Assembly (NCBI GenBank): GCA_029782135.1 | Contig: JAKOVI010000073.1 | Span: forward strand, 1-64,000 | Length of the DNA: 64,000 nt | Source: Bacillota bacterium | Lineage (GTDB): Bacteria; Bacillota; UBA4882; UBA10575 | Direction of reading: 5' to 3' | Shown: positions 1 to 64,000 of the stretch, one piece after another | Layout of the letters: each line of letters starts with the position of its first letter | Numbering within the stretch: the first letter of the stretch is position 1 | Notes under the pieces: model-generated | Database searches by the model: none | What the model was told of the DNA's origin: nothing | Seen by the model: the letters and a program-made list of their open reading frames with translations, nothing else | Translations under genes and position numbers: made by a program

Positions 1-20
1 CTTCTGCGGGTTTTTTCTTT
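1..20 (+). terminator. possible right half of an upstream intrinsic terminator
   Basis: The window opens with a GC-rich stretch followed by a run of six T. This is what the 3' arm and U-tract of an intrinsic terminator of a gene lying to the left would look like. The 5' arm is outside the window, so the hairpin cannot be confirmed. Confidence 0.3.
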
Positions 21-92
21 GCTCGCGGTTGATCAGGCCTCAGCAAAACGCGTCTTCTTGTTTTTTCCAACACTTGTGGAGAAAAAAAGGGA

Positions 93-121
93 TTGGGGTC
101 TTAATTGCTAATTACTATAGT
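93..121 (+). promoter_or_regulatory. candidate sigma-A promoter for yhaO-yhaN
   Basis: TTGGGG (93-98), a 17-nt spacer and TATAGT (116-121) lie about 40 nt before the nuclease start codon. The -35 box is only partly consensus. It is the best match in the first 160 nt. Confidence 0.4.
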
Positions 122-162
122 AAATTATCTGAAGAAGCTTATCGCGAACGGAGGTTGACGCC

Positions 163-1290
163 ATGGCGCGGATACGCTGTTTACATTTGGCCGATCTCCA
201 TCTCGGCTGGAGACCCGGGAAGTTGGGGGGCCGGGAGGAGGAGCGTGGGCGGGAACGCGATCAATTACTGAAAAAAGCGGTTGATTTTGCCCTGACGCCT
301 GCTTCCGGGATCCGGCTGGTGCTCATTGCCGGCGACCTGTTTGAGACCCACCGGCCGGGGACGGAGTTGGTCGAAGCGGTCCTCCGCGAACTGCGCCGTT
401 TAGAACAGGCGAATATTCCGGTACTCACTGTCCCCGGGAATCATGATGAAATTACTTACCATGACTCGGTCTACCGGCAACGCCGTAATGATTGGCCCGG
501 TTTTCTCGTGACCAATCCGATGCCGGAGAAAGTAGCCGCCTTGAGTATTGGAGATACTCCTTGTCACTTCTATGCCATGGCTTATACCGGCGGTTTGACC
601 AAAGCAACTGAGCTTTTACGGGACTTCCCCTCGCCGGCGGAGTCCGGTGTGCAGATCGGCGTTTTTCATGGTTCACTGGACTGGGAAGCCGGGGAGAGAA
701 GTATGCCCCTCTCTTCCCAGGGGCTGGCGGCGGCCGGCTATGATTACGTCGCCCTCGGTCACATCCACCGGTATCAGGAGAAGACGGTGAACCGGACGCT
801 GATGCTCTACCCGGGGGCGGTCGAGGGAAAAAGCTTTGCCGACCCGGGGACGGGCAATTTTACGGTGGTTGAGGTGGGAGACGGTTCCCCGGTGGTCGAA
901 CAGGTACCGGCGGCGGTCCGTGCCCACCGGCAAGTGAAGATTGACGTTTCGGGAATGGAGACCGAAGCGGAATTGGAAAAAGAGTTGAAAAAAACGGCCG
1001 CTCCTGATGCTTTGGTCCAAATCCGCCTGGTTGGAGTCTTTTCGTTCCTCCCTAACTTAGAAAGACTCGCTGCCGGGCTGCAAGATGGGTTTTATCATCT
1101 GGAGATCTGTGATGAAACGGAACATTTCAACCTGGAGACGCTCAAAGGATGGGCTGCCGAACCGACCCTCCGCGGGGCCTTCCTCCGCCGGATGCTGCAA
1201 CGGTTGGAGACGGCGGCCGGTCAAGAGGAGCGGAAAATTGCCTACCTGGCCCTCGTGAAGGGGATCGCTGCGTTTGCAAAGGGGGAATGA
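163..1290 (+). CDS. yhaO: metallophosphoesterase DNA nuclease, YhaO/SbcD/Mre11 family
   Basis: This 375-residue protein is predicted to be a manganese-dependent DNA exo/endonuclease in double-strand break processing. The calcineurin-like metal motifs appear in order: DLHLGW near residue 9, GDLFE near 55, GNHDE near 91, the FHGS histidine near 168 and GHIH near 197. The C-terminal part resembles the capping domain of Mre11-like enzymes. The ATG is preceded by GGAGG at good spacing. The next gene starts 2 nt after the stop and encodes the partner ATPase, so the two are probably translationally coupled. The family is certain. YhaO is preferred over SbcD because the partner has membrane segments. 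Confidence 0.88.
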   Translation: MARIRCLHLADLHLGWRPGKLGGREEERGRERDQLLKKAVDFALTPASGIRLVLIAGDLFETHRPGTELVEAVLRELRRLEQANIPVLTVPGNHDEITYHDSVYRQRRNDWPGFLVTNPMPEKVAALSIGDTPCHFYAMAYTGGLTKATELLRDFPSPAESGVQIGVFHGSLDWEAGERSMPLSSQGLAAAGYDYVALGHIHRYQEKTVNRTLMLYPGAVEGKSFADPGTGNFTVVEVGDGSPVVEQVPAAVRAHRQVKIDVSGMETEAELEKELKKTAAPDALVQIRLVGVFSFLPNLERLAAGLQDGFYHLEICDETEHFNLETLKGWAAEPTLRGAFLRRMLQRLETAAGQEERKIAYLALVKGIAAFAKGE

Positions 1291-1292
1291 TC

Positions 1293-4280
1293 ATGCCGCG
1301 GGTGAAAGTGAAAGCTGTGACCCTCTCCGGGTTTGGCCCCCACCGGGGAAAGGTTAAATATAGTTTTTCCGGCGGGGTTAATGTCTGGGTGGCGCCGAAC
1401 GAAAGCGGGAAATCGACCTTGGTGGCCGGGATCGGGGCGATTATTTTCGGGATCCCGCAGACCACCGATGTGGCGGTTTTCGGGCAAGCCCGCTACCGGA
1501 ACTGGGGGCATCCGCCGGAGTTTGCCGGGGAGCTGATCTGTGAGGTTGACGGGGAGACTTACCGGATCCAGCGTGATTTTGACAGTAACCACGTTTCTTT
1601 GGCGCAACTGACGGACGGGCAATACCGGGAACTGGCCGGGGGGACCCATAATCCCCGGGCCCAGCGCCGGAACCGCCGTTATGAAGAGTTGATCCAGTCT
1701 TTATTCGGTCTTAGTTCCCAAGATCTGTTCGAAGCGACCTTTTGCCTGACGCAACCTTTGCCGGAGGAGGAGGAGATCGATGAAAAGGTACAAGGATTGC
1801 TCTCCGGTTCAGGGACCGGATTCCACTTAATCGCCGAAAAGTTGGCCGATGAACTGCGGGCGATTACCCGCTTCACCGGCCGGCGGGGGGTAACCGCCAG
1901 GGATGCGGCCAACCCGCGGGAGTTAGAAGAGCTGGAGGCGGATATTGCCCGGATTAAGCAGGCGATTGTGGAGGACCGGGCCGTGGTTGACCGCTTGGAA
2001 ACCCTCCGCCGTACGTTGGAAGCGCAGGAAAGGTTAAGGGAGGAAGAACAGAAAGCTTACCGCGAGCAGGAGCAGCTCTTAAGGCAGTGGACGGAATGGC
2101 AAAGACTGCGCGAGAGCTACTACGCCGCCCAAAGGTTCTTTAGCCAGGTGAGTAAAGCGAAGGAGCAGGCCCGGAAATTGGCGGAGGAACGGAAGCAGGT
2201 TGCGGAGGAAAAAGAGGGGTATGCCTGGGGGCCGGCTTTGCCGGAAGCGACGGGTGAGCTTATTACGGAGTTACAAGCCCTTCAGGAACAGAAGAGCCAG
2301 CTTCTGAAGCGGATTCAGGAGCTGGAGGCGGAGCTTGCAACACCCCTTGCGGAGGAGCGGGAGCCGGTCGAAGAAGATGCCACTGAACAGCCGGACTGGG
2401 AAGTTTTTGGCCCGCATCCCGTTACCGTGCTAAAGCGGCTGCGCCGGCAGGCGGAGGAAGCACTGACCGACTGGGCAAGCCTGCAGCAAATCCGGGCAGC
2501 GGAGGAGGAGTGCCGGACGACCCTGGAAGAGGAGTACGCCCTCTTTAACCGGGCGGATGAGGCGACCCTGGAAGCGGTTAAAGCGTACCGCGACCGGCAG
2601 GCAAGGTTGCGCGCTGCGGTGGAGAGCGCAGCGTTGAAGCTGAAAGCCGCCCAAACCGAACGGCAGAAGGCGGAGCGGAGGCGGATCTACCGGCTGGTGA
2701 CGGCCGTAGTGCTGGCGGCAGTGGGCGGCGGCCTGGCCGCCCGGTTTGGGGGCGGATGGGGCCTCCCGTTCCTGGTTTTGGCGATCTTGGGTGGCGCCGG
2801 GACCGGTTATCTTTTGGGACGTCTCTGCTTCCCGGCTGGCAATTTAGGCATCCTTCGCCACCAGGTAAGCGAAGGTGAGCGGAACCTCGCCCACGCGCAA
2901 GAGGAGAATGCCAACTTCACCCGGATTGTGAAACCCTTTGCCGATCAGTTCCCCGATCCGGCGGCGGCCTGCCAGCGCTGGGAAAAGTTCCGGACGGATT
3001 GGAAGAGTATGTCTGATAAAATACAAGAATTTAACCAGCGAGAACTGGGAGGCTTCCCCGGGCCGGCCGAAAACTGCTCCTTGGCCGATGGCGCTTTCAA
3101 AATGGCCGGCCGCTGGCGGGAACTAAGGGACCTGGCACAGGCGACCGGAGCGGGCGCCGGCCTGCAACTCCTGGGTGAACTGGTGGCCTGGCTGCAAACG
3201 CGGACCAATCGCTGGTGGGAGGAGCTTATCGCGCGGGCGGAAGATTATGAGGCGAAAGCGCAAGCCGCGCTGGAGACCCGGGCCAAAAGGGAGGTCAGCA
3301 GCGGGCAGCTGGCAAAAGAACGTAGTGCATTGGCGGAGGTGGAAAAGAGTGCGGAACAGATTGCCGGGCGGCTCGGCGGATTACTTGCCGCGGCCAACGG
3401 CGACCTTGAGCAGGCGCGCCGCCTCTGGCAATCCTGGCGGGATCTGACGTTGAGGGAAGAAAAGATTGACGAAGCGCTGCGAAATCTTTTGGATGCGCAG
3501 GGAGTCGCTTCGCTGGAAGAATTGGAGGGGAAAAGTGATGATGCCGCCCTCCGGGCCCAGGCGGAATATCAGGCCTGGCAGCGGTTGATTGCGGCGCATC
3601 CCGGTTTACCGGGGGCGGATGAGGTTACCAACCTGCCGAAGATCGAGGAGGATTTCCGCCGGATTCAACAGGAGGCCGGGCGGCGCCAGGATGTCTTATC
3701 CCGGATTGACCAGGAGATTCTCCGTTTATCGAAAGAACTGGCGCAGGTCGAGGGGGAGGAACCGGTCAATATTGCCGTGGCCGAGCTTCAACTGGAGGAG
3801 ATGGAAGAACGCCGGGCCGAACTGCTGCTGATGAGTGAGGCATTGACCCTTGCTTACCAGGAATTGACGGCGGCGACGAACGACTTTCAGCGTTCCTACC
3901 GGCAGCGGTTGGCGGAGAGTGTTTCCGCTTATTACCGGAACCTGACCGGAAATAACCGGCGCACCGTTGAGATTAGTGAGGATTTCCGGGTAACCGTTAA
4001 TGAGGATGGGCGCTGCATTCTCCCGGCCCAACTCAGTCATGGGGCGCGTGACCAGCTCTATATCGCCCTGCGCATGGGGATTGCCCGTTTATTGGCCGCC
4101 GAGACAGTGTTGCCGTTTATCTTTGACGATCCCTTCCTCAATTGCGATGCGGAACGGTTGGGGAAGATCAGGTATTCCCTGGAGCAGTTGGCGAAGGAGT
4201 GCCAGATTATCCTCTTGTCCCACCGTGAGGATTTCTTAACCTGGGGTACGCCGGTGGGAGTTGAAATGGTAAGGATTTGA
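1293..4280 (+). CDS. yhaN: YhaN-type SMC-like ATPase with internal membrane segments
   Basis: The product is a 995-residue ABC/SMC-like ATPase, the expected partner of the upstream nuclease. The N-terminus has the Walker A motif NESGKST near residue 32. Long coiled-coil stretches follow. Near residues 464-510, two adjacent hydrophobic segments rich in Ala, Gly and Val look like a membrane hairpin. The C-terminus has a signature motif (LSHGARDQ), Walker B (FIFDDPF) and a switch histidine (LSHRED). Classic SbcC/Rad50 proteins have a zinc hook at the middle; here the middle looks membrane-inserted, as in YhaN. ATG 1293 was chosen because AAAGGGGG lies 7 nt upstream. An in-frame ATG at 1287 is too close to that site. 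Confidence 0.85.
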   Translation: MPRVKVKAVTLSGFGPHRGKVKYSFSGGVNVWVAPNESGKSTLVAGIGAIIFGIPQTTDVAVFGQARYRNWGHPPEFAGELICEVDGETYRIQRDFDSNHVSLAQLTDGQYRELAGGTHNPRAQRRNRRYEELIQSLFGLSSQDLFEATFCLTQPLPEEEEIDEKVQGLLSGSGTGFHLIAEKLADELRAITRFTGRRGVTARDAANPRELEELEADIARIKQAIVEDRAVVDRLETLRRTLEAQERLREEEQKAYREQEQLLRQWTEWQRLRESYYAAQRFFSQVSKAKEQARKLAEERKQVAEEKEGYAWGPALPEATGELITELQALQEQKSQLLKRIQELEAELATPLAEEREPVEEDATEQPDWEVFGPHPVTVLKRLRRQAEEALTDWASLQQIRAAEEECRTTLEEEYALFNRADEATLEAVKAYRDRQARLRAAVESAALKLKAAQTERQKAERRRIYRLVTAVVLAAVGGGLAARFGGGWGLPFLVLAILGGAGTGYLLGRLCFPAGNLGILRHQVSEGERNLAHAQEENANFTRIVKPFADQFPDPAAACQRWEKFRTDWKSMSDKIQEFNQRELGGFPGPAENCSLADGAFKMAGRWRELRDLAQATGAGAGLQLLGELVAWLQTRTNRWWEELIARAEDYEAKAQAALETRAKREVSSGQLAKERSALAEVEKSAEQIAGRLGGLLAAANGDLEQARRLWQSWRDLTLREEKIDEALRNLLDAQGVASLEELEGKSDDAALRAQAEYQAWQRLIAAHPGLPGADEVTNLPKIEEDFRRIQQEAGRRQDVLSRIDQEILRLSKELAQVEGEEPVNIAVAELQLEEMEERRAELLLMSEALTLAYQELTAATNDFQRSYRQRLAESVSAYYRNLTGNNRRTVEISEDFRVTVNEDGRCILPAQLSHGARDQLYIALRMGIARLLAAETVLPFIFDDPFLNCDAERLGKIRYSLEQLAKECQIILLSHREDFLTWGTPVGVEMVRI

Positions 4281-4402
4281 TCTTAAAATAATTATTGATT
4301 AGAAAATTGCCGGAAATCTGTGATGCTTTTGGGTAATTATCACCGGCGGCCATTTGCTTGGCCGGGTGTTCTTACTGAAGAAAAGAGGAAGAGGTGAAAA
4401 AG

Positions 4403-4894
4403 TTGAAAAAAACGGTATTTATTCTCATGGCTGGTTTACTCATCTTGTCACTGCCGGCCAGCGCGTGGGGCTTTTTTTCACCCGCGGTGGCGAATGGACA
4501 CGGGGTGGTGACCGCATTGGTTGTCAGTGACAATAACTTTCAAGTCGGCGGGGAATACGGTTTCACAAATGAGTTGGCAATCACCGCTGTTTTAGGGTCC
4601 CGGATGATGGTTGGCCTGAAGTATGAATTAGACTCGACCCTGGCCTTGGTGGCCGGCGTCACCGATTCGTCACCGTACATCGGTGCCAATACGCTTGTCC
4701 CGCTCAGGAAGGATTTGGCCGGGATCGGCGAGCTTGATTTTACAGTGAAGAACAACAGCATTGTGCTCTTTTATAACCTGGGGTTGAAGTTCAATCTTTC
4801 GCATGACTTTGACCTTCGCGGCGGGCTCCTGGGTGAGATCGGCGGCGGGAAGAGCGGGCTGTTGTTTGGGCTCGGGGTTGGTTATAAATTCTGA
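4403..4894 (+). CDS. secreted beta-barrel-like protein of unknown function
   Basis: I do not recognise a named family. The 163-residue protein begins with a clear Sec signal peptide: Lys-Lys, a hydrophobic core and an Ala-x-Ala-type end near residue 21. The mature part is a series of short alternating polar/hydrophobic strands separated by Gly/Asn turns and ends in Tyr-Lys-Phe. That is the usual pattern of small outer-membrane beta-barrels, including the terminal aromatic residue. Start: a GTG at 4394 is possible, but GAGGTG sits 6 nt before TTG 4403, so TTG is preferred. It stands alone between yhaN and a strong terminator. If it is a true outer-membrane protein, the host would be a diderm Firmicute; this is inference. 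Confidence 0.6.
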   Translation: MKKTVFILMAGLLILSLPASAWGFFSPAVANGHGVVTALVVSDNNFQVGGEYGFTNELAITAVLGSRMMVGLKYELDSTLALVAGVTDSSPYIGANTLVPLRKDLAGIGELDFTVKNNSIVLFYNLGLKFNLSHDFDLRGGLLGEIGGGKSGLLFGLGVGYKF

Positions 4895-4944
4895 GCATGG
4901 TTTGAGGTCCCCTGTTGACGTTTGCAAGGTGACCGGATCAAAGG

Positions 4945-4978
4945 AAGACAGTTTCCCCCTGGAGACTGTCTTTCTTTA
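4945..4978 (+). terminator. intrinsic terminator after the beta-barrel gene
   Basis: A 12-bp stem (4945-4956 with 4961-4972, one G-U pair) closes a CCCT loop and is followed by a T-rich tail. It ends the transcript of the preceding gene. Confidence 0.85.
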
Positions 4979-5082
4979 TTCCGGTGTTGCTCTAAATGGA
5001 GGAAGGGAAATAATGTTGGTGTGAGAATGTTTGTTTCTTTTGTTATCTTATTGACGGCGAAATGACAAAGAAGGTAAGCAAA

Positions 5083-5964
5083 ATGCGCAAAGCGGAACAG
5101 GCGAAAGAACAAGTGAAAAAATATGCCTATTTATTTAACTGTCCGGTCTGTGGAAGCGGGATGACGATGGCCGCAACGGCGAGTTTGGTCTGTGCCAACC
5201 GGCATAACTTTGATCTCGCGAAAAGCGGTTATCTCAACCTGCTGCGGCGTCCGGTGAAAACCCAGTATGACCGGGAACTGTTGGCCGCGCGGAAGACCAT
5301 TGCGGAGAGTGGTTTTTTTACGCCGCTGCTTTTGGTGGTCAGCACCCTGCTCCGGGAACGGATCAGCCACCAAAAGCAGTCGCCAACGGTGATCCTGGAT
5401 GCCGGTTGCGGGGAAGGTTCGCACCTCGCCGCGCTGGTCAGCTGTTTGCGGGAAGAAACAAAGGCCAATCTGATTGGAGTGGGGGTTGATCTAGCCCGGG
5501 AGGGGATCCAGATGGCGGCCAAGCACAACCCGGACCTGATCTGGTGTGTGGCGGATCTGGCAAAGCTCCCGTTGGAAGACGCGCAATTTGACGCGGTCTT
5601 GAATATTCTTTCCCCGGCGAATTACCGGGAGTTTTTGCGGGTGTTAAATGCGGAGGGCGTCCTCATCAAAGTTGTTCCGGGCACCAACTACCTGACGGAA
5701 TTACGGGCGGTTTTCTTTACCGATCACGAGAAGAAGACCTATTCGAATGAACGGGTGATCCGGCAGTTTGACAAGTATTTTCAGGTGGTTGCCCGGCAGA
5801 GAGTCTGCTCCCGGTTTTTTGTCGAAGAGGAGATCTTAAAGCCATTGCTGAAAATGACGCCGCTGACCTGGCATGTACCGCCGGAAAGAATGGAAGAGGT
5901 GGTACGGATGGGGTTAAAGGAGGTAACGGTGGAGTTTGAGGTCCTGCTCGGGCGAAAAGCTTGA
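5083..5964 (+). CDS. RlmA-type 23S rRNA (guanine-N1) methyltransferase
   Basis: A 293-residue SAM-dependent methyltransferase. The N-terminal zinc-binding module has CPVCGSGM, then C and H (CANRHNFD), as in RlmA enzymes that methylate G745 or G748 of 23S rRNA. Next comes a Rossmann methyltransferase core with motif I (DAGCGEGSH near residue 113) and a motif IV region (LNILSPANYREFLRVL). ATG 5083 is preferred over ATG 5062 because AAGG lies 8 nt upstream of it and nothing suitable precedes 5062. Members of this family were once annotated as tylosin-resistance-like. Which base is modified cannot be told from sequence alone. Confidence 0.8.
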   Translation: MRKAEQAKEQVKKYAYLFNCPVCGSGMTMAATASLVCANRHNFDLAKSGYLNLLRRPVKTQYDRELLAARKTIAESGFFTPLLLVVSTLLRERISHQKQSPTVILDAGCGEGSHLAALVSCLREETKANLIGVGVDLAREGIQMAAKHNPDLIWCVADLAKLPLEDAQFDAVLNILSPANYREFLRVLNAEGVLIKVVPGTNYLTELRAVFFTDHEKKTYSNERVIRQFDKYFQVVARQRVCSRFFVEEEILKPLLKMTPLTWHVPPERMEEVVRMGLKEVTVEFEVLLGRKA

Positions 5965-6049
5965 GGAAAAGCATGAAGCCGCCGGGCCCGGGGGATGATG
6001 ATCAAAGAGGCAAGCGTTGGAATCAGGGGTTGTGGCAGGAGGATTGGCA

Positions 6050-7453
6050 ATGCGGATTCTTGATTACCTGTTGGCGCTGATCATCAGTTACCTGGTACTC
6101 GGGCTTTTGGTCTTCCTTTTCAAACGGCCGGTCCTCAACCGGCTGGTTGATAACTTCATCAAACGGCTGATGGTTGATGCTTATCCGGAAAACCTGACCG
6201 AGATGTTAAATGTCTTTTCCCGGGTAGGTCTCCGCAATGTCCTGGAGATCGATCTCCGGGGGACGAGCGGCCAACCTTTAAAACGGCCCTTTGGGGCGAT
6301 ACGCCGCTTATCCCCTTGGGAGCAACTGATGTTTAACCCGGTCTATTATACCCGGGAACCGCTGGAGCAGGAGGTACCGATCAACCAGCAGGTAACGATC
6401 GGCAAGCGGGCTGCTAAACCGCTGACCATTGATTTACCGGTGATGGTGGGAGCAATGGCTTACGGGATCGGCATTTCAAAAAAGAGCCGGTTAGCATTGG
6501 CCGAGGCAACCAGCAGGCTTAATACGGCAACCAATGCCGGGGTTGGTCCGCTTTTACCGGAAGAAAGAAGGAGGGCGAAGAAACTAATCCTCCAGTACCA
6601 CCGGGGAACTTGGGGAAAAGATGAAGAAACCCTCCGGCAGGCCGATATGATCGAGATCCAACTGGGATATGGCGCCCTTGGTTCCGCCCCGGTACACTTG
6701 TTACCGGAGGAAATCAGTCCCGAGTTCCGCGCATATATGGAGTTGGGGGCGGATGAGGGTTTGGCGCTGGCTGCCCGCCTGGCGGAGGCCAGGAACGGAA
6801 TGGCCCTTGCGAATCTGGTCCGCCGGTTAAGGCGTATCACGGGCGGCGTACCGGTCGGGGTGAAGATCGGGGCTACCCATTGGCTCGAGGAGGAACTGGA
6901 GATTATCCTCCGGGCCAATCCTGATTTTATCACGATTGACGGGAGCGAAGCAGGGATCAATTTCGGACCGGGGATTTTAGCCGACGATCTCGGCCTCCCG
7001 ACTTTGCCGGCGCTCTGCCGGACGGTTGAATTTCTAAAGCGTAAAGGGTTGAAAGAGAAGATTTCCCTGATTATTGGGGGAGGATTGTTTACGCCCGGCG
7101 ATTTTTTAAAGGCGCTCGCCTTGGGCGCCGATGCCGTTTATATCGGGACGGCAGCGTTACTGGCCTTGGCCCACACCCAGTTAACGAAGGCGATTCCCTG
7201 GGAACCGCCGACCGACCTGGTCTATGAGCTTGGTCAGCGCAAAAACCGGCTGGAGAAGCGAGTGGGGGCGGAAAGCGTGTACAACTATTTACGCAGTTGC
7301 CAGCTTGAAATGGAACTGGCCCTGCGCAGTCTGGGCAAAAGTTCACTGGCCGAACTCTCGAAAACGGACTTGTGCGCGTTAACCCCGGAAGTCGCCCTCA
7401 TGACCGGTGTCGAGTGCGGGGTTTTCCCCCGTGCCGGGAAAGTCCAGGATTAG
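6050..7453 (+). CDS. membrane-anchored FMN-binding glutamate-synthase-domain protein
   Basis: A 467-residue protein with one N-terminal transmembrane helix (about residues 5-27) followed by a glutamate-synthase alpha/beta barrel. Visible barrel features are VMVGAMAYG, VKIGATHW, ITIDGSEAG and the FMN phosphate-binding IIGGGLFTPGD region. The amidotransferase domain and the usual clustered [3Fe-4S] cysteines of GltB are absent. It is therefore a stand-alone synthase-like domain, probably an oxidoreductase of unknown substrate. ATG 6050 was chosen because AGGAGG lies just upstream; a TTG at 6017 has no ribosome-binding site. It lies alone, without a gltD partner. Confidence 0.75.
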   Translation: MRILDYLLALIISYLVLGLLVFLFKRPVLNRLVDNFIKRLMVDAYPENLTEMLNVFSRVGLRNVLEIDLRGTSGQPLKRPFGAIRRLSPWEQLMFNPVYYTREPLEQEVPINQQVTIGKRAAKPLTIDLPVMVGAMAYGIGISKKSRLALAEATSRLNTATNAGVGPLLPEERRRAKKLILQYHRGTWGKDEETLRQADMIEIQLGYGALGSAPVHLLPEEISPEFRAYMELGADEGLALAARLAEARNGMALANLVRRLRRITGGVPVGVKIGATHWLEEELEIILRANPDFITIDGSEAGINFGPGILADDLGLPTLPALCRTVEFLKRKGLKEKISLIIGGGLFTPGDFLKALALGADAVYIGTAALLALAHTQLTKAIPWEPPTDLVYELGQRKNRLEKRVGAESVYNYLRSCQLEMELALRSLGKSSLAELSKTDLCALTPEVALMTGVECGVFPRAGKVQD

Positions 7454-7674
7454 CGTTTCGCTGGAGAGGAAGCCTGATTTTTCAGGTAATCCCCTCCCAC
7501 ATAAGCATTTTTCAAAGCTGTATTTCTTGACGCAAGGGATTGAACGCCCGGTAAGAAGGCAGTTCCGGGGAAGGATCTGTTTGGTAAAAAGATAGTGGAG
7601 GTTTGGCAGATCTTTTCCAGGATCCCACCATTTACATAAAGGGAGGAGCGGGGAAGCAGCCAATACGTAATAAG

Positions 7675-7692
7675 TAAGATTATGTAATCTTA
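7675..7692. promoter_or_regulatory. perfect 8+8 inverted repeat upstream of the LysM deacetylase
   Basis: TAAGATTA (7675-7682) and TAATCTTA (7685-7692) form a perfect dyad with a 2-nt centre, 47 nt before the start codon. There is no T-run, so it is more likely an operator for a dimeric regulator than a terminator. No convincing sigma-A promoter was found in the 282-nt gap. Elsewhere that gap holds a small hairpin at 7473-7486 and nothing coding. Confidence 0.5.
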
Positions 7693-7738
7693 TGGTCAGA
7701 TGTAACAGGGAGCATCAACATTAAGGAGGTTTTATTTG

Positions 7739-8803
7739 ATGGGTAAACGTTCATGCTTCAGCTCCCGTTTTTTGTTGTCCATTGTTTTTTCCCTGTTCCT
7801 CCTAGGAATGACCGGACCGGCGGTGCGGGCTGCGCGGATCTACCGGGTCCAACCCGGGGATACGCTCTACCAGATTGCGCATTACCATGGGCTGACCCCG
7901 GAGGAGCTGGCAAAGGCCAATCAATTCTCGACCACCATTCTCCTCCCTGGGCAGACCCTGGTAATTCCCTCCGTAACGCTGCGGGCGGATGAGCAACTCT
8001 ATACGGTTCAAGCGGGGGACAGCCTATACCGGATCGGCGAGCGTTTTCAGGCTGATCTTTCTTGGCTACGGTCGCGGAACCGGCTGACGGCCGATCTGAT
8101 CTATCCCGGCCAACTGCTCCGCGTGCCGAGACCGAAATATGTCTGGAATATCCCTGCCCTCATGGCCAGACATCCCGGAAAAGTCTTTCTCAGCGGAACG
8201 GCCGGAGGAAAGCGGGTCGCGTTGACGTTTGACGACGGGCCGGATCCGGAGTATACGCCCAAAATTCTTGATCTCTTAGGAAGTTTAGGGGTGAAGGCCA
8301 CCTTCTTTTTGAAGGGCAATAAGATTCCCGGGCAAGAATGGGTGGTGACCAGGATCTTCCGGGAAGGGCATATTGTGGGCAACCACTCCTATAATCATCC
8401 CGATTTACGGAAATACTCACCGGAAGGGATTATGCGGGAGATGGAAACGACCACGGCATTGGTGGCGAAGATCACCGGGAAAGAGATGACTTTGGTCCGG
8501 CCGCCTTACGGCGAGATGACCGAAGCCGGCTTGGACCGGTTGGTCGCCGCCGGCTATGCCATGGTTAACTGGTCAGTCGATTCCCTGGACTGGCGGCTCG
8601 AAAGCGCGGAAGCGATCATCAATCATACCCTCCCCCAGATTAAACCGGGTGCGATTATCTTAATGCATTCGGCCAGCGAAGGCGGGCGCAACATGACGCC
8701 GACGGTGGAAGCGACGAAGCGCTTGATCCAGGCGCTCTGGGAGATGGGTTACGAGATTGTGCCGCTGACCGATCTGCTTCCGGTACAGGCGTATAAGAAA
8801 TAA
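7739..8803 (+). CDS. LysM-domain polysaccharide deacetylase, secreted
   Basis: This 354-residue envelope enzyme has a signal peptide (about 1-31), two LysM peptidoglycan-binding repeats (about 32-77 and 86-130), and a NodB-type carbohydrate esterase family 4 domain (about 155-350). The catalytic motifs are present: TFDDGPD (base and metal Asp), HSYNH (metal histidines), RPPYGE and the late histidine in LMHSAS. It likely removes N-acetyl groups from peptidoglycan sugars or another wall glycan. AAGGAGGT precedes two candidate starts, TTG 7736 and ATG 7739; ATG has the better 8-nt spacing. Similar LysM-deacetylases occur in spore cortex and wall remodelling, but no sporulation promoter was recognised. 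Confidence 0.88.
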   Translation: MGKRSCFSSRFLLSIVFSLFLLGMTGPAVRAARIYRVQPGDTLYQIAHYHGLTPEELAKANQFSTTILLPGQTLVIPSVTLRADEQLYTVQAGDSLYRIGERFQADLSWLRSRNRLTADLIYPGQLLRVPRPKYVWNIPALMARHPGKVFLSGTAGGKRVALTFDDGPDPEYTPKILDLLGSLGVKATFFLKGNKIPGQEWVVTRIFREGHIVGNHSYNHPDLRKYSPEGIMREMETTTALVAKITGKEMTLVRPPYGEMTEAGLDRLVAAGYAMVNWSVDSLDWRLESAEAIINHTLPQIKPGAIILMHSASEGGRNMTPTVEATKRLIQALWEMGYEIVPLTDLLPVQAYKK

Positions 8804-8813
8804 CTACTTGTTA

Positions 8814-8938
8814 TGCTTGTTCCGAAGGGACGGTCATGCCGGCGGCAGGGAATTCCGTTGACCGTGGGATGCAAGCAATCGGGGATATTAGCGAATGAAA
8901 GGACTATTTTGGACCGGCTGGACGCCGGCCTTTTTTTT
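8814..8938 (+). ncRNA. candidate structured RNA ending in an intrinsic terminator
   Basis: The 221-nt gap after the deacetylase gene holds nested complementary segments. TGCTTG (8814-8819) pairs with CAAGCA (8872-8877). ACGGTCA (8830-8836) pairs with TGACCGT (8859-8865). A TGCC/GGCA hairpin (8837-8847) stacks directly on the second stem. A terminator hairpin follows at 8914-8938. It could be a riboswitch-like leader of the hemerythrin gene, a small RNA, or only the 3' UTR. I do not recognise it as a known class, and no clear promoter was found. Confidence 0.35.
8914..8938 (+). terminator. intrinsic terminator before the first hemerythrin gene
   Basis: CCGGC (8914-8918) pairs with GCCGG (8924-8928) around a 5-nt loop, followed after CC by eight T. 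It separates the deacetylase transcript from the hemerythrin genes, or acts as an attenuator of the latter. Confidence 0.65.
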
Positions 8939-9024
8939 ATCATAAAACGGGAGGATGAGCGATATGAATTCCTAAGGGGATGGATTGCGGCAAGTAAAAA
9001 AGCCTTAATAAAGGAGGTGGAAAA

Positions 9025-9753
9025 GTGGGATACTGGACACGAATAATTACGGAGCACCAGGCCGTCAACGAGATGTTGCAGATCCAAAACGAGTTGTTAA
9101 ACAGGTTGAAGATGGCAAAGGGGGTTAATATAGTGCATTTGGGAAATCTGCTCAGTTTCTGGCGGGATTTTCTTGAGCAAGAACATATGAGTTGGGAAGA
9201 GGAGGTTGCTTTTGCTTTCTTCCGGAAGATCAACCACCCGCTGGTGGATGGTCTGCAAAGGGATCACGAACGGATCCGGAATAGTTTGGCCGGTTTGGAA
9301 GGGACGATTAAACTTCTGCGCCAGGGAAAACCCCATTCCGGACGGGAGTATGTCCGCTTGGGCGAAGAGTTTGCCGAAACGATGGCCGGGCACCTAACCC
9401 GGGAGAATGCGGCCTTTAAGGAACTGGCGGCGATGAGTGGAGAGGATTTGGCGTCGCTTAAGTACCCGCTGCCGACCGGATTCCGCCGGCAAAAACTGAT
9501 CGGCGTTTTTAGCGTTGCCGAAGATATGTGCCAGGAATACCTGGAAAAGCAGTGTACCCTCCCTGACTGGCTGGAAGAGAGCACGCCGGAGCCGGCGGAA
9601 GCGGAAAAGAGTGACCGTTTAGAGGAGCCGGAGTTGCTTGAAGCAACGACCGGGACGGGTGTTCCGGCGGAAGAAGATCCGCAACCAGTGCTTGAGGGGA
9701 GGAGCAGTTTCCCTGAAGCCGGCGAAGATACTCTAACCGGCGATCGGGAGTGA
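9025..9753 (+). CDS. hemerythrin-like HHE domain protein with acidic tail
   Basis: A 242-residue cytoplasmic protein. Residues 1-145 form a four-helix HHE cation-binding domain with likely iron ligands in TEHQ (near 10), QEHMSWEEE (near 53-60), RDHERI (near 80) and GHLTREN (near 119). The last roughly 55 residues are Pro/Glu-rich and probably disordered. Such domains bind O2, NO or iron, or protect iron-sulfur clusters; the exact role is unknown. The GTG start has AAGGAGGTGG at 5-7 nt. A second hemerythrin-like gene follows 171 nt downstream, so the two may act in the same stress response. Confidence 0.8.
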   Translation: MGYWTRIITEHQAVNEMLQIQNELLNRLKMAKGVNIVHLGNLLSFWRDFLEQEHMSWEEEVAFAFFRKINHPLVDGLQRDHERIRNSLAGLEGTIKLLRQGKPHSGREYVRLGEEFAETMAGHLTRENAAFKELAAMSGEDLASLKYPLPTGFRRQKLIGVFSVAEDMCQEYLEKQCTLPDWLEESTPEPAEAEKSDRLEEPELLEATTGTGVPAEEDPQPVLEGRSSFPEAGEDTLTGDRE

Positions 9754-9846
9754 GAACCGGTATTCCGGGGGAAAATAGTTACTAGTTATTATTTCCGCCG
9801 GGGCAAAAGGGTGTTTGCATACGTGGCCAATAAAAATCAAGGCAGC

Positions 9847-9863
9847 GGAGAACACCATTCTCC
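9847..9863. promoter_or_regulatory. short inverted repeat between the two hemerythrin genes
   Basis: GGAGAA (9847-9852) and TTCTCC (9858-9863) are perfect inverted repeats around CACCA. They lie 62 nt before the second hemerythrin start and just upstream of a TATAAT at 9895-9900. This is compatible with an operator; the evidence is only symmetry and position. Confidence 0.3.
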
Positions 9864-9924
9864 TCCGGTAAAATCTGACAAGGACGCGCATTTTTATAAT
9901 GTTTACAAAAGGGACCAGGTGACG

Positions 9925-10566
9925 ATGAAAGTAGAGGAACTGCTCCGAGAAGAGCATAAAAAGCTGAAAGTCTTCAATTTATACCTGAATGCCGCCGCCG
10001 ACAGGATCGAGAGAGGTGAACCGGTGGCGCCGGGGTTCTTTAAAAAACTGGCGAAATTTGCGGATCTTTTCATCAGCCACTATCATTTACAGCTTGAAGA
10101 GGGTTTGCTTTTTGCTTTCTTAATAAAGAAGGGTTTTCCGGAAGAGGAAGGCATCATCCCGATGCTCAAGCGGGATCACCAGGAGGCAGCCGGCTATCTC
10201 GAGGAATTATGGGAGATGGTAGGGGTTTGGGAAAGGGATCTTACCGTCTCAAAACAGATTATCCTCAACATCAGGGCATATACACGGTTGGTTATGGCCC
10301 ATGAGGGACATGAGGAATTGATTCTCCTTCCTCTGCTCCGCTCCGTGCTTACCCCGGCGGAGGACGAGCAGCTCTATGCCGAAGCCAAGCAAATGGTCTT
10401 GGCACTCAATGACGACCTCTATCAATGTTATCAAACGAGTATTAAAGAGCTCCAGGCCGCGTTGGGCAAGGATGCCGAGCACGAACAGGAACAATTGGAG
10501 AGGTTATGGCGGCTGATGCGCGAGGGCCCCGAGGCGCTTGTCGATCAGCTTGACCTCTTCTGTTAA
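9925..10566 (+). CDS. second hemerythrin-like HHE domain protein
   Basis: A 213-residue helical protein with an HHE domain. Likely metal ligands are REEHKKL (near residue 10), SHYHLQLEEG (near 50), KRDHQEA (near 80) and AHEGHEELI (near 125). It differs from the upstream gene in having an extra C-terminal helical segment (about 150-213) instead of a disordered tail. ATG 9925 was chosen because an AGGTGA site precedes it and homology-like sequence starts there. A GTG at 9811 would add 38 residues of low-complexity sequence and its Shine-Dalgarno would be too close. A terminator follows. Confidence 0.78.
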   Translation: MKVEELLREEHKKLKVFNLYLNAAADRIERGEPVAPGFFKKLAKFADLFISHYHLQLEEGLLFAFLIKKGFPEEEGIIPMLKRDHQEAAGYLEELWEMVGVWERDLTVSKQIILNIRAYTRLVMAHEGHEELILLPLLRSVLTPAEDEQLYAEAKQMVLALNDDLYQCYQTSIKELQAALGKDAEHEQEQLERLWRLMREGPEALVDQLDLFC

Positions 10567-10614
10567 ACTTGAAATAATGGTGAAATGGGAAAAATACCAA
10601 ATGGTGCGACCCCC

Positions 10615-10666
10615 GCCCGGTCGAAAGCGGACTGAACGTTCCGGTTCCGGCACGGGCTTTTTTTTT
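10615..10666 (+). terminator. intrinsic terminator after the hemerythrin genes
   Basis: GCCCG (10615-10619) pairs with CGGGC (10653-10657), with further inner pairing (CGGA with TCCG), followed by nine T. Confidence 0.75.
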
Positions 10667-10708
10667 ATGTCTCTCCCCCGAAAAATTCCCCTTCCTCCGG
10701 TTAAATTC

Positions 10709-10717
10709 TGTTATAAT
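10709..10717 (+). promoter_or_regulatory. extended -10 promoter for endoQ-mrnC-thyX-rlmB
   Basis: TG, one base and TATAAT (10712-10717) form a consensus extended -10 element just after the preceding terminator. No good -35 box lies 17 nt upstream, which is tolerated with an extended -10. Transcription would begin near 10724. Confidence 0.55.
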
Positions 10718-10768
10718 GATCAAAGGAACTACTCGAAAAAAGGACAAGCAGATATGGGAGATGGCGGA

Positions 10769-12076
10769 ATGACGTACTGGGCTGATTTGCATCTCCATTC
10801 CCGGTACTCGCAGGCGACCAGCCGCGATACCACCCCGGAGAGACTGGTCTTTTGGGCGGAACGAAAAGGTTTGGCTTTAATCGGGACCGGCGATCTGACG
10901 CACCCCGCCTGGCGGGCGGAACTCCGCGCCAAGTTGGAAGCAGCGGAGGACGGGCTTTGGCGGTTAAAAAAAGAATACCAGATTACCCAGGATCCACCCC
11001 TGGCGACGGTCTCCCCGGTCCGTTTTGTCCTTTCCGCCGAGGTCTGTACGATCTATCAGCAAGACGGGAGGACGCGGAAGGTTCACCATTTAATCCTGCT
11101 GCCCGACTGGGAGGCAACCGGGCGACTGGCAACCCGTCTGGAGAAGTACGGAAAACTCGAGGCGGATGCCCGTCCGGTCTTGAAGCTGAACAGCCGGGAT
11201 TTACTTGAGCTCACCTTGGAGATGGCACCCGCGGCGATCCTCATTCCCGCCCATATCTGGACGCCGCACTTCTCGGTCTTTGGAATGAAATCCGGCTTTG
11301 ATCAACTCGAAGCCTGTTACGCCGACCTGGCCGGAGAGATCCATGTGTTGGAAACCGGCTTGTCGTCGGATCCCCCAATGAACCGGCGGTTATCAATGCT
11401 GGACCGCTATGCCTTCATCTCGAACTCCGATGCCCATTCCCCGGCGAAGTTGGGACGGGAGGCTACACAGTTCGCCGGGGTGCCCTCTTATCCCGCTTTG
11501 CGCGAAGCCCTTACTCCGCCCTTTGCCGGTCTGCTCAGAACGGTGGAGTTTTTCCCGGAAGAAGGAAAATACCACTGGGATGGACACCGGTCCTGCGGTA
11601 TCCAGTGGCACCCTGAACGGACAAGGGAAGCTGCCGGCAAGTGCCCGGTATGCGGCCGCCCGGTTACGGTCGGCGTCCTCCACCGGCTGGAAGTGCTGGC
11701 CGACCGCAGAGAGGAAGGAAAACCACCAGCTTGGCGGCCAAGTGAGCATTTGGTTTCCCTGACCGGCGTGATTGCGGCGGCCGAGGGAGTGGGCGAACAG
11801 ACCAAACGGGTCCGGCAGATCTATGAACGGTTGCTGGCTGAGCACGGTCCGGAATTGACCGTTTTAAGGGAGAGCCCCCTGCCGGCGCTGGCCGCGACGG
11901 CGGGTGAGCGATTCGCCGAAGCACTCCGCCGGGTCCGGGAGGGATTGCTCACAATTAACCCCGGTTTTGACGGCCAATACGGTGAAGTGGCGATCTTTCG
12001 CCCGGAAGAAACGGCTCCGTCAGGGAAGTTCCACACCCGACGCCCCAAGAAAAAGGTTGTGCGGGGCGGCGCATAA
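10769..12076 (+). CDS. EndoQ-type PHP-domain endonuclease
   Basis: A 435-residue protein of the archaeal/bacterial EndoQ family, which in characterised members cuts DNA 5' to deaminated bases (uracil, hypoxanthine, xanthine) and abasic sites. The PHP metal site is visible: ADLHLHSRYS at the N-terminus, GTGDLTHP near 42, an AHIW segment near 167 and NSDAHS near 221. A zinc-finger-like stretch (HPERT then CPVCGRP, about 276-300) follows, as the family expects. Two starts are possible: ATG 10754 and ATG 10769. GGGAG lies 8 nt before 10769. It heads an apparent operon with mrnC, thyX and rlmB. Confidence 0.75.
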   Translation: MTYWADLHLHSRYSQATSRDTTPERLVFWAERKGLALIGTGDLTHPAWRAELRAKLEAAEDGLWRLKKEYQITQDPPLATVSPVRFVLSAEVCTIYQQDGRTRKVHHLILLPDWEATGRLATRLEKYGKLEADARPVLKLNSRDLLELTLEMAPAAILIPAHIWTPHFSVFGMKSGFDQLEACYADLAGEIHVLETGLSSDPPMNRRLSMLDRYAFISNSDAHSPAKLGREATQFAGVPSYPALREALTPPFAGLLRTVEFFPEEGKYHWDGHRSCGIQWHPERTREAAGKCPVCGRPVTVGVLHRLEVLADRREEGKPPAWRPSEHLVSLTGVIAAAEGVGEQTKRVRQIYERLLAEHGPELTVLRESPLPALAATAGERFAEALRRVREGLLTINPGFDGQYGEVAIFRPEETAPSGKFHTRRPKKKVVRGGA

Positions 12077-12136
12077 CGCCGCTGAAGGCAGCGGCAACAA
12101 TTTTTGAACGGTGGTAAAGGAGAGAGGAAAAGAATA

Positions 12137-12532
12137 GTGCGGAAGGTGCAGGAGTTATCCCCGGCAACCTGGGCATATCTCGGGGACGCCCTTTATGAGT
12201 TATATATCCGGGAGAACTTAATCCGGGAGTTTTCCACCAGTAATACCGGACAACTCCACCAGGAGGCGATCAAGTACGTACGGGCCGAAGCCCAGGCACG
12301 AATCGTCCGTTTCCTGGCTGCGCAGTTCACTGAGGAGGAACAGGAGGTGATCCGGAAAGGCCGGAACCAAAAGAGCGGACAGATTCCGCACCATACCGAT
12401 GCGGTGACCTACCGCTACAGCACGGCCTGGGAAAGCCTCTTGGGGTATCTGTACTTGACCGGCCGGGCGGAACGGATGAAAGAACTGATGGCGGCCGGTT
12501 TCAACTATTTGAAAACAGCCGGTCAGGAATGA
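12137..12532 (+). CDS. mrnC: Mini-ribonuclease III
   Basis: A 131-residue RNase III-like enzyme without a dsRNA-binding domain, which matures 23S rRNA in Firmicutes. Signature segments include LGDALYELYIRE near the N-terminus, then GRN and the ESLLGYLYL helix with catalytic Glu/Asp near residue 107. The GTG at 12137 has GAGAGG 9 nt upstream; a TTG at 12104 would place that site inside the gene. Its stop overlaps the leader of thyX. The order mrnC-thyX-rlmB is common in Firmicutes, where cysS usually precedes it. Confidence 0.92.
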   Translation: MRKVQELSPATWAYLGDALYELYIRENLIREFSTSNTGQLHQEAIKYVRAEAQARIVRFLAAQFTEEEQEVIRKGRNQKSGQIPHHTDAVTYRYSTAWESLLGYLYLTGRAERMKELMAAGFNYLKTAGQE

Positions 12533-12567
12533 GGGGAAGATCCAGGCGGCGAAGAAGGAGGAACCAT

Positions 12568-13266
12568 ATGATGAAGGTGACTTTGTTATCTTATACTCCG
12601 GAACCGGACCGGGTGGTCGCGACCGCTGCCCGGTTATGCTATTCTCCGCGCGCGGCGGACGAGCTGTGGGAAGAGCTCACGGTCGAGAAACAAAAGGAAT
12701 TTCTGGCGAAGCTTTGGAATTATGGGCATTATTCCCCTTTTGAACACGCCTCTTTTACCTTTGCGTTGACCGGGGTGAGCCGGGCATTAAGCCACCAGTT
12801 GGTCCGGCACCGGATTGCTTCCTATGCGCAAAGATCGCAGCGGTATATCAATGAAACGGATTTTCCCGTGGTCGTCCCGCCGACGGTTCAGCGCGACCCC
12901 CGGGCGGAGGCGGAATTTACGAACGTGATCCGGCAAATCCGGGAAGGATATAAACGGCTGGTTGCTTTGGGGATCCCCAAAGAAGATGCCCGTTATCTGT
13001 TACCGAATGCCTGTGCGACCCAGTTAATCATGACCATGAACGCGCGCAGTCTCTTTAACTTTTTTGCGCTACGCTGTTGCCGGCGGGCGCAGTGGGAGAT
13101 CCGGGAACTGGCCTGGGAGATCAGGCGCCAGGTGTTAATGGTGGCCCCCTTGATCTTTGCGCAGACCGGTCCCGCCTGTCTAGTCAAAGGGGAATGCCCG
13201 GAAGGCCCGATGACCTGCGGAGAGCCTTACACCTGGTCCGAGGTGGCGGAGAACGCCGGGCGTTAA
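12568..13266 (+). CDS. thyX: flavin-dependent thymidylate synthase
   Basis: A 232-residue ThyX, which makes dTMP from dUMP using FAD, NADPH and methylene-THF. The hallmark motif RHRIASYAQRSQRY is present near residues 77-90. The downstream NACATQLIMTMNARSLFNFFALR-type substrate region is intact, with the FAD/dUMP arginines conserved. ATG 12568 follows AAGGAGG by 6 nt; ATG 12571 is an equally usable alternative. It sits between mrnC and rlmB in one operon. Confidence 0.95.
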   Translation: MMKVTLLSYTPEPDRVVATAARLCYSPRAADELWEELTVEKQKEFLAKLWNYGHYSPFEHASFTFALTGVSRALSHQLVRHRIASYAQRSQRYINETDFPVVVPPTVQRDPRAEAEFTNVIRQIREGYKRLVALGIPKEDARYLLPNACATQLIMTMNARSLFNFFALRCCRRAQWEIRELAWEIRRQVLMVAPLIFAQTGPACLVKGECPEGPMTCGEPYTWSEVAENAGR

Positions 13267-13330
13267 AGGGGTAAAGGACGGCCGTCCGGGCCGGGATGAG
13301 CACGAACGCAAGCAGAGGTGAAGAAGAAGG

Positions 13331-14086
13331 ATGGCACGGAAGGAAAGCGAGGAGTGGCTGGAGGGGCGGAATCCGGTTTTGGAAGCCCTCCATTCCGGAA
13401 GGAAACTGAAGAAGATCATACTGGCGCCAGGCGGCCGCGGGGAAAGCCTGACGGCGATTGTTGAATTGGCCGGACAGCAAGGGATCCCGGTGGAATATTG
13501 GGAGAAAAAGCAGATCGATCACTACTCGGTGACCGGCCGGCATCAGGGGGTGATGGCGGTCGCCGAGGCCCTTCCCTACACAACCGTTGCCGAGCTGCTC
13601 GCCCAGGCCGGCGCCCGCGGGGAAAAGCCGCTGCTATTGCTGCTCGATGGGGTGGAAGACCCGCATAACTTCGGGAGTATCATCCGGACGGCGGAAGTGG
13701 GCGGCGCGCATGGGGTGATTGTGCCGGAACGCCGGGTCGCCCCTTTAAATGCGACGGTCTTGAGGGCTTCGGCCGGTGCTGCGAATTACCTTCCGGTTGC
13801 CCGGGTCAAAAACACCGCCCGGGGGATTGAAGAATTAAAAGCAAACGGCTGTTGGGTGCTTGGCGCGGATCCCGACGGGACGGTCATCTGGGAGGAGACC
13901 TTTGATTTTACGGCCCCGCTCTGTTTGGTCCTGGGCGGGGAAGGGACCGGAATCTCAAGGTTGGCCAAAGAAAAGTGTGATTTATTGTTACGCATTCCCA
14001 TGTTTGGTCAGGTCGGTTCGCTCAATGTTTCGGTCGCGGCCGGGATCTTGCTCTATGAGGTCTTACGCCGCCGCCATGGAAAATAG
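13331..14086 (+). CDS. rlmB: 23S rRNA 2'-O-methyltransferase RlmB (SpoU family)
   Basis: A 251-residue SpoU/TrmH-family enzyme predicted to methylate the ribose of G2251 in 23S rRNA. An N-terminal substrate-binding domain (about 1-75) with GRNPVLEAL precedes the knotted catalytic domain. SPOUT motifs are present: DPHNFGSIIRTAE (motif 1), LGGEGTGIS (motif 2) and SLNVSVAAGILLYE (motif 3). It is the last gene of the endoQ operon. A GC-rich hairpin without a T-run follows its stop. Confidence 0.93.
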   Translation: MARKESEEWLEGRNPVLEALHSGRKLKKIILAPGGRGESLTAIVELAGQQGIPVEYWEKKQIDHYSVTGRHQGVMAVAEALPYTTVAELLAQAGARGEKPLLLLLDGVEDPHNFGSIIRTAEVGGAHGVIVPERRVAPLNATVLRASAGAANYLPVARVKNTARGIEELKANGCWVLGADPDGTVIWEETFDFTAPLCLVLGGEGTGISRLAKEKCDLLLRIPMFGQVGSLNVSVAAGILLYEVLRRRHGK

Positions 14087-14223
14087 GGGCCGGGACAGTT
14101 TCCGGCCGGTAATCGAAAAAAGGATCGTCACAAACCGGTTGACAATTTATAACATTCACGCCTCCAAACCGGTGGTATTATGTAATTAAACCAGCTATTC
14201 ATGGGAAAGAAAAATGAATTGCC

Positions 14224-14252
14224 TTGACGGCTGTAATGGCCTGTTGTATAAT
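14224..14252 (+). promoter_or_regulatory. sigma-A-type promoter for sigH
   Basis: TTGACG (14224-14229), a 17-nt spacer and TATAAT (14247-14252) lie 50 nt before the sigH start. The in-frame TTG at 14224 belongs to this -35 box, so it is not the start codon. Confidence 0.8.
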
Positions 14253-14301
14253 GGTGATCAATCAAGGACATGTAATCATTAGTTGTCTGGAGGCGATGCT
14301 G

Positions 14302-14955
14302 GTGGGGGCAAATCCTCAAAAAAACTTTGAAGTTTATGATAACATGATGGATGAAGCAATTGTCGAAGCCGCCAGACAAGGTAATACTGCAGCGCAGGAG
14401 TATTTGATCAATAAGTATAAAAACTTTGTACGGGCGAAAGCCCGGTCCTACTTTTTAATTGGGGCCGACCGGGAGGATATTATCCAGGAAGGGATGATCG
14501 GCCTTTACAAAGCGATTCGCGATTTTCGTCACGATAAGTTAGCTTCTTTCCGCGCCTTTGCCGAACTTTGTATTACGCGGCAGATTATTACGGCGATCAA
14601 GACGGCAACCAGGCAGAAGCACATCCCGTTAAACTCTTATGTTTCCTTGAATAAACCCATTTATGACGAAGAATCGGACCGGACTTTGATGGATGTGATC
14701 TCCGGTAACAAAGTTACCGACCCCGAAGAGCTGGTCATCAGCAGGGAAGAGTTCGTCGATATCGAGAACAAAATGGGTGAGTTTCTCAGTGAATTGGAAT
14801 GGCGGGTCCTGGTCTCCTATCTTGACGGCCGTTCCTACCAGGAGATTGCCAAGGATCTGCACCGCCATGTTAAATCGATCGATAATGCGCTGCAGAGGGT
14901 GAAAAGAAAGCTCGAACGTTATCTGGAAAAACGGGAAGAAAGTAACTTTAAATAA
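14302..14955 (+). CDS. sigH: sporulation-transition sigma factor SigH
   Basis: A 217-residue sigma-70-family factor closely matching Firmicute SigH (Spo0H). Region 2 contains RAKARSYFLIGADREDIIQE and MIGLYKAIRDF. The linker has TRQKHIPLNSY and FDEESDRT-like DEESDRT. Region 4 has YLDGRSYQEIAKDL and HVKSIDNALQRVKRKLE. SigH directs early sporulation and transition-state genes. GTG 14302 has GGAGG at 8 nt and gives a length close to 218 residues; ATG 14296 is only 2 nt from that site. A tRNA promoter begins 3 nt after the stop. Confidence 0.95.
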   Translation: MGANPQKNFEVYDNMMDEAIVEAARQGNTAAQEYLINKYKNFVRAKARSYFLIGADREDIIQEGMIGLYKAIRDFRHDKLASFRAFAELCITRQIITAIKTATRQKHIPLNSYVSLNKPIYDEESDRTLMDVISGNKVTDPEELVISREEFVDIENKMGEFLSELEWRVLVSYLDGRSYQEIAKDLHRHVKSIDNALQRVKRKLERYLEKREESNFK

Positions 14956-14958
14956 AGG

Positions 14959-14987
14959 TTGACAACTAAATAGTGCTGTTGTATAAT
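14959..14987 (+). promoter_or_regulatory. tRNA operon promoter
   Basis: Consensus TTGACA (14959-14964), a 17-nt spacer and TATAAT (14982-14987) lie 16 nt before the tRNA-Tyr gene. A full-consensus promoter fits a stable-RNA operon. Confidence 0.88.
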
Positions 14988-15003
14988 TAATTTTGCGGTT
15001 TAT

Positions 15004-15089
15004 GGAGGGGTTCCCGAGTGGCCAAAGGGGGCAGACTGTAAATCTGTTGCGTGAACGCTTCGAAGGTTCAAATCCTTCCCCCTCCACCA
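15004..15089 (+). tRNA. tRNA-Tyr (anticodon GTA)
   Basis: An 86-nt class II tRNA. The acceptor GGAGGGG (15004-15010) pairs with CCCCTCC (15079-15085). The anticodon loop reads GTA, there is a long variable arm, and the T-arm has TTCAAAT. A discriminator A and genome-encoded CCA are at 15086-15089. Confidence 0.95.
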
Positions 15090-15099
15090 TATATAATAT

Positions 15100-15175
<76 letters not shown>

Positions 15176-15178
15176 AAT

Positions 15179-15254
15179 GCCCTCATAGCTCAGTAGGTAG
15201 AGCGCATCCATGGTAAGGATGAGGTCACCAGTTCGATTCTGGTTGAGGGCTCCA
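15179..15254 (+). tRNA. tRNA-Thr (anticodon GGT)
   Basis: A 76-nt tRNA. The acceptor GCCCTCA (15179-15185) pairs with TGAGGGC (15244-15250). The anticodon stem CATCC/GGATG closes a loop with GGT, and CCA is encoded at 15252-15254. It follows tRNA-fMet after 3 nt, so all three tRNAs are one transcript. Confidence 0.95.
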
Positions 15255-15266
15255 TCAATAACGCAG

Positions 15267-15311
15267 GGTTGACGGATGAAGCATTGAAAGCCGAACCGTG
15301 AACCTTTTTTT
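15267..15311 (+). terminator. weak candidate terminator of the tRNA operon
   Basis: GGTT plus CGG can pair with CCG plus AACC across a 2-nt bulge (15267-15297), and a run of seven T follows a few nucleotides later. The stem is imperfect, so the call is tentative. Confidence 0.35.
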
Positions 15312-15330
15312 ATTATTGTTTTTCTGAATC

Positions 15331-15339
15331 TGTTATAAT
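15331..15339 (+). promoter_or_regulatory. extended -10 promoter for the cupin gene
   Basis: TG, one base and TATAAT (15334-15339) form an extended -10 element 56 nt before the cupin start. There is no good -35 box. Confidence 0.5.
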
Positions 15340-15394
15340 GAGATCTGTTATATAATAAAGCAATTATTTAGTACATAGATTTAAGGAGGTGCCA

Positions 15395-15721
15395 ATGATG
15401 ATTGTCAAAAGAGCGCAAGTGGCGGCGACGCCGGCCGGCGCCGGGGTGGAGCGAAGAGTACTGGCCCATCAGGGAAGTTTAATGTTGGTAGAGGTCTCTT
15501 TTGCCAAAGGAAGCGTGGGGGCAGTCCATACCCATCCGCATGAACAAGTTACATATGTTGTCAAGGGCAGTCTTGAACTCCAGTTGGGCGAGGAAAAACA
15601 GGTCATCAAGGCGGGCGACAGTTACTATGTGGCGCCCGATCTGCCGCACGGGGTTGTTGCTTTGGAAGAGGCGGTTTTGATTGATATCTTCAGCCCGCAA
15701 CGGGAAGATTTTCTCCATTAA
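15395..15721 (+). CDS. small single-domain cupin protein
   Basis: A 108-residue beta-barrel cupin. Motif 1 contains HTHPHEQVTYVVKGSLE (about residues 47-63), giving two His and a Glu as metal ligands. Motif 2 contains APDLPHGVVALE with the last His. Small cupins like this are often metal-dependent isomerases, dioxygenases or sugar-binding proteins, and the substrate cannot be deduced. The start is ATG 15395 or ATG 15398; AAGGAGGT ends at 15390. The next gene encodes a sugar-acid dehydrogenase, and a shared role in sugar-acid breakdown is possible but unproven. Confidence 0.75.
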   Translation: MMIVKRAQVAATPAGAGVERRVLAHQGSLMLVEVSFAKGSVGAVHTHPHEQVTYVVKGSLELQLGEEKQVIKAGDSYYVAPDLPHGVVALEEAVLIDIFSPQREDFLH

Positions 15722-15871
15722 GTCCTGGTATGAACCATGACACACGCTCCAGACGGTCTATTTTATTTCTGTGCAATTTTTTAAGATTAAGCATGGGTGT
15801 AAATGGCTTTTTAAGGCTGTGTAAAATAAGGAGAAGTTTTACCGGGTGTCCGGCCGAATGGAGGGGAAGGA

Positions 15872-16882
15872 ATGCTCAGACTGAAATTTGAGGAAGTGCA
15901 AAGGACGCTTGAGCAGGTTTTATACACACGGAATTGCCCGCCTGAACACGCACGCAAGGTCTCCTATGAAATGGCGCGCAATTCTTTGGAAGGGACTTAT
16001 ACCCACGGGATCAACCGTTTTCCCCGCTTGATCCGGAATATTGATGAAGGGATTGTCAATGTCGAAGCAAAACCGGTCCTGATCAACCGTTTTGGTGCGA
16101 TCGCCAACTACGATGGTCAATTGGGACTTGGGATCACCAATGCCTGGTTCTGTATGGAACAGGCCATGGCGCTCGCCAAAGAGTATGGAATCGGGTTGGT
16201 CGCCTTACGGAATACCAACCATTGGCAGCGGGCGGCTACCTACGGCTATCAGGCTTGCGCCCAGGGGATGGCGGCGATTTGCTTCACGAATACGATTCCG
16301 AATATGCCGACCTGGGGAGCTGTCGACGCCCGGATCGGGAATAATCCCGTAATGATCGCTTTCCCGCGGGAAAAAGGTGATGTGGTCGTTGACCTGGCGA
16401 TGTCGCAGTTTTCCTACGGCGCCTTGGAGTTGGCCCGGTTGGAAGGGAGAGCGATGCCGTTTGTTGCCGGTTATGACGAGAAAGGGGAACTGACCCGTGA
16501 TCCGGCCGCCGTTTTAAAGTCCAGACGGCTCTTGCCCGCCGGTTACTGGAAGGGGGCGGCACTCTCGATTGTGCTGGATTTGCTGGCCGCCGGTCTGGCT
16601 TTAGGGAAGACGACCGCGGCGATTGGACGTTTGGCAGGCGACGAACATGGTGTTTCGCAAGTATTTTTTGTGATCGATCTTTACAAAATTGCCCCGCGGG
16701 AAGAGGTCGAGCGGATCGCGGATGACGCAGTGCGGGATCTGCTCGCATCGCAACCGATCGACCAAAAGGGGCGGATTGTATATCCGGGACAACGGAGCAA
16801 GGAAATCCGGGAGCAGAATTTAAAGCTGGGGATTCCGGTCGACGAACGGATCTGGGCGCAGATCACCGCTTATTTAAAATGA
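15872..16882 (+). CDS. DlgD-type 2,3-diketo-L-gulonate / 3-dehydro-L-gulonate reductase
   Basis: A 336-residue NAD(P)-dependent oxidoreductase of the LDH2/MDH2 (YlbC-AllD-DlgD) fold. THGINRFPRLI, GLVALRNTNHWQRAATYG, FSYGALELARL and PAGYWKGAALSIVLD follow E. coli DlgD (YiaK) closely. The catalytic His is probably in THG (near residue 48) and another His is in NTNHW (near 117). DlgD interconverts 2,3-diketo-L-gulonate and 3-keto-L-gulonate in ascorbate/lyxose-type catabolism. No other pathway gene is nearby, so the physiological substrate is uncertain. GGAGGGGAAGG precedes the ATG. Confidence 0.75.
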   Translation: MLRLKFEEVQRTLEQVLYTRNCPPEHARKVSYEMARNSLEGTYTHGINRFPRLIRNIDEGIVNVEAKPVLINRFGAIANYDGQLGLGITNAWFCMEQAMALAKEYGIGLVALRNTNHWQRAATYGYQACAQGMAAICFTNTIPNMPTWGAVDARIGNNPVMIAFPREKGDVVVDLAMSQFSYGALELARLEGRAMPFVAGYDEKGELTRDPAAVLKSRRLLPAGYWKGAALSIVLDLLAAGLALGKTTAAIGRLAGDEHGVSQVFFVIDLYKIAPREEVERIADDAVRDLLASQPIDQKGRIVYPGQRSKEIREQNLKLGIPVDERIWAQITAYLK

Positions 16883-16990
16883 AGACGGCGCCCCGGCCCA
16901 CAATCAAACAAATAGATGAATGTTTGAATTTTGCAATTCTTTAATCCGTGGCGGGAGGATTTTGTAATTATTGAGAGAATAATTTCTTAT

Positions 16991-17089
16991 TTAAGGGAAT
17001 TGCATAATGTTGACAGATAGTTTACGACGAGTTGTGGAAGTGCTGTCTTCCGCCGACCGGTTTTTCACTTTGATTATGCGATTCCTTAA
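16991..17089 (+). promoter_or_regulatory. structured leader of tuf copy 1
   Basis: A 17-bp long-range stem is formed by 16991-17008 and 17073-17089, with one bulged G and one G-U pair. The roughly 64-nt enclosed region has an inner 7-bp hairpin (GTGGAAG with CTTCCGC, near 17034-17053). The stem ends 40 nt before the tuf start. There is no T-run, so it is not a plain terminator. The gap upstream (16883-16990) is AT-rich. Its only weak promoter candidate is TTGTAA (16962-16967), a 17-nt spacer and TCTTAT. Confidence 0.6.
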
Positions 17090-17128
17090 TTTGCGTTAAT
17101 ATAAACCTGAAATAAGGGAGGATTAAAA

Positions 17129-18331
<1,203 letters not shown>

Positions 18332-18354
18332 GTTTAAGGTTTAAGATTTAATAT

Positions 18355-18396
18355 AAGGAAGCCGGAGAACGCACGGAATCCGGCTTCCTTGTTTTT
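18355..18396 (+). terminator. intrinsic terminator of tuf copy 1
   Basis: A perfect 12-bp stem (18355-18366 with 18379-18390) is followed by a T-rich tail. Confidence 0.9.
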
Positions 18397-18433
18397 GTTT
18401 AAGATGGTTCCAAGAAGAAAAATGGAGAAAGCC

Positions 18434-18463
18434 TTGACAAGGAGACAGGTAGTATGGTAAATT
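18434..18463 (+). promoter_or_regulatory. promoter for rpmG-secE-nusG and L11-L1 genes
   Basis: Consensus TTGACA (18434-18439) is followed after 18 nt by TAAATT (18458-18463), preceded by TG at the extended -10 position. It lies 68 nt before rpmG. Confidence 0.55.
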
Positions 18464-18530
18464 CTATTGAGTGATCTACATGTTTTGCGGCTTCTTTTTT
18501 TTCGCTCATTTTATGCTGGAGGTGGAGACG

Positions 18531-18680
18531 GTGCGCGAGGGAATTACCTTGGCTTGTAATGAATGTAAAAACAGAAATTACCGCACCACTAAAAACAAAA
18601 AGAACACTACGGAGCGGTTAGAACTTAAAAAGTATTGTAAGTTTTGCCGTCAGGCAACAATACATCGAGAAACCCGTTAA
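18531..18680 (+). CDS. rpmG: 50S ribosomal protein L33 (bL33)
   Basis: A 49-residue protein of the zinc-binding L33 form with two CxxC pairs, CNEC and CKFC. GTG 18531 follows GGAGGTGGAG at good spacing and gives the standard 49-residue length; ATG 18513 would lie upstream of that site. The rpmG-secE-nusG order is typical of Firmicutes. Confidence 0.93.
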
Positions 18681-18694
18681 AGGTGGGAAAGACG

Positions 18695-18895
18695 ATGGCA
18701 ACAAAAAAATCCGGAAAGAATGTTTCCAACTTTTTTCGGAACACCGTTGCTGAATTGAAGAAAGTGGCATGGCCGAACCGCCGTGAAGTTTCAACATATA
18801 CGGTTTTTGTCCTGGTCACGGTGGTCGTGGTGGCCTTGACGATCTTCTTTTTTGACTCGATTTTAAGCTTGCTCATCTCCCGGGCTATTAAGTAA
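18695..18895 (+). CDS. secE: preprotein translocase subunit SecE
   Basis: A 66-residue single-span SecE. A basic N-terminus leads into the amphipathic ELKKVAWPNRREV signature (about 22-34), followed by one transmembrane helix (about 39-62). It clamps SecY in the translocon. ATG 18695 is chosen over an upstream in-frame start because AAAGGTGGGA precedes it. The partner secY is at 43895. Confidence 0.93.
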   Translation: MATKKSGKNVSNFFRNTVAELKKVAWPNRREVSTYTVFVLVTVVVVALTIFFFDSILSLLISRAIK

Positions 18896-18907
18896 GCTTT
18901 AATAGTA

Positions 18908-19447
18908 ATGAGTGTGATGACCGTGGAAAAAGCTTGGTATGTGATCCATACCTACTCAGGGTATGAGAATAAAGTCAAAGCGAATTTGGAACGCCGGGTC
19001 GCTTCGATGGGGATGGAAGATTTAATCTTCCGTGTTTTGGTCCCCATGGAGGAGGAGTACGAGTACAAGGACGGCAAACGCAAGCTGACGAAGAAGAAGG
19101 TTTATCCCGGTTATGTCCTGGTCGAGATGATTATGACCGATGATTCTTGGTATGTCGTACGCAATACGCCCGGAGTAACCGGTTTTGTCGGCCCCGGTTC
19201 CAAACCAATCCCCTTGCAAGAAGGAGAGATTGAGACGATTCTCCGGCGGATGGGCGTGGTTGAACCCCGGCCGAAACTGGATTTCGCGATCGGCGAAATG
19301 GTCCGGGTCATCAGGGGCCCGTTTGAGAATTTTTCCGGAACGATCGAGGAGATCAATCCGGAAAGGGGTAAACTTAAAGTGCTTGTCTCCATGTTTGGCC
19401 GGGAGACTCCGGTTGAATTGGAATATAACCAGGTTGAAAAGTATTAA
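18908..19447 (+). CDS. nusG: transcription elongation/antitermination factor NusG
   Basis: A 179-residue NusG. The N-terminal NGN domain begins KAWYVIHTYSGYENKVK and continues to VRNTPGVTGFVG. The C-terminal KOW domain contains MVRVIRGPFENFSGTIEEI. It binds RNA polymerase and modulates pausing and termination. ATG 18908 and ATG 18917 are both possible, and neither has a clear Shine-Dalgarno, which is unusual here. Translation may be coupled to secE, whose stop is 12 nt upstream. Confidence 0.95.
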   Translation: MSVMTVEKAWYVIHTYSGYENKVKANLERRVASMGMEDLIFRVLVPMEEEYEYKDGKRKLTKKKVYPGYVLVEMIMTDDSWYVVRNTPGVTGFVGPGSKPIPLQEGEIETILRRMGVVEPRPKLDFAIGEMVRVIRGPFENFSGTIEEINPERGKLKVLVSMFGRETPVELEYNQVEKY

Positions 19448-19483
19448 CCCTATCGAATCTCTAGATAAGGAGGTGTCAGGACG

Positions 19484-19909
19484 ATGGCCAAAAAAGTTGC
19501 TGCAATCATTAAATTACAGATTCCGGCTGGGAAAGCCACTCCTGCTCCACCGGTTGGACCGGCGCTTGGACAACATGCGGTGAACATTATGGAGTTCACG
19601 AAAGCTTTTAACGAGCGGACAGCCAGCCAAGCCGGGATGATTATTCCGGTGGTCATTACGGTGTATGAAGATCGTTCCTTTACGTTCGTCACGAAAACCC
19701 CGCCGGTTCCGGTTTTAATTAAGAAGGCGCTCAATTTGGAGAAGGCGTCTGGGGTTCCGAACAAAGAAAAGGTCGGCAAACTCAACCTTGACCAGGTCAG
19801 AGAGATTGCCCAATTAAAAATGGTGGACTTAAATGCGGCCAGCCTGGAAGCGGCCATGTCCATGGTTGAAGGCACTGCCCGCAGTATGGGCATTGTGGTG
19901 GAGAAGTAA
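19484..19909 (+). CDS. rplK: 50S ribosomal protein L11 (uL11)
   Basis: A 141-residue L11 with the conserved N-terminal [21 protein letters not shown] segment and a C-terminal rRNA-binding domain. It forms the GTPase-associated centre with 23S rRNA and L10/L12. It is preceded by AAGGAGG and followed by rplA after 77 nt. Confidence 0.97.
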
Positions 19910-19986
19910 GATAGCCTCTTCCCTTCGTGGGAGGATGCGCGCCTTGCGAAGTATCCGTTTGAACCACTAACAAGGAGGATTTAAAT

Positions 19987-20697
19987 ATGCCGAAACACGG
20001 TAAGAAGTATGCGGAGATGGCGAAAGCGATCGACCGCGAAAAACTATATGAACCGCTGGAAGCGTTTGAACTCTTAAAACAGATTGTGAAATCCGGTTTT
20101 GACCAGACCGTGGAAGTCGCGATGCGTCTGGGGGTTGATCCCCGGCATGCCGACCAACAGGTCAGAGGAACCGTGGTCCTTCCCCACGGGACGGGGAAAA
20201 CGGTCCGGGTCTTGGTCTTTGCCAAAGGCGACAAAGCCAGAGAGGCTGAAGAAGCCGGCGCCGACCGGGTCGGGGCGGAAGAGATCGCCGAGGAGATCCA
20301 GAAAGGTTGGCTTGATTTTGACGTCGCGGTGGCCACTCCCGATATGATGGGGGTAGTCGGGCGTTTGGGTAAAATTTTGGGGCCGAAAGGCTTAATGCCC
20401 AACCCCAAGACCGGTACGGTGACCATGGATGTCGCCAAAGCGGTCCAGGAGATTAAAGCCGGTAAAGTTGAGTACCGGGTCGACAAAACCGGGATTATTC
20501 ATGTGCCCATTGGGAAACTCTCGTTCACGGCGGAACAGTTGTTTGAGAATTTCAAGCGTTTGGCCGGGGCGGTCATTAAAGCGAAACCGGCGGGTGCCAA
20601 GGGCACTTATTTGAAATCGATCGCTGTTTCCTCGACCCACAGCCCGGGAATCAAGGTTTCCCCGCAGGCGACCAGCTTGGTGGCTGCCAGTGAATAA
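19987..20697 (+). CDS. rplA: 50S ribosomal protein L1 (uL1)
   Basis: A 236-residue L1 forming the mobile L1 stalk. The signature region with [20 protein letters not shown] is intact at about 118-137. In other bacteria L1 represses its own rplK-rplA mRNA. No obvious L1 target was identified here. The last roughly 15 residues are a short Ser/Ala-rich tail. Confidence 0.97.
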
Positions 20698-20755
20698 CCG
20701 GCGGCGTGGCCGGACGGTTTTTCAGGTTAAAACTTAAGCATCATGACAATTGAAT

Positions 20756-20891
20756 AGGAGCGCATATAAGCGCCTCTCGCCATAGACAGCAGGTATCCTT
20801 GAAAGGATTTAATGATCTTCGCCTGCCGAGGTTGGGAAGAACTTCGTTAATTGACGGAGCCCTCTTGTCTGTTCTATGGGGCTCCTTTTCT
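20756..20891 (+). ncRNA. L10 leader (ribosomal protein attenuator) before rplJ-rplL
   Basis: The 222-nt gap between rplA and rplJ matches the Firmicute L10 leader. CCATAGACAG (20780-20789) can pair with CTGTTCTATGG (20869-20879) to form the closing helix. The conserved GCAGGT and CCTGCCGAGGT segments lie between. A competing terminator follows: GGAGCCC (20856-20862) with GGGCTCC (20879-20885), then a T-rich tail. The two folds overlap at 20869-20879 and are mutually exclusive. Excess L10(L12)4 complex is expected to stabilise the first fold and change read-through. Confidence 0.88.
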
Positions 20892-20919
20892 TTTCTAAAC
20901 TAGAATAGGAGGTGAACAG

Positions 20920-21444
20920 ATGGCCAGACCGGAAAAGGAAGCAGTTGTTGCCGAAGTGCACGAGAAACTAACCAAATCCCAGGCCGTGGTTTTGGTTGAC
21001 TTCCGCGGTTTAACCGTGGAGGAAGCGACTGAGCTGCGCAAGAATTTACGCGCCGCCGGCGTCGAGTTAAGGGTGGTGAAGAATACCCTAACGAAGTTAG
21101 CAGCCCAAAAGGCGGAATTACCGGGATTAGAAACCTATCTAGAGGGCCCGACCGCATTGGCCTTTGGTTATCAGGATCCGGTCGCTCCGGCGAAAATATT
21201 GGCGGAATTTGCGAAAGACCATAAGAAACTGGAACTAAAAGGAGGCGTCCTGGAGGGTAGGGTGATTGACCAGGCGGAAGTAAAGGCTTTGGCTGAACTA
21301 CCGTCCCGTGAAGTCATCCTTGGCCAATTGGCCGGTCTCCTGCAGGCTCCGATACGGAATCTGGTTTATGTCCTGTCGGCGCCGATCCGGAATACCGCTT
21401 ATGTTCTGGAAGCGATTCGCAAGAAACAAGCTGGAGAAGCTTAA
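20920..21444 (+). CDS. rplJ: 50S ribosomal protein L10 (uL10)
   Basis: A 174-residue L10. The N-terminal rRNA-binding part contains VVLVDFRGLTVEEATELR and VVKNTL. The C-terminal helix (about 135-174) recruits L7/L12 dimers. It sits directly behind the L10 leader and is expected to regulate itself with L12. TAGGAGGTG precedes the ATG. Confidence 0.97.
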   Translation: MARPEKEAVVAEVHEKLTKSQAVVLVDFRGLTVEEATELRKNLRAAGVELRVVKNTLTKLAAQKAELPGLETYLEGPTALAFGYQDPVAPAKILAEFAKDHKKLELKGGVLEGRVIDQAEVKALAELPSREVILGQLAGLLQAPIRNLVYVLSAPIRNTAYVLEAIRKKQAGEA

Positions 21445-21517
21445 GGTTAAGGGTGTGACCCACCAATGAAGAAAAATCAATTAAAAAACAAGCATTAAAA
21501 ACAAGGGGGATTATTAA

Positions 21518-21895
21518 ATGCCTAAAGTTAATGAAGTTTTGGAAATCGTAAAGGGAATGTCCGTTCTGGAGTTAAATGAACTGGTCAAAGCTTTTGAGGA
21601 AGAGTTTGGAGTTTCGGCGGCTGCTCCGGTTGCGGTGGCTGCTCCGGTTGCCGGTGCGGCAGCGGCTGCTCCGGTCGAAGAGAAGACTGAATTCGATGTC
21701 ATTCTGGCCAGTGCCGGCGACAAGAAGATCAACGTGATCAAAGTCGTCCGCGAACTGACCGGGCTCGGGCTGAAGGAAGCCAAGGACCTGGTTGACGGCG
21801 CTCCGAAGCCGGTTAAAGAGGGTGTCTCGAAAGAGGTCGCCGAAGATATCAAGGCCAAATTGGAAGAGGCCGGGGCGACGGTCGAAATCAAGTAA
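21518..21895 (+). CDS. rplL: 50S ribosomal protein L7/L12 (bL12)
   Basis: A 125-residue L12. An N-terminal dimerisation domain is followed by an Ala/Pro/Val-rich hinge (about 36-55) and a C-terminal factor-binding domain with [20 protein letters not shown]. It recruits and stimulates EF-Tu, EF-G and other translation GTPases. A strong terminator separates it from rpoB, which therefore depends mainly on its own promoter. Confidence 0.97.
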
Positions 21896-21912
21896 GGATC
21901 AGTTAAAAAAAG

Positions 21913-21947
21913 AGAGAGGCTGCTGCCAAAGCGCCTCTCTTTTTTTC
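21913..21947 (+). terminator. intrinsic terminator after rplL
   Basis: AGAGAGGC (21913-21920) pairs with GCCTCTCT (21933-21940), followed by seven T. Confidence 0.9.
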
Positions 21948-21968
21948 TATAATTTTGGATAATTGGCA

Positions 21969-21997
21969 TTGACAATAAAAAAAAATAATGATATCAT
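21969..21997 (+). promoter_or_regulatory. sigma-A promoter for rpoB-rpoC
   Basis: Consensus TTGACA (21969-21974), a 17-nt spacer and TATCAT (21992-21997) lie just past the rplL terminator. Transcription would begin near 22004, leaving a leader of about 430 nt before rpoB. Confidence 0.78.
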
Positions 21998-22003
21998 TTT
22001 ATA

Positions 22004-22431
22004 TTGCTGACGTGTTCGCTTCTCTACCTCCGCATTATCACCGTTTTATATTGTAGGTGATTTATATATTTCCCAAGCAGTTTTTTTACTTATTCCGTGT
22101 TTATCTTTCAAAAAGCAAGCTCTTTTGGCAGGGGTAGCAAGGGGTTAGCCTTGCTTTTGCCATTTATTGCTCTTTTGTGCCGCGCGGGCCCGTTCATTCA
22201 TCAACATTTCCGTTTATATTTTATAACGGTTGGCGCAAAAAAGCAAACCTTGTTTCGAAAAAATCTGCGGGGCGGTAGGATGCTTCTTATGCGTGGTGCC
22301 ATGCTCATCGTCCACGCAGTTTGTTCTTAAAAAAAGAAATTGTATAGTTCGGAAGGTTTTCGGGACAAGAATTATGCAATTTCTCCAGATAAGTACAGGA
22401 TAGTTTAAAAAAGGGGAAGAGGGGTGAGGAT
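22004..22431 (+). promoter_or_regulatory. long structured 5' leader of rpoB-rpoC
   Basis: About 430 nt with no convincing gene. Three hairpins are visible. AGCAAGG with CCTTGCT is at 22136-22155. TGCGTGG with CCACGCA is at 22290-22318. A 16-bp stem with two G-U pairs is formed by 22335-22350 and 22369-22384. AAAAGCAAG (22111-22119) can instead pair with CTTGCTTTT (22150-22158), which excludes the first hairpin, so a switch is possible. The last stem ends 47 nt before rpoB. I do not recognise a known RNA family. Confidence 0.55.
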
Positions 22432-25400
22432 TTGCCGGACGCAATGAATGCAGAAAAGAGAGGGAGAATCAGTTTTTCCAAGATCGATGAGATCCTGGAG
22501 ATACCAAACCTCATTGAAATTCAACAAAAGTCCTACCAATGGTTTTTGGAGAAGGGACTCCGTGAAGTCTTTGAAGATATCTCTCCAATTACCGACTTTA
22601 CAGGAAACCTTGTCCTCCATTTCGTCGATTACACGTTGGGGGAACCCAAATACGATGTTGACGAATGCAAGGAGAGAGACGCCAATTATGCCGCTCCGCT
22701 TCGCGTTAAAGTAAGGTTGATCAACAAGGAGACCGGCGAGGTTAAGGAGCAGGAAGTCTTCATGGGCGATTTCCCGTTGATGACGGAGAAGGGTACGTTT
22801 ATCATCAACGGTGCGGAACGGGTGATCGTCAGCCAGCTGGTCCGTTCTCCGGGGGTGTATTTCGGCAAGAGCGTCGATTCCAGCGGGATAATTCTCTATA
22901 CGGCCAGTATTATTCCCAACCGCGGGGCCTGGCTGGAGTTGGAATTCGACGCGAATAATGTCCTGTACGTCCGGATCGATCGGACCAGAAAGATCCCGGC
23001 TACCGTTCTGCTGAAGGCGATCGGTCTCGCTAATAACGTGCAGATCCTGGAGCGTTATAACCATCACGAAGCGATCCAGAATACTCTGGAACGCGACAAT
23101 ACACAAAACCCGGAAGAAGCACTGATTGAGATCTACAAGCGTCTGCGGCCGGGTGAACCGCCGACCGTGGAGAGTGCCCGTACCCTCTTTGAGATGCTCT
23201 TCTTTGAACCCCGGCGTTATGATCTGGCGGCCGTCGGCCGTTATAAACTGAATAAAAAACTGAAGCTGGACCTGCCGGTCAAATCCATTCCCGCCCACCG
23301 GGATGAAAACGGGAATGAAGTTCCGGCGGTGGAGGCGGTCCGTACCCTGACCCCGGAAGATATCATGCGGGTTGTCGACTACATGCTTGATCTCTTGGAC
23401 GGGAAAGGGGAGGTCGATGATATCGACCACCTGGGGAACCGCCGCCTGAAAAGGGTCGGCGAACTTTTGCAGAACCAGTTCCGGATCGGCCTTTCCCGTT
23501 TGGAACGGGTGGTCCGGGAGCGGATGACCATCCAGGATCTGGATGTCATTACCCCGCAAGCCCTGATCAACATCCGCCCGGTGGTGGCGGCGATCAAAGA
23601 ATTTTTTGGCTCGAGCCAGCTCTCCCAGTTCATGGACCAGACCAATCCGCTGGCCGAATTGACGCATAAGCGGCGGCTCTCCGCCCTTGGACCGGGCGGG
23701 CTCTCGCGGGAACGGGCAGGCTTTGAAGTCCGCGACGTTCACCATTCCCACTACGGCCGGATATGTCCGATCGAGACACCGGAAGGTCCGAATATCGGTT
23801 TAATCGGCTCGTTGACCACCTATGCCCGGATCAATGAGTATGGGTTTATTGACACCCCATACCGGCGCGTGGTTGACGGGAAGGTCACCGATGAGATCGT
23901 CTACCTGACAGCCGATGAAGAGGACGAGTACATTATTGCCCAGGCGAATGAGATGTTCGACCCGGAGACCAGGTTGTTTGTCAACCAGAAAGTTTCAGCC
24001 CGCTATAAGGACCAAATTCTGATTGTGCCGCGGGAGGATGTCAATTTTATGGACGTCTCCCCGAAACAACTTGTCAGTATTGCGACGGCGCTCATCCCGT
24101 TCCTGGAGCATGATGACGCCAACCGGGCGTTGATGGGCTCCAACATGCAGCGCCAGGCAGTTCCGTTGATTGCGACCGAAGCGCCTCTGGTCGGAACCGG
24201 GATGGAGTATAAGGCGGCGGTCGATTCCGGAGTAGTCGTCCTGGCGAAGAACCCCGGGGTGGTTGAGAGGGTCACGACCGACCAGATAATTATCCGGACG
24301 GATAATGGCAAGGAGGACCGGTACAAACTCCAGAAGTTTAAACGCTCCAACCACGGGACTTGTATCAATCAACGCCCGATCGTCCGTCAAGGGCAGCGGG
24401 TCGAAGCCGGTGAAGTCATTGCCGACGGCCCTTCGACCGACCACGGTGAGCTGGCCCTGGGCAAAAATATCCTGGTCGCTTTCATGCCCTGGGAAGGTTA
24501 TAACTACGAAGATGCGATCCTGATCAGTGAAAAACTACTGATGGAAGATACTTTTACTTCGATCCATATTGAAGAATACGAATGTGAAGCCCGTGACACC
24601 AAGTTGGGTCCGGAGGAGATTACACGGGATATCCCCAATACTGCCGAGGGTTCCCTGGATGATCTGGACGAAAACGGGATTATCCGGATCGGCGCTGAAG
24701 TTCACCCCGGCGATATTCTCGTCGGGAAAGTGACGCCGAAGGGCGAGACCGAACTGACGGCCGAGGAGCGCCTCCTCCGGGCGATCTTCGGGGAAAAGGC
24801 CCGCGAGGTCCGGGATACCTCCCTGAAAGTCCCGCATGGTGAATCCGGGAAAGTGGTTGATGTGAAAGTCTTCAGCCGGGAGAACGATGACGAACTTGCC
24901 CCCGGAGTTAATAAGCTGGTCCGGGTCTATGTCGCCCAAAAACGGAAGATTTCCGAAGGTGACAAGATGGCCGGCCGGCACGGGAACAAAGGTGTCATCG
25001 CTAAAGTCTTGCCGGTGGAAGACATGCCGTTCCTTCCGGACGGCACGCCGGTCGAGATAGTCCTGAATCCGCTGGGTGTGCCCTCCCGGATGAATATCGG
25101 TCAGATTATGGAGACGCACTTGGGGTGGGCGGCCAAAGCATTGGGCTTGAAGGTGGCAACCCCGGTCTTTAACGGCGCGACGGAAGAAGAGATCGTGCAA
25201 TACTTGGAAAAAGCCGGCCTCCCGAAGGACGGGAAAATTATGCTTTACGACGGGCGCAGCGGCGAACCGTTCGATAAACCCGTGACCGTCGGTTATATCT
25301 ATATGCTCAAACTGGCCCATCTAGTAGATGATAAGATCCATGCCCGGTCCACCGGCCCTTATTCGCTGGTGACCCAACAACCGCTGGGCGGGAAAGCCCA

Positions 25401-25971
25401 ATTCGGCGGTCAGCGCTTTGGAGAGATGGAGGTTTGGGCGCTCGAAGCTTACGGGGCGGCCCATACCCTCCAAGAGTTGCTGACGGTCAAGTCCGACGAT
25501 GTGGTCGGGCGGGTGAAGACTTACGAAGCGATTGTGAAGGGCGAGAATATTCCGGAACCCGGCGTCCCCGAGGGCTTCAAGGTCTTAATCAAAGAACTGC
25601 AGAGTCTCTGCCTTGATGTCAAGGTATTGGCGGAAGAAGCCGAGGTCGAACTGAAGGATGACGAAGACGATGTCCAGGAGATGGCGAAAGAGCTTGGTCT
25701 GGAGATCGAACAACCGACCTTTGAGAAAGCTTCAGGCGAGAGTGAAGAGTTCGATGAGGAGGATGAGGAGGCCGGGGAAGAGGACGAAGAGATCGACGGC
25801 GAGGAAGAAATGGATTTTGAGGATGACTTTGACCCCACCGAGTACCTGGAAGAAGGGGAAACCGATGACGATGTTGAGCTCGCCGGGGAGTTTGAAGAAG
25901 AGGTTCCTCCCGAGGACGGGGAAGATGAGTTCCCGACCAGCGATCTGCTGAAGGCCATTAAGGAAAAGTAG
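22432..25971 (+). CDS. rpoB: RNA polymerase beta subunit
   Basis: A 1179-residue beta subunit. It starts with the usual [20 protein letters not shown]-like region. The rifampicin pocket ([23 protein letters not shown]) and the C-terminal clamp segment ([20 protein letters not shown]) are intact. The TTG start has GAGGGGTG upstream; ATG 22444 is an alternative. The last 104 residues (from about 1076) form an extremely acidic, probably disordered tail. rpoC follows after 68 nt. Confidence 0.97.
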
Positions 25972-26039
25972 TACCCGCTTTTGCCGGTGGCGAAAACGAA
26001 GTGACCAAGTAAAATTTTGGGTCAGGGAGGGATTGATCC

Positions 26040-29000
26040 TTGTTGGACGCCAACAATTTTGATGCGATAAAAATCGGGTTGGCTTCCCCCGAACAGATTA
26101 GAGCCTGGTCGAGCGGGGAAGTAAAAAAACCGGAAACGATCAACTACCGAACCCTCAAACCTGAACGGGAAGGGTTGTTCTGTGAAAAGATCTTCGGGCC
26201 ACAACGGGATTGGGAATGCCACTGCGGGAAGTACAAACGGGTTCGATACAAAGGGATTGTCTGTGACCGCTGCGGCGTCGAAGTGACCCGCTCCAAGGTC
26301 CGCCGGGAGCGCCTTGGCCATATCGAGCTGGCCGCCCCGGTCTCCCATATCTGGTACTTTAAAGGGATTCCCAGCCGGATGGGGCTCTTGCTCGACATGT
26401 CACCGCGCACGCTCGAAAAGATCCTGTATTTTGCGGCGTATGTTGTGATTACGCCGCCTCCCGATGAAAACAGTACCTTATCCAAGAAACAACTTTTGTC
26501 GGAGAGCGAGTACCGGGAAGCGCGTGAGAAGTACGGTGATACCTTCGAAGCAATGATGGGTGCCGAAGCGATTAAAAGGCTCCTTGAAGAGATCGACCTG
26601 GAGCAACTCGCGGCCGAACTGAAAAAAGAGATCAGAGAGGTGAGCGGTCAGCGTAAAGTCCGGGCGATCCGGCGCTTGGAGGTTGTCGAAGCCCTGCGCA
26701 AGTCAGGGAACCGGCCGGAGTGGATGATCCTTGATGTCATCCCGGTCATTCCGCCGGAACTCCGGCCGATGGTGCAGTTGGACGGGGGCAGGTTTGCCAC
26801 CTCCGACCTGAATGATTTATACCGGCGGGTGATTAACCGGAACAACCGGTTAAAGAGACTCCTGGAACTGGGCGCGCCTGATATTATTGTCCGCAATGAA
26901 AAACGGATGCTGCAGGAGGCGGTTGATGCCCTCCTCGACAACGGCCGCCGCGGCAGGCCGGTCACCGGCCCCGGGAACCGGGCGCTCAAGTCGCTCAGTG
27001 ATATGCTTAAGGGTAAACAAGGCCGGTTCCGCCAGAATCTCCTCGGAAAACGGGTGGACTACTCCGGGCGTTCGGTGATTGTTGTCGGCCCGGAATTAAA
27101 GATGCACCAGTGCGGTCTCCCGAAAGAGATGGCCTTGGAGCTCTTTAAGCCCTTCGTCATGAAAAAGCTGGTCGATCAGGGCTTTGTGCATAATATTAAA
27201 AGTGCCAAGCGGATGGTGGAGAAGGCCCGTCCCGAGGTCTGGGATGTCCTGGAAGAAGTGATCCGGGAGCATCCGGTCCTTCTCAACCGGGCACCGACGC
27301 TGCACCGCCTGGGGATCCAGGCCTTCGAACCGGTCCTGGTCGAAGGACGGGCGATTCAGCTCCATCCCCTTGTCTGTCCGGCATACAATGCCGACTTTGA
27401 CGGGGACCAGATGGCGGTGCACGTACCGCTCTCGACCGAAGCCCAGGCGGAAGCGCGTATTCTGATGCTTTCCTCGCATAATATCCTCTCGCCGGCCCAT
27501 GGCCGGCCGTTGGCGACGCCGAACCAGGACGTGATTGTCGGCTGTTACTACCTGACGATCATCCGGAAGGGCGCCCGCGGGGAAGGAAATTACTATTCTT
27601 CGCCGGACGAAGCGATCCTGGCCTATCATAACGGCTATCTTGACCTCCAGGCCAAGATCAAAGTACGGACCGACAAGGGGATTGTGGAGACGTCGGCCGG
27701 GCGCCTAATCTTTAAAGACAATATCAATGTAGCCGAGGATTTCATCGACGAGATGTTTGCCAAACTCGGCGACAAGGGAACAGGCCGGAAAGATTTGAAT
27801 CTAATCGTCTCCGAGATCTGCCGGCGGTACGGTACCCACCGGACGGCCGAACTCCTGGACCAGCTAAAACGGCTGGGATACCGGTTTGCCACACAATCCG
27901 GAACCACGATCTCGGTCTCCGATATTCAAACCCCGCCGGAGAAGAAAAAGATTATTGAGGAGACCGAAAAACTGGGAGACCAGATTGAACTGCAATACCG
28001 GCGCGGTTTGATTACCAGCGAGGAACGCTACCAGCGCTTCATTGACATCTGGGCGAAAGCGAAAGATGATGTCACCGCCGCAATGGTAAGAAATCTTGAT
28101 CCCTTTAACTCCGTTTCGATGATGTCCAACTCCGGGGCGCGTGGTAATGTCTCCCAGCTCTCGCAGCTCGCCGGGATGCGGGGCTTGATGTCCGATCCCT
28201 CCGGCCGGATTATCGACCTGCCGATTAAAGCGAACTTCCGTGAGGGACTGACGGTTTTGGAGTTCTTCATCTCGACGCACGGCGCCCGGAAGGGTCTGGC
28301 CGATACGGCGCTCCGGACGGCGGACTCGGGTTACTTGACCAGACGGTTGGTCGACGTTACCCAGGACGTGATTGTGCGGGAAGAGGACTGCGGGACGACC
28401 GAAGGAGTTACCCTGACCGCCATTACGAACGGAGAGGAAATGATCGAGACCCTTGAAGAGAGGATCATCGGGCGGTTCGCGGCCGAGGAGGTTGTTGATC
28501 CGCAGACCGGCGAGAAGATTGTCGGTTTCAATGAAGAGATTACGGAGACGATTGCCCGGCGGATCGTCGAGGCCGGGGTCGAAAAGGTCACCGTCCGTTC
28601 GGTCTTAACCTGCCGCACCCGCTACGGTGTCTGTGCGCAATGTTACGGCCGGAACCTGGCCACCGGACGGCGGGCGGATGTCGGCGAAGCGGTCGGAATT
28701 ATCGCCGCCCAGTCGATCGGCGAGCCGGGAACGCAGTTGACGATGAGAACCTTCCATACCGGTGGGGTGGCCGGAGAAGATATCACGCAGGGTCTCCCCC
28801 GGGTGGAAGAGCTGTTTGAAGCAAGGAAACCGAAAGGCCAGGCCATTATCTCCGAAATCAGCGGAACGGTTAAGGTGGTCGAGGTGAGAGGGGTCCGGCG
28901 GGTGAGCGTCATTTCCGACGATGGTGAGGAACGCTTCTACCAGATCCCCTACGGCGCCCGGCTCCGGGTCCGTGACGGGAAACGGGTGGAAGCCGGTGAC

Positions 29001-29561
29001 CAGCTGACCGAAGGGTCCGTCAACCCGCATGATATCCTGAAAATTAAGGGGATCCGCGGGGTCCAGATGTACCTGGTCCATGAAGTACAGGAAGTCTACC
29101 GTTCCCAAGGCGTCGAGATTAACGACAAACACATCGAAGTGGTCGTCCGGCAGATGCTGAGGAAACGGAAGGTTGAGCTTCCGGGCGATACCAACCTCTT
29201 GCCGGGGAGCCTCGTTGATCTGCAGGAACTGGAGGACGAAAACCGGCGCGTCGAAGAAGAGGGTGGAACCCCGGCGGTAGCCCGTCCGGTTCTGCTCGGG
29301 ATCACCAAGGCCTCGCTCGCAACCGAGAGTTTCCTCTCGGCGGCTTCCTTCCAGGAAACGACCCGCGTACTAACGGATGCGGCCATCAAAGGAAAACGCG
29401 ATCCGTTGCTCGGGTTGAAGGAGAATGTGATTATTGGTAAGTTGATCCCGGCCGGTACCGGGATGCCCAGGTACCGGGAGATCGCCATCGATCACCTCGA
29501 CGGGGAGCAGCAGAGCCAGTCCCCGGCGGCGGAAGAGTTGAGCGCGAGACCGGTCGGATAA
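26040..29561 (+). CDS. rpoC: RNA polymerase beta' subunit
   Basis: A 1173-residue beta' subunit. The N-terminal zinc ribbon (CHC then CDRC, about 60-81) is present. The catalytic [12 protein letters not shown] motif has magnesium-binding Asp at 452, 454 and 456. The bridge helix and trigger-loop regions ([13 protein letters not shown]) and the second zinc site ([13 protein letters not shown]) are intact. TTG 26040 follows GGGAGG by 9 nt. A strong terminator closes the rpoB-rpoC operon. Confidence 0.97.
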
Positions 29562-29585
29562 GCAAGGGCGTCGGATAAGACAGGG

Positions 29586-29626
29586 AAAGCTGGAGCCGGC
29601 GTTGGGATTACCAGCTCCAGCTTTTT
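29586..29626 (+). terminator. intrinsic terminator of rpoB-rpoC
   Basis: An 11-bp perfect stem (29586-29596 with 29614-29624) runs into a T tract. Confidence 0.9.
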
Positions 29627-29738
29627 AATCTGTACTTGCGCCGGCCGAAGCAGGGGATAATAAACAAGGAGCAGGGAGACGGTCATCCTGTTTACACTGC
29701 TTTAATCTCAATCTTCGGTCATCCACTTAAGATTGTTA

Positions 29739-29767
29739 TTGACACCAAGAAAGTGAGATGTTAAACT
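29739..29767 (+). promoter_or_regulatory. promoter for rplGB-rpsL-rpsG-fusA-tuf
   Basis: Consensus TTGACA (29739-29744), a 17-nt spacer and TAAACT (29762-29767) lie 59 nt before rplGB. Confidence 0.55.
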
Positions 29768-29825
29768 TATAAAGTCTGGGTTTTTAGAGAATATTCTTTC
29801 ATGGAGTGGTAAGGAGAGAGGTTCG

Positions 29826-30107
29826 GTGGAAGAATCTAGCCCGGAAGTGAAGAACAGGGTGATTGGTTTAAAACAAACCCTGCGTGCAATTCAACAGGAT
29901 AGAGCCCATATTGTCTATCTGGCCAATGATGTGGATGAGCACATCAAGCGAAAAGTTCAACTGGCCAGCCGGGGAAAGAATGTGAAGATCATCGTGACCC
30001 GGGTGGGCAGAAAAGAGTTGGGTCAGATCTGCCGGATCGATGTCAGCGCCGCAGTAGTGGCGCTGGTCCGAGATAAGGAAGGAGGTGGAGTAAGTGCCAA
30101 CAATTAA
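29826..30107 (+). CDS. rplGB: L7Ae-family kink-turn RNA-binding protein (YbxF-like)
   Basis: A 93-residue L7Ae-like protein. The fold shows in [16 protein letters not shown] and [18 protein letters not shown]. In Firmicutes YbxF binds kink-turn RNA and sits before rpsL, as here. The last 14 nt overlap rpsL, so translation is probably coupled. The GTG start has GGAGAGAGG upstream. Confidence 0.88.
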
Positions 30108-30528
30108 TCAACTGGTGCGCAAAGGACGAAAGAAAGTTACACAGAAGAGTTCCGCTCCTGCACTACTCTGGTCTTATAATAATAAGAAAGAGGATATGTA
30201 TGAAACGGCCAAGGGTAGCCCACAAAAACGCGGAGTATGTACCAGGGTTTCAACTGTAACGCCGAAAAAGCCTAACTCAGCATTGCGGAAAGTGGCGAGG
30301 GTTCGTTTGTCGAACCGTATGGAAGTTACCGCATATATCCCGGGCGAAGGGCATAATCTGCAGGAACACTCCGTGGTTCTGATCAGAGGGGGACGTGTGA
30401 AGGATTTGCCGGGCGTCCGTTATCATATTATTCGTGGTACATTGGATACCGCGGGCGTACAAGATCGCAAACAGGGCAGATCGAAGTACGGCGCCAAACG
30501 CCCGAAAACTGCGACTGCGAAAAAGTAA
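30094..30528 (+). CDS. rpsL: 30S ribosomal protein S12 (uS12)
   Basis: A 144-residue S12 at the decoding centre. The streptomycin-related [16 protein letters not shown] and [13 protein letters not shown] segments are intact. The GTG start follows GGAGGTGG and lies inside the end of rplGB. Confidence 0.97.
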
Positions 30529-30540
30529 GGAGGGTTAAAC

Positions 30541-31011
30541 TTGCCACGACGGGGAGCAGTACCCAAGCGGGTGATTATTCCCGATCCGATCTATAACGAT
30601 CCGATGGTGACGCAGTTTATTAATAAAATCACCTATTCGGGAAAACGGGGATTGGGTGAGAAGATATTTTACCAGGCACTCGATCTGGTGAAAGAAAAGA
30701 CCGGGAAAGATCCCTTGGAAGTATTCCAAGAGGCAATGAAGAATGTCATGCCGGTCTTAGAAGTAAGGCCGCGCCGGGTGGGGGGCGCTACCTATCAGGT
30801 GCCAATGGAAGTCCGGCCGGAGCGCCGCGTTTCGTTAGCGATGCGCTGGATTATTGGCAGTGCGCGGGCGCGGGCGGAACGGACGATGAAAGAGAAACTG
30901 GCGGCCGAATTAATCGACGCCGCGAATAATGTTGGTGCTTCCATTAAGAAGAAAGAAGATACCCACCGGATGGCGGAAGCCAACAAGGCATTTGCCCATT
31001 ACCGTTGGTAA
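30541..31011 (+). CDS. rpsG: 30S ribosomal protein S7 (uS7)
   Basis: A 156-residue S7, the primary assembly protein of the 30S head. It begins PRRGAVPKR and has the conserved [12 protein letters not shown] region. The TTG start is preceded by AAGGAGG. It follows rpsL after 12 nt in the str operon. Confidence 0.97.
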
Positions 31012-31053
31012 CAGCAAGTGTTTGACTCTGGGAAAACGGTTGGAGGTTATTTA

Positions 31054-33120
31054 GTGAGCAGGGATTTTCAGATCGCACAAATTAGAAATATTGGTATCAT
31101 GGCCCATATTGATGCGGGGAAAACTACCACCACGGAGCGGATTCTTTTTTACACCGGCCGGGTGCACCGGATGGGTGAAGTACATGAGGGATCCGCCACC
31201 ATGGACTGGATGATCCAGGAGCAGGAGCGGGGGATTACCATTACCTCCGCAGCGACCACCGCTATGTGGAAAAATTGCCAAATCAACATTATCGACACGC
31301 CCGGGCACGTGGACTTTACTGTCGAGGTGGAACGTTCGCTCCGGGTGCTTGACGGTGCCGTGGCGGTTTTCTGTGCGGTGGGCGGAGTGGAACCCCAATC
31401 CGAGACGGTTTGGCGACAAGCCGACAAGTACCACGTTCCCCGGATCGCCTTTGTGAACAAAATGGACCGCGTGGGCGCTGACTTTTTCCGGGTGGTCGGG
31501 ATGATCCGGAGCAAACTGGGGGCGAATCCCGTTCCGATTCAGATCCCGGTCGGCGTCGAAGATAAATTCCGCGGTGTCGTCGACCTGATTGAGGAGAAAG
31601 CAATTATCTACGTGGATGATTTAGGCACAAAAAGCGAGGAGCAGGCGATTCCGGCGGATGTTCAGGATCAGGTGGAGGAATACCGGAACAAACTACTGGA
31701 AAGTTTGGCGGAATTTGATGAAGCAATTATGGAAAAATACCTGGAGGGTGAGAAGATTACCCCCGAGGAGATCCGGGCATCACTCCGCAAGGCAGTCATC
31801 GCCTCCAAGATAACACCGGTTCTGTGCGGTTCCGCCTTCAAAAACAAAGGAATCCAGCCCTTATTGGATGCGGTCGTTTATTACCTGCCGTCACCGCTCG
31901 ACCTGCCACCGGTCCCGGGGATTGATCCGCGTACCAAAGATGAGATCTTCCGTAAGCCGGCCGGCGATGAACCATTTTCGGCCTTGGCCTTTAAGGTGAT
32001 GACCGATCCGTATGTCGGTAAACTGGTTTTCTTCCGGGTTTATTCCGGAGAATTAAAAGTCGGTTCCTATATTTATAACTCCAGTAAAGACCGGCGTGAA
32101 CGGGTCGGCCGGATCTTGCGGATGCATGCCAACCACCGTGAAGAGGTCACTTCGGTGGCGACCGGCAGCATCGCGGCGGCGGTCGGCTGGAAAGAGACTT
32201 CGACCGGGGATACCCTGTGCAGTGAAGACCATCCGATCCTCTTGGAAGCGATGGAATTTCCGGAGCCGGTGATCTCGGTCGCGATTGAGCCGAAGACCAA
32301 GGCGGATCAAGATAAACTCGGCCTCTCCCTCATTAAACTCGCCGAAGAGGATCCGACCTTCCAGGTACGGACCGATCCGGAAACCGGACAGACGATCATC
32401 TCCGGAATGGGCGAATTACATTTAGAGATCATTACCGACCGTCTGATCCGGGAGTTCAAAGTCGCCGCCAACATCGGTAAGCCGCAGGTTGCGTACAGAG
32501 AGACGATCCGGCGGACGGTGAAGGCGGAAGGGAAATTTGTCCGGCAGAGCGGCGGGCGCGGCCAATACGGCCATGTCTGGCTTGAACTGGCCCCGAACCA
32601 ACCGGGTGGCGGGTTTGTCTTCGAAAACAAGATCGTCGGCGGCGTGGTACCGAAAGAGTACATTCCGGCAGTGGAAGCCGGGGTGAAAGAGGCGATGGCC
32701 AACGGTGTCCTAGCCGGCTATCCGGTGGTCGATGTGGTGGTAACCTTGTTTGACGGTTCTTATCATGAAGTGGACTCTTCCGAGATGGCGTTCAAGATTG
32801 CCGCTTCGATGGGATTTAAAGAAGGTTGCCAGAAAGCGGATCCGGTCTTGCTTGAACCGGTCATGAAGATTGAAATCGTCACCCCTGAGGAGTATCTCGG
32901 CGATATCCTGGGTGACTTTAACGCACGGCGGGGCAGGGTTGAGGGCATGGAAACAAGAGCCGGCGCCCAGGTGATTCGCGGGTTTGTTCCCATGGCGCAG
33001 ATGTTTGGTTATGCGACGACGTTGCGCTCCCTCTCCCAGGGCCGGGCGATTTATACAATTTACTTCTCACATTATGAAGAGGTTCCGGCCAGTTTGGCCA
33101 AAGAGATTATCGCGCACTAA
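31054..33120 (+). CDS. fusA: elongation factor G
   Basis: A 688-residue translocation GTPase. G1 AHIDAGKT, G3 DTPGH and G4 NKMD are present, followed by domains II-V with the conserved [13 protein letters not shown] and [11 protein letters not shown] segments. GTG 31054 is chosen over an upstream GTG at 31018 because GGAGGTT lies 6 nt before it and the protein then begins [14 protein letters not shown]. It precedes tuf copy 2 in the str operon. Confidence 0.97.
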
Positions 33121-33132
33121 CTTGAACGGCCG

Positions 33133-33150
33133 GCTGCTGTTTACAGCAGT
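33133..33150 (+). promoter_or_regulatory. small hairpin between fusA and tuf copy 2
   Basis: CTGCTG (33134-33139) and CAGCAG (33144-33149) form a tight hairpin with a TTTA loop, closed by a G-T pair. No T-run follows, so it is not a terminator. It may stabilise processed ends or tune expression. This leader shares nothing obvious with the leader of tuf copy 1. Confidence 0.4.
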
Positions 33151-33232
33151 ACACCCCTTGCGAAAGAAAATTCTTTATAATAATTGTCAAATTATCAAAA
33201 ACGATCACTAAAAGGATTGAGGAGGATTAAAA

Positions 33233-34435
<1,203 letters not shown>

Positions 34436-34450
34436 GGAATGAGGGGGAAA

Positions 34451-34473
34451 GGCGTGCAGCTTGCCTGCACGCC
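34451..34473 (+). promoter_or_regulatory. stable hairpin between tuf copy 2 and rpsJ
   Basis: GGCGTGCAG (34451-34459) pairs perfectly with CTGCACGCC (34465-34473) around CTTGC. The tail is CCCTAAGATTTTAG, which is poor for intrinsic termination. It may partly terminate or protect the mRNA at the str/S10 boundary. Confidence 0.5.
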
Positions 34474-34534
34474 CCCTAAGATTTTAGTAAAGGCTGACGA
34501 AAAACCGAAGTCTCCAGTTTAAGGAGGGACGATA

Positions 34535-34843
34535 ATGGCCAATCAAAAGATCAGAATCCGTTTGAAAGCTTTTGACCACCGGATCCTGGATCAATCAGCA
34601 GAGAAAATAGTCGAGACGGCGAAGCGGACGGGGGCTGTGGTTTCCGGGCCCATTCCCTTACCGACCGAAAAAAGTATCTATACGGTTTTACGCTCCGTCC
34701 ATATCGATAAGGACTCCCGTGAACAGTTTGAAATGCGTACTCATAAACGGCTGATCGATATTTTAGAACCCAGTTCCAAGACGGTCGACGCGCTCATGCG
34801 TCTGGATCTACCCGCCGGGGTTGATATCGAAATCAAGCTCTAA
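34535..34843 (+). CDS. rpsJ: 30S ribosomal protein S10 (uS10)
   Basis: A 102-residue S10, also known as NusE, a component of antitermination complexes. The conserved [14 protein letters not shown] and [13 protein letters not shown] segments are present. It opens the S10 operon, preceded by AAGGAGGG. Confidence 0.97.
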
Positions 34844-34914
34844 GCTTGTTGAGATCTTAAATCAGCTTTTTCAGACATCTAAATTTTCTTGTTTTAGGTT
34901 AGGAGGTGACTCGG

Positions 34915-35553
34915 TTGGCCAAGGGAATTCTAGGGAAGAAGATCGGAATGACGCAGGTTTTCAGCTCCGAAGGCCATCTGATTCCTGTTACCGTTGTTGA
35001 AGCCGGGCCATGCATGGTCGTGCAAAAGAAGACCGAGGAGAAAGAAGGATATTCTGCGATCCAACTGGGTTTTGAGGAAAAGAAAGTAAAGCTTGTCAAT
35101 AAGCCTTTAAAAGGGCATTTTGCCAAAGCGGGGGTTAAACCCTTACGTTTTGTTCGCGAGATCAGGATCTCTCCGGAAGAGTGCCAGCAGTATGAGGTCG
35201 GACAGACGGTGACGGTTGAGCTGTTTAAAGAGGGCGAAATCGTCAATGTAACCGGAACGGCCAAAGGTAAAGGGTTCACCGGGACGATCAAAAGATATAA
35301 CGGTCACCGTGGACCGATGCGGCATGGTTCGAAATACCACCGGGGCCCCGGTTCGTTGGGACCGACCGATCCGGCGCGGGTCTTCAAAGGCCATCCGTTG
35401 CCCGGACGGGAAGGCGGCCACCAGGTAACGGTGCGCGGGTTGACGGTTGTGAAAGTTGATCCGGAGAACAACCTGCTCCTGATCAAAGGGGCAGTTCCAG
35501 GAAGAAACGGCGCCTATGTGGTAGTTAAAGGAGCCTATCAGCAAAGCAGTTAA
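34915..35553 (+). CDS. rplC: 50S ribosomal protein L3 (uL3)
   Basis: A 212-residue L3, an early assembly protein near the peptidyl-transferase centre. It begins [15 protein letters not shown]. The central [20 protein letters not shown] loop is intact. TTG 34915 has AGGAGGTGA about 5 nt upstream; a GTG at 34906 overlaps that site and is rejected. Confidence 0.96.
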
Positions 35554-35586
35554 GGTTGAAGATGTGAGCAGGAGAGGAGGATTGGA

Positions 35587-36213
35587 ATGCCGACATTACC
35601 CGTATACAACATGGACGGAAAAACAGTTGGGGAGATTACCCTGGCTGATTCGGTCTTTAATGTAAAGATAAACTCGTCCCTCCTTCACCAGGCGGTGGTG
35701 ATGCAACTGGCGTCCAGACGGCAAGGCACCGCGAAGGCGAAAACCAGAAGTGAAGTGAGGGGCGGCGGCGCGAAACCCTGGCGGCAAAAAGGAACCGGCC
35801 GGGCCCGTCATGGCAGTAGGCGCTCCCCGATTTGGACTGGAGGTGGCGTGGTTTTCCCACCGGTCCCGCGGAGCTACGGTTTCCGGATGCCAAAAAAAGC
35901 ATGGCGGCTGGCGCTCAAATCGGCGTTGGCTGACAAGGTACAGAACGGGAAACTGATTGTCCTTGAAGATTTACAGTTCCCGGAACCAAAAACCAAAGCC
36001 GCCCTCGGCGTCTTGACCAACTTAAAGGTCGTCGACGGGAAGACCCTGATTGTGCTGGCTGAGAAGAACGAAATCATCAGCAAATCAACGCGTAACCTTC
36101 CCGGAGTGATGACCCTGACCGCCGAAGGCCTCAATGTCTACGATATATTATTCCATGACCACCTGGTGATCACGAAGGATGCGGTGGGCAAGGTTGAGGA
36201 GGCGTTGGCCTGA
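35587..36213 (+). CDS. rplD: 50S ribosomal protein L4 (uL4)
   Basis: A 208-residue L4 lining the exit tunnel. The extended basic loop contains GGGAKPWRQKGTGRARHGS. The stop overlaps the rplW start by one base (TGATG), so the pair is translationally coupled. L4 controls the S10 operon in gamma-proteobacteria; that is not established here. Confidence 0.97.
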   Translation: MPTLPVYNMDGKTVGEITLADSVFNVKINSSLLHQAVVMQLASRRQGTAKAKTRSEVRGGGAKPWRQKGTGRARHGSRRSPIWTGGGVVFPPVPRSYGFRMPKKAWRLALKSALADKVQNGKLIVLEDLQFPEPKTKAALGVLTNLKVVDGKTLIVLAEKNEIISKSTRNLPGVMTLTAEGLNVYDILFHDHLVITKDAVGKVEEALA

Positions 36214-36497
36214 TGGATGCGCACGAGATCATTAAAAAACCAGTTGTTACGGAGAAAAGCACCCGCCTGCTGGAGATGAATAAATACTGCTTCATGGTGG
36301 ACCGGCGGGCCAGCAAGATTCAGATTAAACAAGCGATCGAAGAGCTTTTCAAGGTTAAAGTGAAAGATGTCAATACAATGAGGGTCTTAGGGAAGATCAA
36401 AAGAATGGGTAAGCACGAGGGACGGCGGCCGAGCTGGAAGAAGGCCGTAGTGACTCTGGAACCCGGAAACAGGATCGAATTCTTTGAAGGTGTTTAA
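36213..36497 (+). CDS. rplW: 50S ribosomal protein L23 (uL23)
   Basis: A 94-residue L23 at the tunnel exit, a docking point for SRP and trigger factor. It has IIKKPVVTEKS at the N-terminus and KVKDVNTMRVLGK in the middle. The start overlaps the rplD stop. Confidence 0.97.
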   Translation: MDAHEIIKKPVVTEKSTRLLEMNKYCFMVDRRASKIQIKQAIEELFKVKVKDVNTMRVLGKIKRMGKHEGRRPSWKKAVVTLEPGNRIEFFEGV

Positions 36498-36528
36498 TCC
36501 CTATTTTGCGGTAAAGGAGGTATAAGTA

Positions 36529-37350
36529 GTGGCTGTTAAAAAATATAAGCCAACATCTTCCGGTCGTCGTTTTGTCTCCGTATCCTCCTTTGAAGAGATT
36601 ACCAAGACTAAGCCGGAAAAATCATTGCTTGAACCATTAAAGAAAAGCGGTGGCCGGAATGCGACCGGTCGGATTACCGTCCGCCACCGGGGCGGCGGCC
36701 ATAAGCGGATGTACCGGCTGATCGATTTTAAGCGCGACAAATTCGGTATTCCCGCCAAAGTGGCGGCGATTGAATATGATCCGAACAGAACGGCGCGGAT
36801 CGCCTTATTACATTATGTTGACGGCGAGAAACGGTATATTATTGCTCCAGATGGTTTGGAAGTCGGCGAAACGGTGGTTTCCGGTCCGGATGCCGATATC
36901 AAGGTCGGGAATGCTTTACCGCTGGCGAATATCCCGGTCGGTACGATCATTCATAACCTGGAATTGGTACGCGGCGCCGGGGGACAGTTAGTAAAGAGCG
37001 CCGGCAGCCGGGCCCAACTGATGGCGAAAGAAGGAGATTACGCGCATGTCCGTTTACCATCGGGCGAGGTCCGTTTAATCCGCCTGGAATGCATGGCGAC
37101 GATTGGCCAGGTCGGAAATCTTGAACACGAAAACATTACGATTGGGAAAGCCGGCCGGAAACGCTGGCTCGGGTTCCGTCCTTCCGTCCGGGGTGTGGTT
37201 ATGAACCCGGTCGACCACCCGCATGGCGGTGGTGAAGGCCGTTCACCGATTGGCCGGGCTCCGACGACGCCGTGGGGTAAACCGGCGCTCGGACACCGCA
37301 CACGGAAGAAGAAACCGTCTGACCGGTTAATCATTAAACGCAGGGCTTAA
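36529..37350 (+). CDS. rplB: 50S ribosomal protein L2 (uL2)
   Basis: A 273-residue L2, needed for subunit association and peptidyl transfer. [20 protein letters not shown]-like and [15 protein letters not shown] motifs are intact, including the conserved His in the latter. The GTG start follows AAGGAGG. Confidence 0.97.
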
Positions 37351-37370
37351 GGCGGAAGGGAGGAAAGAAC

Positions 37371-37661
37371 ATGGCACGTTCACTGAAGAAAGGACCATTT
37401 GTCGACGAGCATTTGATCAAGAAGATTGAGGCGATGAACAAAGCGGGCGAAAAAAAGGTGATCAAAACCTGGTCCCGCCGGTCGACAATCTTTCCAGAGA
37501 TGGTCGGGCATACGTTAGCCATTCATGACGGCCGTAAGCATGTACCCATCTATATCACCGAAGAGATGGTTGGGCATAAATTGGGAGAGTTTGTTCCAAC
37601 CCGGTTGTTCCGGGGCCATAGCGGCGGGGGCCGCACGGAAAAGAGCTCCGGTGCGAAATAA
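37371..37661 (+). CDS. rpsS: 30S ribosomal protein S19 (uS19)
   Basis: A 96-residue S19 with [13 protein letters not shown] at the start and the conserved [16 protein letters not shown] segment. It binds S13 in the 30S head. It lies 20 nt after rplB with GGGAGG upstream. Confidence 0.97.
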
Positions 37662-37742
37662 GGACTTGTGGAAGCAATAGATGTTAAGTAAAGAAAGATG
37701 AATTTGCGGATTCGTCGTATGCAACGAGGGGAGGCGAGTCAA

Positions 37743-38081
37743 ATGGAAGCCAAAGCAGTAGCCCGCTACGTGCGCATTGCTCCGCGGAAAGTCCGCCAGG
37801 TTGCGGATGAGATCCGGGGTAAACACGTTGACGAAGCGGTTAATATTTTGAAGTTTACACCGCGGTCTGCCGCCGGGGTCTTGCTGAAGGTGCTCAATTC
37901 AGCGATCGCCAATGCGGAGAATAATCACGATATGAACCGCGGGAATTTGGTGGTCAGTAAAGCCTTTGTCGATCAAGGTCCTAGCTTTAAAAGGTTCCGG
38001 GCCCGCGCGCAAGGCCGTGCGGCTGCGATTCTGAAAAGAACAAGCCATATCACAATCGTCGTCGAGGAAAAGGAGGGCTGA
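37743..38081 (+). CDS. rplV: 50S ribosomal protein L22 (uL22)
   Basis: A 112-residue L22 lining the exit tunnel. It begins [21 protein letters not shown] and ends with [22 protein letters not shown] 37743 follows GGGGAGG by 6 nt and gives the normal length; an in-frame ATG at 37698 would add 15 atypical residues. Confidence 0.96.
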
Positions 38082-38085
38082 GATA

Positions 38086-38745
38086 ATGGGGCAGAAGGTT
38101 CATCCGGTAGGTCTTCGGGTTGGCATCATCCGCGACTGGGAAGGCCGTTGGTTTGCGGAGAAAGACTATGCCACCCTTCTGCATGAGGATCTGAAGATCC
38201 GCCGGTTTATTAAGACGAAACTATACAATGCCGGGGTTGCCCGGATTGAGATTGAACGGGCGGCGAATCGGGTGAAAGTCACGATCCATACTGCCCGGCC
38301 GGGGATGGTCATCGGCCGCGGCGGTAATGAAATCGAGGAACTCCGCAAAAGCCTGGAAAAGTTGACTGATAAAAAGGTCTCATTGAATATTGCCGAGGTG
38401 AAAGTGCCCGAACTCAATGCGCAGTTGGTGGCGGAAAACATCTGCTTCCAGCTGGAACGGAGAAGTTCCTACCGCCGGGCAATGAAGCAGGCGATCCAGC
38501 GGATTATGAAACTGGGCGCGCTGGGGGTCAAAATCCGCTGCAGCGGACGGCTCATGGGCGCCGAAATTGCCCGTTCGGAAGGATACAGTGAAGGGAAAGT
38601 ACCCTTGCACACCTTACGCGCCGATATCGATTATGGCTTTGCCGAAGCGAACACCACCTACGGCAAGATCGGCGTCAAAGTATGGATTAATAAAGGCGAG
38701 GTTTTACCGGAAAAAAAGACAGCTCAAAGCGGGGGGGGAGAGTAA
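38086..38745 (+). CDS. rpsC: 30S ribosomal protein S3 (uS3)
   Basis: A 219-residue S3 at the mRNA entry channel. The KH domain with [16 protein letters not shown] is intact, as is the C-terminal [12 protein letters not shown] region. The stop is directly followed by the rplP ATG. Confidence 0.97.
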
Positions 38746-39180
38746 ATGCTGGTTCCGAAGAGAGTCAAGCACCGTAAAGTGCAGCGTGGCCGGATGAAAG
38801 GAATGGCCCACCGCGGTTCCCAGCTGACCCTGGGTGAATTTGGGCTGCAGGCTGTTGAGCCAGGCTGGATCACCAATGTACAGATTGAGGCCGCCCGTGT
38901 GGCGTTGACCAGGCATTTACGGAGAGGCGGTAAAGTTTGGATTAAGATCTTCCCCGATAAACCGGTGACGGCCAAACCGGCGGAAACGCGGATGGGAAGC
39001 GGGAAAGGTACCCCCGAATACTGGGTCGCGGTCGTCAAACCGGGGCGGATTATGTTTGAAGTGACCGGGGTTGAGGAAGAGTTGGCCCGGGAAGCTCTCC
39101 GGTTGGCCGGGCATAAATTACCGATTAAAACCAAGTTTATAAAACGCGAGGAAGCGGGTGGTGAGTCCAATGAAAGCTGA
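38746..39180 (+). CDS. rplP: 50S ribosomal protein L16 (uL16)
   Basis: A 144-residue L16 near the A site. It has [17 protein letters not shown] at the start, [18 protein letters not shown] and [17 protein letters not shown]. Its ATG abuts the rpsC stop, with GGGGGGGAG upstream. Its end overlaps the rpmC start. Confidence 0.97.
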
Positions 39181-39370
39181 GGAAATCAGGGAAATGACCA
39201 GCGAAGAACTGCAGAAGAAACTCGCCGACCTCAAGGCCGAACTTTTCAACCTTCGTTTCCAGTTAGCGACCGGGCAGTTGGATAATCCGGTGCGGGTCAA
39301 GGCTGTCCGTAAAGATTTAGCCAGGGTAAAGACGATCCTTCACGAACGTGAACTCAAGATCAGGGCATAA
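39170..39370 (+). CDS. rpmC: 50S ribosomal protein L29 (uL29)
   Basis: A 66-residue helical L29 at the tunnel exit. It begins [17 protein letters not shown] and has the family signature [19 protein letters not shown] 39170 is chosen; the gene overlaps the end of rplP by 11 nt and has a GGTGGTGAG site upstream. Confidence 0.94.
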
Positions 39371-39392
39371 GGGAAAAGGAGGTTGACGAGGA

Positions 39393-39653
39393 ATGTCGGA
39401 ACGGGTCACACGCAGGAAGACCAGAGTCGGTCTGGTGGTAAGCGATAAAATGGATAAAACCGTTGTTGTGGCGGTGGAAAGACGGGAACAACACCCGATT
39501 TACAAAAAGTATTACCGGCAGACAACCAAGTTCAAAGCGCATGATGAGAACAATGAATGCCGGGTCGGCGATCAAGTCCTGATTATGGAGACCAGGCCGC
39601 TTAGTAAGGATAAACGGTGGCGAGTCGTCTCCGTGATTAAGAAAGCGGAATAA
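39393..39653 (+). CDS. rpsQ: 30S ribosomal protein S17 (uS17)
   Basis: An 86-residue OB-fold S17 with [19 protein letters not shown] and the later [28 protein letters not shown] precedes it. Confidence 0.96.
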
Positions 39654-39722
39654 AGCGCAGGACGTAGCCGGACTTTTTAAGAACTGCTCTCTACTAACGT
39701 GAAGGGAAAGGGGGATACAGTT

Positions 39723-40118
39723 ATGATTCAAGTACAGACTCGCCTTAACGTGGCAGATAATTCCGGAGCGAAAGAATTAATGTGCATCCGTGTGCTTGGT
39801 GGTTCTAGAAAGAAGTACGCCGGTTTAGGCGATCTGATCGTGGCGGTGGTTAAAGATGCGCTTCCCCCTTCGGCAGCCCGTAAAGGGGCGGGAATCGCTG
39901 GAGTGAAGAAGGGTGAAGTTGTAAAAGCCGTTGTCGTCAGGACGATCAAAGAAACGAGGAGACCGGATGGTTCCTATATCCGGTTTGATGATAACGCAGC
40001 CGTGATCATTAATGATCAGATGAATCCGCGCGGCACCCGTATTTTTGGACCGGTGGCCCGGGAGTTGCGGGAGAAAAACTTTATGAAGATCGTATCACTG
40101 GCTCCGGAGGTATTATAA
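39723..40118 (+). CDS. rplN: 50S ribosomal protein L14 (uL14) with a short insertion
   Basis: A 131-residue L14 at the subunit interface. [19 protein letters not shown] and the C-terminal [13 protein letters not shown] are standard. The family usually has about 122 residues. The extra residues lie at about 47-59, between VVKDA and [10 protein letters not shown], and are rich in Pro, Ala and Gly. ATG 39723 is chosen; an upstream ATG at 39699 would add 8 atypical residues. Confidence 0.96.
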
Positions 40119-40158
40119 GCCACTGTTTAATTTTAGTAAGAAGAGGGGAGGGACAGTC

Positions 40159-40479
40159 GTGGGCGTAAAGACTTTCCTTCGTAAGGGAGACGAGGTAATA
40201 GTTCTCTCCGGAAAAGATAAAGGGAAACGCGGTAAGATCCAGCGTGTCTTACGCAGTAAAGGAACCGTTATTGTTGAGGGTGTTAACCTGGTGAAAAAAC
40301 ATGCCCGGCCTACGAAGAACAATCCTCAGGGCGGGGTGATCGATAAGGCAATGCCGTTGCCGGCGGCCAAACTGATGTTGGTTTGTGGTGGTTGCGGAAA
40401 GCCGTCGCGGATTAGACGGGAACGGGCCGCCGACGGATCTTTGACACGGGTATGTAAAGAATGCGGGCATAACAACTAA
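40159..40479 (+). CDS. rplX: 50S ribosomal protein L24 (uL24), zinc-ribbon form
   Basis: A 106-residue L24. The KOW motif VIVLSGKDKGKRGKI is N-terminal. The C-terminus has a CGGCG plus CKEC zinc-ribbon pattern, found in many but not all bacterial L24 proteins. It starts 50S assembly. The GTG start follows GGGGAGGG. Confidence 0.96.
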   Translation: MGVKTFLRKGDEVIVLSGKDKGKRGKIQRVLRSKGTVIVEGVNLVKKHARPTKNNPQGGVIDKAMPLPAAKLMLVCGGCGKPSRIRRERAADGSLTRVCKECGHNN

Positions 40480-40545
40480 TGTTTAAACTAGGATTGGAGC
40501 GGAAACCGATCACCGCAGATCGGCGATTGAGAGGAGGTGCTGACC

Positions 40546-41088
40546 ATGTCTCGTTTACGGGAAAAATATCATAAAGAAGTCGTACCAGGCTTGCAAAAGC
40601 GTTTTGGGTATAAGAATGTCATGCAGGTTCCCCGTCTCGAAAAGGTCGTGATTAACATGGGGGTCGGTGAGGCGACCCAAGATGCGAAAGCCATTGACGG
40701 GGCTGTTAATGATTTGACGTTGATCGCCGGTCAGAAACCGGTCATCACCAAAGCGAAAAAATCGATTGCTGCCTTTAAGGTTCGCGCCGGGATGACGGTC
40801 GGGTGCAAAGTAACCCTGCGCGGCGAAAGAATGTATGAGTTTCTTGATAAATTGTTCCATATCGCTCTCCCGCGGATCCGTGACTTCCGGGGTGTTTCTC
40901 CGCAGTCCTTTGACGGACGTGGCAATTACAACCTGGGCTTGAAAGAGCAATTAATCTTCCCCGAGATTAACTATGATAAGATCGATAAAGTCCGGGGAAT
41001 GGATGTGACGATCGTCACGACCGCGAAGAATGACGAAGAAGGTATGGAATTATTAAAACTCCTGGGCATGCCTTTCCGGGCGTCCTAA
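40546..41088 (+). CDS. rplE: 50S ribosomal protein L5 (uL5)
   Basis: A 180-residue L5, binding 5S rRNA and the P-site tRNA side. It has [28 protein letters not shown] and a normal C-terminus. ATG 40546 follows GAGGAGGTG by 6 nt; an ATG-like start at 40537 lies inside that site. Confidence 0.97.
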
Positions 41089-41105
41089 GCGAAGGAGGTT
41101 AAGCA

Positions 41106-41291
41106 ATGGCCAAAAAATCGATGATTATTAGGGCAAGCCGTAAACCCAAATACCCGGTGCGGGCTTACAACCGCTGCAAGGTCTGCGGGCGGCCCCGCGC
41201 TTATATGCGGAAGTTTCAACTTTGCCGCATTTGTTTCCGAAATCTGGCGCACCGCGGCGAAATCCCCGGTGTGGTAAAAGCCAGTTGGTAA
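41106..41291 (+). CDS. rpsZ: 30S ribosomal protein S14, zinc type (uS14)
   Basis: A 61-residue short S14 with CKVCGRP and CRICF zinc-binding pairs. This is the C+ form typical of Gram-positive lineages. It begins [18 protein letters not shown] and is preceded by GAAGGAGG. Confidence 0.96.
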
Positions 41292-41309
41292 GGAAGGAGG
41301 TTTGACAGC

Positions 41310-41705
41310 ATGGTTGTGACGGACCCGATTGCTGATATGTTGACCAGAATTCGCAATGCGAATATCGTACGGGCGAAAAGTGTGGATGTCCCGGCCTCCA
41401 AGATCAAGAAAGAACTGGCCCGGATCCTCAAAGAAGAAGGATATATTCAGGACTACGAAGTGATTGATGATCAGAAACAGGGAATCATCCGGATTCAACT
41501 CAAGTTCAACGGGAAAGAGCGGATTATTACTGGACTGAAGAGAATCAGTAAACCGGGCTTGCGTGTCTATGTCGAGAAAGACCAGATTCCCAAAGTGTTG
41601 GGAGGGCTCGGGATTGCCATCCTCTCGACTTCCAAGGGGATCATGACGGATAGAAGTGCACGCCAGTTAGGGATTGGCGGCGAAGTTCTCTGTTACGTCT
41701 GGTAA
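41310..41705 (+). CDS. rpsH: 30S ribosomal protein S8 (uS8)
   Basis: A 131-residue S8, a central-domain 16S binder. It begins [16 protein letters not shown] and ends [19 protein letters not shown] then CYVW. In E. coli S8 represses the spc operon; no such site was identified here. GGAAGGAGG precedes it. Confidence 0.97.
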
Positions 41706-41774
41706 ACGTGGAGCGGGGTATCATCAGATCATAAATCTTAACAACCGGTTTGCTTACGAATGGGGGTGTAAATG

Positions 41775-42317
41775 ATGTCGAGAGTCGGCTTGAAGCCTAT
41801 AGTACTTCCAGCCGGTGTTGAGCTGAAGGTTGAGGGAAACACCGTCAGTGTAAAAGGGCCCAAGGGCCAACTTCAGCAAGAGATTCCGGAAGGAATCCGG
41901 CTGGTTCAGGAAGCGAATACAATCAAGGTTGAGCGGCCGAATGAAGAAAAATACTATAAAGCACTGCACGGTTTAACCCGGAGTTTAGTGGCGAATATGG
42001 TGGAAGGAGTCACGAAGGGCTTTTCCAAAACGCTCGAGATCAACGGGGTTGGTTACCGGGCGGCCAAACAAGGAAAGAAACTTGTCCTGACGATTGGTTA
42101 CTCGCATCCCGTCGAGTTTGAAGAGCCACCCGGGATTGAGTTTGAAGTGCCCGGTCCGAACCGCGTAGTGGTGAAAGGGATCGATAAGCAACAAGTCGGG
42201 CAGATTGCCGCCGAGATCCGGAGCACCCGGAAGCCGGAACCCTATAAAGGGAAAGGCATTAAATATGAAAATGAAGTTATCCGGAGAAAAGCCGGTAAGG
42301 CTGGTAAAGCCGGTTGA
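41775..42317 (+). CDS. rplF: 50S ribosomal protein L6 (uL6)
   Basis: A 180-residue L6 at the factor-binding site. It begins [16 protein letters not shown]. The C-terminal signature [16 protein letters not shown] is intact. ATG 41775 has GGGGGTG 6 nt upstream and matches the usual family start; ATG 41772 is adjacent. The last residues are a short Lys/Ala/Gly repeat. Confidence 0.96.
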
Positions 42318-42340
42318 TCCGCAGAAAGGAGTGGAAATAG

Positions 42341-42712
42341 GTGTTTACAAGAGCTAATCGTAAAGAAGCTCGGGTCAGACGTCATGTCCGGCTGCGGAAA
42401 AAGTTGTCCGGTACAACGGAACGACCGAGACTATCGGTGTTTAAAAGCCTTCATCATATTTACGCGCAGGTTATCGATGATGTTCAGGGCAGAACCCTTC
42501 TTTCCGCTTCGACCGTCGAACCGGAAATCCGGAAACAACTTAACGGTTATGGCGGGAATGTCGAAAGCGCCAAGCTGATTGGGAAGATAATTGCCGAACG
42601 GGCTCAAGCCCAGGGGATCAAAAAAGTGGTCTTTGACCGTGGCGGCCATATCTACCAAGGCCGGATTGCCGCCTTAGCAGAAGCGGCCCGTGAGAACGGA
42701 CTTGAGTTTTAA
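42341..42712 (+). CDS. rplR: 50S ribosomal protein L18 (uL18)
   Basis: A 123-residue L18 that binds 5S rRNA with L5. It has [20 protein letters not shown] and the C-terminal [20 protein letters not shown] region. The GTG start follows AAAGGAG by 9 nt. Confidence 0.96.
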
Positions 42713-42728
42713 GAAAAGGAGGGATATA

Positions 42729-43229
42729 ATGAAGCGGATTAATCCAAATGAACTGGAGCTCACGGAGCGGGTTGTCTTTATTAATCGTGTTGCCAAGGTT
42801 GTCAAAGGCGGTCGCCGTTTTAACTTTAGCGCCTTAATGGTGGTTGGTGACGGTCAGGGACATGTCGGTGTCGGCTTGGGAAAAGCAAGTGAAGTTCCAG
42901 AGGCGATCCGTAAAGGTGTTGAGAACGCGAAGAAGAACCTCTTTACCGTGCCTTTGGTGAACACCACCATCCCTCATCCCATCGTGGGCCGGTTTGGCGC
43001 CGGTTGCGTTGTCTTAAAACCGGCGGCGCCTGGTACAGGAGTGATCGCTGGCGGCCCGGTGCGTGCTGTTCTGGAACTGGCGGGGGTTCGTGATATTTTG
43101 ACCAAATCGATTGGATCCTCCAACCCCCTGAATATGGTGAACGCTACGGTGGCAGCGTTAACCTCATTGAAACGGGCGGAAGATGTGGCCCGGTTGCGGG
43201 GGATTCCTGAAGAAAAAGTCCAGGGATAA
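42729..43229 (+). CDS. rpsE: 30S ribosomal protein S5 (uS5)
   Basis: A 166-residue S5, involved in decoding fidelity and mRNA unwinding. It has [19 protein letters not shown] and [22 protein letters not shown] 42729 follows AAAAGGAGGG. The upstream in-frame ATG at 42690 lies inside rplR and is rejected. Confidence 0.97.
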
Positions 43230-43241
43230 GAGGTGGTTATA

Positions 43242-43442
43242 ATGGCGAAGAAGAAGACTACCGGGAAGAACCTTATTATTACCTGGAAACGGAGTGCGAT
43301 CGGCCGGAAAGAAGACCAGAAGGCAACCATCGCCGCCCTTGGTCTTCGCCGCTTAAATCAATCTGTTGTCCATCCTGATAATCAGGTGATTCGCGGTATG
43401 ATTAAAAAAGTTGAACATCTTGTGGAAGTAACTGAGGAATAG
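43242..43442 (+). CDS. rpmD: 50S ribosomal protein L30 (uL30)
   Basis: A 66-residue L30 with the signature [20 protein letters not shown] and [15 protein letters not shown] 43242 follows AGAGGTGG; a GTG at 43233 is part of that site. Confidence 0.95.
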
Positions 43443-43453
43443 GAGGTGCCAGG

Positions 43454-43894
43454 ATGAGGCTGGAAGAGTTAAGACCCGCTGATGGGTCGCGCGCTACCCG
43501 GAAACGGGTGGGACGGGGTATTGGTTCCGGCTTGGGAAAAACCTCCGGAAAGGGACATAAAGGTCAGAAGGCACGCTCCGGCGGAGGGAAAGGACCGGCG
43601 TTTGAGGGCGGGCAAACCCCGTTGCAGCGCCGTTTGCCGAAGAGAGGTTTTAAGAATTTTAACCGGACGGTTTGGGCGGAGGTCAATCTCGAAGCTCTGA
43701 ACAGATTTGCCGATGGAACAGAGGTAACGCCCGAGCTGTTAATCAGCAACGGTATCATCAAAAAGCTTGAGGATGGAGTGAAAGTTTTAGGTCGAGGGGA
43801 ACTTGACAAGAAACTCGTTGTGAAGGCCCATGCCTTTAGCGCGTCCGCAGCCGCTAAGATCGAAGCAGCGGGTGGAAAAGCCGAGGTGATATAG
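43454..43894 (+). CDS. rplO: 50S ribosomal protein L15 (uL15)
   Basis: A 146-residue L15. The Gly/Lys-rich N-terminus has [20 protein letters not shown], then [17 protein letters not shown]. The stop TAG is immediately followed by the GTG of secY, so the two are translationally coupled. Confidence 0.97.
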
Positions 43895-45148
<1,254 letters not shown>

Positions 45149-45181
45149 TGGCTGTCCGAGCGTGAGATCGAGGTGAGAAAG

Positions 45182-45835
45182 TTGAATTTAGTACTGTTGG
45201 GTCCTCCAGGGGCCGGAAAAGGGACGCAGGCTGAGAGAATTAGTAAAGAATTTCAGATTCCGCATATTTCCACCGGCGATATGTTCCGGGAAGCGATTAA
45301 AAACCGGACTGCGCTTGGCGCGCAAGCGGAGAAATATATGGCTGCCGGTGAGCTGGTTCCCGATGAGATTGTGATCGGGATTGTCGCCGAACGGCTGACG
45401 CAACCCGACACGGCCGGGGGATTTCTCCTGGACGGTTTTCCGCGGACCGTACCCCAAGCGCAGGCTTTAGATAAGTTTCTGGAAGAGAACGGGAGATCCT
45501 TAACCGCAGTGGTGAACATCGAAGTTGACCCGGAGATCCTGGTTGCCCGCCTTTCCGGGCGCCGGGTCTGTGCGACCTGCGGCGCGGTTTACCACGTCGC
45601 GACCAAGCCGTCCAAGGAGCCGGGGATCTGCGATCTCTGCCGCGGGGAACTGATCCACCGGACCGATGACCAGGAAGCAACAATCAAAAACCGGCTGGCG
45701 GTTTATCACGCGCAGACCGCACCGCTTGTCCAGTATTACCGGGAGTCCGGTCTGTTGCTGCCGGTCAATGGGGAAAGGGCCATTGACGAGGTCTATCAGG
45801 AGATCGTGCGGGAGTTAAGGAACCGGGACCGTTGA
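45182..45835 (+). CDS. adk: adenylate kinase, zinc-lid type
   Basis: A 217-residue enzyme interconverting ATP + AMP and two ADP. It has the P-loop GPPGAGKGTQ (about residues 7-16), the AMP-binding DGFPRT and the LID domain with four cysteines (CATC and CDLC), a structural zinc site. TTG 45182 follows GAGGTGAG and gives the usual 217-residue length; a GTG at 45173 is inside that site. The stop overlaps the map start. Confidence 0.96.
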   Translation: MNLVLLGPPGAGKGTQAERISKEFQIPHISTGDMFREAIKNRTALGAQAEKYMAAGELVPDEIVIGIVAERLTQPDTAGGFLLDGFPRTVPQAQALDKFLEENGRSLTAVVNIEVDPEILVARLSGRRVCATCGAVYHVATKPSKEPGICDLCRGELIHRTDDQEATIKNRLAVYHAQTAPLVQYYRESGLLLPVNGERAIDEVYQEIVRELRNRDR

Positions 45836-46632
45836 TGATCACCAGAAAATCCAGTTTTGAAATCAAACGGATGCGTGAAGCCGGGGAGATTACCGCCCGG
45901 ATCTTAAGCCGGGTGGCGCAGGCGATCAAACCGGGGATCACGACGCAGGAATTGGACGACTTGGCAGAAGCGGCGGCCCGGGAATTTGGGGTCAAACCGG
46001 CGTTCAAAGGGTATCAAGGGTTTCCGGCCAGTATCTGTGTTTCCGTCAACGACCAAGTGGTGCATGGGATACCCGGACCCCGCCGTCTCGAACCCGGTGA
46101 TATTGTCGGCTTGGATTTTGGGGTGGTATACCAGGGATATTATGGCGATGCCGCGCTTACGGTAGCTGTTGGCGAGATTGCTCCGGTACATCGCAAACTC
46201 CTGACGGTCACCCAGGAATCCTTATGGAAGGGATTGGCGCAAGCCCGCGCCGGGAACCGGGTCTCCGATATCTCGCGGGCGATTCAGGAATATGTGGAGA
46301 AAAACGGGTTTTCCGTGGTCAGAGATTTTGTTGGGCACGGGATCGGCCAGGCCATGCATGAAGAACCGCAGGTCCCAAATTTCGTCGACCCCGCCTGGAC
46401 GGGCTTCGATCCGGTTTTGAAGCCCGGGATGACGTTAGCCATTGAACCAATGGTCAATGCGGGTGCCGTGGAAGTGAAAATTGACCGTAAGGACCGCTGG
46501 ACCGTACGGACGGTTGACGGCTCCTATTCCGCTCACTTCGAGCATACCGTCCTGGTGACGGAAGGGGAGCCGGAGGTCTTAACGAAAGTGACAACGCCGG
46601 CAGGAGAAACAGGGGGACTGATCCAATGGTAG
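45835..46632 (+). CDS. map: methionine aminopeptidase, type I
   Basis: A 265-residue metalloprotease removing N-terminal Met. The five metal ligands are recognisable: Asp in GLDFGV and GDAALTV, His in GHGIG, Glu in AIEPM, and the last Glu in HFEHT. The substrate His is in QVVHGIPG. The ATG overlaps the adk stop by one base. adk-map-infA order is standard. Confidence 0.95.
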   Translation: MITRKSSFEIKRMREAGEITARILSRVAQAIKPGITTQELDDLAEAAAREFGVKPAFKGYQGFPASICVSVNDQVVHGIPGPRRLEPGDIVGLDFGVVYQGYYGDAALTVAVGEIAPVHRKLLTVTQESLWKGLAQARAGNRVSDISRAIQEYVEKNGFSVVRDFVGHGIGQAMHEEPQVPNFVDPAWTGFDPVLKPGMTLAIEPMVNAGAVEVKIDRKDRWTVRTVDGSYSAHFEHTVLVTEGEPEVLTKVTTPAGETGGLIQW

Positions 46633-46937
46633 ATTCTTCAGTCGCCGGGCTCCGGCTCGGACAGAAAGTTACTTCGCTCCAAGGCCGGGACCGTGGCCGC
46701 ACTTATCTGATCACCGGTTTTTTGAATGAATATTATGTTTTGGTGGCGGATGGCGTGAACCGCACCGCCCAACATCCGAAGAAGAAAAATCGCAGGCACC
46801 TTTCGGTCTCCCCTTTTGTGGATGAAGAGATCGAAGCAAAACTGAGCGCGGGAGGCCGGGTAACGGATGAAGAGATAGCTAGCGCTATCCGGCGTTGGGA
46901 AGAAAAAGCAGAGGAAGGAGAGATCAGCCTTGGGTAA
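46626..46937 (+). CDS. KOW-domain RNA-binding protein (L14e-like)
   Basis: A 103-residue protein with a KOW/SH3-like domain: [19 protein letters not shown] (about 11-29), then YYVLVADG and a Lys-rich [10 protein letters not shown] patch. The C-terminal third is acidic and helical. Small L14e-like KOW proteins occur between map and infA in Firmicutes, where a ribosome-related RNA-binding role is suspected but unproven. It overlaps map by 7 nt and infA by 8 nt, so all three are coupled. Confidence 0.82.
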
Positions 46938-47148
46938 AGAAGATATCATCGAAGTTGATGGTACGGTCATCGAGCCATTGCCCAATGCGATGTTCCGGGT
47001 GGAACTGGAGAACGGACACCGGGTTCTGGCTCATATCTCCGGGAAGATGAGGATGAACTTCATCAGGATTTTGGCCGGGGACCGAGTGATGGTCGAATTA
47101 TCACCTTATGATTTAACCCGTGGCCGCATTGTTTACCGTTATAAGTAA
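46930..47148 (+). CDS. infA: translation initiation factor IF-1
   Basis: A 72-residue OB-fold factor with [34 protein letters not shown] and the ending [11 protein letters not shown]. It blocks the A site during initiation. The TTG start has GGAAGGAGAG upstream and overlaps the KOW gene. A 173-nt gap with a long stem follows. Confidence 0.97.
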
Positions 47149-47188
47149 TTCCCTGCGCAATCTTCCACACTTCCCGGGTAGGTTCTTG

Positions 47189-47279
47189 GCGTTGTTCCTG
47201 TTCCTTTTCAGGATCCGCTGACAGCCCCTTGCTTGGCGGGAGAGGGTTAATCTGTGCGCTCCTGCCCAGGTAACAACGC
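47189..47279 (+). promoter_or_regulatory. candidate structured leader of the rpmJ-rpsM-rpsK-rpsD-rpoA-rplQ operon
   Basis: GCGTTGTTCCTG (47189-47200) pairs with CAGG-T-AACAACGC (47267-47279) to give a 12-bp stem with one bulged T. The 66-nt enclosed part has small inner pairings (CCTG/CAGG, CCGC/GGCGG). It lies 43 nt before rpmJ, the head of the alpha-type operon. S4 regulates this operon in E. coli and its own gene in B. subtilis, so an S4-binding RNA is possible. Confidence 0.45.
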
Positions 47280-47321
47280 TTAGGTTTTGCTAGTAATTTG
47301 CATATGTGAGGAGGTTCTCCA

Positions 47322-47435
47322 TTGAAAATTGCTCCATCAGTCAAACCGATTTGTGAACATTGCAAAGTGATTCGTCGTAAGGGGCGAGTTATGGTGATCT
47401 GTACTAATCCTAAGCACAAGCAGAAACAGGGTTAA
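47322..47435 (+). CDS. rpmJ: 50S ribosomal protein L36 (bL36)
   Basis: A 37-residue protein beginning [20 protein letters not shown] and ending NPKHKQKQG. Zinc ligands Cys, Cys, Cys and His (CEHC, then C and H) are intact. The TTG start has GAGGAGG upstream. It is the classic L36 between infA and rpsM, easily missed because of its length. Confidence 0.96.
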
Positions 47436-47449
47436 AGGAGGGAAAGAGT

Positions 47450-47821
47450 TTGGCGCGTATTGCAGGTGTTGATCTGCCAAGGGATAAAAGGTTGGAAATC
47501 GCTTTAACCTATATTTATGGGATCGGCCTGAGCTTATCGCAGGAGATTCTGCAGAAAACCGGGATCAATCCGGATACCAGAGTCCGCGATTTAACCGAAG
47601 ATGAGATCTCGAAATTACGTGAGGTCATCGACCATGAGTATAAGGTTGAAGGGGATCTGCGGCGGGAAGAGAGCATGAATATCAAACGCTTGATTGAGAT
47701 CGGCAGTTATCGCGGTCTCCGTCACCGCCGGGGTTTACCGGTTCGTGGTCAGCGGACGAAGACCAATGCCCGGACCAGAAAAGGACCTTCGAAGACAGTC
47801 GGGCGGAGAAAGAATGCATAA
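47450..47821 (+). CDS. rpsM: 30S ribosomal protein S13 (uS13)
   Basis: A 123-residue S13 in the 30S head, contacting the P-site tRNA. It begins [15 protein letters not shown] and ends in a basic tail with [19 protein letters not shown]. The TTG start follows AAAGGAGGG. Confidence 0.97.
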
Positions 47822-47837
47822 AGGAGGGATAAAGTAA

Positions 47838-48233
47838 ATGGCTGCACCAAAGAAAGGAACACGCACCAGGAGAAAAGAGAAGAAATATGTAGAGATTGGT
47901 TCGGCGCATATCCGTTCTACATTTAACAATACAATTGTCACCATCTCCGACCAGAACGGGAATGTCTTGTCATGGTCGTCGGCCGGGGCAATGGGTTTCA
48001 AAGGTTCACGGAAAAATACCCCCTACGCCGCCAGTATGGCAGCGGAAGCGGCAGCAAAAGCGGCGATGGATTATGGTTTAAAACAGGTTGAGGTCTTTGT
48101 CAAGGGTCCGGGCGCCGGACGGGAAGCAGCGATCCGCTCCTTACAAGCAGCGGGCCTGGAAGTGAGCATGATAAAGGACGTTACCCCGATTCCGCATAAT
48201 GGTTGCCGTCCACCGAAACGGCGCCGGGTCTAA
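47838..48233 (+). CDS. rpsK: 30S ribosomal protein S11 (uS11)
   Basis: A 131-residue S11 on the 30S platform. It has [18 protein letters not shown] and the signature [16 protein letters not shown], and ends [24 protein letters not shown] precedes it. Confidence 0.97.
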
Positions 48234-48258
48234 CTCAAGGAGGTGCAAGAAAGAAGAA

Positions 48259-48885
48259 ATGGCTAGATATACCGGTTCGGTTTGTAAGTTGTGCCGCCGT
48301 GAAGGTGAAAAACTTTTTCTCAAAGCAGACCGTTGTCTCTCCGAGAAATGCAGTTTTAACCGGAGAAGCTACGCACCCGGTCAGCATGGACAAGGGCGAA
48401 GCAAGTTGTCCGAATATGGGATGCAGCTGCGCGAGAAGCAGAAACTCCGGAGAATTTACGGACTCCTCGAGGCTCAGTTTGAAAGGTATTTTAAGATGGC
48501 CGACCGCAAGAAAGGCGTGACCGGTGAAGTGCTGTTGCAACTGCTCGAGACCCGCCTGGACAATGTGGTCTATCGTTTACGCTTGGCCGGTTCGCGGCGG
48601 GAAGCCCGGCAGTTGGTCCGGCATGGTTTCTTTACCGTGAATGATCATAAGGTTAATATACCTTCGTACCAAGTGAAACCCGGTGATGTCATTAAATTAA
48701 AAGAGGGAGCAACCGATTCTACTCTGATCAAAGGTATTCTCGAAGCCAATAATGGTCAAAATATCCCTGAATGGTTAGAATTGGATACCAACAGCTGGAC
48801 GGCCCGGGTGAAGTTTATACCCTCACGGGACCAGATCGATGTTCCAGTCCAGGAACAGTTGATTGTTGAGTTTTACTCCCGTTAA
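48259..48885 (+). CDS. rpsD: 30S ribosomal protein S4 (uS4), zinc-binding form
   Basis: A 208-residue S4 that nucleates 30S assembly. The N-terminus carries four cysteines (CKLC, then two more in CLSEKC), a zinc-type S4. The S4 RNA-binding domain contains [25 protein letters not shown] 48259 is chosen; upstream in-frame sequence lies inside rpsK. S4 may regulate this operon through the leader at 47189. Confidence 0.96.
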
Positions 48886-48931
48886 AGAAGTAGCCTTTGG
48901 CGTGATCTAAGGCTGGAAGGGAGGCTTTTGC

Positions 48932-49876
48932 ATGATCGAAATCGAAAAACCTAAAGTGATCATTGAGGAGATTCGGGATGAACGGTACGGGAAGTTTGTC
49001 ATTGAACCTTTAGAGCGGGGCTACGGGACGACGTTAGGAAATTCCTTACGCCGGGTGCTCTTGTCATCGCTGCCCGGCTATGCGGTTACTTCGGTCAAAA
49101 TTGACGGTGTGCTCCACGAGTTTTCCACGATTCCCGGGGTGGTTGAGGACACGGTCGAAATTATTATGAACCTCAAACAAATCCTGGTGAAGTTGCACAG
49201 TGACGGCCCGAAGGTGGCGCGGCTGGAGATCCATGAACCGCGCGAAGTGACGGCCGGCGATATTCAAGTTTCAAGTGACATCGAGATCTTAAATCCGGAA
49301 CACCACATTGCCACCGTCAGTGAGGGCGGCAATCTGGTCATGGAGATCACTTTTGATCGCGGGCGCGGCTATGTCCCGGCCGAGAAAAACAAAGGGCAGG
49401 AGAACATCATCGGCCTGATCCCGGTCGATTCAATTTTCACGCCGGTGCGCAAGGTGAATTACATGGTCGAGAATACCCGCGTCGGCCAGATCACGGACTA
49501 CGATAAACTGATCATTGAATTATGGACCACCGGCAGTATTAATCCGGTGGAGGCCTTAAGTTTAGCAGCCAAGATCCTAACCGAACACTTAATGCTGTTT
49601 GTTAACTTAAGCGAAACCGTCAGCGAAGCCGAGATTATGGTCGAGAAGGAAGAAGAATCGAAAGATAAGATTCTGGAGATGAACATTGAAGAACTGGATC
49701 TCTCGGTGCGCTCTTATAATTGCCTGAAACGTGCCGGAATCAATACGGTGCAAGAATTGATCAAAAAGACCCCGGAAGATATGATGAAGGTGAGAAACTT
49801 AGGGAAGAAGTCGCTGGAGGAAGTTCAGCAGAAACTGGCAGCCCTGAACCTTTCCTTCCGAAAATCGGAGGAATAA
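48932..49876 (+). CDS. rpoA: RNA polymerase alpha subunit
   Basis: A 314-residue alpha subunit. The N-terminal dimerisation domain has [22 protein letters not shown]. The linker (about 230-243) is acidic. The C-terminal DNA- and activator-binding domain has [16 protein letters not shown] and [17 protein letters not shown] precedes the ATG. Confidence 0.97.
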
Positions 49877-49939
49877 TTCCTTCCCCTCATCATCTCAATT
49901 TTTGCGTTTTAAATTTAACCCGTAAAGGAGGGAATTACC

Positions 49940-50278
49940 ATGAGCTTACGACGGTTAGGCCGGCCGCTTGGTCACCGTAAAGCATTACTCCGCAATTTGG
50001 TCACTGACTTACTCGATCATGGGAAGATTGAAACCACCGAGGTAAAAGCGAAGGAAGTCCGGATCTTGGCGGACAACCTGATTACTTTAGGGAAAAAAGG
50101 CGATCTGCATGCCCGCCGTCAGGCCGCGCGGGTCATCGGTAATCCGGAGGTTCTGAAGAAACTCTTTGCTGAGATTGCGCCCCGTTATACCGAGCGGAAC
50201 GGGGGTTATACCCGGATTGTCAAATTAGGGCCGCGCCGGGGCGATGCCGCTCCCATGGCGCTGATTGAGTTAGTCTAA
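49940..50278 (+). CDS. rplQ: 50S ribosomal protein L17 (bL17)
   Basis: A 112-residue L17 with [21 protein letters not shown], typical of the family, and the C-terminal [22 protein letters not shown]. It closes the alpha operon; ecfA1 follows after 3 nt, so the ECF genes are probably on the same transcript. Confidence 0.97.
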
Positions 50279-50281
50279 ACG

Positions 50282-51088
50282 ATGGATCCCTTTTTCATCT
50301 TGGATCAGGTCTCATACTGCTACCCCGGCGCCAGGCGATCCGGGGTTTGTCAGGTTAGTCTAAAGCTGAAGCCAGGAGAATTCCTGGCTGTTCTTGGCGC
50401 TAACGGGTCGGGTAAATCAACTCTGGCCCGTTTATGTTGTGGACTATTAAAACCGACCTCCGGACAGGTCATGGTGGACGGCCGTTCCACCACCCGGGAA
50501 ACGGACCAACGCTATATCTACCAGCAGGTGGGTCTGGTCTTTCAACACCCGGATCACCAGTTTGTGGCGACGACCGTCGAACGGGAGATCGCCTTTGGCC
50601 TGGAGAACAGGGCCCTTCCTTCCGCGGAGATTCGTAAGGGTGTTGAAGAGGGGTTGGCCCGTTTCCGCCTCGACGGCTTAAGACTGGCCGACCCGCACCA
50701 GCTTTCCGGGGGAGAAAAACGCCTGCTTTCCTTGGCGGCGATCTGGGTGTTAAAGCCGAAACTGATCCTGCTGGATGAACCATTGGCGATGCTGGATGCC
50801 GGTTCGTCCCGGATGATTAAGGATTTAATCGACGAGTTAAGGAAAGCCGGCCAGAGTATCATCTGGTTCACGCACCAGTTGGAGGAGGTGCTCGCCGCCG
50901 ACCGGGCGCTGGTCCTGGTGAACGGCGAGACGGTGTGGACCGGGAAACCACGGGCATTGTTACAACAGCCGGAAACCGTGCGCTCCTGGGGCTTAGCCCT
51001 TCCTCCCGTTACAGAACTGGCGTGGGCTTTAGGGTTAACCCCCGAGATCACAAGTGAGAATGAATTGGTGTCAGCATTATGGAACTAA
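50282..51088 (+). CDS. ecfA1: ECF transporter ATPase A1
   Basis: A 268-residue ABC ATPase of the energy-coupling factor module shared by vitamin and metal uptake systems. It has Walker A GANGSGKST (about 38-46), the Q-loop, signature LSGGEKR and Walker B LILLDEP. It overlaps ecfA2 by 10 nt. No substrate-binding S component is adjacent, so this is a shared (group II) module. Confidence 0.92.
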   Translation: MDPFFILDQVSYCYPGARRSGVCQVSLKLKPGEFLAVLGANGSGKSTLARLCCGLLKPTSGQVMVDGRSTTRETDQRYIYQQVGLVFQHPDHQFVATTVEREIAFGLENRALPSAEIRKGVEEGLARFRLDGLRLADPHQLSGGEKRLLSLAAIWVLKPKLILLDEPLAMLDAGSSRMIKDLIDELRKAGQSIIWFTHQLEEVLAADRALVLVNGETVWTGKPRALLQQPETVRSWGLALPPVTELAWALGLTPEITSENELVSALWN

Positions 51089-51912
51089 AATTGGAAGCAG
51101 TTACGGTCGAGTACGTGCAGGGTGAAAAGCGGCGCCACCGGGCGCTGGATCAGGTTACCCTCTCCCTCCGCGCCGGGGAAACAGTGGCTTTGCTGGGCCC
51201 GACCGGCGCTGGCAAGTCGACCCTCCTGCGTGTCATGGCGGGGTTAATTAAACCGTCCGCCGGCCAGGTGAAGGGGCTTACGGAGGGGATGGTGGCGCTG
51301 GCGATTCAGGAACCGGACCGCGGTTTTTTTGCGGCGACGGTGCGGGAAGAGGTGCAATTCGGCCCGGATAACCTGGGACTTGACCGTCAAGAAAGCGCAG
51401 CCCGGGTGGACTGGGCGCTCAGGCTGGTTCAGCTTCCCGAAGCCAAATGGGATGTCTCTCCTTTCCGGCTGTCGGGCGGCGAACAACGCCGGGTTGCCCT
51501 GGCGGCGGTCTTGGCGATGCAGCCCCGGATTCTACTCCTGGACGAGCCGACGATCGGCCTTGACCGGGCGGGAAAAGAGGCGTTAGTTGCCCTTCTCCAG
51601 AAATTAAGCAGGGAAGAAGGGATCGGTCTTGTGATCGCTTCACATGACCCTGATTTTCTTTATACGGTGACCCGCCGGGTTTTACTTTTGGAGCAAGGTG
51701 TGCTCCGCGCCGACGTTCCCTGGGGGAGGTTCAAGGAAGACTTGGCCGGTTATCCGGTGCCCGGGATTAGAATCCCGCTGCTTTTGACGGTCTTGCGTGC
51801 GCTGGAAGCGGCCGGCGCGCCGGTGAATCCCGAGCAAGACAGTGCGGCGGAGGCCGAGGCGGAACTGCAAAAATTACGGCGTCACCGGCGGAAGGGGGCA
51901 GGAGGGCGATGA
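51079..51912 (+). CDS. ecfA2: ECF transporter ATPase A2
   Basis: A 277-residue ABC ATPase pairing with EcfA1. It has Walker A GPTGAGKST, Q-loop AIQEPDRGFFAATV, signature LSGGEQRR and Walker B ILLLDEPT. The last roughly 30 residues are charged and variable. It overlaps both neighbours, ecfA1 and ecfT. Confidence 0.92.
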   Translation: MELKLEAVTVEYVQGEKRRHRALDQVTLSLRAGETVALLGPTGAGKSTLLRVMAGLIKPSAGQVKGLTEGMVALAIQEPDRGFFAATVREEVQFGPDNLGLDRQESAARVDWALRLVQLPEAKWDVSPFRLSGGEQRRVALAAVLAMQPRILLLDEPTIGLDRAGKEALVALLQKLSREEGIGLVIASHDPDFLYTVTRRVLLLEQGVLRADVPWGRFKEDLAGYPVPGIRIPLLLTVLRALEAAGAPVNPEQDSAAEAEAELQKLRRHRRKGAGGR

Positions 51913-52643
51913 ACTACGGCACATACTACCCAGGCGACTCTTTTTGGCACCAGCGTGACCCGCGGACGAAGTTGATGGTGCTGGTCGTAGCAGCGCTGCT
52001 GGTGATCCTGGAGGGGCGGCTGGGCGGACAGCTTTTCTTTTTCAGCCTTAACCTGATCCTGTTTCGGACGGCCCACCTGCCGCCGGTGCGGGCTTGGAAA
52101 ACGGTAAAAGCCTTTCGCTGGTTACTCCTCCTGACTTTCCTGGTTAACTTGGTTTTTAACCCGCCGGGCGTTGCGATCCTGTATTTCCTCCGTTTACTGA
52201 ATTTATTACTGCTTAGTTCATGGATGTTGGGGACGGCCGAACCGCTGACCCTGATCCAGGGGATTGAACGGCTCTTCCATCCGCTGGGCCGGAGGCTTCC
52301 GGTAGCGGAAGGCGCAATGGTTTTAGGTTTATCGCTGAGTTTTTTTCCGTTGTTGATCCAGGAAGCCAATGAGATTGCCATCGCCCAACGGGCCCGGGGT
52401 GTAACCTTTAAAAAACAATGGTGGAAGCGGATGACCGGTTTGCTGGCGATGGTCGTGCCGCTCTTTGTGAACGCGATCCGGCGTTCGCTGGAAGTCGCCC
52501 AGGCGATGGAGGTCAGGGGCTACCGGCCCGGAGAACCCCGTGGATCTTTGTATGAATTAAACTGGGTGGCCGCCGATACATGGTCCCTCCTTACCACAGG
52601 TGCACTGGTTGCGTGCTGGCTTGCTTCCCGCCGCTTGTTTTAA
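51909..52643 (+). CDS. ecfT: ECF transporter transmembrane subunit T
   Basis: A 244-residue membrane subunit with about five or six hydrophobic helices. The two coupling motifs that touch the ATPases are visible as RARGV (near residue 161) and VRGYR (near 200). It starts within the end of ecfA2 by a 4-nt overlap. Together EcfA1A2T serve exchangeable S components encoded elsewhere. Confidence 0.9.
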   Translation: MNYGTYYPGDSFWHQRDPRTKLMVLVVAALLVILEGRLGGQLFFFSLNLILFRTAHLPPVRAWKTVKAFRWLLLLTFLVNLVFNPPGVAILYFLRLLNLLLLSSWMLGTAEPLTLIQGIERLFHPLGRRLPVAEGAMVLGLSLSFFPLLIQEANEIAIAQRARGVTFKKQWWKRMTGLLAMVVPLFVNAIRRSLEVAQAMEVRGYRPGEPRGSLYELNWVAADTWSLLTTGALVACWLASRRLF

Positions 52644-52799
52644 AATCTGATTCCCGGCGGGTAAGTTTCGTTCACCGGTAGCCGGCACTCTTTAAGGGGC
52701 CGCCGGGGTCGGTTTTCTGGTATTCCGTGCATTCTTGCCTTAGTGGCGGAGTTTGAGGTTCAGCGGGCGGAAAGTTTGACGGCAGGGAGGTGTGCGTAC

Positions 52800-53546
52800 T
52801 TGCCGGAGTTGAGAAACATCAAATTGACCCTGGCTTATGACGGGACGGATTTTTGTGGGTTCCAGCGCCAGGCCCAGGGGGAAAGGACGGTCCAGAGCGA
52901 ATTGGAAAAAGCCCTGGCCCGCCTGACCGGCTCCGTGCCGAAACTGATCGCGGCCGGCCGCACCGATTCCGGGGTCCACGCCAAGGGGCAGGTGGTCAAT
53001 TTCCAGACAACGTCCCGGATCCCGCCCTCCCGCTGGCCGGAAGCGCTTAATTCCTGTCTTCCTCCGGATCTTGTCGTGTGGCAGGCGGAAGAGGTGCCTT
53101 TAGATTTTCATGCACGTTATTGGGCGAAGCGGAAAACCTATCAGTATATCGTCTCCTGCCGGCGCTGGCCGGATGTTTTTTTACGCCGTTACTCCTACCA
53201 CCGGCCGGGGATGCTTGATCTGGAAGCGATGCGGAGTGCCGCCAAAGAGTTGCTTGGGGAGTGTGATTTCCGGGGGTTTGCCGCCGCCGGTTCGAGCGTC
53301 AAGACCACCGTCCGCCACCTTTACCGGGCGGAGGTGGAGGGCTGCGGCGAGGAAGTCTATTTTACGTTCCAAGGGGACGGCTTTTTATATAAGATGGTCC
53401 GGAACATTGTCGGGACCCTGTTGTTGATTGGTGAGGGAAAAGCAGACCCCCAATTAATCGTAGAGATTTTAACCCACGGCGAACGGGAGGCGGCCGGCCC
53501 GACCGCTCCACCCCAGGGCCTTACGTTGCTGGCGGTGGAGTACTAG
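52800..53546 (+). CDS. truA: tRNA pseudouridine(38-40) synthase TruA
   Basis: A 248-residue enzyme making pseudouridine in the anticodon arm of tRNAs. The catalytic Asp lies in AAGRTDSGVHA (about residue 53). The conserved FHARYWAKRKTYQY and FLYKMVRNIVGTLL regions are present. TTG 52800 follows GGGAGGTG by 7 nt; a GTG at 52743 would add 19 atypical residues. The usual order ecfT-truA-rplM is interrupted here by mtrB on the other strand. Confidence 0.93.
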   Translation: MPELRNIKLTLAYDGTDFCGFQRQAQGERTVQSELEKALARLTGSVPKLIAAGRTDSGVHAKGQVVNFQTTSRIPPSRWPEALNSCLPPDLVVWQAEEVPLDFHARYWAKRKTYQYIVSCRRWPDVFLRRYSYHRPGMLDLEAMRSAAKELLGECDFRGFAAAGSSVKTTVRHLYRAEVEGCGEEVYFTFQGDGFLYKMVRNIVGTLLLIGEGKADPQLIVEILTHGEREAAGPTAPPQGLTLLAVEY

Positions 53547-53561
53547 ACCGTAGGAAAGTAA

Positions 53562-53593
53562 AAAGACCACGACTCCCGTTGAGCTTGGTCTTT
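53562..53593 (-). terminator. terminator between truA and mtrB, best oriented for mtrB
   Basis: AAAGACCA (53562-53569) pairs with TGGTCTTT (53586-53593). Read on the minus strand, the stem runs into TTTTTAC, a good U-tract. On the plus strand only three T follow, so it may also weakly stop truA transcription. Confidence 0.7.
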
Positions 53594-53656
53594 CGTCCCG
53601 GGTAAAATTGAATAATCCGGTACACTGGTGCGCAAAACGTCAAGGACGGTGCAGGC

Positions 53657-53899
53657 TTATTTTTTGCCGCTGACGATCATCCCGTGTTTGGTGTAAACTT
53701 CAGCGCGGCCTCTGATCTTCATCGCGGCGGTATGTTCGGTAAACTGCACGATCATTACTTCACCCTGGTCCAGTTTTTCCGAGTGGTGAAACTTGGTGTC
53801 TTGGCCACGGGTTAAGCCGATAATGGTTACACCGTCTTCCAGGGCGCGGATCGCGATATAGTCGCCGCTGATCGCTTTGGTCAGTTTTTCCTGGTCCAT
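53657..53899 (-). CDS. mtrB: trp RNA-binding attenuation protein TRAP
   Basis: An 80-residue TRAP subunit. In Bacillus it forms an 11-mer that, with tryptophan bound, wraps GAG/UAG-repeat RNA to stop trp operon expression. The sequence follows B. subtilis MtrB closely: EDGVTIIGLTRG, KFHHSEKLDQGEV and FTEHTAAMKIRG. The RNA-contact residues K37, K56 and R58 correspond to K42, K61 and R63. The residue equivalent to Ser53 is Ala. ATG 53899 has AAAGGAG upstream on the minus strand. It has its own consensus promoter and is transcribed away from rplM. Confidence 0.93.
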   Translation of the reverse strand: MDQEKLTKAISGDYIAIRALEDGVTIIGLTRGQDTKFHHSEKLDQGEVMIVQFTEHTAAMKIRGRAEVYTKHGMIVSGKK

Positions 53900-53930
53900 T
53901 TTTGCTCCTTTGACATTTTTAGTTGAGCTA

Positions 53931-53959
53931 ATTATAGTAAACTGCACTCTTCCTGTCAA
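53931..53959 (-). promoter_or_regulatory. sigma-A promoter of mtrB
   Basis: On the minus strand, TTGACA (53959-53954), a 17-nt spacer and TATAAT (53936-53931) give a full-consensus promoter 31 nt before the mtrB start. Confidence 0.9.
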
Positions 53960-53984
53960 TGCTTATTTGCGCGTCCTTGAACCC

Positions 53985-54014
53985 TTGACGGGTTCTCATG
54001 TTCTTTGGTATAAT
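53985..54014 (+). promoter_or_regulatory. promoter of rplM-rpsI
   Basis: TTGACG (53985-53990), an 18-nt spacer and TATAAT (54009-54014), with TG at the extended -10 position. It is divergent from the mtrB promoter, with 25 nt between the two -35 boxes. Confidence 0.78.
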
Positions 54015-54027
54015 TAAGAAGTTCGAA

Positions 54028-54091
54028 ATTGAGGTTGAATATACCCCTAGACTCCCGAGCCCCGAGTCGCGGCGGTCAAGATAACCTCGAT
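54028..54091 (+). ncRNA. L13-type leader before rplM
   Basis: ATTGAGGTT (54028-54036) pairs with AACCTCGAT (54083-54091), one G-U pair, enclosing a GACTC/GAGTC hairpin (54050-54068). Position and shape suit the L13 leader known in Firmicutes, which is thought to let L13 repress its own mRNA. The match is by position and fold, not by full consensus. Confidence 0.6.
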
Positions 54092-54109
54092 GACAAGGGA
54101 GGTTTGAAG

Positions 54110-54544
54110 GTGAAGACCTATCTGGCCAAACCAGGACAAGTAGAGAAAAAATGGTATGTGGTCGACGCCAAAGGAAAAACTTTGGGTAGATTGGCCAGTG
54201 TCGTTGCGAGTATTCTCCGGGGTAAACACCGGCCGGATTATACCCCCAATGTTGACTGCGGCGACCATGTAATCGTGATCAATGCCGACCAGGTGGTACT
54301 GACCGGTAATAAGGCACAGCAGAAAAAGTATTATACCCACTCACTGTATCCGGGTGGGTTGAAAGTTACTTCATATGCGGATATGATGGAGAAGAAGCCG
54401 GAACTGGTAGTGAAAAAAGCAGTTTTCGGGATGATTCCACGTAACCGCCTGGGTCGTGCCCAAATGAAAAAGTTGAAAGTTTATCGTGGACCGGAACATC
54501 CCCATGCGGCCCAAAAACCAGAGCCCTTGGAGATCAAGGCTTGA
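54110..54544 (+). CDS. rplM: 50S ribosomal protein L13 (uL13)
   Basis: A 144-residue L13, needed early in 50S assembly. It begins [21 protein letters not shown]. The signature [17 protein letters not shown] is intact. GTG 54110 follows AAGGGAGG by 7 nt. Earlier in-frame sequence falls in the structured leader and is rejected. Confidence 0.96.
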
Positions 54545-54565
54545 GTCGAAGGGAGGTAACGAACC

Positions 54566-54976
54566 TTGCCCAGTGCAAAAACAGGAGATAATCTCAGATA
54601 CTACGGCACCGGCCGGAGAAAATCGTCGGTGGCGAAAGTGTGGCTGGTTCCCGGACAAGGGAAAATTACTGTGAACAAACGGGATCTGAGCGAATATTTC
54701 GGCCGGAAGGTTTTGGAAGTCTTGGTCCAACAACCTTTGGAGCAAACCGGGACCGCCGGGAAATATGATGTCATTGCTGCGGTAAAGGGCGGCGGGATCA
54801 GTGGCCAGGCCGGCGCTATCCGGCATGGGATCGCCCGGGCATTGCTCACGATTGATCCCGAGTATCGGATTCCGTTGAAGCGAGCCGGCTTTTTGACGAG
54901 AGATTCCCGGGTTAAAGAGCGGCGGAAGTACGGTTTGAAAAAAGCGCGGAAAGCGCCACAATTCTCCAAACGTTAA
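54566..54976 (+). CDS. rpsI: 30S ribosomal protein S9 (uS9)
   Basis: A 136-residue S9 whose C-terminal basic tail reaches the P-site tRNA. It has [19 protein letters not shown] and [20 protein letters not shown], ending in KAPQFSKR. The TTG start follows GGGAGG. A strong terminator follows. Confidence 0.96.
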
Positions 54977-54984
54977 TTTCTCAG

Positions 54985-55012
54985 GACACGACTTTCGGTC
55001 GTGTCTTTTTTT
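54985..55012 (+). terminator. intrinsic terminator of rplM-rpsI
   Basis: GACACGAC (54985-54992) pairs with GTCGTGTC (54998-55005), then seven T. Confidence 0.92.
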
Positions 55013-55028
55013 AGCGAGGGGTTAAGAG

Positions 55029-55712
55029 ATGAAGGTGAAAAAGGGTATTTTGGTGGGCGGCGGGCCGGTCAATTACCCGTTTCTCCGCCATGAACTGGCG
55101 AAGGAGCATGACCTCCTGATCGCGGTGGACGGCGGCTGTCGGGCGTTGGCTGACCTGGGCCGGCTGCCCACAGTGGTCGTTGGGGATTATGATTCGCTTG
55201 CGCCGTCCGACCTGGAACAGTTAAAAGGTCAGGGCGTGCAGCTTCTCTTTGACGAGCATGATCAAGAGCGGACCGATCTTGAAATCGGGCTGGAGTTTGC
55301 CGTCGAGCAAGACTTGACTGAGCTTGTGGTCTTTGGCGGGCTTGGCGGAAGGCTCGATCATACGCTGGCGAATTTATCTTCCTTGTATCAGATGAAACTA
55401 AAGCGGAAAAAGATGTTCCTGGTCGGCCCGGAGCAACTGGTGACGATGTTGGCCCCGGGCGAGCAGGTGGTGATGACGCCCTTTGCGGGCGGACATTTTT
55501 CCCTTCTCCCCTACTCCACGACGGTCAGCGGGGTTAAAGTGGCCGGTGCGCGTTATCCGCTTGAAGAAGCCACGCTGACGCTCGGTTCGACCCTTGGGAT
55601 TCACAACGAATATCGAACCGCCCCGGTTGGAGTCGGTGTGGGAAACGGTTATCTCTTATTGATCATTGAGGGCCTCGCCCATTGGCCGGGAGGGATGGAG
55701 ATTTTCCAATGA
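55029..55712 (+). CDS. thiN: thiamine pyrophosphokinase
   Basis: A 227-residue enzyme making thiamine diphosphate from thiamine and ATP. It has AVDGGCRALADLG, VVGDYDSL, the catalytic-site DQERTDLEIGL region (about 78-88) and GGLGGRLDHTLANL. AGGGGTTAAGAG precedes the ATG, which lies right after the rpsI terminator. It seems to stand alone. Confidence 0.9.
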   Translation: MKVKKGILVGGGPVNYPFLRHELAKEHDLLIAVDGGCRALADLGRLPTVVVGDYDSLAPSDLEQLKGQGVQLLFDEHDQERTDLEIGLEFAVEQDLTELVVFGGLGGRLDHTLANLSSLYQMKLKRKKMFLVGPEQLVTMLAPGEQVVMTPFAGGHFSLLPYSTTVSGVKVAGARYPLEEATLTLGSTLGIHNEYRTAPVGVGVGNGYLLLIIEGLAHWPGGMEIFQ

Positions 55713-55967
55713 CCTCCGTCCCACGGGGGAAGGAGATCGGAGCTGGTACCGCGAACAAGTAAGTAACGGATCAAACGGAAAGTTCTCTCTTTAACGGAAA
55801 AAGACCGCAGACCCTTTTTGCGTTGGGAGTGGGAAAAACAACGGAGCCGGCTATAAAAAAGTGCGGGGCAGGCGTAGCAACAACGCAAAAAGCCGCGACA
55901 AGATTTGCGCTTGGCGATGAAGATTAGACGCAGCAGCTTTCGGCAGCGTTAGAGAAGGCGCTTCCAA
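55713..55967. other. noncoding gap after thiN with a long inverted repeat
   Basis: The 318-nt gap between thiN and the toxin-antitoxin genes holds no gene. It has a perfect 12-bp inverted repeat: CTTTTTGCGTTG (55814-55825) and CAACGCAAAAAG (55881-55892), separated by 55 nt. It also has TGGTACCGCG (55744-55753), which resembles the T-box core. No specifier domain or T-box terminator fits around it, and the downstream genes are not amino-acid genes. It may be a decayed regulatory RNA or element. Confidence 0.45.
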
Positions 55968-55997
55968 TTGACTGAAATTTATCCAGAAGTATATAAT
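55968..55997 (+). promoter_or_regulatory. promoter of the toxin-antitoxin pair
   Basis: TTGACT (55968-55973), an 18-nt spacer and TATAAT (55992-55997) lie 33 nt before the antitoxin gene. Confidence 0.75.
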
Positions 55998-56030
55998 AAT
56001 ACGTAGGGACTGACCTGGGGGTGTAAATGG

Positions 56031-56309
56031 ATGCGTAACCGTCGGGTGGTGGTTCTTCTTCCCGAAAGCTTGCTCGCGGCGGTCGACGAAGTTGCCGGAA
56101 AAGAATACAGCAGCCGGAGCGCCTTTATCCGCGCAGCGATGCAGCATTTGCTGGATGAGAAAAAATTGACGGAGAAGAGGAAATTGATGGCTTATGGTTA
56201 TCAAATGATGGGTCCGCTCAATTTGGAACTGGCTGAAGAAGGGATCTCCGAGGAACTTGCGGAGATCGACCGTTACCTAGACACTCTGGCGGTGGGGGAA
56301 AGTCGTTGA
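56031..56309 (+). CDS. EndoAI-type ribbon-helix-helix antitoxin (MazE-like)
   Basis: A 92-residue protein. The N-terminal ribbon-helix-helix segment, [18 protein letters not shown] then [14 protein letters not shown] (about 5-45), should bind DNA and repress its own promoter. The acidic C-terminus should mask the toxin. It overlaps the toxin gene by 4 nt. It is longer and less acidic than E. coli MazE and closer to B. subtilis EndoAI. Confidence 0.85.
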
Positions 56310-56659
56310 TAGTAAAACGCGGTGATCTGTTCTTTGCAAACTTGAATCCGGTGGTCGGTTCGGAACAGGGCGGCCTGCGCCCGGTGATTATTATCCAAAA
56401 CGATGTTGGCAATACCTATAGTCCGACCACAATAATTGCTGCGATTACTTCAAAAATCAAACGGGCGAAGCTTCCAACGCATGTCGAGATTAAAAAAGGA
56501 TACAGCAAGCTCGAGCGCAACTCGGTGATCCTCTGCGAACAGTTAAGAACGATCGATAAACGCCGACTGAGCGAGAAAATTGGGGAGTTAAATGAAGAGC
56601 TGATGGCCCAGGTTGATGAGGCGCTGAAGATCAGTATTGGCCTCACTCCCCTCGGGTAA
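56306..56659 (+). CDS. EndoA/MazF-type mRNA interferase toxin
   Basis: A 117-residue PemK/MazF-fold endoribonuclease close to B. subtilis EndoA. It has [29 protein letters not shown], the catalytic-site [15 protein letters not shown] region and [13 protein letters not shown]. It is expected to cleave single-stranded mRNA at a short motif such as UACAU. The TTG start lies inside the antitoxin stop region, favouring lower toxin yield. In Bacillus the pair sits elsewhere; here it precedes gltX. Confidence 0.9.
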
Positions 56660-56733
56660 AGCGGAAGCTGTGTCCCCGTTCACCATCCAGGGGTTTACTG
56701 GGAAGCTTGATTCCAGAATACTTGAGAAAAAAC

Positions 56734-56758
56734 AACCGTCCGTGCTCTGCGGACGGTT
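56734..56758. terminator. hairpin between the toxin gene and gltX
   Basis: AACCGTCCG (56734-56742) pairs perfectly with CGGACGGTT (56750-56758) around a 7-nt loop. The T-tract lies on the minus-strand side (AAAAAA just upstream on the plus strand). It is thus a better terminator for the minus strand, although no minus-strand gene is seen. On the plus strand it may only slow polymerase. The rest of the 243-nt gap before gltX holds no gene. Confidence 0.45.
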
Positions 56759-56902
56759 ATGACTTTATGCGGTTAGCAGGAGTTGGCAGCGGAAAGGACG
56801 AACAATAAAGGATTGTCGGCCGGTAGTTTCTGTCTGGGGTCCATGAGGACAGAGAATAAGCGGCAAAGAAGAGTAAATTGTGGCAAGTGAGAGGTGTTTT
56901 CG

Positions 56903-58381
56903 ATGGTGCAAACAGGAGCACGGGTCAGATTTGCCCCCAGTCCGACCGGTTATTTACATATCGGTGGTGCGCGAACTGCACTTTATGATTGGTTGTTGGC
57001 GCGGAAGACCGGGGGTCAGTTTATTTTACGGATAGAGGATACGGACCGTAACCGCTATGTCCCGGATGCGGTGGACGATATAAAAGCAAGCCTGCGTTGG
57101 TTGGGCTTGGACTGGGATGAAGGGCCGGATGTCGGGGGAGAGGTTGGCCCGTACTTCCAATCGGAACGGTTGGAGCTTTATAAGCGTTACGCGGAGGAAC
57201 TGGTCGCTGCGGACAAGGCCTATTACTGTTTTTGTACACCGGAACGGCTGGCGGCGTTACGCGAAGAACAAGAAGCACGGAAGCAACCTTCCGGCTATGA
57301 CCGGTACTGCCGGAGTTTAACCCCGGCGGAGGTGGAAAAGTTAAAGGCCGATGGGACGCCCTATGTGATCCGTTTCAAGACGCCGCTCACCGGGCAGACC
57401 AGGGCGGTGGATGCGTTGCGGGGCGAGATGGTTTTTGACCATGCGACCCTGGATGATTTTGTCCTCTTGAAATCAGACGGCTTTCCGACCTACCATCTGG
57501 CCTGTGTAATCGATGATCACTTGATGAAGATTACACACGTCATCCGCGGCGAAGAATGGATTGTCAGCAGCCCCCGGCATTTCTTGTTGTACCAGGCTTT
57601 TGGCTGGGAACCGCCGGTCTTTGTCCACCTGCCGATCTTCCTGTCGCCCGATGGGAAAGGGAAGCTCAGTAAACGGCATGGCGCCACCGGGGTGCGCGAA
57701 TTCAGAGAAAAAGGTTATTTGCCCGAAGCTCTGATCAATTTCCTCCTCTTGTTAGGATGGCACCCGGCCGGTGACCAGGAGTTGTTTACCCTCGAGGAAG
57801 CAGCGGAGGCCTTTTCCCTTGAGCGGATCAACGTTTCCCCGGTCAGTTTTTCCCTGGAGAAGCTGGATTGGTTTAATGGCATCTATATCCGGAAACTTCC
57901 CCCGGCGGACTTGGCCGCACGCTGCCTTCCTTTCCTGCAGAAGGACGGCCTGTTGCCGGATCCATGTCCTCCGGAGAAAATGGAATACTTAATCCGGCTT
58001 ATCCCGCTGGTGCAGGAGCGGATTAAACTGCTCTCCGAGATCTCCGCGGCACTCTCCTACTTTCTGCAGGACGAGATTGCGCCGCCGGCCAAGGAGTTAT
58101 TGATCGTCAAGAAGGGGACGGCGGAGGAGACGGCGGCGATTTTAAGAGCAGTAACGGCAGCGCTTGAAACTGTACCGGACTTCAGCGAAGCGGCGCTCGA
58201 GGAGACATTGCGGGCAGTAACCGCCTCTTTAAACGAGAAACCGGGGCGGGTCTTTATGCCCGTCCGGGTGGCGGTAACCGGAACGACGACCACACCCGGA
58301 TTATTTGAAGTCCTGGCGGCTTTGGGGAAAGAACGGGTCCTGCAACGCCTCCGCCAGGCGATTACGGTTTTGGAGCAATAG
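56903..58381 (+). CDS. gltX: glutamyl-tRNA synthetase
   Basis: A 492-residue class I synthetase. The HIGH-type motif is in FAPSPTGYLHIGGARTALYD (about residue 9-27) and KMSKS appears as KLSKRHG (about 253). A zinc-ligand-like CFC ... YDRYC segment follows the catalytic N-terminus. In most Firmicutes this enzyme also charges tRNA-Gln, which GatCAB then amidates. ATG 56903 follows GAGAGGTG by 7 nt; a GTG at 56894 is inside that site. Confidence 0.95.
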   Translation: MVQTGARVRFAPSPTGYLHIGGARTALYDWLLARKTGGQFILRIEDTDRNRYVPDAVDDIKASLRWLGLDWDEGPDVGGEVGPYFQSERLELYKRYAEELVAADKAYYCFCTPERLAALREEQEARKQPSGYDRYCRSLTPAEVEKLKADGTPYVIRFKTPLTGQTRAVDALRGEMVFDHATLDDFVLLKSDGFPTYHLACVIDDHLMKITHVIRGEEWIVSSPRHFLLYQAFGWEPPVFVHLPIFLSPDGKGKLSKRHGATGVREFREKGYLPEALINFLLLLGWHPAGDQELFTLEEAAEAFSLERINVSPVSFSLEKLDWFNGIYIRKLPPADLAARCLPFLQKDGLLPDPCPPEKMEYLIRLIPLVQERIKLLSEISAALSYFLQDEIAPPAKELLIVKKGTAEETAAILRAVTAALETVPDFSEAALEETLRAVTASLNEKPGRVFMPVRVAVTGTTTTPGLFEVLAALGKERVLQRLRQAITVLEQ

Positions 58382-58408
58382 CTGTCGCGAGAAAAGGGAG
58401 GAGAATGA

Positions 58409-59761
58409 ATGGGAAGATTATTTGGGACTGACGGCGTGAGAGGAGTCGCCAATCTTGACCTCACTCCGGAACTGGCCTTTCAGTTGGGGCGGGCGGCCGC
58501 CCATGTCTTAGTGGCCAACAGAAAACCGGCGAAAGTAGCGGGGCGGATCCTGGTCGGACGGGATACCCGCGTCTCCGGGGAGATGCTGGAAGCCGCCCTG
58601 GTGGCAGGGATTACTTCGACCGGGGTCCACGCAGTTTTGCTGGGGGTAATTCCGACGCCGGCCGTTGCTTACCTGACCGCCAAATTCGGCGCCGATGCCG
58701 GGGCGATGATCTCCGCTTCGCATAATCCGATCGCGGATAACGGGATCAAATTTTTTGATGCCGCCGGATATAAACTGACCGATGATGAGGAAGACGAGAT
58801 CGAGTCTTATCTGGACTCCCCGCGGGCCGACGAGATTGCCCGCCCGACCGGCTTGGAGGTCGGCCGGGTTGTGGCGCAGGACGGCGAAGAGGCCTATGCC
58901 AAATTTTTGGCAGGTACTGTTGGTGAGAGGTTTGACGGGATTACCGTCGTCCTCGATTGTGCATTCGGCGCCACCTACCGGATTGCACCGCGGGTCTTTA
59001 CGGATTTAGGCGCGAAAGTGATTGCGCTTCATGATGAAAATGACGGCTCCCGGATTAATGTCAAATGCGGCGCCACCGCTACCCAACTCCTCCAGGAGGC
59101 CGTAGTGAAACACCGGGCGCAGGTGGGACTGGCCTACGACGGAGACGGCGACCGGGTGATCGCTGTGGATGAGCAGGGTAATGTTGTGGACGGGGATCAC
59201 ATCATGGGGATCTGCGGCCGGCAATTGATGGCCGATGGGAAGCTGCCCCACCAAGCGATCGCGGTTACGGTCTACAGTAATCTGGGCTTGCTCGAATCTT
59301 TCCGGGAGGCCGGCGGCGACGTTGTGATAACTGAGAACGGGGACCGCAAGGTGTTGGCGGCGATGTTGGAGCGGGGGATAAAGCTTGGGGGCGAGCAATC
59401 CGGACATGTGATCTTTCTAGACCATAACACAACCGGTGACGGGATCTTAACTTCCTTGCAATTAATGGCAACGATGAAACGCACCGGTAAACCTTTGTCG
59501 GAGTTGAAAGGGCAGATTAAGAAATTCCCGCAACTTCTGGCCAATGTCCATACCCCGCGGAAGAACGAGTGGAAGGAGAATGAGCGCATCCGGAAGGTGG
59601 TGGCCGGATATGAAGCTGAGCTCGGGGAGCGGGGGCGGATCTTCATCCGGGCTTCGGGGACCGAGCCGTTAATCCGGGTGATGGCGGAAGGACCGGACGA
59701 AGCGGTCTTACAGAGAATAGTGGCGGAGATCACCGCCGTCATTAAAGAGGAACTATCGTGA
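58409..59761 (+). CDS. glmM: phosphoglucosamine mutase
   Basis: A 450-residue enzyme converting glucosamine-6-P to glucosamine-1-P for peptidoglycan. It begins GRLFGTDGVRGVAN. The phosphoserine site is in ISASHNPIADNG (Ser near 101). The magnesium loop YDGDGDR, sugar-binding GGEQSGH and phosphate-binding RASGTEPLIRVM are intact. GGGAGG precedes the ATG. Its stop codon lies inside the terminator stem. Confidence 0.96.
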   Translation: MGRLFGTDGVRGVANLDLTPELAFQLGRAAAHVLVANRKPAKVAGRILVGRDTRVSGEMLEAALVAGITSTGVHAVLLGVIPTPAVAYLTAKFGADAGAMISASHNPIADNGIKFFDAAGYKLTDDEEDEIESYLDSPRADEIARPTGLEVGRVVAQDGEEAYAKFLAGTVGERFDGITVVLDCAFGATYRIAPRVFTDLGAKVIALHDENDGSRINVKCGATATQLLQEAVVKHRAQVGLAYDGDGDRVIAVDEQGNVVDGDHIMGICGRQLMADGKLPHQAIAVTVYSNLGLLESFREAGGDVVITENGDRKVLAAMLERGIKLGGEQSGHVIFLDHNTTGDGILTSLQLMATMKRTGKPLSELKGQIKKFPQLLANVHTPRKNEWKENERIRKVVAGYEAELGERGRIFIRASGTEPLIRVMAEGPDEAVLQRIVAEITAVIKEELS

Positions 59762-59786
59762 GCAGGGAAACCTGCTCATTTTTTTT
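59759..59786 (+). terminator. intrinsic terminator overlapping the glmM stop codon
   Basis: TGAGCAGG (59759-59766) pairs with CCTGCTCA (59771-59778) around a GAAA tetraloop, followed by eight T. The first three bases of the stem are the glmM stop codon. Confidence 0.92.
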
Positions 59787-59929
59787 GTCAGATCCCTAAG
59801 TGTAAATTACTTTATTAGAAAAAAAAGGCAGGAGATCGGTGGATGGGAGCGAATAGATATTTTGGCAAATAAAGTATAGAACATATTGCGGAGTGCAGCT
59901 CAGAAAGGAGCAGCGAAAAAGAAAAGTTC

Positions 59930-62626
59930 ATGATCGGTTCTAATGTAGATTTAGGCTTCACCACTTATCCGGTTGCGCCGGGGACACATTCTTGTTTTTT
60001 GTACCGGGATGAAGCGGAACAAAGGAGCATTACCCTCCATTATATCGCGGCCGGGCTCCGGCAGGGGGAAAAAGTGATCTGTCTTTCGGATCAACTAACC
60101 AAAGGAGAACTGCTGGAGCAGTTCCGAAGTGAACAGCTAGACTTCGCCGGTCATGATCCAGGAGCCGGGCTTTTGGTGATGCCAACCTGTCTGTATTACC
60201 GGCGGGGCTATTTTTCTCCGGAGGAGATGATTGAGCAATGGCGCCGGTTGTATGAGGAGGCCAGGGCGGAAGGTTACCGGAGACTCAGAGTCACCGGGGA
60301 TACAAGTTGGCTTAAATCCGGTTTGCCAGGGGCGGAACGCTTTGTAGAATACGAAGTCAAGCTCGATACGGAATTGTGTAACTATCCGGTTACTTTGCTC
60401 TGTCAGTATAATACCAGGTTGTTTCGTGGAGCAGAGCTCGCTGAACTGATCAATGCTCACCCCTTCATTGTCGGCAATGGACAATTGTTCCGAAACCGTT
60501 TTTATGATCTGCGGTTCGAAGGAGGGTCAAGTGGCGATGGAGCAAACGACGGGCGGTGGGGCATGGGAGTTCCGCGGGCGAAGGCTGGACAGCCGGGGCA
60601 AGTTGACGCCTTGTTTTTGAACGCGGCGTTGGTTTTGGCCACTCTCCCGATCCGGCAGAAAATCGAATATTCCGAGCGCTTCCTGACCAGGATCATCGGC
60701 CAGCGTAAGCTTCATTTTTGCTTAAGGGAATTGCAACATACCTCGACCATCTTTGCTTGTGCCGGAATTAAGAACGGGAATGTTTGCCCAAATTGCTCGT
60801 TACGGAATAATCCCGATTTTATCAGTTTTGAGATTAAAACCGCCGAAAGTTTCTATGGTTATCTTCTTCTTGAGCGCTCGGCGGACGAAGAATACCAAGC
60901 GCTGCAACCATCCTTGGTGAATTATTTAAACATGCTTGCTTTTTCGATCGAAAATGACCGGCAAAAACAGCGTTTACAGACTCTCAACCGGCATCTGCAA
61001 CAGGAAATTGTTTCGCGGAAAAAAATTGAACAATTAATGCGGGAAAAAGAAGAATGGACATCCCGGATCCTGGAGGGGACGGACGAAGGGCTCTGGGAGT
61101 GCGATTTGCGTACCGGTGTGATCAAGTTTGATCGAAACTGGCAAAAGGTTCTGGGGTACAAACCGGGTGAAATAATCTTCACCCAAAACTGGCTGGCGTC
61201 CAGGGTTCATCCGGAAGACCTGCCGTTAGTCGACCAAGCGCTTGCTGATTACCTAGAGGGCCGGGCGCAGTATTATGAAGTAGAGTGCCGGATCAGGGCG
61301 AAAACGGACGAATGGAAATGGGTTTGGTCCCGCGGGGTCGGTCTCGCCTACGATGTAGAGAACAAACCGGCTAAACTGGGAGGGACGATCCGGGATATTA
61401 CCATTTACCGGAGAACCGAGGAAGCACTCAGTGCCTCTGAGGAAAAACTGGCCGCCGCCCAAAAGCGCGCGGAAGCACTTAAGATCCAAAAACTGGAGTC
61501 GCTCGGGATTTTAGCCGGCGGGATCGCCCATGATTTTAACAATTTATTGACGGCGATTCTGGCGCATGTCCAATTGGCAGGGGTAAAACTGCAAAAGGGG
61601 CTGGATGGGCGGGAGAACCTGCAAATCGTGGAAAAGATCACGATGGAAGCCTCCAAACTGACCAAACAGTTACAGGCCTTTACGAAAGGCGGGTTACCGG
61701 TCAAGCAAGCTGCCAATCTTTCCGCCCTCCTCAAAGAGACGGTCAAATTCACCCTTTGCGGGACAGCAGTCCGGTGTGATTTTGATTTGCCGGATGATTT
61801 GTGGACGGTGGACATCGATAACGGCCAGATCGGCCAAGTGATCCAGAACATCGTCCTCAATGCCTGCCAAGCAATGCCAAAGGGCGGCGTGATTATGATC
61901 TCCGCCACCAACGAAGAGGTTCCCCCTGAGAATGATATGGAGCTGAAAGCGGGGAAATATGTCAAAGTTGCGATTAAAGATGAAGGGGTGGGGATTCCGG
62001 AGGAGAACCTGACCAAGATCTTCGACCCTTATTTCACCACGAAGGAAGCAGGGAGCGGTTTAGGCCTGGCTTCCAGCTATTATATTCTGAAAAACCATGG
62101 CGGATTTCTCGGTGTGTATTCCAAGGTGGGCAGCGGTTCGACCTTCTACTTTTACCTCCCGGTTACCACCGCACAACCAGCGCCTGCCCCCCAAAAGCTG
62201 ATCCCGGTGGTGAACGGCAAAGGGAGAATTCTGATCATGGACGATCAGCCATTGATCAGAAATTCCCTCCGGGATTTTTTGTCGGGTTGCGGGTATAGAG
62301 TGACGGTGGCGAAAGACGGATGGGAGGCCGTCAAAATATATAAAGAAAACCGCGAAAACGCCACCCCGTTTGATCTCGTGCTTTTGGATCTGACCATCCC
62401 GGGGGGGATGGGCGGTAAAGAGGCGGTTCAGTATATCCTTGCCCTCGATCCGCACGCGAAGGTGATTGTCTTCAGTGGTTATTCCGACGATCCGGTCCTG
62501 GCCGATTACCGGAAATACGGATTTTACGATACAATCACCAAACCTTTCCGGTTTGAAGAATTGAGCGTCAAGATCGAAAACGCGCTGCAATCCTGTTTGC
62601 CGGTGAATAAGCATCCGGTGTTTTAA
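59930..62626 (+). CDS. hybrid sensor histidine kinase: MEDS, Cys-rich sensor, PAS, kinase, receiver
   Basis: An 898-residue cytoplasmic sensor with no transmembrane segment. Order: a MEDS domain (about 10-195; HSCFLYRDEAEQRS, VICLSDQ); a GAF-like segment (about 225-350) with cysteines 264, 277, 286 and 289; a coiled coil; a PAS/PAC domain (about 375-495; GLWECDLRTG, VWSRGVGLAYD); a HisKA helix with His534 in GGIAHDFNN; an HATPase (QIVEN-like NIVLNACQAM, GVGIPEENL, GSGLGLA); and a receiver (about 765-890) with phospho-acceptor Asp820. MEDS proteins are linked to one-carbon compound sensing, and the cysteines suggest a metal or redox site. A GGAG site lies rather far (about 20 nt) from the ATG. 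Confidence 0.82.
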   Translation: MIGSNVDLGFTTYPVAPGTHSCFLYRDEAEQRSITLHYIAAGLRQGEKVICLSDQLTKGELLEQFRSEQLDFAGHDPGAGLLVMPTCLYYRRGYFSPEEMIEQWRRLYEEARAEGYRRLRVTGDTSWLKSGLPGAERFVEYEVKLDTELCNYPVTLLCQYNTRLFRGAELAELINAHPFIVGNGQLFRNRFYDLRFEGGSSGDGANDGRWGMGVPRAKAGQPGQVDALFLNAALVLATLPIRQKIEYSERFLTRIIGQRKLHFCLRELQHTSTIFACAGIKNGNVCPNCSLRNNPDFISFEIKTAESFYGYLLLERSADEEYQALQPSLVNYLNMLAFSIENDRQKQRLQTLNRHLQQEIVSRKKIEQLMREKEEWTSRILEGTDEGLWECDLRTGVIKFDRNWQKVLGYKPGEIIFTQNWLASRVHPEDLPLVDQALADYLEGRAQYYEVECRIRAKTDEWKWVWSRGVGLAYDVENKPAKLGGTIRDITIYRRTEEALSASEEKLAAAQKRAEALKIQKLESLGILAGGIAHDFNNLLTAILAHVQLAGVKLQKGLDGRENLQIVEKITMEASKLTKQLQAFTKGGLPVKQAANLSALLKETVKFTLCGTAVRCDFDLPDDLWTVDIDNGQIGQVIQNIVLNACQAMPKGGVIMISATNEEVPPENDMELKAGKYVKVAIKDEGVGIPEENLTKIFDPYFTTKEAGSGLGLASSYYILKNHGGFLGVYSKVGSGSTFYFYLPVTTAQPAPAPQKLIPVVNGKGRILIMDDQPLIRNSLRDFLSGCGYRVTVAKDGWEAVKIYKENRENATPFDLVLLDLTIPGGMGGKEAVQYILALDPHAKVIVFSGYSDDPVLADYRKYGFYDTITKPFRFEELSVKIENALQSCLPVNKHPVF

Positions 62627-62765
62627 GCATCTTCCCGTGAATTGCTGGATTGGCCTTTTATTACCTCCTTTCCTGCTTTCGCTTTTTCCTTTCTTTCTCC
62701 CGCCGGTGATACCTGATCGGCATGTATGAATTGGGTGATCCGGGGAACGCTAGGGGAAAAGGAGG

Positions 62766-63206
62766 ATGATTGGACTGAAGATTAAGGAGATCATGACCGA
62801 TCAGGTCGCTTTTGTCAGCCCGGAGACAACGATTGAGGAAACAGCGCGCTTGATGCAGAAACATAATGTCGGCTCGATCCCGGTCTGTGAAGGGCCGAAT
62901 TTGGTTGGGATTGTGACCGACCGGGATATTGTGGTCCGCGGGGTCGCACATGGAAAAGATACCGGGAACAGTCCAGTCCGTGAGGTGATGACTTCGGACG
63001 TCCGGTGTGTCTCTCCGGAGATGGATCTGAACCAGGTTGCGGAGTTGATGTCGAAAGAGCAGATCCGCCGGTTACCGGTGGTAGAAAACAACCGGTTGGT
63101 CGGGATGGTTTCACTGGGGGATCTGGCGACCCAGGCCAAGTATGATGTGGAGATTGCCCAGACTTTGGGCGAGATCTCGCAACCGTCGAAACCGGAAAAG
63201 CTATAA
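62766..63206 (+). CDS. CBS-domain pair protein
   Basis: A 146-residue protein with two CBS motifs: about 8-60 (IMTDQVAFVSPETTIEETAR, then GIVTDRDIV) and 75-130 (VMTSDVRCVSPEMDL, then GMVSLGDLA). Such Bateman modules bind adenine nucleotides and sense energy state; partners are unknown. Start: AAAAGGAGG ends directly before ATG 62766, while CTG 62775 has perfect spacing (9 nt) and would begin KIKEIM, like many family members. AGGGG at 62752 could serve the ATG. It follows the kinase after 139 nt. Confidence 0.8.
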   Translation: MIGLKIKEIMTDQVAFVSPETTIEETARLMQKHNVGSIPVCEGPNLVGIVTDRDIVVRGVAHGKDTGNSPVREVMTSDVRCVSPEMDLNQVAELMSKEQIRRLPVVENNRLVGMVSLGDLATQAKYDVEIAQTLGEISQPSKPEKL

Positions 63207-63284
63207 TCAACTTATTTTTTTGGTTCGGCCGGGCAGGACCCTGTGCCCGCGCCAATCTGATCGCAGAACCGTTTTTTAACCACA

Positions 63285-63317
63285 AGAGAAAGGGAAGCAA
63301 CCCTTTCTCTTTTTTTG
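63285..63317 (+). terminator. intrinsic terminator after the CBS gene
   Basis: AGAGAAAGGG (63285-63294) pairs with CCCTTTCTCT (63301-63310), then seven T. Confidence 0.92.
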
Positions 63318-63573
63318 GGAAAGGCAAATAAACGATGCTTACTTAAGGGCGGCCTTGACGGGTTAAAATCTATTTAAATACACCAGCCATTGCGAAGTGA
63401 ATGAGGCGAGGATAAGAATAATTACCAGTCTCAACCTCCTTTGATCACCCTTTTTTGGCGGGTTTTCTCCAAAAAGGATATTTTTTGATCAAAACGAAAG
63501 AAGAAGGAGAATTCTCTTATTTACCTTGGCGGGCCGGATGATCCAGGATCGGATGAGGATGGGGGGATTAGTC
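63318..63573. other. noncoding gap before the broken transporter gene
   Basis: With the preceding terminator region, 367 nt contain no gene. A second T-rich hairpin is possible near 63448-63490 (CCTTTTTTGG with CCAAAAAGG, then a T-run). TTGACG at 63355 has no matching -10 at normal spacing. Nothing else stands out. Confidence 0.4.
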
Positions 63574-64000
63574 ATGCAAGAGATCATCTTTGGGGTGCTC
63601 GGAGGATTAGCCCTCTTTATCTATGGGATGAACCTGATGAGTGAAGGCTTAAAGTAAGTGGCCGGGGATCGGCGACCATTGCACGTACATCATGGAACTG
63701 GAGACGATTATGGAAGAGGAGAAGATCGTCTTCTCCGATCTGGCACAGCTGGATCTGGAAAAGATTTTTCACTTCACTGTTGAGATGTTCACCCTTTACC
63801 TGAGTGCCTTCGAGAAAAGAGATTTAACCGCCGCCCGGAAAGTGCTGGAGATGGAGGGGACCATGGATATCCTCGAAGAGGAAGCAAGGAATAACCACCT
63901 TGAGCGGCTCACCACCGGTCACTGTAACCCCAGGGCGGCAGTGGTCTTTAACGAACTGATGCTTAACCTGGAAAGGATCGCCGATCATTGTAACAACATT
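63574..64000 (+). pseudogene. Na/Pi-cotransporter (NptA/YjbB type) remnant, runs off the window
   Basis: The first 27 codons encode the start of a PF02690-type phosphate cotransporter (IFGVLGGLALFIYGMNLMSEG). They end in TAA at 63655, where a Lys codon is expected. VAGDR continues in the same frame and then coding sense shifts by one base. From 63668 the frame reads IGDHC and continues with a PhoU-like helical domain to the window end (LERIADHCNN). The whole membrane part is missing. A nonsense change plus a large internal deletion explain this. The remaining PhoU part is open at position 64000, so the 3' end is unknown. Confidence 0.8.

Follow-up and report, generated by a model that had tools for sequence, protein, structure and literature searches.

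The window, a stretch of 64,000 nucleotides from an uncultured member of the Bacillota whose nearest named relatives are digester-type MAGs (e.g., UBA5486, UBA5388, and UBA4882), carried the gene order nusG-rplK-rplA-[L10 leader]-rplJ-rplL-rpoB-rpoC. The rplL gene ended at 21895, and rpoB started with a TTG codon at 22432. The features found between them are listed in Table 1. A terminator behind rplL, whose hairpin was also found in relatives, separates rplJL from the rpoBC unit. The clear promoter and the more than 400 nt without a gene, which the original prediction had reported from this DNA, were both confirmed, and the gene-free leader measured about 429-430 nt. Furthermore, two near-identical tuf (EF-Tu) genes (17129-18331 and 33233-34435), about 16 kb apart, flanked the rpl-rpo-fus cluster, and the C-terminal extension of RpoB (window 25600-25971) was long, acidic, and E/D-rich. 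Two rpoB-like genes apiece were present in the genomes G286 (contig C384, where the pair was tandem) and G101 (contigs C63 and C18).

Table 1. Features of the rplL-rpoB region in the window.
Feature	Position	Strand	Basis
Terminator hairpin at the rplL end, with T-run (T7)	21905-21946	+	Inverted repeat I5/I6
rpoB sigma-A promoter, TTGACA-17 nt-TATCAT, extended TG	21969-21997	+	11/12 consensus matches
Start-site block A-T-T-G-C	22003-22007	+	Phylum consensus A6 A7 T8 G9 Y10, counted after -10
Family-level hairpin ATCACC..GGTGAT, loop varying by 1-2 nt	22037-22061	+	Fold z -2.4
Hairpin 5' arm GCAGGG (phylum consensus GCGAGG)	22128-22133	+	Relatives' alignment, fold
Hairpin 3' arm CCTTGC, without variation across the phylum set	22149-22154	+	Consensus; R1 match
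Interrupted U-tract TTTTGCCATTTATT, proposed pause/termination zone	22155-22168	+	37-family tail pattern compared with rplL terminators
Family-level block TATTTTATAACGG...AAAAAAGCAAAC	22217-22248	+	A2 alignment; inverted repeat I24
Genus-specific insertion bearing a 16-bp stem	22257-22390	+	Only in the window and a sister species
rpoB ribosome-binding site (GAGGGGTGAGG) and TTG start codon	22419-22434	+	Kept in all relatives

The upstream regions of rpoB were collected through a phylum-wide protein search, with one locus per family (66 families) picked regardless of motif. A matching rpoB promoter was present in 64 of the 66 Bacillota families, nearly always with a spacer of 17. The start-site block AATGY accompanied these promoters, with T8 in 57 and G9 in 61 of the 64 families. 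Moreover, TG at positions 8-9 was found at 39 of 41 rpoB promoters, compared with 4 of 34 other promoter-like sites. The median length of the rpoB leader was about 206 nt (range 49-509, 64 families). Long rpoB leaders are thus normal in the Bacillota, and the length that had been called unusual was so only in that the window lay at the long end of the range, because of the genus-specific insertion.

The whole leader folded better than its shuffles (MFE -127.6, z -3.0), and only 1 of 100 shuffles was as good. Conservation was mapped by aligning the rplL-rpoB gap of relatives (alignment A2). Four blocks were kept in the family, namely the promoter with the first transcribed bases, 22037-22061, 22128-22168, and 22217-22248. 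The ATCACC..GGTGAT hairpin was kept in 11 of 11 aligned leaders (genera g1, g2, g5, and g6) and was not seen in the other families compared. A DNA operator was also considered for this element. Its spacing varied (24-26 nt), and the palindrome occurred at 11 other genome sites with unrelated interiors, so that it more likely acts as an RNA hairpin. The third block, near-invariant in the family, read GCAGGGGTARC-loop-GGTTAGCCTTGCTTTTGCCATTT. The last one had the family consensus TATTTTATAACGG..AAAAARGCAAA, and its AAAAGCAA could form pairs with TTGCTTTT in the tail of the hairpin.

Among the structures of the original prediction, the 16-bp stem near the start codon (22335-22350/22369-22384, z -5.9) was real and confined to the genus. 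The insertion containing it measured about 130 nt (A2 columns 301-445). Base changes between the two species preserved the pairs of the stem, so the stem was probably genuine but local. A middle hairpin in the same insertion (22264-22320) had a fold z of -1.9 and had diverged in the sister species. The two mutually exclusive pairings proposed around 22111-22158 did not hold. Their arm at 22111-22119 (AAAAGCAAG) was absent from the sister species and all other genera, and 22111-22158 folded no better than its shuffles (z -0.8), which argues against a riboswitch or any other alternative-pairing switch. Conservation of pairing across relatives, when checked, was deep for one hairpin, at 22128-22168, which is only partly within the region first described. 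Therefore, the idea of a regulated, structured noncoding rpoB leader was supported through this phylum-wide hairpin rather than through the proposed switch. A leader peptide was considered as well, since several relatives had a GTG frame from 22057 that stayed open over about 20-30 codons (read by eye). However, it terminated at the conserved hairpin in frames that differed between relatives and had an early stop in one of them.

The recurrence of the hairpin was followed from close relatives to the phylum. In relatives it took the form AAGCRAGG-loop-CCTTGCTTTT, in further families of the same class the block was AAGCGAGGATAAC-NNN-GTTACCTTGCTTTT, and outside the class AAGCGAGG-loop-CCTTGCTTTT stood at the matching place before rpoB. 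When no prior motif was supplied, CCTTGCTT was the commonest 8-mer in rpoB leaders (33 of 66 families, at most 11 in shuffles). Likewise, CCTTGCTTTT was present in 27 of the 66 family leaders (at most 5 in shuffles) and AAGCGAGG in 25. Close to half of the families in the sample had no exact copy of the motif, whose carriers included a Syntrophomonas genome (locus L092) and a Halanaerobiales genome (locus L091). With a covariance model (R1), the window matched at 22131-22173 with 29.5 bits and an E value of about 9e-4, the best match in its whole genome. The rpoB leader was also the model's top match in most of the relatives' genomes, and variants were detected in further families (L196, L178, L193, and L175), with no match in six rpoB regions of Actinomycetota.

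The specificity for rpoB was assessed by scanning 300 genomes for the exact pattern GCGAGGN(4-34)CCTTGCTTTT. It gave 93 matches in 91 genomes, and 80 of them were located 45-270 nt upstream of rpoB (78 verified by sequence or coordinates, 2 by near-identity to verified members of the same family). The remaining 13 were at chance level, since a reversed control pattern gave 15 matches in total. The hairpin sequence is therefore no general Nus-factor signal, and its invariance has to be explained by a feature peculiar to rpoB or by descent alone. Outside the hairpin, most of the leader diverged fast among relatives, as would be expected of a long 5' UTR that takes no part in regulation, its likeness between families arising from common descent and base composition. 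Such a reading is highly improbable and already contradicted by the enrichment, because exact words were kept over tens of families and fell to background level elsewhere, and because the tail was distinctive. The phylum-wide rpoB-leader hairpin has probably not been described before, the comparison covering literature other than that of subscription journals.

The anatomy of the element was derived from 37 families, whose consensus consisted of A-A, the 5' arm GC[G/A][A/G]GG, a loop of 5-27 nt that often began with TTT, the 3' arm CCTTGC, and TTTT. The letters of the 3' arm were part of the selection, and those of the flanks only in part, as the AA at -2/-1 (frequencies 0.84 and 0.90) and the tail were free of it. 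In the core helix, 99.4% of the cells were paired, including a conserved G-U pair, and the 5' arm swapped A and G only opposite U, with no double change. No strict covariation was found in the core helix of this set, because the 3' arm never varies. At positions 1 and 4, additional inner pairs were more frequent than in shuffles (P about 0.01 for either position), and the median stability was -13 kcal/mol. Both arms were nearly invariant over dozens of families, with a loop that varied in length and sequence, and the sequence occurred at rpoB only. If the element were purely a terminator, some drift in its stem sequence would be anticipated. This would suit a protein-binding site for RNA polymerase, a Nus factor, or a ribosomal protein that represses or stabilises the rpoBC mRNA, with termination secondary or absent. 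We regard a binding site of this kind as doubtful. The hairpin was always trailed by U4 and a patterned U-rich tail, which binding would not need, and families without the sequence often bore another terminator-like hairpin there, as seen by eye in Brevibacillus (L105), Aneurinibacillus (L128), and Alicyclobacillus (L087).

The tail had a pattern of its own. The frequency of U was 1.00, 1.00, 0.97, and 0.89 at positions 1-4, 0.67 at position 8, and 0.84, 0.76, and 0.70 at positions 10-12. At positions 5-6, U was avoided (0.08 and 0.11 compared with a background of 0.33; z -3.9 and -3.5). Within 8 nt, 5-6 U were present in 31 of the 37 families. In the rplL terminators of the same genomes, U decayed smoothly from 0.65 to 0.29 with neither a dip nor a second peak, so the interrupted tail is a signature of the rpoB hairpin and not a generic terminator profile. 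The selection against U at positions 5-6 weakens release, and G at -10, T at -1, and often G at +1 around the conserved T 8 nt past the stem resemble the elemental pause consensus (PMC12288461). Accordingly, a programmed pause might be imagined, at which a halted polymerase lets the ribosome, a factor, or RNA folding act before rpoB. We consider it unlikely that the element is a pause and not a terminator, as the 8 nt from hairpin to end are terminator-like (7-9 nt), compared with the 10-13 nt of pause hairpins (PMC8060035, PMC12288461).

A stable hairpin with a U-tract in the 5' leader, the mark of a terminator or attenuator, was present. Counting against an attenuator, the U-tract falls short of what a plain intrinsic terminator would have. 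The NusG-dependent terminators of B. subtilis carry U at -12, -11, -8, -7, and -6 from the 3' end, together with two to four weak A-U/G-U pairs at the stem base and a distally interrupted U-tract (PMC8060035). The stem base of the rpoB hairpin was AA/UU with some G-U. When the 3' end was set 8 nt after the stem C, CCTTGCTTTTNNNT had T at all five positions and G at -10, and the 37-family logo agreed with the published sequence pattern in this register, which was picked after seeing the data. The UU of CCUUGC would then be -12/-11, the G -10, and the UUU -8 to -6. This register would account for the retention of UU in the 3' arm and for the freedom of the 5' arm to carry either purine. The NusG motif of a review, -11 TTNTTT -6 (PMC12288461), was fitted by the hairpin consensus at 4 of 5 T only. 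The register assignment is thus offered as a hypothesis. Were it correct, read-through of the attenuator would depend on Nus factors and on polymerase traffic, as has been argued for rpoBC of E. coli (Steward and Linn 1992, as cited in PMC1242208). No conserved antiterminator was found in the rpoB leaders.

On balance, we lean slightly towards the view that the rpoBC leader contains a conserved attenuator, an intrinsic terminator that is weak and depends on Nus factors. In the window and in much of the Bacillota, rpoBC would be transcribed from its own sigma-A promoter through a leader with this weak terminator. As RNA polymerase copies AAGCRAGG-loop-CCUUGCUUUU, the hairpin would fold behind it, and the polymerase would pause over the interrupted U-tract, about 8-11 nt past the last G-C pair. 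A fraction of the polymerases would release there, in the window giving a leader RNA of about 160 nt (22004 to about 22165), and the others would continue into rpoB and rpoC. The fraction released would probably be set by NusA, NusG, and the spacing of successive polymerases, and the output of rpoBC would thereby track the amount or activity of polymerase. From this arrangement we infer termination, factor dependence, and feedback at the rpoB leader. Feedback control of RNA polymerase, which the original prediction had suggested, is plausible from the anatomy. The hairpin is probably an ancient brake, an early stop by which RNA polymerase limits its own production. A bolder and more tentative possibility is that the leader is an ancient dedicated sensor of RNA polymerase, in which the hairpin and tail, with the AATGY block, would be read in cis by polymerase or its Nus factors, and rpoBC would be tuned by polymerase supply or speed with no other regulator.

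The window's own copy departed in part from the phylum pattern. In the genus, a local competition was seen, in which either GCAGGG (22128-22133) or GCAAGG (22137-22142) pairs with CCTTGC. The GCAAGG stem, lengthened by GGCAGGG:TTTTGCC, was the computed minimum (-18.8 kcal/mol, z -3.1). The window tail was offset by one from the phylum pattern, with 4 U among the first 8. Judging from this weaker and offset U-tract, attenuation in the window may be weaker or more factor-dependent than the phylum pattern would give.

Other conserved elements were noticed in rpoB leaders. A second, distinct hairpin, GCGCGG..(GGTCCGCGC or similar) followed by TATTCGTTATGCCCGG, was conserved in six leaders (L078, L166, L167, L205, L213, and L102). 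Five leaders from families without the exact hairpin motif (L156, L160, L162, L203, and L212) had an upstream block resembling GGNAATAATAGNNAGATAA in common. In addition, the block TGTGGGCTGA was kept between the start site and the hairpin in the leaders L046-L053, from one family of the class (f5). Upstream of rpoB in the Bacilli L105, L117, L128, L087, and L090, unrelated terminator-like hairpins with U-tracts were recognised by eye, which suggests that these may serve an equal function with another sequence.

To our knowledge, the control of the amount of core RNA polymerase in bacteria is poorly understood outside E. coli. An rpoB-specific, attenuator-like element that can be traced across the Bacillota by one short sequence provides a concrete, mutable target. 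Its alterable parts are the stem-loop, the UU within CCUUGC, and the break in the U-tract, with read-through into rpoBC as the readout. Furthermore, the hairpin could matter for responses to polymerase inhibitors, because the attenuation of E. coli rpoBC was reported to depend on transcription frequency (Steward and Linn 1992, as cited in PMC1242208).

Searches of the window, the leader, and eight related loci against Rfam gave only the L10 leader and tRNA above threshold, in agreement with the earlier statement that no family is recognised. The L10 leader (RF00557, 47.7 bits) was a separate element upstream of rplJ (20762-20900) and not the identity of the rpoB leader. The Lacto-rpoB RNA (RF01709) is likewise a structured cis-element in a Bacillota rpoB leader, found in Lactobacillales only (Weinberg et al. 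2010, PMC2864571). It had no gathering match in the window, none at E <=10 in 21890-22500, and none in the eight related loci. In E. coli, an attenuator with a terminator-like hairpin reportedly lies between rplL and rpoB (Barry, Squires and Squires 1980; Steward and Linn 1992; as cited in PMC5371410 and PMC1242208). It was proposed to control the level of rpoBC and to respond to transcription frequency. The present hairpin differs in standing behind a separate rpoB promoter, with rplL having its own terminator, and in its conserved, gene-specific stem sequence. The NusG/NusA-dependent terminators of B. subtilis resemble it in the A-U/G-U stem base, the interrupted U-tract, and the T register (PMC8060035). 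However, they are grouped by function and share no stem sequence, and the NusG dependence is here predicted from sequence. The rimP-leader, an attenuator of rimP-nusA-infB, has the conserved terminator stem GGGc..gCCC (Naville and Gautheret 2010, PMC2965389). The rpoB leader does not belong to this family, as it had no Rfam match and differs in its stem (GCRAGG..CCTTGC), its operon, and its interrupted U-tract. Both are short terminator-like elements with an unusually conserved stem and no visible antiterminator before an operon of the transcription machinery, and the rimP-leader is the closest described analogue in form.
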